Assembly: GCA_947451105.1 (NCBI GenBank)
Contig: CANFXY010000014.1
Coordinates: 1 to 34,990 of the forward strand
Direction of reading: 5' to 3'
DNA from: Bacteroidota bacterium
GTDB taxonomy: Bacteria > Bacteroidota > Bacteroidia > NS11-12g > UBA955
DNA: 34,990 nucleotides
Shown here: positions 1 through 34,990 of the stretch, in pieces
Position numbering within the stretch: the first letter of the stretch is position 1
Layout of the letters: the number at the start of each line of letters is the position of its first letter
The notes under the pieces: model-generated
Database searches by the model: none
What the model saw: only the letters and a program-made list of their open reading frames with translations
What the model was told of the DNA's origin: nothing
Translations under genes and position numbers: made by a program

Positions 1-98
1 ACGGGTGTTCACCTCTTCCCATCCCGAACAGAGAAGTTAAGCCCCGTAGCGCAGATGATACTTGTGTTAAAACTGGGAAAGTATGTCGTTGCCAAATT
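1..98 (+). rRNA. rrf: 5S ribosomal RNA, 3' portion (5' end outside window)
   Basis: 'ggtgttcacctcttcccatcccgaacagagaagttaagcccc' is the conserved 5S core; followed by a strong terminator. 3' boundary approximate. Confidence 0.9.
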
Positions 99-102
99 TA
101 TT

Positions 103-137
103 AAAAAACCTTTACTCATTCAGTAAAGGTTTTTTTT
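103..137 (+). terminator. Rho-independent terminator of the rRNA operon
   Basis: AAAAAACCTTTACT-cattc-AGTAAAGGTTTTTTTT perfect inverted repeat ending in a T-run just after 5S. Confidence 0.9.
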
Positions 138-287
138 ATGCCCGAAAACCATTCAAATCTTAGCAATAAACCATTTATAGTCCATCATTATTCTTGATAA
201 TTGGTTTTTCGTAATGGTTCTGAAACTTTTAAACTAAACTTGTTCCCACACTTTTTTTTAATCAGTTTTTTATCTCATTTTTGCAGC

Positions 288-1925
288 ATGCATTTACCAA
301 TTTCTCAACTCATTCAAGCCAATAAAGACAGAAAATTCTTCTTTAACTTTAATGAAAATCCTAAAGCGTATTCAGAAGAAGAAGCGTCTAAAGGTTTATT
401 AGATTTTCAAACCAGATTAAATACCAATTACGACCTTCCTGCCAATCCAAGTCCTGCATCTAGATGCGGTGAAGAGGTTTCTCCATACTTACAAACGGGT
501 TTAGGTATACATTATCCTTTATTGGATGCGGATACTTTGGTAAACAATGGTCAACATGCATTTAAATCATGGAAGAACACCAGCTTAGACCAACGTTTTG
601 AAATTCTTTATGCTTCTCTTGAAAATGTAAGCAAACGCTTTTTTGAAATGGCTTATGCAACCATGCACACCACCGGTCAAAGTTTTTTGATGAGTTTTCA
701 AGCCTCAGGCCCACATGCTTGCGACCGTTCATTAGAAGTTATGGTAGCAGCCTACGAACAAATGAGCTATTACCCAGAGAAAATAGATTGGGTAAAGAAC
801 ATGGGTAAATTTGATTTAACCTTACACAAAACATACAAGCCTGTTTCCAAAGGATTGGGTCTAATTATTGGTTGTTCCACTTTCCCTACATGGAACACTG
901 TGCCTGGATTGTATGCAGATTTAATTACTGGAAACACAGCCATTGTTAAACCACATCCTAAAGCGGTATATCCAATTGCGATTTTTGTTGAAGAACTTCA
1001 AAAAGTTTTAACAGAAAAAGGCTTAGATCCAAATACGGTTCAATTGGCTGCAGATGAAAGTGCCAATCCTTTAACTAAGAAGCTCGCAGAACACCCAGGA
1101 GTGTCTCTTATCGACTATACAGGTGGTTCAGCTTTTGGTAACTATATTGAATCATTAGGAAAAACTTGTTTCACTGAAAAAGCTGGTATAAACTCTGTCA
1201 TACTCGACTCTTGTAAAAACATTGATGCTGTTGCTCAAAACATTGCTTTTTCAGTGTCTTTGTATTCAGGTCAAATGTGCACTGCACCACAAAACATTTA
1301 TATATCCAAAACAGGTGTTGAGACAGCAGACGGAATTGTTTCTTTTGAAGATGCTAAAGCAAAAATTAGCAATGCAATTAAAGCCTTAATGGAAAATCCT
1401 AAAGCAGCAGCTCCAACCTTAGGTGCTATTCAAAATGATTTCACCATCAGAAGAATTGAGGATAAAATTAGCCAGCATCAGGCCCAAACCACCAGCATTA
1501 ATGTGCAGGTTGAAAATGCAGAGTTTTCCTCAGCAAGGATGATGGTGCCAAGTATTATTACTACAACAGCGGCTGATGAAAAAACATACATGGAAGAATG
1601 TTTTGGACCATTGATTTTCATTGTTGAAACGGATTCTTATAATCAATCTTTGGCTTTAACGAAAACCAGTGCACAAAAGCATGGCGCGATAACTTGTTTG
1701 GCTTATACAATTTCAGACGATAAAATGAAGGAAATTGAAGAGGAAATGAACAGTGCATTTACACCGGTTTCATTTAATTTTACCGGCGCAGCTTTTGTTA
1801 ACCAACATGCAGCATTTAGCGATCTTCACGTGAGTGGCGGAAATCCTGCAGGTAATGCTACATTTACAAATGCCGATTTTATAAATAAACGTTATATATG
1901 GATAGGCAATAGATATATGTTGTAA
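288..1925 (+). CDS. paaN: Aldehyde dehydrogenase, PaaN-like (phenylacetic acid degradation protein PaaN family)
   Basis: Family-like motifs EEVSPYLQTGLGIHYP, MHTTGQSFLMSFQASGPHACDRSLE, IIGCSTFPTWNTVPGL, IVKPHPKAVYP, SGQMCTAPQNIYI. Start placed at ATG 288, not the TTG at 201. Confidence 0.8.
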   Translation: MHLPISQLIQANKDRKFFFNFNENPKAYSEEEASKGLLDFQTRLNTNYDLPANPSPASRCGEEVSPYLQTGLGIHYPLLDADTLVNNGQHAFKSWKNTSLDQRFEILYASLENVSKRFFEMAYATMHTTGQSFLMSFQASGPHACDRSLEVMVAAYEQMSYYPEKIDWVKNMGKFDLTLHKTYKPVSKGLGLIIGCSTFPTWNTVPGLYADLITGNTAIVKPHPKAVYPIAIFVEELQKVLTEKGLDPNTVQLAADESANPLTKKLAEHPGVSLIDYTGGSAFGNYIESLGKTCFTEKAGINSVILDSCKNIDAVAQNIAFSVSLYSGQMCTAPQNIYISKTGVETADGIVSFEDAKAKISNAIKALMENPKAAAPTLGAIQNDFTIRRIEDKISQHQAQTTSINVQVENAEFSSARMMVPSIITTTAADEKTYMEECFGPLIFIVETDSYNQSLALTKTSAQKHGAITCLAYTISDDKMKEIEEEMNSAFTPVSFNFTGAAFVNQHAAFSDLHVSGGNPAGNATFTNADFINKRYIWIGNRYML

Positions 1926-1949
1926 CGAGTATTGTATTGAATTCTTTAT

Positions 1950-1957
1950 TAAATTTG
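1950..1957 (+). promoter_or_regulatory. Bacteroidota -7 element TAnnTTTG (TAAATTTG)
   Basis: Exact TAnnTTTG 9 nt upstream of ATG 1967. Confidence 0.6.
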
Positions 1958-1966
1958 TACCCATAT

Positions 1967-2632
1967 ATGAAAAAAGTATTTTTAATGTTTGCTGTTGCTG
2001 GTCTATTCGCAGCTTGCAGCAATTCAGCTAATCAAGCTACCGACGCCGCTACTGTAAGTGCTGATTCAACAGGTGTAAACTACACAGTTGATGCAGCTGC
2101 TTCAACGATCAACTGGGAAGCCTTCAAAATTGTAGGTGGACACAAAGGAACTATTGGTTTAACCGATGGTAACTTCAACATTAAAGACGGTAACATCCTA
2201 TCAGGTGGCTTTACCATCAACATGACAACTATCGCTGATACTGACATTCCTGTTGGTCCAGACAGCATGAACTTCAAATTGGTTGGTCACTTAATGGCCC
2301 CTGACTTTTTTGATGTAGCCAAATACCCAACGGGTAAATTCGAAATCACTGCTGTAACACCTTTAACAGCTGATGCAGCTGGAAATACCCACAACATCAG
2401 CGGTAACCTTACCATTAAAGATTCTGTTAAAAACATCACTTTCCCAGCAAAAGTTGTCATCAATGGTGACGAGGTAACTGCTGAAGGTACTGCGATGATC
2501 AACAGACTTCAATTTGGTATCGTTTATAACTCTGTTTCTGTTTCTCCAGCAGCTTTGTTGAAGAAATTAGGAGACAATGCAATCAAAGACGAATTGAGTA
2601 TCAAAATCGCTTTGAAAGCTAAAAAAGGATAA
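1967..2632 (+). CDS. YceI family protein, predicted lipoprotein
   Basis: Signal MKKVFLMFAVAGLFAACSNS with lipobox Cys; YceI-like pattern (STINWEAFKIVGGHKGTIGLTDGNFNIKDG, LMAPDFFDVAKYPTGKFEIT, FPAKVVINGDEVTAEGTAMINRLQFGI). Confidence 0.85.
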   Translation: MKKVFLMFAVAGLFAACSNSANQATDAATVSADSTGVNYTVDAAASTINWEAFKIVGGHKGTIGLTDGNFNIKDGNILSGGFTINMTTIADTDIPVGPDSMNFKLVGHLMAPDFFDVAKYPTGKFEITAVTPLTADAAGNTHNISGNLTIKDSVKNITFPAKVVINGDEVTAEGTAMINRLQFGIVYNSVSVSPAALLKKLGDNAIKDELSIKIALKAKKG

Positions 2633-2668
2633 TTAATAATCATCATTTTAAAATTTGTTTTTAAATTA

Positions 2669-2696
2669 AAAACCCCACCTTTATTGGTAGGGTTTT
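2669..2696 (+). terminator. Rho-independent terminator downstream of yceI-like gene
   Basis: AAAACCCCACC-tttatt-GGTAGGGTTTTTT with one internal mismatch, T-tail. Confidence 0.8.
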
Positions 2697-2855
2697 TTGT
2701 TGTCCAATGTTTTCTAAGCTTTGTCTTTCCCTATGCTTTTTTGACTTTATTTTAGTATCATTGCACTAGATTATTGGATATGAAAATCGGCTTTGTACTT
2801 GAACTTCAATTCCCATTATAAATCAATTTGAACGCATATATTTTAGTTTAGTTAA

Positions 2856-3566
2856 ATGGAGGCAGGTAGTAAAAAACACATATTGGCTGAGCGTTACCTT
2901 GAAACAGGTGTCGCTGAAAGCTTGACTAATCTATTTGTTTGCAATTATTCAAATTTCAAAGTACTCTCTCTTTATTCTGATTTAAGCAAACGCTTATTGG
3001 CATATAAAATTCTTCATCAAAATGCCGATGCAAATGATGCTTGGCTTGATACTGAATTCAACAACACCATAACGGTTGACTTTAATCCAAATTTCAAACT
3101 TATTCCTTCTCAATTTTATAATCCTTTGGGTTCAAACGATGCTGAGTTTGGGTTTAAAATAGAAGGTGAACACATCAGACAAAACCACTTTGTGTATGGT
3201 GTTGCAAAGTATAACGCATTAAGATTTGAATCGGTTAAAGTCTATCTGTTTAAATCTGAATCTATTTTAAATGTTCTGATTTTTAAAGATAGGACGTGTT
3301 TGTTTTCAAATGCCTTTACCTGTCATAATGAAACTGAAATATTGTATTTTGTCATAGCAGCACTCGAAGCATCTGATTGTGCCCAAGAGCATGCAAATGT
3401 GTTTTTAGACTTTGAGTTGGGCGTGCATAAGCCTATTAGCGCATTCTTAATGCCATATTTCAAATCTGTTTCTGCTTTGCGCTACGAAGGAGAAGGACTG
3501 GATGAAGAAATTTTGAATTTACCTGAGTTGTTATTTATTAACTACGCCATGTCTCTATGCGTATAA
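2856..3566 (+). CDS. DUF3822 family protein (probable)
   Basis: 236-aa ORF overlapping rsmD by 10 bp; size and context match the Bacteroidota DUF3822-rsmD-coaD cluster. Confidence 0.6.
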   Translation: MEAGSKKHILAERYLETGVAESLTNLFVCNYSNFKVLSLYSDLSKRLLAYKILHQNADANDAWLDTEFNNTITVDFNPNFKLIPSQFYNPLGSNDAEFGFKIEGEHIRQNHFVYGVAKYNALRFESVKVYLFKSESILNVLIFKDRTCLFSNAFTCHNETEILYFVIAALEASDCAQEHANVFLDFELGVHKPISAFLMPYFKSVSALRYEGEGLDEEILNLPELLFINYAMSLCV

Positions 3567-4105
3567 TTCACGGAAAGTATAAAGGTTTTCAATTTCCTGC
3601 TTTTCATGGCGACAATACAAGACCAACAAGCGATTTGGTTAAGGAAAGTTTGTTCAATATCCTTGAAGCTCAAATTGATTTACAAGATATAACGGTTATC
3701 GATCTATTTGCAGGCACTGGTAATATAGGGTTAGAATGTCTGTCTAGAGGGGCAGCTCAGCTAATCAGTGTTGACCATGTAATTAAAAATATAAAATACA
3801 TGGATGCCTTAAAAAAAAATCTTAGCATTACCGATTGGCAAATTCTTAAACTGGATGCACTCGATTTTGTCGCAAAAAACAAGGTAAGTGCGCATTTGGT
3901 TTTTGCTGATCCTCCATATGACTATGCGCCTATTCACAATTTGGTGCAAGATGTTTTGTCTGCAGAGTGGTTTAAAAACAGCAATTCAATATTCGTGCTA
4001 GAGCATGTCGACCGCTTGGTATTTAAGCATAAAGATGTATTTTTGAAAAAGCAATACGGAAACACCGCATTCACTTGTTTTAATTCCGAAAAAAACACAA
4101 TCTAA
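3557..4105 (+). CDS. rsmD: 16S rRNA (guanine(966)-N(2))-methyltransferase RsmD
   Basis: MRIIHGKYKGFQF, RPTSDLVKESLFNIL, DLFAGTGNIGLECLSRGA, FADPPYDY. Confidence 0.9.
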   Translation: MRIIHGKYKGFQFPAFHGDNTRPTSDLVKESLFNILEAQIDLQDITVIDLFAGTGNIGLECLSRGAAQLISVDHVIKNIKYMDALKKNLSITDWQILKLDALDFVAKNKVSAHLVFADPPYDYAPIHNLVQDVLSAEWFKNSNSIFVLEHVDRLVFKHKDVFLKKQYGNTAFTCFNSEKNTI

Positions 4106-4108
4106 ACG

Positions 4109-4573
4109 ATGGAAAAAATAGCTTTGTTTCCCGGTTCATTCGACCCAATTACCAATGGGCACGTAGATATTATTAAGAAATCTCTGTTAATGTTCGACCG
4201 TGTAGTAATCGGCATTGGCAGTAACTCGGCTAAAAAATCCTTGTTTTCTGTAGAGCAGCGCATTGCTTGGATACATGAAGCATTTAAAGGTGAATCTCGA
4301 TTGGAGATTAGAATTTATACTGGCCTAACCATTGCTTTCTGTAAAGAGATAGGCGCTAGTTTTATCGTCAGGGGGCTGCGTTCAGGTTTGGATTTTGAAT
4401 ATGAGCAAAGCATTGCATTTGCCAATAAAGAAATGGAACCAAGTATTGAAACAGTGTTTTTGCTTTCCAGCCCATCAACTTCTAACATAAGCAGTACCAT
4501 CGTTCGTGATATCATTGTCAACGATGGGGACTATTCTAAATTTGTTCCGCAAGGTATCGTTTTTAATAAATAA
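4109..4573 (+). CDS. coaD: Pantetheine-phosphate adenylyltransferase
   Basis: ALFPGSFDPITNGHVDIIKKS, RGLRSGLDFEYEQSIA, ISSTIVRDI. Confidence 0.95.
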   Translation: MEKIALFPGSFDPITNGHVDIIKKSLLMFDRVVIGIGSNSAKKSLFSVEQRIAWIHEAFKGESRLEIRIYTGLTIAFCKEIGASFIVRGLRSGLDFEYEQSIAFANKEMEPSIETVFLLSSPSTSNISSTIVRDIIVNDGDYSKFVPQGIVFNK

Positions 4574-4623
4574 CTTGATATTATTTAATAAGCAGTTATC
4601 TTGCAATCAAGTAATTTGTAAAA

Positions 4624-5106
4624 ATGGATTCAAAAACATTAATTGAAGCACTCGGTCTTTTCAAGCATCCTGAAGGCGGCTACTATAAAGAAACATATAG
4701 GGCAGCAGATACCTTAAATAACTTAAACGGGGAGGCAAGGAACGTAAGCACGGCCATTTATTACTTATTGGAAGGAAATGACCGTTCTCATTTTCATCGC
4801 ATAGCGAATGATGAAATGTGGTTTTTTCATTCTGGTACTGCGCTTAATATACACTGTATTTTAGACGGTCAACTAAAAACAATACGCTTAGGTGCAGATG
4901 TGTTTAATGGGGAAGTTTTGCAAACCGTTATTCCAGCCTATACTTGGTTTGCAGCTCAAATAGTTGATCTAAATTCGTTTTCGCTTTTAAGTTGTGTAGT
5001 TGCGCCAGGCTTCGACTTTAAAGATTTTGAATTGGCTAACAGAAGTCAATTGATATCTGAATTCCCCAATCTAGAATCAATTATTACAGACTTTACTAGA
5101 AGTTAA
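4624..5106 (+). CDS. Cupin domain-containing protein (DUF985-like)
   Basis: LGLFKHPEGGYYKETYRA, TAIYYLLEGNDRSHFHRIANDEMWFFHSG, FSLLSCVVAPGFDFKDFEL. Confidence 0.85.
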   Translation: MDSKTLIEALGLFKHPEGGYYKETYRAADTLNNLNGEARNVSTAIYYLLEGNDRSHFHRIANDEMWFFHSGTALNIHCILDGQLKTIRLGADVFNGEVLQTVIPAYTWFAAQIVDLNSFSLLSCVVAPGFDFKDFELANRSQLISEFPNLESIITDFTRS

Positions 5107-6002
5107 TTTCTGAATTTTTGAACCACTCGGTCTATGAATTCAGCCTCAGGTTTTTTTGCAACGCTGTAGCTGTTGTATAAATTCATTAAGACGCGCAATA
5201 CAATGTCTGGATTGCTGCAAGGTTGCATGTATTCTGGCTTTTCTTCAAGTTCCATTTCTTTTAGAATGCTCAAAAGTTGTTCTTGGTTAAAAACACCACC
5301 ACCGTTATAGGCATTGATGTAAAACTTTATTTCACCATGAGCTTCGCCACCAATACTTTGTTTGTCGTTAAAACCCTCTAAATTTTCTGTTTCTTCATCT
5401 TCTACATAGGCCATGATAAAATGTCTAGGTAGATTAATGCCGTATACAGGAATGTTTAGTCGCTGTGCCACCAACATATAGATAATAGACAACGAAATAG
5501 GGTTGCCTTTTTTGTTTTGAAGGACTTTATTGATAAAACTGTTGTCGTGGTGCAAGAAGTTCTCTTCATCGCCTCTAAAGCCATGCAATTGAAACAAAAT
5601 GTAATTGAGGATTTTAACCTTTTCAAAAGAGGTTAGGTCATAATGGAACTCTAGCCAAGCATCAAGTCTTAAAGTCTCTAATTGCTCAAGCATTTCGACC
5701 TCAGAAACATCTGGGTACCTGAATTGACAGACATAAACTAAGGCCTCTAAAAGATTCTCTCCACCTTTGTTTTTCCATTCTATAATTTGTTCTCCGAAAT
5801 GCTTAATGCGTATATCAACAATGCATTGTTCTAGTTTCGTCTGGGTTTCAGGTGAGTCAACAGACTCATATAAGTAATTTTGTAAGGTATCGATTTCTGA
5901 ATAGGGTAGAGTGGCCAAGGCGGAGTAGGCAGCTTGCCAAACTTCTTTTTCAGAGTCGTCAAGTAATGATAATAATGCTTTTATTTTAGATGCTTCTAGC
6001 AT
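5103..6002 (-). CDS. Transglutaminase-like (SirB1-type) domain protein
   Basis: NKKGNPISLSIIYMLVAQRLNIPVYGINLPRHFIMAYV. Confidence 0.75.
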   Translation of the reverse strand: MLEASKIKALLSLLDDSEKEVWQAAYSALATLPYSEIDTLQNYLYESVDSPETQTKLEQCIVDIRIKHFGEQIIEWKNKGGENLLEALVYVCQFRYPDVSEVEMLEQLETLRLDAWLEFHYDLTSFEKVKILNYILFQLHGFRGDEENFLHHDNSFINKVLQNKKGNPISLSIIYMLVAQRLNIPVYGINLPRHFIMAYVEDEETENLEGFNDKQSIGGEAHGEIKFYINAYNGGGVFNQEQLLSILKEMELEEKPEYMQPCSNPDIVLRVLMNLYNSYSVAKKPEAEFIDRVVQKFRN

Positions 6003-6085
6003 GAATCAATCGTTCGTTTTTTGTTTTTTTTGCATACAAGACCAGTAAAACAGTATTGTTTCACCGGGCAGGTCATTCAGTTAAC

Positions 6086-8467
6086 TTATTTTTTAGATTT
6101 CGCCTTTGCTTTGGCTTTCGCCTTTGCTCTAGCTTTTGGTTTAACTTTGCTTTCAGCAGCAACTTTACTGCCTTTCTTATCGCTCGGTTTGGCTTGGGCG
6201 CTTACAATTTCCATTACTTGTGTGTAGGTTAATGTATCAACCGCGGCATCTTTAGGTAATTTGTAATTGTTCTTTTTATGGGCAATGTATGGTCCCCATC
6301 TGCCTTTTAATATTTCTAAATTTTCATCTTCAGGGAAAGAGCGAATTAATTTTTCGGCTTCAGATTTGATCTTTGCCTCAATGATTTCAACCGCATCTTC
6401 CATGTTGATTTCGAAAATATCTTTGTCTTTTGGAATAGAGGCAAACATACTTCCGTATTTAATATAAGGGCCGAATCTACCTATGGCAGCAGTAACTTTT
6501 AGATTTTGATATTCTCCAATGGTTCTTGGCAATTTAAATAAATCTAAAGCTTGCTCAAGTGTTAGTGTTTCTAATGATTGACCAGCACGCAGACTAGCAA
6601 ATTTTTTGTCTTCATCTTCAGAATCTCCAATCTGAACCAATGGTCCATAGCGGCCAATTCTACCACTAATCTGTTTGCCTGATTCTGGATCAATTCCTAT
6701 AATTCTCTCACCTTTTACTCTTTCTGCATTGGCTAGAGTTTTGTCAACATCTTTATGGAATGGTTTGTAGAAACCATCAATCATTTTGGTCCAACTAATC
6801 ATACCATGAGCTATTTCGTCAAATTCTTTTTCAACGTTAGCGGTGAAGCTATAATTCATGATGTCACCGAAGTGTTCATTCAAGAAATCAGTTACCAAAG
6901 TTCCAATATCGGTAGGGAATAATTTGCTTTTTTCTACACCAGTGTTTTCTGTTGCTGTTTTTACTTTGATTTCGCCGTTTTTCAATAATGCGGTTTGGTA
7001 GTTTCTCGGAGTTCCTTCGCGGTTGTCTTTGATCACATAACCTCTTTTTTGAACGGTAGAGATGGTTGGCGCATAAGTAGATGGTCTGCCAATGCCCAAT
7101 TCCTCGAGTTTTTTAACCAAACTTGCTTCTGTATATCTAGGTGCAGGACGGCTGAATTTTTGTTCAGAAACCATTTGGTTTAAGTTCAACTGTTCACCTT
7201 GAGACAATGGTGGCAATAAGCCAGTATCCTCGTCTTCATCCTCTTCGTCTTTTCCTTCAAGGTATACTTTTAGGAAGCCATCAAATTTGATAATTTCACC
7301 TTCAGCACGCATTGATTGGTTTGCTTTGCTTACATTGATGTCAACCACAGTTCTCTCCAACTCAGCATTGGCCATTTGACTTGCTATAGAGCGTTTCCAA
7401 ATTAACTCATACAAACGCACCTCTTGAGCTTCTGCACCTGCGGTGTGGTTTTCAAAATAAGTAGGACGTATGGCTTCGTGCGCTTCTTGAGCACTTGCGT
7501 TTTTGGTGGTGTAATTTCTAGGCGCGCTGTATTGTGCTCCATAGGCTCTATTAATTTCAGCAGCAGCACCACTTATAGCGGTTTGCGACAAGTTAACAGA
7601 GTCCGTTCTCATATAGGTTATATGTCCAGCTTCGTAAAGTTTTTGGGCCAAGAGCATTGTTTTGGCAACAGGATAGCCAAGCTTTCTACTGGCTTCTTGT
7701 TGTAGAGTACTGGTTGTAAATGGCGCAGCAGCTTTCCTTTGCGCTGGTTTTACTTCGATATTGTTAATTGTGAAATTGCTTTCTGAAGCGGATTGCAAAA
7801 AGTTTAGTGCTTCTTGCTCTGTTTTGAAACGCTGTGGAAGCTCCGCTTTAATAGGCTTATTGCTTCCAATTTTTGTGAATTCAGCAGTGATTCTATAATC
7901 GCTAACTGAATTAAATTGGTTAACCTCACGCTCACGCTCAACGATTAATCTAACGGCAACAGATTGAACCCTGCCTGCAGATAGAGATGGTTTTACTTTT
8001 TTCCATAAAACTGGAGAAAGTTCAAAACCAACCAAGCGGTCGAGGATACGACGAGCTTGCTGTGCATCAACCAAAGCTTTGTCAATCTTACGCGGATTTT
8101 TAATCGCGTTTTCAATGGCTGGCTTAGTGATTTCATGGAAAACAATGCGTTTGGTGTTCTCTTCTTTAAGGCCTAAGACTTCAAATAGGTGCCAAGAAAT
8201 GGCTTCCCCTTCGCGGTCCTCATCCGATGCCAACCAAACCATTTCACTTTCTTTTGCTAGTTTTTTAAGTTCAGCTACAACTTTTGTTTTATCTGGTGAA
8301 ACAATGTAATTCGGTTTAAATCCATTTGCGATATCAATGGCGTTGTCGCCTTTGTCTAGGTCGCGAATGTGTCCGAAACTTGATCGCACTGTATAGTCTT
8401 TGCCAAGAAATTTTTCTATGGTTTTGGCTTTTGCAGGCGACTCAACAATTACTAAGTTTTTTGTCAT
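6086..8467 (-). CDS. topA: DNA topoisomerase I, with Lys/Ala-rich C-terminal tail
   Basis: MTKNLVIVESPAKAKTIEKFLG; ASDEDREGEAISWHL; GHITYMRTDSVNLS; EAHEAIRPT. Start placed at internal Met (8467). Confidence 0.95.
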   Translation of the reverse strand: MTKNLVIVESPAKAKTIEKFLGKDYTVRSSFGHIRDLDKGDNAIDIANGFKPNYIVSPDKTKVVAELKKLAKESEMVWLASDEDREGEAISWHLFEVLGLKEENTKRIVFHEITKPAIENAIKNPRKIDKALVDAQQARRILDRLVGFELSPVLWKKVKPSLSAGRVQSVAVRLIVEREREVNQFNSVSDYRITAEFTKIGSNKPIKAELPQRFKTEQEALNFLQSASESNFTINNIEVKPAQRKAAAPFTTSTLQQEASRKLGYPVAKTMLLAQKLYEAGHITYMRTDSVNLSQTAISGAAAEINRAYGAQYSAPRNYTTKNASAQEAHEAIRPTYFENHTAGAEAQEVRLYELIWKRSIASQMANAELERTVVDINVSKANQSMRAEGEIIKFDGFLKVYLEGKDEEDEDEDTGLLPPLSQGEQLNLNQMVSEQKFSRPAPRYTEASLVKKLEELGIGRPSTYAPTISTVQKRGYVIKDNREGTPRNYQTALLKNGEIKVKTATENTGVEKSKLFPTDIGTLVTDFLNEHFGDIMNYSFTANVEKEFDEIAHGMISWTKMIDGFYKPFHKDVDKTLANAERVKGERIIGIDPESGKQISGRIGRYGPLVQIGDSEDEDKKFASLRAGQSLETLTLEQALDLFKLPRTIGEYQNLKVTAAIGRFGPYIKYGSMFASIPKDKDIFEINMEDAVEIIEAKIKSEAEKLIRSFPEDENLEILKGRWGPYIAHKKNNYKLPKDAAVDTLTYTQVMEIVSAQAKPSDKKGSKVAAESKVKPKARAKAKAKAKAKSKK

Positions 8468-8480
8468 TATAGGGTTGGAA

Positions 8481-10568
8481 TCAATTTGCAAATATTACCT
8501 TTTTATTGATAACTTGGTCATTCGATCTTATTTTTAAAATATAAATTCCATTACTTATCGATTGGTCTTTGGTATAAGTCACAAGTATATCGCCAGTTTC
8601 GTTGCTGCTTTCCATAATGTTAGCGACTCTTTTTCCTTCGATGTTTTCTAACCAAACCTCAGTTTCGCCTTCAAGATTGGTATATGCAACATTGATTTCG
8701 TTCTCACTTGGGTTTGGATAAATGTTTAAATTTTGAATGTTTTTAACGCCTTCAACTGCGGTATTGTACATGCCAATATTAATCTCATCAATGTATACTG
8801 CATTTCCAGATCCACTTACAACCTCTATCATGAATGAGATGTTGCTGTCGTTTTCATAGCTTGATAAACTAAAGGTAACTTGTTTCCAATGCAATGGAGA
8901 AGACGGTTTGAAGCTTGGCGCATAAGTGGTGGCGTTGTAGGCGATAAAGCTCGCATTTCTGTAAAGGAATTGGTTCCAGTTGTAGTCGCAGCCTTTTGAT
9001 TGGTATAAACGGAGTTCCTCAGATGATGTGGTGTTTTGTCTTAAGTATCCAATCATCATTGAGATTTTTGGATTTTTGCCAATCAATGGTCTAAGGTCAA
9101 CACCGGGAGTCACCAATTGGAAGCGCTGACCGGCAGGCACAGAACTATTAATAGGTGCCACAATGGAATTGTTGCCTCTATAACCTGTGGTGGTGTCGCG
9201 GGTAAATTTAACCGTTCCTTGGTCGAGTATTTTCCACCCCGTGCCAATATTCCAAGTTGCTTTGCCAAAATCTTGGATCATACTTGGTTTGTCAACAGCC
9301 ACTCTAGGTTTTACTTCAATATAATTGTCGATGCTGCTTGAATTGCTTCCGAATGAATTTGTTACATTTAGAGTTACTTTATACATACCAGGCGTTTTGT
9401 ATACAACAACTGGAGTGTCTTTGTTGGTGCTTGTGATATTCGCACCTGTGAAAGTCCATTGTTTACTGGTTACTTGTGCTTTACATGAATTGTCATAGTA
9501 GTATACTGGGTCTCCTGCACAAACTACTCTAGAACTGCTAGAGAAAAATGCAACTGGAGCAACATTTGATTTGTTAACACCAGTGGCTATTAGGTTTGCA
9601 GTGGATACCAAGTTGACCCTAAAGCTGTAGTTGGTTAATACTGCATGCATTCTGCTTTTTTGGTTTAGGCTAAACATACTTTGGCAAGTTCCTGAAGAAT
9701 AGTCCATATAGTTTTCCCACTGGTCAATTAAATCTGGGGCATCTGAATTGCAGGAATTCCCATTGGAAGGGCAGCTTGCATTGGTAAATGTTCCAATAAC
9801 TGGAGGTGTATCGGCGCATAAGTCGCCGTTGCTTGACCCTGTGCCAGCACACGCACCTTCGAATGTATGCAATAAGCCAAGGTAATGACCTATTTCATGG
9901 GTAAGCGTTCTGCCGGCGCCACTAGGTGTTCCTGTGCCGATTGTTCCTACATAATCTGAGCGAACCAATATGCCATCTAGTGCGCTCATGCCTTGAGCTA
10001 CAGCACTTGGTAAATAAGCGTATCCAAGGGTTGTTCCTCCAGAACCACTGTTGTCTTGAATGGTGCTAACCACCCAAATGTTTAAATATTTTTTGTTGTC
10101 CCATCTCGCACCTGGAATAGATTTTACATTATCTCTCGCGTCAAAATGCAAAGGGGAGTATACGCGGTTAATTCCATCTGTGCAATTGCCACTCGGGTCA
10201 ATTTGCGCCAATCTGAATTCTATTTGACAATCAGCCGTAACATTTTTGAAGGCTGCTCTAATTGCTGTTCTATTTGAGTTTGTAAAACTAAAATCCTCGT
10301 TAAGAATTCTAATTTGATCTTCTATCTGTTTTTTAGAAATGTTTTCAGGGCCGTTGGTATGAATAACATGGAATACAACTGGAATGATGTATTTGGTTGC
10401 ACGTTTGTTGTTGCCCACTTGTACCACACTCTCATTGAATGCTTTTTCGGCAGCTTCTATGCTTGGATCTTTTGCTTTTGCAACATTGTGGTAATGGTCC
10501 GTTAAACATTGGCTATAAACACTTAATGTACTTTGGATTAAAACAATTGCAAGGATTAATTTCTTCAT
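8481..10568 (-). CDS. Secreted zinc metalloprotease (M43 pappalysin-like) with PKD-like domain and T9SS C-terminal sorting domain
   Basis: Signal peptide; HEIGHYLGLLHTFEG; PKD-like 'SKQWTFTGANITSTNKDTPVVVYKTPGMYKVTLNVTNSFGS'; C-terminus 'NLNIYPNPSENEINVAY...ISNGIYILKIRSNDQVINKKVIFAN'. Confidence 0.9.
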   Translation of the reverse strand: MKKLILAIVLIQSTLSVYSQCLTDHYHNVAKAKDPSIEAAEKAFNESVVQVGNNKRATKYIIPVVFHVIHTNGPENISKKQIEDQIRILNEDFSFTNSNRTAIRAAFKNVTADCQIEFRLAQIDPSGNCTDGINRVYSPLHFDARDNVKSIPGARWDNKKYLNIWVVSTIQDNSGSGGTTLGYAYLPSAVAQGMSALDGILVRSDYVGTIGTGTPSGAGRTLTHEIGHYLGLLHTFEGACAGTGSSNGDLCADTPPVIGTFTNASCPSNGNSCNSDAPDLIDQWENYMDYSSGTCQSMFSLNQKSRMHAVLTNYSFRVNLVSTANLIATGVNKSNVAPVAFFSSSSRVVCAGDPVYYYDNSCKAQVTSKQWTFTGANITSTNKDTPVVVYKTPGMYKVTLNVTNSFGSNSSSIDNYIEVKPRVAVDKPSMIQDFGKATWNIGTGWKILDQGTVKFTRDTTTGYRGNNSIVAPINSSVPAGQRFQLVTPGVDLRPLIGKNPKISMMIGYLRQNTTSSEELRLYQSKGCDYNWNQFLYRNASFIAYNATTYAPSFKPSSPLHWKQVTFSLSSYENDSNISFMIEVVSGSGNAVYIDEINIGMYNTAVEGVKNIQNLNIYPNPSENEINVAYTNLEGETEVWLENIEGKRVANIMESSNETGDILVTYTKDQSISNGIYILKIRSNDQVINKKVIFAN

Positions 10569-10646
10569 TTTCTATTATACGGGGTGTAAATTTTTTCTTC
10601 TATTGTATTGGACTGAAAGTTAATATTTAGTTCTGTCATCATTCAG

Positions 10647-11702
10647 TCATTTTTTGTATTTTAGATTTAGCAATAAATGGTCGCATAGCACCAAGGCTGT
10701 CATCGCCTCAACAATAGGTACAGCGCGCGGTAATACGCAGGGGTCATGGCGGCCTTTTATTTGTAAGGGAACAATTTCTCCATTGGTGTTCATCGCCATT
10801 TGTTCCTTTGCGATGCTTGATACGGGTTTGAATGCGGTGTTAAACAAGATGTCTTTTCCATTGCTTATGCCTGCAGTTATGCCACCGTCGTTGTTCATGG
10901 AACTATTTGGGGCATCGTTGTTTTCACTGCCTTTGTGCCTGCTGCTTTCAAAGCCTGCTCCAAATTCAATGCCTTTCACCGCATTGATGCTGAAAATGGC
11001 TTTTGCTATATCCGCATTTAATTTATCGAACACAGGTTCACCCAAGCCACTCTGACAATTGCTCACTCTGCAGCTTATAATACCACCGAGGCTATCGCCT
11101 TCGCTGGACGTTTGTTTAATGAGTTCTTGTATGTCTTTGGCTGTGTTTGGGTCTGGGCAACGCACGGGATTGTGTTCTGCGTGCAACCAATCCATTTCAA
11201 AAACATTTTGAACGGAAAGTGAAGCCACAGACGAAACCACCGCTTGGATGGTGATACCAGAATTGTGCAATAAATAGGATTTGAAAATTGCACCAGCGGC
11301 TACCCAAGCAGCCGTAATACGGGCACTGCTTCGTCCGCCACCTAGGTAATCTCTATGTCCATATTTTTCATCGTACACTTGGTCTGCATGCCCAGGTCTA
11401 TAAACATCTTTAAGGTGTTCGTAGTCTTTTGAAATTTGAGATTCGTTGGGTATTTGAATGCAGATCGGTGCACCTGTACTTAGTCCATTAAAAACGCCAG
11501 AAACGATGGTGAATTTATCCCCTTCATTTCTGGCGCTGGTAATATCGGATTGGCCGGGCCTTCTTCTGTTAAGTTCTGATTGAATGTAGTCTAAGTCTAT
11601 TGGAAAAGCTGCAGGAAGACCATCAATAACGACACCTACCATGTTGCCATGTGATTCGCCAAAGGAGGTAATGTTTAAGCTATGACCAATGCGGTTGGAC
11701 AT
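10647..11702 (-). CDS. aroC: Chorismate synthase
   Basis: GHSLNITSFGESHG, RRRPGQSDITSARNEGD, GHRDYLGGGRSSARITAA, GRHDPCVLPRAVPIVEAM. Confidence 0.97.
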   Translation of the reverse strand: MSNRIGHSLNITSFGESHGNMVGVVIDGLPAAFPIDLDYIQSELNRRRPGQSDITSARNEGDKFTIVSGVFNGLSTGAPICIQIPNESQISKDYEHLKDVYRPGHADQVYDEKYGHRDYLGGGRSSARITAAWVAAGAIFKSYLLHNSGITIQAVVSSVASLSVQNVFEMDWLHAEHNPVRCPDPNTAKDIQELIKQTSSEGDSLGGIISCRVSNCQSGLGEPVFDKLNADIAKAIFSINAVKGIEFGAGFESSRHKGSENNDAPNSSMNNDGGITAGISNGKDILFNTAFKPVSSIAKEQMAMNTNGEIVPLQIKGRHDPCVLPRAVPIVEAMTALVLCDHLLLNLKYKK

Positions 11703-11727
11703 TAATTTTCAGAATTCGAAGAACAAG

Positions 11728-13269
11728 TTATTTAGCAAAGTTTACTGCTCTCTTTTCACGGATAACAGTAATTTTAATTTGACCTGGGTAGATCATTTCT
11801 TTCATGATTTTTTGAGAGATCTCAAAACTTAGGTTATCTACTTCAAGGTCGGTCGCTCTTTCGCTATCTACCATCACACGAAGTTCTCTACCTGCCTGAA
11901 TAGCGAAAGCTTTGTCAACGCCTTTGAAACTCATTGCCAGTGCTTCTAAGTCTTTCAAACGTTTGATGTAGTTTTCAGTATCTTCTCTTCTTGCACCTGG
12001 GCGTGAACCGCTGATGGCGTCACATGCTTGAACAATTGGAGACAACATTGAAGTCATCTCAATCTCGTCGTGGTGGGCACCAATAGCGTTTACAACCTCA
12101 GGGTGTTCGCCGTATTTCTCAGCCCATTTCATACCCAACAATGCGTGTGGAGTTTCTGCATCATCCTCAGGTACTTTTCCAATATCGTGTAGAAGTCCTG
12201 CACGTTTTGCCAATTTAGCATTCAATCCTAATTCCGTTGCCATGGTGGCACAAAGATTAGCAACCTCACGGCTGTGCTTTAACAAGTTTTGTCCGTAAGA
12301 TGAACGGTAACGCATTCTACCAACGATGCGGATTAATTCAGGATGCAAACCAGTAATACCTAAATCAACAACGGTGCGTTGTCCAATTTCGATAATTTCT
12401 TGCTCAATATCTTTTCTGGTTTTTTCAACAATTTCTTCAATACGGGCAGGGTGGATACGGCCATCGGCAACCAATTTGTGCAATGACAAACGGGCGATTT
12501 CTCTTCTTACTGGATCAAATCCAGAAAGAACAATTGCTTCAGGGGTGTCATCAACGATGATTTCAATTCCAGTCGCTGCTTCTAAAGCACGGATGTTACG
12601 GCCTTCGCGACCAATGATACGGCCTTTGATGTCGTCGTTTTCTAAGTTAAATACCGTAACCGTGTTTTCAATTGCTGTTTCAGCAGCTGTTCTTTGGATG
12701 GTTTGAAGAACAATGCGTTTTGCTTCTTTGGTTGCATTTAACTTTGCTTCTTCAACAATGATTTTGCTTTGTGTGATTGCTTCGGTATGGGCATCTGCTT
12801 TAACCGCTTCAATCATTTGTGCCTTCGCCTCGTCAACGGTTAAATTGGAAACCTTCTCCAACATTTTAATTTGTTGTTGACGGCTTTGCTCAACTTCGTT
12901 TTCTTTTCTAGCAAGCGCACTTTGCTGCGTTGCTATTTGGCTTTTGAATTTTTCTAATTCGTCTTCTTTAGACTTGTAGGTTTTGATTTTGTCGTCTAAA
13001 GATTGTTCTTTTTGTTTGATTCTGTTTTCTGAAATTTGGATTTCAGAATTGCGTTTTTGAACTTCTTTTTCGTGTTCTGTTTTTAGCGATAAGAAACGTT
13101 CTTTAGATTCAAGCATCTTGCTTTGTTTAACAGCTTCTGCTTTTGATTTTGCTTCTTCAAGATACAGGTTGGCTTGCGCTTGCAACTGTTTCTTGATAAT
13201 TGGCATGCCGGCGAAATATCCAACGGCAAGTCCAAGAAGCCCAATGATGATGTACAATAATATGCTCAT
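11728..13269 (-). CDS. rny: Ribonuclease Y
   Basis: N-terminal TM and coiled coil; KH-like [47 protein letters not shown] motif GLLHDIGK. Confidence 0.97.
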
Positions 13270-13327
13270 TTAATTTATAAGGGTTTAAATGAACAAGCCA
13301 GTGATAAATTATCTTTTCAACGCGCGT

Positions 13328-13630
13328 TTATGGTTTTAGAATATTCTCAATCTCTGCAATTTGACTTTCAATAGGGGAGTAGTCAATGCTTTGTTCTTTG
13401 TATTGAGTGTTCTCGTTTGATTTGTTCAAAGCATCAACTGCAAACTCTAATGCGGCCATTGCTAGACCGTCAATTTTGTCTTTTACAGAAAAATTACTAT
13501 TGAAAAATCCCATCTTTTCGTTCAGAAGCTTTGCTGCTTTTCTGACATATTCTTCTTCCTTGGCTTGTATCTTCAAGGGGTATATCCTGTCACCAATATT
13601 GACCTTTATTGAGATATCTTGACTAGCCAT
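13328..13630 (-). CDS. zapA: Cell division protein ZapA
   Basis: 100 aa; ISIKVNIGDRIYPLKIQAKEEEYVRKAAKLLNEKM; immediately upstream of rny. Confidence 0.85.
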   Translation of the reverse strand: MASQDISIKVNIGDRIYPLKIQAKEEEYVRKAAKLLNEKMGFFNSNFSVKDKIDGLAMAALEFAVDALNKSNENTQYKEQSIDYSPIESQIAEIENILKP

Positions 13631-13726
13631 TTGTTTTACTTGCGTTTAAAGCGAATTCTTATTTTGCTTATTCAAATGCAATTTTAAGGATTTTTTTTCA
13701 TATTAACACCATGCCGAATAAAAGAA

Positions 13727-13768
13727 TACCTACGGTTTATGCTTAGGTAAAGTCGCTTAATTGACTTT
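13727..13768. other. Two adjacent small dyads, possible sua5 terminator or zapA leader structure
   Basis: TACCTA-N11-TAGGTA (13727-13749) and AAAGTC-gcttaatt-GACTTT (13749-13768) between sua5 and zapA. Confidence 0.4.
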
Positions 13769-13786
13769 GTTTCAGAACAAAAACGA

Positions 13787-14401
13787 TTACAAGATTGGGG
13801 TCGGGCCCTCACGCAAAATTTCAGGTTCTTCTCCTGTGCAATCGATGATGGCAGATCCGATCAAACCACCCTCTCCGGCGTCAATGGTCCAAGCCACTTG
13901 GTGGCCATATTGATGCGCAATGTCTTCTATTTTGTTTAAGATGATGTCTGGCGAATCGGGATGGTGAACTGAGGCCACAACCAAGGGCTCTCCACACAAT
14001 TCAACCAAAGACATGGCTATTTTTGAATTAGGCACCCTGATACCTAAAGATTTCCTGTTGCTTAAAAAAAGTTTGGGCACCTTGTTGTTTGCCCTTAAAA
14101 TAAAGGTAAAAGGACCGGGCAAATTTCGGTTCATGAGCTTGTAGGTGCTTTTGCTAAATTGCAGGGTGTAGTCGCTGATATGCTTCAGGTCAGAGCAGAT
14201 GATGGATAGGTTCGCTTTTTCTGGTTTTTTGCCCACCAGTTTGCAAATCTTTTCTATGCCCGATTTGTTGGAGAGTGTGCATACAAACCCATACAATGTA
14301 TCCGTTGGGCAAATGGCTATGTCGCCCGCCAATAAATCGTTTGCAACCAACTTCAGTTTGCGGTCGTCTGGATTTTGTTCTCTGATTTCTAGGCTTGACA
14401 T
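13787..14401 (-). CDS. L-threonylcarbamoyladenylate synthase (Sua5/YciO/YrdC family)
   Basis: GDIAICPTDTLYGFVC, KKPEKANLSIICSDL, NLPGPFTFILRAN, GIRVPNSKIAMSLVE. Confidence 0.9.
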   Translation of the reverse strand: MSSLEIREQNPDDRKLKLVANDLLAGDIAICPTDTLYGFVCTLSNKSGIEKICKLVGKKPEKANLSIICSDLKHISDYTLQFSKSTYKLMNRNLPGPFTFILRANNKVPKLFLSNRKSLGIRVPNSKIAMSLVELCGEPLVVASVHHPDSPDIILNKIEDIAHQYGHQVAWTIDAGEGGLIGSAIIDCTGEEPEILREGPTPIL

Positions 14402-14428
14402 GGCAGATTCATTACAGACTACAAGGTG

Positions 14429-15487
14429 CTATAACTTATCTCCAAATTTAGCTGAAAAGCCAACACCAAAAAAGTTTTTTAATTGCCAATTTCTTTGAGT
14501 GCCTTCTAGATTGCTGTTGGTATCTACATCGTAATCCCATATCACTTGGTTGATGATAACCACAGAAATGTATTTATTCACTTTCATGTTCAAGGTGTTT
14601 TGCCAGTTTAAGTCAATTTGCTCAAAGGCGCCGCCACTAGGAAGGCTTTTGTAGTTCTTAAACAATTCCAATCGCGATTGGTAATTGATGTTTTTTGCCA
14701 CATCTTTATTGAATGTAAAGTTGATATAAACCCCGAGTTCTGTGCGCAGTTTTTGACCATCACTTAGTTTCTTTGGTGCATTTCCCAAATAAGCGCCAGT
14801 GGTGTCGTATTTAGCCGCCTCTACGCCATACAAACCAAGGTCTGCCAAGCGTTGCTCCCTCACCAAGGTGTATTTTGCGGTAACAGGAGAGAGGTAAATT
14901 GATAAATGCTTTTTAGGTTTGTAATCGATACCCAAAGAAAAGTAGCCAAAGCCTTGAGCTAAGAAATTTGAAACATGGTTGTCGCGTCTCAATATATCAG
15001 TGGCTGCCCAGCCGGGAAACATTTGGGTATTCAAACTTAAAAGGACTGAATAATTGGTCTTGTCGTTTATTTTCCTACCGTATTTTGAAAGGAAGACCAA
15101 TTTGTCTTCGTTTTTTACAAATGGGTTCGTTATACTTTTATTCGGGTCGCTTGGGTCGCTAATTTTACCCTCGCCATTTCTAATCACACCATAAGCAAGA
15201 TCTAAATAGTTTTCCCATATCCCTTTTCCGTTGCGGCTTCTGTTGATGGCGAACAAACTGGAGTTGGCAATAATGGCCATGTTGTTGGTTCCGCCCTGCG
15301 ACCAATTAGAGAATGTGGTACTGGATAGGTTGGTGCTAAAGAATCCACCTTTAACCCAGCCGGTATCCTTGATTTCTTTGATTACATTGCCTTCTGATGC
15401 TTTTTTCTTTACATCTTCGTCGGATGGTTGGGCAAATGCTGGAATCGCAAACGCAGCTATGGCGCACAATAAAAGTGTTTTTCTCAT
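14429..15487 (-). CDS. DUF3078 domain-containing secreted protein
   Basis: Signal MRKTLLLCAIAAFAIPAFA; GWVKGGFFSTNLSSTTFSNWSQGGTNN...ENYLDLAYGVIRNG typical of DUF3078. ATG at 15487 preferred over upstream start. Confidence 0.8.
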   Translation of the reverse strand: MRKTLLLCAIAAFAIPAFAQPSDEDVKKKASEGNVIKEIKDTGWVKGGFFSTNLSSTTFSNWSQGGTNNMAIIANSSLFAINRSRNGKGIWENYLDLAYGVIRNGEGKISDPSDPNKSITNPFVKNEDKLVFLSKYGRKINDKTNYSVLLSLNTQMFPGWAATDILRRDNHVSNFLAQGFGYFSLGIDYKPKKHLSIYLSPVTAKYTLVREQRLADLGLYGVEAAKYDTTGAYLGNAPKKLSDGQKLRTELGVYINFTFNKDVAKNINYQSRLELFKNYKSLPSGGAFEQIDLNWQNTLNMKVNKYISVVIINQVIWDYDVDTNSNLEGTQRNWQLKNFFGVGFSAKFGDKL

Positions 15488-15505
15488 TTTGTTAAAAATT
15501 TTTAA

Positions 15506-15540
15506 ATAAAAAAAAGTGCCAAGCGTAAATCTTGGCACTT
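15506..15540 (-). terminator. Rho-independent terminator of mscL
   Basis: AAGTGCCAAG-N7-CTTGGCACTT perfect 10-bp stem; on the minus strand followed by a run of T. Confidence 0.9.
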
Positions 15541-15556
15541 AAATACGTTAAGGTTT

Positions 15557-15844
15557 TTAGATTTTTTCTTTGGCTTTGTTCATTATTTTCACAATGCTAA
15601 ACAACACCAAAGCAATCAGCAAGAAGTTGATGCCTGATGCAAGCAATTTTCCATAGGTAAATGGCCCTGCTTTTAAATCTTCAATTTTGTTGAAACCACC
15701 AACTAAAGCGATAACTGGCATGATCATGTCGTTTACCAACGAATCGACAATTTTTTGGAAAGCACCACCTAAAATAACCGCAACGGCTAGGTCGATAACA
15801 TTTCCTTTGTTAATAAATTCTTTAAATTCTGATATGAATCCCAT
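15557..15844 (-). CDS. mscL: Large-conductance mechanosensitive channel
   Basis: FKEFINKGNVIDLAVAVILGGAFQKIVDSLVNDMIMPVIAL. Confidence 0.93.
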   Translation of the reverse strand: MGFISEFKEFINKGNVIDLAVAVILGGAFQKIVDSLVNDMIMPVIALVGGFNKIEDLKAGPFTYGKLLASGINFLLIALVLFSIVKIMNKAKEKI

Positions 15845-15863
15845 AGTGAGCTTGTTAATGTTT

Positions 15864-15871
15864 CGAAACTA
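15864..15871 (-). promoter_or_regulatory. -7-like element TAGTTTCG upstream of mscL
   Basis: TAnnTTCG variant, 19 nt from mscL ATG. Confidence 0.45.
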
Positions 15872-15920
15872 AAGGAAATTCAAGAATAATAAAATTTATT
15901 TCGCAAAATTAATTAATACA

Positions 15921-15943
15921 AAAGGGGGCACTAGGCCCCCTTT
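15921..15943 (-). terminator. Terminator-like hairpin downstream of sucC
   Basis: AAAGGGGGC-actag-GCCCCCTTT perfect 9-bp stem; short T-run on the minus strand. Confidence 0.75.
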
Positions 15944-15969
15944 CTAAGTAGCTATTAGCTAGTTCTTTA

Positions 15970-17181
15970 TTATCTCAAAACTTCCTTAACAAGTTCTGCG
16001 GCTTCTTTTAATAAGATAGCAGATTTAACTTGTAGGCCACTTTCGTCGATTAGTTTTTTAGCTTCAACAGCGTTTGTACCTTGAAGACGAACAATAATTG
16101 GAACATGTATGTTTCCCATTTTGTTGTAAGCATCAACAACACCTTGAGCAACCCTGTCGCATCTTACGATACCACCAAAGATGTTAATCAAGATTGCTTT
16201 AACGTTAGGATCACTTAAAATGATTTTGAAACCAGCTTCAACTGTTTCAGCGTTCGCAGTACCTCCAACATCCAAGAAGTTAGCAGGCTCGCCACCACTT
16301 AATTTGATGATGTCCATGGTAGCCATAGCCAAACCAGCACCATTCACCATGCAACCAACGTTACCGTCAAGCTTTACATAGTTAAGATTGAATTTTTTAG
16401 CTTCTACCTCAGTTGGATCTTCTTCTTCTACGTCTCTTAAAGCTTCGTAGTCTTTGTGACGGTATAAAGCGTTTTCATCTAAGTCAACTTTAGCATCAAC
16501 TGCGATAATTCTATCGTCAGATGTTTTTAATACAGGGTTGATTTCGAACATTGCGCTATCGGTTTCTTCGTATGCTTTGTATAAAGCAGTAACGAATTTT
16601 TCCATTTCTTTTTCAGCTTTGCCGGTTAAGCCTAAGTTGAAAGCGATTTTTCTAGCTTGAAAACCTTGGAATCCAATTTTTGGATCAATCCATTCTCTTT
16701 GTAATTTTTCAGGCGTGTGTTCAGCAACTTCTTCGATGTCCATTCCACCTTCTGTGGTGTAGATGATAACATTTTGACCTTTTGCTCTGTCAAGCAATAC
16801 GCTCATGTAATATTCTTTAGGTTCGCTTTCACCTGGGTAGAAAACGTCTTGTGCAACCAATACACGGTTTACTTTTTTGCCTTTTGGGCCTGTTTGTATG
16901 GTAACCAAAGTGTTTCCTAAAAGATTTTTAGCAATGTTGCTCACATCGTCTAGGTTTTTGGCAATAGCAACACCGCGTTGCTCGCTGCCTTCAATCTTAC
17001 CTTTACCTCTACCACCTGCGTGGATTTGGGCTTTAAGTACTACCCAGCTGCTGCCGGTTTGTGCCTGAATGTCTTTGGCTGCTTGAACAGCACCTTCTGG
17101 CGTGTCAGCTACGATGCCTTCTTGAATGGCTACGCCATAAGATTTTAAGATTTGTTTGGCTTGGAATTCGTGAATATTCAT
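15970..17181 (-). CDS. sucC: Succinate-CoA ligase (ADP-forming) subunit beta
   Basis: [71 protein letters not shown]. Confidence 0.97.
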
Positions 17182-17217
17182 TTAATGACTATATTTATCT
17201 GGGTTAAAAAACGTGGG

Positions 17218-17225
17218 CGAAAATA
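17218..17225 (-). promoter_or_regulatory. -7-like element TATTTTCG upstream of sucC
   Basis: TAnnTTCG variant, 36 nt from sucC ATG. Confidence 0.4.
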
Positions 17226-17277
17226 CAAAAAAATATTGTTTTGTTTTGAATAAAATAAAATCCATTTTCGCAATACG

Positions 17278-17937
17278 ATGATTACAGCCACTGAAATTGT
17301 GAAATACTATGGAGAATTGCAGGTTCTTAAAGGCATAAATCTCGAGATTAAAGACAGCGAGATTGTTTCTATTGTTGGAGATTCCGGTGCCGGGAAAACC
17401 ACCCTTTTGCAAATTCTTGGGACCTTAGACTCATCTACCAAAGGTAAAATTCTTTACGATGGGGTGGACGTTCAAGCGCTAAAATCGAAAGCACTAGCAG
17501 ATTTCAGAAATGCCAATATTGGTTTTATCTTCCAATTTCACCAACTTCTTCCTGAGTTTACTTGCCTAGAAAATGTATGCATGCCTGCTTTTATTGCCGG
17601 AAAAGACAAAAAGAGCAGTGAAATAAGGGCCAAAGAGTTGTTGGATTATTTGGGTTTGTCCCACCGATACAACCATAAACCGAGCGAACTTTCTGGTGGT
17701 GAGCAACAACGCTGCGCAGTTGCCAGGGCATTAATGAACAAGCCTAAAGTTGTTTTTGCTGATGAGCCCAGTGGAAACTTAGACAGCCGCAATGCCAATG
17801 AATTGCACCAGTTGTTTTTAAATTTGAGAAAAGACTTTGGCTACAGCTTTGTAATCGTTACGCACAATGAAGACTTTGCCAATATGGCCGACCGAAAATT
17901 GGTGATGCGCGATGGACTGATTATCGAGGGTGCTTAA
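17278..17937 (+). CDS. ABC transporter ATP-binding protein, LolD-type
   Basis: Walker [27 protein letters not shown], Walker [14 protein letters not shown]. Confidence 0.9.
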
Positions 17938-18947
17938 AATCTTCGGGCTTCCTCTTCCTCTTTTAAGTTGAACTTTTCAATATAAGAATCAAATTCCCCT
18001 CCTTGTGGTAGTAAACGTGTTTCTATTTGAAACAAAACCATTGATTCTAAAAAGGCTTTTTCAAATGCAGTTAGTGATGCGATGCTTTTGTATTTCATAA
18101 AACCTTGGTAGAAACTTAGTTGGAAATCTTGAATTGGCAACATATAAGCCGCACTTATTGCCTCAAGGTGTAGGTTGCTGGCATTGCCTTTAAGCACATA
18201 ATATAGGTATTGGTAATTGCTGCTGTCGTTGAGTGTAACACTTGCAGGGACAGTAACTAAAGTGTCATGCCCTTTGCTTGGGTCGGTTGGATCTGTTGAT
18301 ACAAAGGCAGGGTAGTCGTAACTGCCTCTGCTCAATTTTTCGCTCGCGGTAAAAGTAGAAATAAGGGAATCTGTTTTGTACAAGATGCTTGTTGGTTTTT
18401 GACCTTCATCGAACAATTGCTTATTGAATCGGATTAAAATATTAGCACTGCTTTGGGGAATGCTTTCTAAATAGACAACTTGGTTTACCGCATACATGCC
18501 CAAATACTGTTTCATTTCTTCGTTCATGAGTTTTTGAAATTGCAAATAATCAAAGCTTACTTTCGGTGCGTTTTTACTGGTTTGAACATCTATTCTTGTT
18601 TTGTATATTTCGAAAGAATAGAAAGGTTCTGTAATAGGCGCAATGAAAGTTGTGTCATAACCCTTGGTGGGGTCGTCGTTGTCAGTCGATATAAAAGCAA
18701 CTACTTCTTGCTCAAAAAATTTATGGCCTTCGTTTGCGGCTAATGACTTGCCGCTATATGATAAAGCCTTTAACTTGTTGTTTAAAATTGCAGGAAGTAT
18801 CATTTCACTAATCGCGATGTGTTGTCTGTAAGCCCAAGCCCCTAATTCATATTGACTAAAACGTGCAGGGATTGTTTTGGCCTGGATTTGCAAAGAGGCA
18901 ATAATTAATAAACCAGCAAATAAGATTTTTGAGAAATGATTTTTCAT
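17934..18947 (-). CDS. Uncharacterised secreted protein with an internally repeated motif
   Basis: Signal peptide [23 protein letters not shown]; two copies of F[IV]STDxxDP[TS]KG[YH]DT about 130 residues apart. Confidence 0.75.
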
Positions 18948-19029
18948 GATTAGAGATAGAGGTTGTTTTGATTATTTAAATCAAAAGTAACACTTTTTAT
19001 TAAAAACTCAAATTTTTATCAAAATTATT

Positions 19030-19037
19030 TACCTTCG
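19030..19037 (+). promoter_or_regulatory. -7-like element TACCTTCG
   Basis: TAnnTTCG variant 10 nt upstream of ATG 19048. Confidence 0.4.
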
Positions 19038-19047
19038 CATAAGTAAT

Positions 19048-20352
19048 ATGAAATACCAAAGCATTGATAGCCGTTTGTTTGTAGAAAACCGTAAGAAGTT
19101 TGTGGCCCAAATGAAGCCCAATAGTATCGCTATTTTTAGAAGCAATTATGAATTTACCCGCAATGGAGATGCCACTATGGATTTTAAGCAAAATTCAGAT
19201 TTCTTTTGGTTGTGTGGAATTGATCAAGAAGACAGCATTTTGGTTTTATATCCAGATTGTCCGGAAGAAGCTTACCGCGAATGTTTGTTTTTAAAACAGA
19301 CCTCGCCAACTATTGCTATTTGGGATGGACACAAATACACCAAAGAAGAGGCAAAAGCAAGTTCAGGTATACAAAATATATTTTGGAACGATGTGTTTCA
19401 AACAGCGATACGCTCCAAAATTAACTATGCAGAAAATGTATATTTAACTTTAAATGAAAACGACCGTTACAGCTACAAAGCACCCTATAGCGATTTGGAT
19501 TTTGCACGTGGGTTGAAAAATGATTTTCCATTGCATACTTACCACAGAGCAGCGCCAATACTTCAAAGACTGCGCAGTGTAAAGTCGGATATAGAAATGG
19601 CTTTAATTCGCCATGCAATTTCAATTTCTAAAAAGGGCTTTGAACGCATTATGGCATTTACCAAGCCAGGTGTGATGGAGTATGAAGTCGAAGCAGAATT
19701 GATTCACCAATACATTCGCAATGCAGCCAATGGACATTCGTTTCACCCAATTGTTGCGAGTGGAGCAAGCGCTTGTGTTTTGCATTATATAGACAACAAC
19801 AAAGTGTGTAGTGATGGCGATCTGTTGTTGGTGGATTGCGGGGTTGATTATGGTAATTACGCCAGTGATATGACCCGCGTAATTCCTGTGAATGGCAAGT
19901 TTACACCCAGACAAAAAGATGTTTACAATGCTGTGCTAAGGGTAATGCGTGCGGCAACAAAATTATTGGTTCCAGGTACACAATTAATGGAATACCATAA
20001 AGTTGTGGGCAAAGAATTAATGGAAAAAGAATTGGTTGATTTGGGTCTGTTGAGCATGGATGACATTAAGAATGAAGACCCAGCTTGGCCGGCTTATAAA
20101 AAGTATTTCATGCACGGAACCAGCCATTTCTTGGGTATAGACGTTCATGATGTGGGCATGCGTTATGAACCAATGCAAGCCAATCATTTGTTTACTTGCG
20201 AGCCTGGTATTTATATTCCTGAAGAAGGAATCGGAATTCGTATTGAAAACAATATTTTGTTAAGCAATAATGGCCCAATTGATTTGATGGATGAAATTGG
20301 AATGCCAATAGAAGTAGAAGAAATCGAACAAGCAATGTCTGCGCGTTCATAA
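19048..20352 (+). CDS. Xaa-Pro aminopeptidase (aminopeptidase P family, M24B)
   Basis: N-terminal AMP_N-like region; metal-binding motifs LLVDCGVDYGNYASDMTRVIPV, HGTSHFLGIDVHDVG, CEPGIYIPEEGIGIRIEN. Confidence 0.93.
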   Translation: MKYQSIDSRLFVENRKKFVAQMKPNSIAIFRSNYEFTRNGDATMDFKQNSDFFWLCGIDQEDSILVLYPDCPEEAYRECLFLKQTSPTIAIWDGHKYTKEEAKASSGIQNIFWNDVFQTAIRSKINYAENVYLTLNENDRYSYKAPYSDLDFARGLKNDFPLHTYHRAAPILQRLRSVKSDIEMALIRHAISISKKGFERIMAFTKPGVMEYEVEAELIHQYIRNAANGHSFHPIVASGASACVLHYIDNNKVCSDGDLLLVDCGVDYGNYASDMTRVIPVNGKFTPRQKDVYNAVLRVMRAATKLLVPGTQLMEYHKVVGKELMEKELVDLGLLSMDDIKNEDPAWPAYKKYFMHGTSHFLGIDVHDVGMRYEPMQANHLFTCEPGIYIPEEGIGIRIENNILLSNNGPIDLMDEIGMPIEVEEIEQAMSARS

Positions 20353-20364
20353 ACCATATACACC

Positions 20365-20811
20365 ATGCCTAGGCCTCAGAATCCAAATTTGAATTTTCAC
20401 AACCTGATTGTTTTGGTCTCAAAACTCAGGAGAAAGCTAGATGCGCAGATTGAAGCGGAATTGCACTACAGGGGACACACTGCGTTTAAATCATCTTACC
20501 TTCCTATCTTTTTGCTTTTGTATAAAGAGGGAAGTACAACGGTCCAAATTGCAGAGCACTGTGGTGTAAGCAAACAAGCAAGTAGCAAGCTTATTTTGGA
20601 AATGACTGAATTGGGTTTGTTAAAAAGCCAAATTAATAAGGAAGATAGGCGTTCCACCATCGTGCTATTAAGTGCTAAAGGCACCCGCTTGGCCACTGAA
20701 GTAAGAAAGTGCCTGTCTAAATTAACGGAAAACTATAAGTCGCTTATGGGGAAAACTAAGTACGAACATATGGTAGAACTATTGGAAGTGCTATACGTGC
20801 TTCACGAGTAA
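20365..20811 (+). CDS. MarR family transcriptional regulator
   Basis: winged-HTH TTVQIAEHCGVSKQASSKLILEMTELGLLKSQINKEDRRSTIVLLSAKG. Confidence 0.88.
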   Translation: MPRPQNPNLNFHNLIVLVSKLRRKLDAQIEAELHYRGHTAFKSSYLPIFLLLYKEGSTTVQIAEHCGVSKQASSKLILEMTELGLLKSQINKEDRRSTIVLLSAKGTRLATEVRKCLSKLTENYKSLMGKTKYEHMVELLEVLYVLHE

Positions 20812-20861
20812 ACTGTTGAAATGTAAACTTATTGTAATTAAGAGATTGTGTTTTTGTTTTG

Positions 20862-20869
20862 TAAGTTTG
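20862..20869 (+). promoter_or_regulatory. -7 element TAAGTTTG upstream of RDD gene
   Basis: Exact TAnnTTTG 16 nt upstream of ATG 20886. Confidence 0.55.
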
Positions 20870-20885
20870 TTTTCACGACTTACGT

Positions 20886-21317
20886 ATGAACAATTTTATA
20901 AAACACCAATTTATTGATGAAAGGCTTTATCCTTCATTGATGGTTCGTGTTCAAGCTTTGATGCTTGACTTGTTTGTCGTTGCCGCTGTGGTTTTTAATT
21001 CATCTAGAACATTTTTCAGCAATTTTGAAGGGGAATATATGCTGCTTAAAATGCTTTGTTTCGTGTTTGCTTTGTTGTTGTATGAATCAATTTCAACAAG
21101 TACTGGAGGTACATTGGGGTATAGAACGATGGGGATTAAAATCCGTCGTTTTGGGGATTTGAATAAAAAGTTGCGTTTGACTCAGTCGTTTGAGCGCGCT
21201 GTCATTAAGTTTGCTTTGGGTTGGATTTCTTTTTTGAAAATCAACATTGATCCGCATAGACGAGCCATGCATGATAAGGCCAGTGGCGCTATTGTTCTGA
21301 TGGATAGGAAATCTTAA
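20886..21317 (+). CDS. RDD family membrane protein
   Basis: YPSLMVRVQALMLDLFVV; STGGTLGYRTMGIKIRR; RRAMHDKASGAIVL. Confidence 0.85.
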   Translation: MNNFIKHQFIDERLYPSLMVRVQALMLDLFVVAAVVFNSSRTFFSNFEGEYMLLKMLCFVFALLLYESISTSTGGTLGYRTMGIKIRRFGDLNKKLRLTQSFERAVIKFALGWISFLKINIDPHRRAMHDKASGAIVLMDRKS

Positions 21318-22546
21318 TACAGATTCATCATCAAGTCTAGATCTTTGTATTTCATGCCAAACTTTTTGGCCAATGAATCATTAACTAGATTTCCTTTGTA
21401 AATATACACACCATTTCTGAAGCCCTTGGCGATTTTAAGAAGCTCATGAAAACCTCCGTAATTGGACATGTCATTCAGCAGAGGGGTAAAGATGTTGCTG
21501 AGTGCATAGCTCGCAGATCGAGAAACCCTTGCGGTGATGTTAGGAACACAATAGTGAATCACATCATGCTTTTTGAAGATTGGGTTTTTGTGGTTGGTGA
21601 TTTCAGAGGTTTCAAAAACACCGCCTTGGTCAATGCTCACATCAATGATGATGCTGTGTGGTTTCATTTGCATAACCATTTTTTCGGTAACCACCACAGG
21701 TGAGCGCCCTGATTCACCGCGCAATGCGCCTATGGCAACATCGCAGGTGCGCAAGGCTTCGGCTAAAATGTTTGGTTGTATGGTTGAAGTAAATATTTTG
21801 CCACCTAAGTGTTCTTGCAAACGCCTTAAGCGGTACAATTCATTGTCGAATACTTTCACATTGGCACCCAAACCGATAGCGGCACGACAAGCGTATTCAC
21901 CAACTGCACCTGCGCCTATTACAACGATTTGAGTTGGAGGTATGCCAGTAAAGCCACCGAGCAATTCGCCTTTTCCAATGTTTGCATTGTTGAGGTATTC
22001 AGAGGCCAATAGAATTGAAGCGTGACCAGCCATTTCACTCATTGCGCGAATGATGGGGAATGAACCGCTATCGTCTTGTAAAAATTCGTATGCAATGGCA
22101 TTAACCCTTTTGAGTATTAATTTGTTTAACAACACAGGGTTCATTTGATCCAATTGCAAAGCGGAAACTAGTATCTGATCTGGGCGCATCAATTCAATTT
22201 CTGCATCGGTTGGTGGTTCAATTTTAAGAATGATATCAGCTTTGAAAATTTCCTCATGGCTATGCACAATACGGGCACCTGCTTCGCTGAATTTATCATC
22301 ACTGAAATTAGCAGCAGCACCGGCTTTAGATTCAATCACGATTTCATGTCCATTTTGAACTAAAAATTCTATTGAAGATGGGGAGAGCGGAACACGATTT
22401 TCTTGAGAGGTAATTTCTTTTGGTATACCGATAAAGAGACTGCAATTGTTTTTTTTCAATGGCGCCGCCATCTCCAAAGGTTGCATGGCAAAGGCTTCTC
22501 TAGCCAATTCGTTAAACGTTACGAGTCCTTTTTTGTTGTCTGACAT
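21314..22546 (-). CDS. ald: Alanine dehydrogenase
   Basis: FIGIPKEITSQENRVPLSPSSIEFLVQNGHEIVIESKAG; VVIGAGAVGEYACRAAIGLGANVKVFDN; HYCVPNITARVSRSASYALSN. Confidence 0.88.
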   Translation of the reverse strand: MSDNKKGLVTFNELAREAFAMQPLEMAAPLKKNNCSLFIGIPKEITSQENRVPLSPSSIEFLVQNGHEIVIESKAGAAANFSDDKFSEAGARIVHSHEEIFKADIILKIEPPTDAEIELMRPDQILVSALQLDQMNPVLLNKLILKRVNAIAYEFLQDDSGSFPIIRAMSEMAGHASILLASEYLNNANIGKGELLGGFTGIPPTQIVVIGAGAVGEYACRAAIGLGANVKVFDNELYRLRRLQEHLGGKIFTSTIQPNILAEALRTCDVAIGALRGESGRSPVVVTEKMVMQMKPHSIIIDVSIDQGGVFETSEITNHKNPIFKKHDVIHYCVPNITARVSRSASYALSNIFTPLLNDMSNYGGFHELLKIAKGFRNGVYIYKGNLVNDSLAKKFGMKYKDLDLMMNLY

Positions 22547-22577
22547 ATCAATTGTATGGTTTACTGCTCAGTTTGAA

Positions 22578-22585
22578 CAAAAATA
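22578..22585 (-). promoter_or_regulatory. -7 element TATTTTTG upstream of ald
   Basis: Exact TAnnTTTG on minus strand, 31 nt from ald ATG. Confidence 0.5.
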
Positions 22586-22652
22586 CAAATTCCTATGTAT
22601 AATTCAAAGCTTTTTTGATAATAAAGTCGTTGGTATTCCCGTTATTCAGAAT

Positions 22653-22660
22653 TAGCTTTG
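22653..22660 (+). promoter_or_regulatory. -7 element TAGCTTTG
   Basis: Exact TAnnTTTG with a TTG about 20 bp upstream; 24 nt before ATG 22685. Confidence 0.55.
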
Positions 22661-22684
22661 CCTAGAATTTATTACACGCCAAAA

Positions 22685-24061
22685 ATGCCCAAGTTTTTTA
22701 CCATATTATTGTTTTTTATTTGCTCAAACGTGCTTCAAGCACAAGACAATTCGGTGGCCCGAATTGACAGTTTGACCCACTTGTTTTTAGAGCAAACAAT
22801 GAGCAAACCCTTGGCGAATTTATCGGCCGATGAAGTTGTAAATATTACAGAACAAAAATTTAATGAATTGGTCGCCTTGATGGGCAGTAAAGTTCCGTTC
22901 AAATACGATCCAAGTGTTTTAATTCAAATAAGCTACATGAAGAACCCTAACAGTTCTTTTTTGAGCAAAGCTTGGAGCCGCAAAAATTTGTATTTCCGTG
23001 TTTTCGAAGAAGTGCTTGATAAAAAAGGCATGCCTGATGAAATCAAGTATTTGTCGATAGTAGAATCCTTGCTGAGTACCAATGCCGTTAGTTGGTGTGG
23101 TGCTGCTGGTTTGTGGCAATTTATGCCTGCAACAGGTAAGATGATGGATCTCGCCATCGATGCCAATGTGGATGAACGCAAAGACATATATAAAAGCACT
23201 GAAAAGGCCTGCGATTATCTTTTAAGCATGTATAAACTTTACAACGATTGGTTGTTGGCTTTGTCTGCTTACAACGGTGGACCAGGAAATGTCAATAAAG
23301 CCATTCGTTTGTCAGGCGGAAAAAGAACCTTCTGGGAGATTCGCAAATACTTGCCGAAGGAAACACAAAATTATGTTCCTAAATTTTTAGCCACCGCTTT
23401 TCTGATGACCTTCTCTCCACCAGCTGAAGAGAGTTCCAATATTTTAAGGGCACACGAAACTTTGGTTCCTGTGTATTTGTGCTGTGAAGTGGATATGAAA
23501 TATGTCTGCGCTTTGGTGAATGTGAGCGAGACGGAGCAACTAGAGTGGAACAGTGTTTATAAGAACGGATTTATTCCTGAAAACATCGAAAACAAAAAAG
23601 TGGTATTGCCATACAAAAAAGCCATGCAATTGGCCGAATGGCAAGACAGTGTATACACCATAAGCACCAATGCCTTCAATCCAGATGCGTATATCCGCCG
23701 TGAATCAACTTTAACTTACCATGTGGTTACCAAGGGGCAAACCATACAACAGATTGCAGCACGTTACGGCGTTAGTGTGTCAAATATTAAAAAATGGAAC
23801 AATTTAAAGTCTACAAAGTTGAAAGCTGGAAAAAAAATGCGTATCTTTAAATCTGAAGAAGTGATAATGCCAGTTGCAAGTACAGGCAGTATTGGTTTCT
23901 ATTATTATATAACCGACTATGAATCGCAAACCATACAAGACATTTGTGGCCGTTTTCCAGAATTCGATTTGGAAAAGACCTGTGCCCTTAACCATATTGA
24001 CACCCCACAGACGCCAATTGGAAAAGGCAAATTGATTAAATTGTACATCACCACGAAATAA
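22685..24061 (+). CDS. Lytic transglycosylase (MltD-like) with LysM domain(s)
   Basis: Signal MPKFFTILLFFICSNVLQAQ; SLT motifs EYLSIVESLLS-like, AAGLWQFMPATGK, ALSAYNGGPGNVNKAI; LysM YHVVTKGQTIQQIAARYGVSVSNIKKWNNLKSTKLKAGKKMRIF; second degenerate LysM at C-terminus. Confidence 0.92.
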   Translation: MPKFFTILLFFICSNVLQAQDNSVARIDSLTHLFLEQTMSKPLANLSADEVVNITEQKFNELVALMGSKVPFKYDPSVLIQISYMKNPNSSFLSKAWSRKNLYFRVFEEVLDKKGMPDEIKYLSIVESLLSTNAVSWCGAAGLWQFMPATGKMMDLAIDANVDERKDIYKSTEKACDYLLSMYKLYNDWLLALSAYNGGPGNVNKAIRLSGGKRTFWEIRKYLPKETQNYVPKFLATAFLMTFSPPAEESSNILRAHETLVPVYLCCEVDMKYVCALVNVSETEQLEWNSVYKNGFIPENIENKKVVLPYKKAMQLAEWQDSVYTISTNAFNPDAYIRRESTLTYHVVTKGQTIQQIAARYGVSVSNIKKWNNLKSTKLKAGKKMRIFKSEEVIMPVASTGSIGFYYYITDYESQTIQDICGRFPEFDLEKTCALNHIDTPQTPIGKGKLIKLYITTK

Positions 24062-25128
24062 TGTTAAAACGATCTTATACCTTTTTGTTTATTGCCATTG
24101 TTGTATTGATTGCAGCTTGCACCAAATCATCCTCTAATTTGCCCCTTGCAAATGGAAAATTAGGAAGTTTGGTTTTGGTGTCAGAACCTAAAATTCAAAG
24201 TGACTTAAAAGCACTTTTAGATTCGAGTTTTTTATTGCCTTCTGATAATGCAACCGGTTCAGAACCATTTCTTGAAATTCTACACAGCGGTTTAGTTGAT
24301 TTTGAATCTCAATATGCTTTGCAAAAAACCATTTTTGTTTTGGTTGATAAAGCCAGCGTTTCAGAAATGGATAATCTTTTAGAACCATTCAGTAGTGAGA
24401 CCATTCAAGATTTAATTGACAATCCTGAACCTAAAATCATGAGTGCGCGCAACCTGTTTGCTCAATACCAACACATCGTTTATTTGTTTGGAAAGGATGC
24501 TAATGACTTGAAAAATAAATTGCGCAAGTGCAAAGACCAAGTGAACAGCAGCCTTATGTCCTATGAACTGTTGGATCAAAAAGAAAAATTATTCAAAGAT
24601 ACCTCGGCCAACGACCAATATTATAATAGGATAAAAGATGAACTTGGTTTAGGGGTTAAAATTCCTTCCATGTTTACACTCAAATACCACAACAACAAGA
24701 CCTATTGGTTTGAGTATACAACAACTGAAGACAATAGCCCTAAAACAGTTAACTTGGTGATGCATACTTACCCTTACCAAGATAAGGTTGAATTGTCTTA
24801 CGAATCTATTCGATCTGCCCGTGATACTGTTTTTAAATATTTAATTAAAGGTGAATTGCCTGGTACGTATATGGGAACAACGGAGAGCAGTTACTATCCG
24901 AAAGTTAATGCTGAAAATATTGTGCTCAATGGAAACTATTGCACCAAGGTAAAAGGTTGGTGGACCGTTAGAGGTTTGAGCCAAGCTGGCCCTTATGTTC
25001 GCTATGTTGTCGTTGCGCCAGACAAGAAGAATTTAGTTGCTTTTGAAGGTTTTGTTTACAAGCCTAACCTTAATTTCAAGGAACGCGATTTAAGATTGAT
25101 AGAAGCCATAGCATTGGGAATAAAATAA
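24061..25128 (+). CDS. DUF4837 family lipoprotein
   Basis: Lipobox IAACTKSS; KLGSLVLVSEPKIQSDLKALLDSSF; ends with WWTVRGLSQAGPYVRYVVVAPDKKNLVAFEGFVYKPNLNFKERDLRLIEAI. Start overlaps the previous stop (TAATG). Confidence 0.75.
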   Translation: MLKRSYTFLFIAIVVLIAACTKSSSNLPLANGKLGSLVLVSEPKIQSDLKALLDSSFLLPSDNATGSEPFLEILHSGLVDFESQYALQKTIFVLVDKASVSEMDNLLEPFSSETIQDLIDNPEPKIMSARNLFAQYQHIVYLFGKDANDLKNKLRKCKDQVNSSLMSYELLDQKEKLFKDTSANDQYYNRIKDELGLGVKIPSMFTLKYHNNKTYWFEYTTTEDNSPKTVNLVMHTYPYQDKVELSYESIRSARDTVFKYLIKGELPGTYMGTTESSYYPKVNAENIVLNGNYCTKVKGWWTVRGLSQAGPYVRYVVVAPDKKNLVAFEGFVYKPNLNFKERDLRLIEAIALGIK

Positions 25129-25694
25129 TGAAAAAAATAGTCATTTTCGCATCCGGTAGCGGCAGCAATGCCTTGAATTTAATTCAATATTTTAACCAAG
25201 GATCAGCTGCCAAAGTAGTGTCCGTGTTTTCCAATAAGAAAGAAGCGGGTGTGGTTCAAAAGGCAATAGACAACCAAGTTGACGTTGTGTGTTTCAACCG
25301 CCACGATTTTTATCAAAGCTCTAATGTTATTGATATGGTTAATTCATACCAGCCAGATATCATTGTTTTAGCGGGATTTCTGTGGTTGGTGCCTGAAAAT
25401 TTCATACAAGCCTTTGATGGTTTAATCATTAATCTGCATCCTTCTTTATTGCCAAAATTTGGAGGAAAGGGCATGTATGGCCACCATGTGCACGAAGCGG
25501 TGTTGGCGGCAAGCGAGCAAGAAACGGGCATTACCGTTCATCTTGTCAATGCAGAGTTTGATAAAGGGGAGGTGATTTACCAAGACCGTTTTCAAATACA
25601 CGACAACGACAACTTAGAATCTGTAGAAGAAAAAATTCACCAGTTAGAGCACAAAGGCTTACCCATTGCGGTTGAGCGTTTCTTAAAGCTATGA
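25128..25694 (+). CDS. purN: Phosphoribosylglycinamide formyltransferase
   Basis: IVIFASGSGSNALNLI, IIVLAGFLWLVP, LINLHPSLLPKFGGKGMYG, ETGITVHLVNAEFDKGEVI. TAATG overlap with the preceding gene. Confidence 0.95.
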   Translation: MKKIVIFASGSGSNALNLIQYFNQGSAAKVVSVFSNKKEAGVVQKAIDNQVDVVCFNRHDFYQSSNVIDMVNSYQPDIIVLAGFLWLVPENFIQAFDGLIINLHPSLLPKFGGKGMYGHHVHEAVLAASEQETGITVHLVNAEFDKGEVIYQDRFQIHDNDNLESVEEKIHQLEHKGLPIAVERFLKL

Positions 25695-26632
25695 GACTCG
25701 GTTTTTTGATGTTATATCTCCTGTCTTGCGGGCAAGTATTTGCTTGGGGATTTTTTGGACATCAAAAAATAAACGAGATAGCGGTATATACTTTACCTAA
25801 ACCATTGTTCGGTTTTTATAAAGCCAATGTCGATTATATCCGTGTGCATGCTACCGATCCGGATAACCGAAGATATGTAGTGGCTGATGAAGCTTGTCGG
25901 CATTATTTGGATGGCGACCATTACGAAGTGAAAACGCCATTTGACACCTTGCCCCATTTGTACAAAGATGCTTGCACAAAGTATACGGAAGACAGTATTT
26001 TGGCCCACGGCATAGTGCCTTGGCATGTGCAAACGGTGTTGTACAGGTTGACTGAAGCCTTTAAGGCTAAAGATGTGGCGAAGATTTTAAAATTAAGTGC
26101 AGATCTCGGCCATTATGTGGGCGATTTGCATGTGCCTTTGCATTCAACTTCCAATTACAACGGACAAAAGACCAATCAGAAAGGCATACATGCCCTTTGG
26201 GAAAGCCGTTTGCCTGAATTATACTTTGACAATTACTATTTGTTTACGGGACTAGCCGTATACAATGAAACACCAGGCATCAGTGCCTGGCATGCCTTCG
26301 ATCAAAGTTATAGTTTGGTAGACAGTGTGCTGAAAACAGAAAAACGTGTTTCACTTTTGTTTCCTGATGAACAGAAATATACTTGGGAGGTGAGGGGCAC
26401 AACAACCGTAAGAACATATTCTCAGCCATTTTGTTCTGCTTACCATTTGGCTCTTGGCAATATGGTAGAAAACCGTATGCGTGCTTCTATAATTTTATTG
26501 GGTAGTTTGTGGTACACGGCTTGGGTAAATGCCGGACAACCTGATTTGGGCAATATGCCAATGAATGAGGTTCCTAAAGAACCTGAGACAGTGCCTGAAA
26601 ATGGCAGTATGATTGGACGTGAAGAAGAGTAG
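25691..26632 (+). CDS. Zinc-dependent phospholipase C / S1-P1 nuclease-like protein
   Basis: Signal peptide then WGFFGHQKINEIAVYTLP; HYLDGDHYE; LGHYVGDLHVPLHSTSNYNGQKTNQKGIHALWESRLPE with Zn-ligand spacing. Confidence 0.8.
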   Translation: MRLGFLMLYLLSCGQVFAWGFFGHQKINEIAVYTLPKPLFGFYKANVDYIRVHATDPDNRRYVVADEACRHYLDGDHYEVKTPFDTLPHLYKDACTKYTEDSILAHGIVPWHVQTVLYRLTEAFKAKDVAKILKLSADLGHYVGDLHVPLHSTSNYNGQKTNQKGIHALWESRLPELYFDNYYLFTGLAVYNETPGISAWHAFDQSYSLVDSVLKTEKRVSLLFPDEQKYTWEVRGTTTVRTYSQPFCSAYHLALGNMVENRMRASIILLGSLWYTAWVNAGQPDLGNMPMNEVPKEPETVPENGSMIGREEE

Positions 26633-27721
26633 TTAAAACCACTTTTTGCGTTTGAAATAAACCAACATGCCCAAAACCACTAAGATGGTTAAGCCCCAGA
26701 AATAGTAATAGCCATTTGGGTTGTTTAAAGCAGGGAAATATTTAAAATTCATACCAAATACACCGGTTAAAAAACTCAAAGGCATAAAGATGGTGCTAAT
26801 AATGGTTAGTACTTTCATCACCACGTTTAAGCGGTTGCTCATGGTGGTGAAATAAATATTCATCAAATCGTTGAGCAAACTTTTATGGTTTTCAATGGTG
26901 TCGTAGGCTTGGTAGGTATGGTCGTATACATCTCTAAAATAATTGATGCTTTTTTCTTCAATCAATTCAGAGTTGCCAGAGTCTAATTTGTTTAAGGCCT
27001 CGCGCATTGGTAAAATGTGCTTACTCAAAACCATTAATTCTTTTTTGATGCCTTGTATTTTAAACGAAGTTTCATTGTCGGGGTAATGCATGGTTTCCTC
27101 TTCAATGTCTTCAACCAAGTCGCCAATCTTGTCAATCAAAACAAAGTATTGGTCAACGGCCGTGTCCATGATTTTATAGAGCAAGTAGTCGGCTTTTTTG
27201 GTTCTTATACTGCCTTTTGCGGTGTGCAAGCGTCGGATGATTTCATTGAACAAATGGCTGTCTGTTTCTTGAAAAGAGATCAAATAGTTTTTACCCAATA
27301 TGATGCTGATTTGTTCCGTCTCAACACATTTGTTGGTGTCAGAGTAAAAGATGTTTTTAAACGTTACGAAAAGGTAAGTATCGAACTCTTCAATTTTTGT
27401 TCTTTGTTGGGTGTTTAAAATGTCTTCTTGAACCAGAGGATGCACCTGGAATAGATTGCAAATTTCTTCTACTTTATTTGCCTCATGAATGCCAGTGATT
27501 GAAATCCAGGTTATGCTTTCGTTTTCAGAATACGTTTTACAGGTTTTAAAATCATCGACCACCAATTCTTCGAGTTTGTTGCCATCGTAGTTAATGATTT
27601 TAACCACCATTTTTCCTGTGCGTTCTTCACCCACATACACCATGCTTTCTGAGGGAAGATGCGATTTAGCCGACAGCCTTTTTCTGTTTTTAGGAAGAAT
27701 TCTCTTTTTTAAACGCGCCAT
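26633..27721 (-). CDS. corA: Magnesium/cobalt transporter CorA
   Basis: C-terminal TM region TIISTIFMPLSFLTGVFGMNFKYFP (GMN motif); WISITGIHEANKVEEICNLFQVHPLVQEDILNTQQRTKIEEFD. Confidence 0.95.
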   Translation of the reverse strand: MARLKKRILPKNRKRLSAKSHLPSESMVYVGEERTGKMVVKIINYDGNKLEELVVDDFKTCKTYSENESITWISITGIHEANKVEEICNLFQVHPLVQEDILNTQQRTKIEEFDTYLFVTFKNIFYSDTNKCVETEQISIILGKNYLISFQETDSHLFNEIIRRLHTAKGSIRTKKADYLLYKIMDTAVDQYFVLIDKIGDLVEDIEEETMHYPDNETSFKIQGIKKELMVLSKHILPMREALNKLDSGNSELIEEKSINYFRDVYDHTYQAYDTIENHKSLLNDLMNIYFTTMSNRLNVVMKVLTIISTIFMPLSFLTGVFGMNFKYFPALNNPNGYYYFWGLTILVVLGMLVYFKRKKWF

Positions 27722-27728
27722 GGTATTG

Positions 27729-27736
27729 CAAACTTA
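27729..27736 (-). promoter_or_regulatory. -7 element TAAGTTTG upstream of corA
   Basis: Exact TAnnTTTG 7 nt from corA ATG. Confidence 0.55.
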
Positions 27737-27741
27737 AGGAA

Positions 27742-27817
27742 TAAATATTCGCTTTGTCGATAAGATTTAAAAAAAATAATTGGGGGATGGCTTCTCTGAA
27801 ATCGTATTAATGAGATG
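27742..27817. repeat. Direct repeat copy 1
   Basis: Matches 28752-28827 at 70/76 positions by eye; 53 identical bp at 27750-27802: CGCTTTGTCGATAAGATTTAAAAAAAATAATTGGGGGATGGCTTCTCTGAAAT. Confidence 0.95.
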
Positions 27818-27898
27818 GTTTTTAAGGATGTTTTATACAATTAGTATTTAACAAGAGGGGCTGTTTTGAAAACGGTTTAAAATTTCAAGTCAAAAACT

Positions 27899-28660
27899 TC
27901 AATAAAAAATGCTCTCATATGCAATGAATTTAAGAAATTTGATTTCATCCTTGTTTAGAATTCTTTTTAAATCTTTAATCCTGAATCTTCTGCTTACGCA
28001 AAGTCGAAAACCATTTTCTCCATATAACGCAAATTTGCTAAATTCAATTTTACAGTTCTTTCTTACTGTTTTATTATACTCAAAATAATACCCTTGTGGT
28101 TTTGAAAAATAAGGATAATCAAAGCTATCTCGTTGCTTGTTTGCCAGTATGTGGCGGGCAGTTTTATTGGAAATAGAATCTAGAATAACTTTAGCAAATA
28201 GCTTGAAATTTTCAAAACTCAATGAATTATTGGTTTCAAAATACAATTTCACAAAATGCGATTTATTAATCTCATTTTTAAAGTCAATTGTCCTGATGTA
28301 ACAATATACTTTTTTAGTTTTATATTCTTCTGCAATCATATGATTTAACAAAATTTTTACAAATTTTCTGTTTACCTCATATTCCTCAACATCAAAATAA
28401 TTAAGTTGAAGTAAATCTGAATCCATTACTTTTATTATCAAAAAAGAATCTAGATTAATTTTGTTTAAAAACAATGAATCACTATACGCTTCGATTTTTC
28501 CGGCTTCAATTTTCTCCAAGACTGAAAATGTAATGCTTTGGCATGACATCTTATAGTAATCTATCATTCTATCATTAAGAATAAATTTTTCACCTATCGA
28601 AACTTGAGCATTTAAAACACTAATAGTAAAGAGAAAAAATATATGGACTATGTGTTTCAT
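27899..28660 (-). CDS. Uncharacterised predicted secreted protein bracketed by direct repeats
   Basis: 253-aa ORF with N-terminal signal MKHIVHIFFLFTISVLNAQ; no family recognised; visibly AT-rich. Confidence 0.65.
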   Translation of the reverse strand: MKHIVHIFFLFTISVLNAQVSIGEKFILNDRMIDYYKMSCQSITFSVLEKIEAGKIEAYSDSLFLNKINLDSFLIIKVMDSDLLQLNYFDVEEYEVNRKFVKILLNHMIAEEYKTKKVYCYIRTIDFKNEINKSHFVKLYFETNNSLSFENFKLFAKVILDSISNKTARHILANKQRDSFDYPYFSKPQGYYFEYNKTVRKNCKIEFSKFALYGENGFRLCVSRRFRIKDLKRILNKDEIKFLKFIAYESIFY

Positions 28661-28751
28661 GTGTTTTGTAACAGTTGTAATTTGTTTGCAATTTAAATTA
28701 TTCTGAAGAAAAAGTCAAATGGATAGAGAGGAATACTTAGTGACTTGATTT

Positions 28752-28827
28752 TAAATACCCGCTTTGTCGATAAGATTTAAAAAAAATAATTGGGGGATGG
28801 CTTCTCTGAAATTGTATTAGTGGTATG
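28752..28827. repeat. Direct repeat copy 2
   Basis: Second copy, offset 1010 bp, running into the ATG at 28825. Confidence 0.95.
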
Positions 28828-29400
28828 AAAAAGTTTGTTTCCTTGATCTTTGGTCTTTTGTTCTCTTTGCTTGCAGGCGCGCAACACAAGAAAGCCTTTC
28901 AGTATTTAACATTCAAAACAGATTTGTTAAGGCCTGTTAACTTTGGTGTTGAAATTCCAAGCGGTGAGCGGGGAAGTGTGGATGTGAATTTCGGAACATT
29001 TTCAAGCACTTTGGTTGAAGACATTACTAAAACAGATATTCGCTTTGTTTACAAAAGCCATTTTAAAAAGTCATTAAAGACAGACAATTATCGGAGTACT
29101 TATTTCTCTTCAGGATTTCATTTGGCTGCCTGGACTATGGAGAATTCCCCTAAGCAAGACAATTCAAAAGAATACGGCGATTTGTTTGCCGGTTTTGTTT
29201 CTGTTGGAATAGGAAAGCGCTTAAAGTTTTTAGACTTCTGGGTTTCGAGCGATTTTATGCTCTTGCCCATGGTCAATAATTATCGATACTTGGATACTTA
29301 TGGGCAAACCATAAGCGACAAAGCTTGGAAGTTCCCCGTTATGGTATTTGTTGGTTGCTCTTTTGATTTTATCAATATAAATATCAATAAAGAGAAATAA
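28825..29400 (+). CDS. Uncharacterised secreted, probably beta-barrel-like protein
   Basis: Signal MKKFVSLIFGLLFSLLAGAQ and alternating aromatic/hydrophobic segments; no family firmly recognised. Confidence 0.65.
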   Translation: MKKFVSLIFGLLFSLLAGAQHKKAFQYLTFKTDLLRPVNFGVEIPSGERGSVDVNFGTFSSTLVEDITKTDIRFVYKSHFKKSLKTDNYRSTYFSSGFHLAAWTMENSPKQDNSKEYGDLFAGFVSVGIGKRLKFLDFWVSSDFMLLPMVNNYRYLDTYGQTISDKAWKFPVMVFVGCSFDFINININKEK

Positions 29401-30978
29401 CTATTTAAAACTCGCCGCTGCTTTCAATGCGTTTTCTGCATTCACGATGCCAGCAGTTTTACAAAGTTTTTTATACGTTGTTTTCTTTCTTTTCTTGCCT
29501 GGTTTAATGAATTTAGCTTCCGGTTTTACCACCGAGCTTTCAATAATTTGCTTCACTTGAACTGCGGTAAGATTTGGGTAGTATGACCAAATTAAAGCAG
29601 CTATTCCAGCCACTACTGGAGACGCCATGCTGGTGCCATCGTAGGCATCGTAAGTGCTGTTGCTCACTGTGCTGTAAATTTGTACGCCTGGCGCAAATAC
29701 ATCAACCGTAGCATTGCCATAATTGCTAAAATCTGCCGGTGCTTGGTTTCTGTCTGAAGCACCCACTTCTATCCATGTTTTGCAAAAAGAATCTTTTTGG
29801 TATTGTGCTGAAGGATAAAATATTTGATCGTCATTGTTTGAATGCTCATTGCCCGCAGCATGCACCATTAATACATTTTTACTTTCAGCATAGCGAATAG
29901 CGTCTCTTACAATTGCTGCATTATAGCTAACGCTTTTGCCAAAACTCATATTGATGATTTTAGCCCCATTGTCAACTGCATAACGGATAGCATGAGCCAC
30001 ATCTTTGTCGCGTTCGTCGCCATTAGGTACCACACGAAGACACATGATTTTTACTTTTGGCGCAATGCCGTCAATACCCAAACGGTTGTCTCTTGTTGCT
30101 GCGATAATACCTGCAACGTGGCTGCCGTGCTTGGAGTCAGGACCCATTACATTTTGGTTGCCATAGCCCAATGATTTTGCGTCCTCGTAATTGTCGCCAA
30201 TTTGTTTTCTAGAATCAAAATCAATATTTAAATGGTAGTACAATTTGTCAAACGCTTTTTCATAATCTTCGCGAATGCCTTTGAAAACTTCTTTAGGGGT
30301 CATACCTTCTTTGCAGAAACTTACCACCATAGAATAACCCATTTTAGCATCGACACTTTTAGGGTCAAACTTTAAAAGGTTTTGGTATGAAATGTTAGAG
30401 CTGTCCAATTCACTTAGTAGCGCATTGCTCATTTTTTCTAAAAATTTCATGATGTCGTAATCCTCTTGAGCCGCAGCATAATCTTTTTGATACTGCTTCT
30501 CCATTTTTAGATACTGTTTGTATTCGGCTTTTTCAGCTTTACTCAATTTAGAAAGGTCTTTGCTTTTGAATTTTTCTCTAGCATCACGGAGTAGGCGGGT
30601 AGACTCGAAATTGTCAAATTCAATATCGTTGGCTAAATTGCCAAGGAAGTCCCAACCATTGATGTCATCGATGTAACCATTGTGGTCATCGTCAACCGCA
30701 TTGCCAGGAATTTCTTTGGTATTCACCCAGATATTGTTTTGTAAATCGGGGTGCTTGATGTCTATACCATCGTCTATCACCGCCACAACTATAGGTTTGG
30801 CTTCTAGTGGAATGCCACTTGCACTTGTAGGGATTTGAAATTTGTTGAGACCATCAATAAGGCCTATGCCATAATTGGTGTCTTTGCTGTTGTATTGTAA
30901 ATGCCAATTTTTCGCATGTGATTGGGCCGACAATTGTAAGCAAGCTGTTAGGGTTAACAGCAGGAAAGTTTTATTCAT
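29401..30978 (-). CDS. S8 family serine peptidase (subtilase) with long insert between catalytic Asp and His
   Basis: VVAVIDDGIDIKHPDL (Asp), SKHGSHVAGIIAA (His), YDGTSMASPVVAGIAAL (Ser); signal peptide. Confidence 0.93.
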   Translation of the reverse strand: MNKTFLLLTLTACLQLSAQSHAKNWHLQYNSKDTNYGIGLIDGLNKFQIPTSASGIPLEAKPIVVAVIDDGIDIKHPDLQNNIWVNTKEIPGNAVDDDHNGYIDDINGWDFLGNLANDIEFDNFESTRLLRDAREKFKSKDLSKLSKAEKAEYKQYLKMEKQYQKDYAAAQEDYDIMKFLEKMSNALLSELDSSNISYQNLLKFDPKSVDAKMGYSMVVSFCKEGMTPKEVFKGIREDYEKAFDKLYYHLNIDFDSRKQIGDNYEDAKSLGYGNQNVMGPDSKHGSHVAGIIAATRDNRLGIDGIAPKVKIMCLRVVPNGDERDKDVAHAIRYAVDNGAKIINMSFGKSVSYNAAIVRDAIRYAESKNVLMVHAAGNEHSNNDDQIFYPSAQYQKDSFCKTWIEVGASDRNQAPADFSNYGNATVDVFAPGVQIYSTVSNSTYDAYDGTSMASPVVAGIAALIWSYYPNLTAVQVKQIIESSVVKPEAKFIKPGKKRKKTTYKKLCKTAGIVNAENALKAAASFK

Positions 30979-31004
30979 GAAAGGTAATAAGAATCGATGT
31001 GAGT

Positions 31005-32762
31005 TTATTGAATACTAATTTGGAAAGGCAAGCGCATTTGGAATCCTTGAACAGATAATCCAGCTTGTAGCGATTTGTAATAGGTGTAGAATATGCCTAG
31101 GTCAGATGCCATTTTTTTATCCATCATACTTGAAGACGTGTTTTGGAAAAATTGGGTAAATGGATCTTCGATTTTAGGGTATTCAGCAATACTATACGTT
31201 TTTAATTTAGCCATGTACGCCGCAATTTTAATCGCTTCGTTTATGCCACCATAAGAGTCAATCAATTTATGTTTAAGGGCTTGTTTCGCCGTCCATACGT
31301 GGCCTTGAGCAACCGCTTCAACCGATGCGCTGTCAAGGTTTCTGCCTTTTTCAACCACATTGGTAAAGTCTTCGTAAATACGGTTCACCATGTTTTGAAG
31401 GTACATGCGGTCAACTTCAGTAAGCGCTTGGTCAACGCGGCCAAAGTCAGAATACTGACCGGTTTTAACTGTTTCAAAACTCAAGCCCATTTTGTTCACC
31501 AAAAGTTCGTGCATGTTAGGGAATAAACCAAACACACCAATAGAACCAGTTATGGTATTAGGAAGAGCGATAATAGAATCGGCAAATGCACTGATGTAAT
31601 ATCCACCGCTGGCAGCCACATCGCTCATAGAAACCACCACTGGTTTGATGCCTTTGCATAAGGCGATTTCACGGGCAATGACATCGCTGGCCATAGAACT
31701 TCCACCTGGGGAGTTAACGCGCAAAACAATGGCTTTAACTTGTTTGTCTTCTCTTGCTTTCGCAATGGCTTTTGCCATGGTAATAGAACCAATTGAATTT
31801 TGGTTGCCTTCACCATCCATAATTTCACCAACGGCGTAAACCACTGCAATTTTATCTTTGCTGTCGTCGGCTTCTTGGTCTTGTTTATAATAAACGCCCG
31901 CTTTAACCATGTTTAATTCATCTTTGGCTTTCACCTTGATGCGTTTTTTCATGCTGTTTAAAATGTCATCGTTGTAGGCAATGCGGTCTATCAATCCAAA
32001 ACTAACGGCTTGCGTTGGTGTTTGAATGGTGAAATCGTTAAATGCTTTGCTGATGACAGCGGTATCTAAATGTCTGCTCTCACCTATACTTGTAAGCAAG
32101 GTAGAATATAAATCGTTAAGGTAGTCGGTGATTTGGCTGCGGTTTTCAGGACTTAATTCTGTGCGGGTGAAAGCTTCGATGGCACCTTTGTAAGCACCTA
32201 CTTTTACGAATTGCATGTCAATGCCGAGTTTTTCTAAGGCACCTTTAAAAAACATCACATTGGCGGTAAGACCGTTGAACAAAACACTGCCTGATTTTTC
32301 AAGAAATATAGAATCTGCAACACTCGCTAAGTAATAATTTTTTTCATCGTAGTAGGGCGCCATGGTGTATACGAACTTGCCTGATTTTTTGAAATCGGCC
32401 AAGGCATTTCTAATTTCCAATATGCTGGCGTAACCAGTGCCGTTAACATTTGTTTTTAAATAAAGGCCTTTGATTTTAGAATCACCTTTTGCGTTTTTAA
32501 TTACTTCAAGAATCTTATCTAGACCTAAGAATTGAATTTCACCATCGGGCTTGAACAGGCTCATGAGATCGGCATCCGTTCTTTCAGGCACATCGTAATC
32601 TACACGCAACTCGAGAATAGAATTGTCTTTGACACTTACTGTTTTTTTACTGCTGGAACTGATAAGTCCCATAACGGTAAAGAACAACAACACCCCAAGA
32701 AATAGGAAGGTGATGAAGAGCCCAACAATGGTTGCAAATGTATATTTTAAAAATTCTTTCAT
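31005..32762 (-). CDS. sppA: Signal peptide peptidase SppA, 67K type
   Basis: N-terminal TM; KAIVLRVNSPGGSSMASDVI, VVSMSDVAASGGYYISAFAD, TITGSIGVFG. Confidence 0.95.
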   Translation of the reverse strand: MKEFLKYTFATIVGLFITFLFLGVLLFFTVMGLISSSSKKTVSVKDNSILELRVDYDVPERTDADLMSLFKPDGEIQFLGLDKILEVIKNAKGDSKIKGLYLKTNVNGTGYASILEIRNALADFKKSGKFVYTMAPYYDEKNYYLASVADSIFLEKSGSVLFNGLTANVMFFKGALEKLGIDMQFVKVGAYKGAIEAFTRTELSPENRSQITDYLNDLYSTLLTSIGESRHLDTAVISKAFNDFTIQTPTQAVSFGLIDRIAYNDDILNSMKKRIKVKAKDELNMVKAGVYYKQDQEADDSKDKIAVVYAVGEIMDGEGNQNSIGSITMAKAIAKAREDKQVKAIVLRVNSPGGSSMASDVIAREIALCKGIKPVVVSMSDVAASGGYYISAFADSIIALPNTITGSIGVFGLFPNMHELLVNKMGLSFETVKTGQYSDFGRVDQALTEVDRMYLQNMVNRIYEDFTNVVEKGRNLDSASVEAVAQGHVWTAKQALKHKLIDSYGGINEAIKIAAYMAKLKTYSIAEYPKIEDPFTQFFQNTSSSMMDKKMASDLGIFYTYYKSLQAGLSVQGFQMRLPFQISIQ

Positions 32763-32856
32763 GTTTGATTACGCTGATGAACCTGCAAAATAATGCCGTC
32801 AGTTATAGTTATTCGCCCAAATTCGATAAACGGCAAAATAAGGGGATGAAAGCGTG

Positions 32857-32880
32857 TAACCTATAAATAAGAATAGGTTA
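32857..32880. promoter_or_regulatory. Perfect dyad TAACCTAT-N8-ATAGGTTA between sppA and purB
   Basis: 8-bp half-sites, loop aaataaga, no T-run on the plus side. Confidence 0.45.
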
Positions 32881-32996
32881 AATGGAGGTCGAATGGGCAA
32901 AAAGTTAGCACCCAAATGTTGGTGAAAGAATAAAGCCAAAAGGGACTTTGTTTTAAATGATGATAAATTGTGGCTACATTCTTCAAAAATCAAATG

Positions 32997-33004
32997 TATT
33001 TTTG
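32997..33004 (+). promoter_or_regulatory. -7 element TATTTTTG upstream of purB
   Basis: Exact TAnnTTTG ending 5 nt before ATG 33010. Confidence 0.6.
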
Positions 33005-33009
33005 CAGCG

Positions 33010-34356
33010 ATGTTACTGAATGAACTCACTGCCATAAGTCCTGTAGACGGTCGTTACCGTTCTAAAACCGAAAGTTTAGCCAAATATTTCTCTGAATTCG
33101 GATTGATCAAATACCGTGTTCAAGTAGAAGTTGAGTATTTAATTTATTTAAATTCTATAGGCCTGAAAGGTTTTGATACCCCATTCAGCAGCGAACAAAT
33201 TTCAGCTTTGCGTGGCATTTATCAAAATTTCACCGAGGCTATGGCATTGACTATTAAGGAGACTGAGAAAACCACCAACCACGACGTGAAAGCGGTTGAG
33301 TATTTCTTAAAGGCTGAATTGGACAAATTGAATTTGAGCCACGAAAAAGAATGGGTGCATTTCGGTTTAACCTCACAAGACATCAACAACACCGCAATTC
33401 CATTAAGTTTAAAAGAAGCTTTACAGGATGTTGTTTTGCCAAGTTTGCAAAACATTATTGCTGTTTTAGACAAAATGGCAAGCGCTTACAATGAAGTGCC
33501 TATGTTGGCTAGAACCCATGGTCAGGCAGCGAGTCCGACGAAATTGGGCAAAGAAATTATGGTTTTCGTGTCGCGTTTGAAAGTGCAACATGAACAGTTG
33601 TTGATGATACCTTTCTCTGCAAAATTTGGTGGCGCAACTGGCAACTTCAATGCACATTACATCGCTTTCCCAGATAAGAATTGGCAAGATTTCGGAAATG
33701 GATTTGTAGAGAATGTTTTAAAACTTAACAGAAGCTATCCAACCACACAAATAGAGCACTACGACAACCTAGCAGCGATGTTTGATGTGTTCAAACGCAT
33801 TGATACCATTTTGATTGATTTGAGCCGTGACATTTGGCAATACATATCGATGGACTATTTCAAACAAAAATTGAAAGCCGGAGAAATTGGCAGCAGTGCC
33901 ATGCCTCATAAAGTCAACCCAATTGACTTTGAAAATGCAGAGGGTAACTTGGGTATTGCGAATGCGATCTTTGAACACTTGTCAGCGAAGCTACCAATAT
34001 CAAGATTGCAAAGAGACTTAACCGATTCAACGGTATTGCGCAATATTGGTGTTCCCTTTTCACATTGTTTAATTGCGTTTTCTAGCTTGGAAAAAGGCTT
34101 GGGTAAATTGATTTTAAATCAAGATGCCATAGCCCGCGACTTAGACAACAATTGGGCGGTGGTAGCTGAGGCCATACAAACCATTTTAAGAAGTATAGGC
34201 TATCCAAATCCATACGAGGCATTGAAAGATTTAACCAGAACCAATACCCATATTGGCGAAGCAGAGATCAAAGCTTTCGTAGAGCAATTGAATGTGCCGG
34301 AAGATGTAAAGTCGCGCTTGAGACTCATCAGTCCATCGACATATACGGGGGAGTAA
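33010..34356 (+). CDS. purB: Adenylosuccinate lyase
   Basis: LTAISPVDGRYRSKTESLAKYFSEFGLIKYR; signature GSSAMPHKVNPIDFENAEGN. Start moved from TTG 32968 to ATG 33010. Confidence 0.95.
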   Translation: MLLNELTAISPVDGRYRSKTESLAKYFSEFGLIKYRVQVEVEYLIYLNSIGLKGFDTPFSSEQISALRGIYQNFTEAMALTIKETEKTTNHDVKAVEYFLKAELDKLNLSHEKEWVHFGLTSQDINNTAIPLSLKEALQDVVLPSLQNIIAVLDKMASAYNEVPMLARTHGQAASPTKLGKEIMVFVSRLKVQHEQLLMIPFSAKFGGATGNFNAHYIAFPDKNWQDFGNGFVENVLKLNRSYPTTQIEHYDNLAAMFDVFKRIDTILIDLSRDIWQYISMDYFKQKLKAGEIGSSAMPHKVNPIDFENAEGNLGIANAIFEHLSAKLPISRLQRDLTDSTVLRNIGVPFSHCLIAFSSLEKGLGKLILNQDAIARDLDNNWAVVAEAIQTILRSIGYPNPYEALKDLTRTNTHIGEAEIKAFVEQLNVPEDVKSRLRLISPSTYTGE

Positions 34357-34410
34357 GCGCTTGTTTTTTCGGGTAGTTCTATGGCCGATGAACTCATAGT
34401 GAATTAACTT

Positions 34411-34935
34411 TTACTTTCTTAAATCCAATTTCATCATCAAATCGGTTTGTTCTTCGGGTCCAAATTTGAAGATGTGTTGGTCGAAGACCACAAAGCCATT
34501 TTTCTTGTAAAAGTTAACGGCGCGTTTGTTTTCCTCCCATACGCCTAGCCACACATAGTGGATGTTTTCCTCTACAGCTCTTTGCAGGGCTTTGTCAAAT
34601 AGTATCTGACCAATGTTTTTTCCATGCTGGTCGTGAAGCACATAGATGCGCTCAATTTCCATAGCACTGTGGTCCTTAAGCTCTGTTTGGGCTTGGGCAA
34701 AATTAATCTTCAAATATCCAATAGGCAGTTGTTCCTGCTTGATGAAATAGAATTCAGAACCAGGGGTGTTTAATTCTTGTTTTAATTTTTCTAATGAAAA
34801 GTTTTCATCCAAGTACAAGCGCATGTTCTCTTCATCGTTAGAATCTGCGAAGGTTTCGAAGAAAGTCTGCTTGCCGATTTCTTGCAAGCTTTCTAATTCT
34901 TGTTCTGTGATTTGCGAGAGATTGAACATGGTCAT
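34411..34935 (-). CDS. GNAT family N-acetyltransferase
   Basis: IERIYVLHDQHGKNIGQILFDKALQRAVEENIHYVWLGVWEENKRAVNFYKKNGFVVFDQHIF. Confidence 0.9.
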   Translation of the reverse strand: MTMFNLSQITEQELESLQEIGKQTFFETFADSNDEENMRLYLDENFSLEKLKQELNTPGSEFYFIKQEQLPIGYLKINFAQAQTELKDHSAMEIERIYVLHDQHGKNIGQILFDKALQRAVEENIHYVWLGVWEENKRAVNFYKKNGFVVFDQHIFKFGPEEQTDLMMKLDLRK

Positions 34936-34990
34936 TGAGCTAGGTTAAAAGTAAGAATTACTTTGCTTCAAATTTAGAGAAGAAAACTTA

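Follow-up and report, generated by a model that had tools for sequence, protein, structure and literature searches.

The window, by which we mean the whole stretch of 34,990 nucleotides that was analysed, carries a real and recent gain of a single foreign-looking gene, which lies between two copies of duplicated intergenic DNA. The locus shows no new mobile element and, taken by itself, is an ordinary lineage-specific gene gain. We suggest, with a probability of about one half, that a foreign fragment carrying one gene was captured by a single crossover through short intergenic homology. It is poorly explained how bacteria acquire single orphan genes when no transposase or integrase is involved. 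A new gene that lies within freshly duplicated intergenic DNA of its neighbours preserves a trace of the event, so that the mechanism can be tested through close strains. The features concerned are the following.

26633-27721, minus strand: corA, magnesium/cobalt transporter gene, conserved flank (family searches)
27742-27817, no strand: direct repeat copy 1, upstream of corA
27818-28751, no strand: AT-rich block of 26.8% GC, gained between the two copies; its ORF has no counterpart in the genus
27899-28660, minus strand: orphan gene of 253 aa without a family; the product is probably secreted or in the envelope (ORF, searches, composition)
28752-28827, no strand: direct repeat copy 2, running into the g28825 start codon
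28825-29400, plus strand: g28825, 191 aa, signal-peptide-bearing, no library family (family searches)
29401-30978, minus strand: subtilase gene, conserved far flank; adjoins corA without g28825 in the relatives G008, G009, and G013

The direct repeat and the orphan gene

Sequence comparison gave an identity of 70/76 between the two repeat copies, at a spacing of 1010 bp, with an identical core of 53 bp (27750-27802 and 28760-28812) that is the longest exact repeat of the window; 20 dinucleotide shuffles gave 14-18 bp. The coordinates, the identity, and the core are exactly as given in the initial annotation, which had also placed copy 1 beside the corA promoter region and copy 2 at the start of g28825. 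Copy 2 does enter the start codon of g28825, and copy 1 starts 20 bp upstream of that of corA. The first 15 bp of copy 1 are ancestral corA upstream DNA; G010 matches this left end exactly, and G008 almost does. At its right end, copy 2 has the native DNA of the g28825 side, at the start of that gene. The six mismatches between the copies all lie outside the core (P = 0.003 under random placement). A −7-like box of corA (TAAGTTTG, minus strand, 27736-27729) reads as lying outside the repeat, and a promoter regex applied to four sites detected no full Bacteroidota −33/−7 promoter pair.

Two copies of the 76-bp sequence are present in its own assembly, and no comparable match was found elsewhere in that assembly or in the genus genomes. 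This distribution shows that the core is not an abundant ordinary regulatory sequence, and it does not bear out the earlier idea that the core might mark other one-gene insertions. The core was absent from the viral contigs scanned, the repeat region had no match in phage or plasmid records, and Rfam gave no match within 27600-28950. No transposase or integrase was recognised at the locus in the ORF list or by family searches, in line with the initial annotation, and no inverted repeats pairing both ends of the insert were found; we therefore rejected membership in a transposon or insertion sequence.

The single AT-rich ORF between the repeats had been described as belonging to no recognisable family, and its coding status, GC content, and library searches agree with this description. 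With 26.6% GC, compared with 38.5% in the window, and the lowest GC3 (0.244) among the 33 window genes, it exceeds every other gene of the window in AT content, and the probability of a stop-free frame of its full length arising by chance at its own composition is about 2e-11. No significant match was found in Pfam, NCBIfam, PHROGs, or PADLOC, and none in phage or plasmid records or, by peptide patterns, in IMG/VR viral contigs. None of the 16 other genus genomes searched carries the ORF, nor do the remaining ones among 110 genomes of the order, and no match at E <= 1e-4 was obtained across 396 genomes of the phylum. Eight partial matches at the class level (388 genomes; E of 4e-5 to 8e-3 per genome, the best being 4.2e-5) were rejected as homologs, several of them lying in much longer frames, and the best hit among solved structures (E = 0.089) was judged to be chance. 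Within the data searched, the ORF is an orphan of one species. This absence from the genus and the foreign-looking composition uphold the proposal that the ORF is a recent gain. Its N-terminus (MKHIVHIFFLFTISVLNAQ) resembles a signal peptide when read by eye, which suggests that the product is probably secreted or located in the envelope. Structures predicted from single sequences for the ORF and g28825 products (mean pLDDT of 31.5 and 34.9, respectively) were not used.

The corA junction in related genomes

The order S1P1-corA-subtilase-sppA-purB of the window is kept in G010 and G013 and partly kept in G008 and G009. The closest genome is G010, whose corA is 93% identical at the DNA level, and a tree of CorA groups the genome of the window (G000) with G010 and G008. 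In G010, the stretch that matches 27757-29397 is a run of exactly 100 N. This run (C99, L030:8115-8214) is the single N run in a 13-kb stretch, and its two ends fall at those of the variable block. It is most likely a scaffolding gap, and G010 therefore speaks neither for nor against an insertion. In the close relative G008, corA and the subtilase gene are separated by 57 bp of clean sequence without the ORF, the core, or g28825, and only the corA-side end of the repeat remains. The subtilase gene also adjoins corA in G009 and G013, where g28825 is absent.

Homologs of g28825 were found in four members of the genus, with identities of 24-29%, and in three of the four they lie within 3 kb of corA. 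In G003, corA and the homolog (28% identical) are divergent and about 98 bp apart, and the ORF is absent; the other two are G012 and G015. The genomes bearing g28825 do not form one clade in the CorA tree, which indicates that g28825 near corA was lost or gained more than once. We compared the G003 spacer with the empty site expected from the left part of copy 1 and the right part of copy 2. The likeness is weak, being reached by 25 of 2000 shuffles (~1%), but it is above that of the other relatives except G008. This comparison is no more than suggestive.

The initial annotation had proposed that an ancestral divergent corA/g28825 region was duplicated when a block of about 1 kb was gained, and that relatives might preserve the junction with one repeat and no ORF. 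The recent gain of the ORF and the divergent pair without the ORF in G003 favor the first proposal, but the exact empty allele, with a single repeat and g28825 and no ORF, was not found among the relatives compared. As for the junction itself, ORF-less forms do exist in G008 and G003, but that of G008 also lacks g28825 and that of G010 is hidden by the 100-N gap. We consider the insertion into the corA-g28825 intergenic region, with duplication of that region, to be partly supported.

Possible origins of the repeat-flanked insert

In the preferred reading, a horizontally acquired fragment consisting of the orphan ORF and its own upstream region would have entered the intergenic region between corA and the divergent g28825. 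The donor would have been circular or looped, and a short stretch of homologous intergenic sequence that it carried would have recombined with the chromosomal copy in a single crossover, leaving a copy of the intergenic region on either side of the insert. Copy 1 is native at its left end and copy 2 at its right end, and the other two repeat ends would then have been brought in by the insert. With one intergenic copy on each side, corA and g28825 would both retain their upstream DNA. We infer two parts of this course of events, namely that the corA/g28825 pair was ancestral in this lineage and that a single crossover occurred. The restriction of the mismatches to positions outside the core fits a crossover in the identical core that joined two slightly diverged copies, and a functionally constrained core would equally explain mismatches at the repeat ends. 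No donor of the ORF or the repeat was found among viral contigs and phage and plasmid records. Against the preferred reading, G008 lacks g28825 as well as the core, so that the indel could be the entire 27757-29397 block.

A tentative alternative is that the intergenic region was first duplicated locally, by tandem duplication or by template switching in replication or break repair, and that capture of the AT-rich DNA between the copies, without a homologous donor, took place in that event or afterwards. The lack of a repeat-bearing donor suits this course, as does the presence of intergenic repeat pairs that differ in sequence from pair to pair, several in this genome and one in G008 (see below). 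However, local duplication must account for both the duplication and the foreign gene, and no second copy of g28825 is traceable in the insert (best E = 1.2), a result which also led us to reject a tandem duplication of g28825 with a decayed first copy.

It is doubtful that two separate gains took place, in which a repeat-ORF unit and a repeat-g28825 unit entered a gene-free corA-subtilase junction such as that of G008. Such a history would agree with the subtilase gene lying beside corA without g28825 in three relatives, with the complete absence of the core from the near relative G008, and with the low identity of the window's g28825 to its homologs. However, the homologs near corA in three other members of the genus suggest an old association, and copy 2 nearly matches the corA-proximal DNA (TAAATA..CGCTTTG), which is expected only if the intergenic unit already existed.

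An assembly artefact from a strain mixture is quite unlikely. The assembly is fragmented and probably metagenome derived (196 contigs, 86% completeness), and the closest relative has its gap exactly at this place; however, the copies differ at six positions, and the contig continues through the conserved flanking gene order on both sides. Least probable of all is the site-specific, non-autonomous cassette with att-like ends that the initial annotation had left as an option, for which a clean intergenic site and one gene between direct repeats would speak, but which is unsupported given that the assembly has just two occurrences of the core and the other genus genomes none, that attC boxes are absent and the repeat folds no better than its shuffles, that no integrase was recognised in the window, and that the other repeat pairs of the genome are unrelated in sequence.

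The locus can be set beside three known systems. An integron cassette carries an attC site with RYYYAAC/GTTRRRY boxes and a folding strand, a recombination site which is common to many cassettes. The locus shares with integron cassettes and CALIN arrays the position of one gene between repeated sequences, but it has neither attC boxes and fold nor a recognised integrase, and its repeat is not dispersed; membership was rejected on the missing boxes and fold and on the two occurrences of the core. Campbell-type integration by a single crossover leaves the shared homology as a direct repeat on either side of the insert. A direct repeat likewise flanks the insert here, but there is no known circular donor and the homology is only ~76 bp. 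The third system is the minimal mobile element (Saunders and Snyder 2002, as described in PMC3898611), in which the content of whole genes varies between conserved genes across genomes or strains without a mobility gene, and for which, according to the same account, homologous recombination is the proposed sole route of incorporation. As a candidate at most for such an element, the locus has a foreign gene flanked by conserved ones and no recognised mobility gene, but the definition as it appears in PMC3898611 has no duplicated intergenic region, whereas here the repeat itself would be the homology. Moreover, the gene is found in one species only, and the comparison is across species, not strains: the content between corA and the subtilase gene is the ORF and g28825 in G000, neither in G008, G009, and G013, and a gap in G010. 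These genomes thus differ by presence and absence, and no alternative cassette was seen at the junction. A literature search for the exact phenomenon found no report.

Other repeat pairs in the sampled genomes

Direct repeats outside ORFs, at distances of 250-4000 bp, were sought in samples of the window's own genome (0.8 Mb), of G008 and G001 (0.4 Mb each), and of G029 (0.18 Mb). The genome of the window contained two more such pairs in intergenic DNA, each of which involves one small gene. In contig C7 (L087:1459-2173), a 56-bp terminator-like sequence (84% identical) flanks one gene for a lipoprotein-like protein of 110 aa; in G008, the same fructose-bisphosphatase-like gene is accompanied by one copy, with no lipoprotein-like gene, and the DNA on the other side differs. 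In contig C1 (71779-72500; L111:11779-12500), a 57-bp promoter-like sequence (86%) precedes each of two unrelated small tandem genes; here G008 carries a single element with a single gene, and the match to G010 extends over the entire stretch. In contig C2 of G008 (L134:8039-9823), a 70-bp terminator-like direct repeat (90% identical) surrounds two or three ORFs. The samples of G001 and G029 gave no comparable case, G001 having one short 28-bp pair around an ORF.

The sequences of these pairs are unrelated to one another and to the repeat of the window, a finding that favors a generic process based on homology or duplication over a recombination site in common. The two loci at which a small gene accompanies a duplicated intergenic sequence, and at both of which G008 has one copy and lacks that gene, support the capture view. 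Two further loci in 0.8 Mb are too few for a claim about rate. It is a speculative and rather improbable generalization that the genus recurrently gains single orphan genes by using locus-specific short intergenic sequences (promoters or terminators) as homology, with no mobility enzyme. If this were true, each new gene would arrive between two intergenic copies, and its neighbours would keep their signals.

Repeats in contigs C4 and C19 of the same genome were rejected as similar cases, since they lie in coding regions or paralogous gene arrays and are a different matter. Contig C4 (L084:1-20000) has Rhs-like repeats (1-293 and 2008-2300, 83%) beside orphan ORFs that are small and AT-rich. 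It also has a gene resembling a tyrosine recombinase at 2270 and, at 15354-19999, TPR-like genes in a tandem array. In G008, a stretch just upstream of the C2 repeat (~7848-8003) is found again in several contigs of both G000 and G010, and contig C7 (L103) carries imperfect tandem CT-rich copies (CACTCTCTTTTTTTATTCACACTCATTCTCACAT...) after a tRNA-like sequence, at most ~500 bp upstream of the terminator-like sequence.
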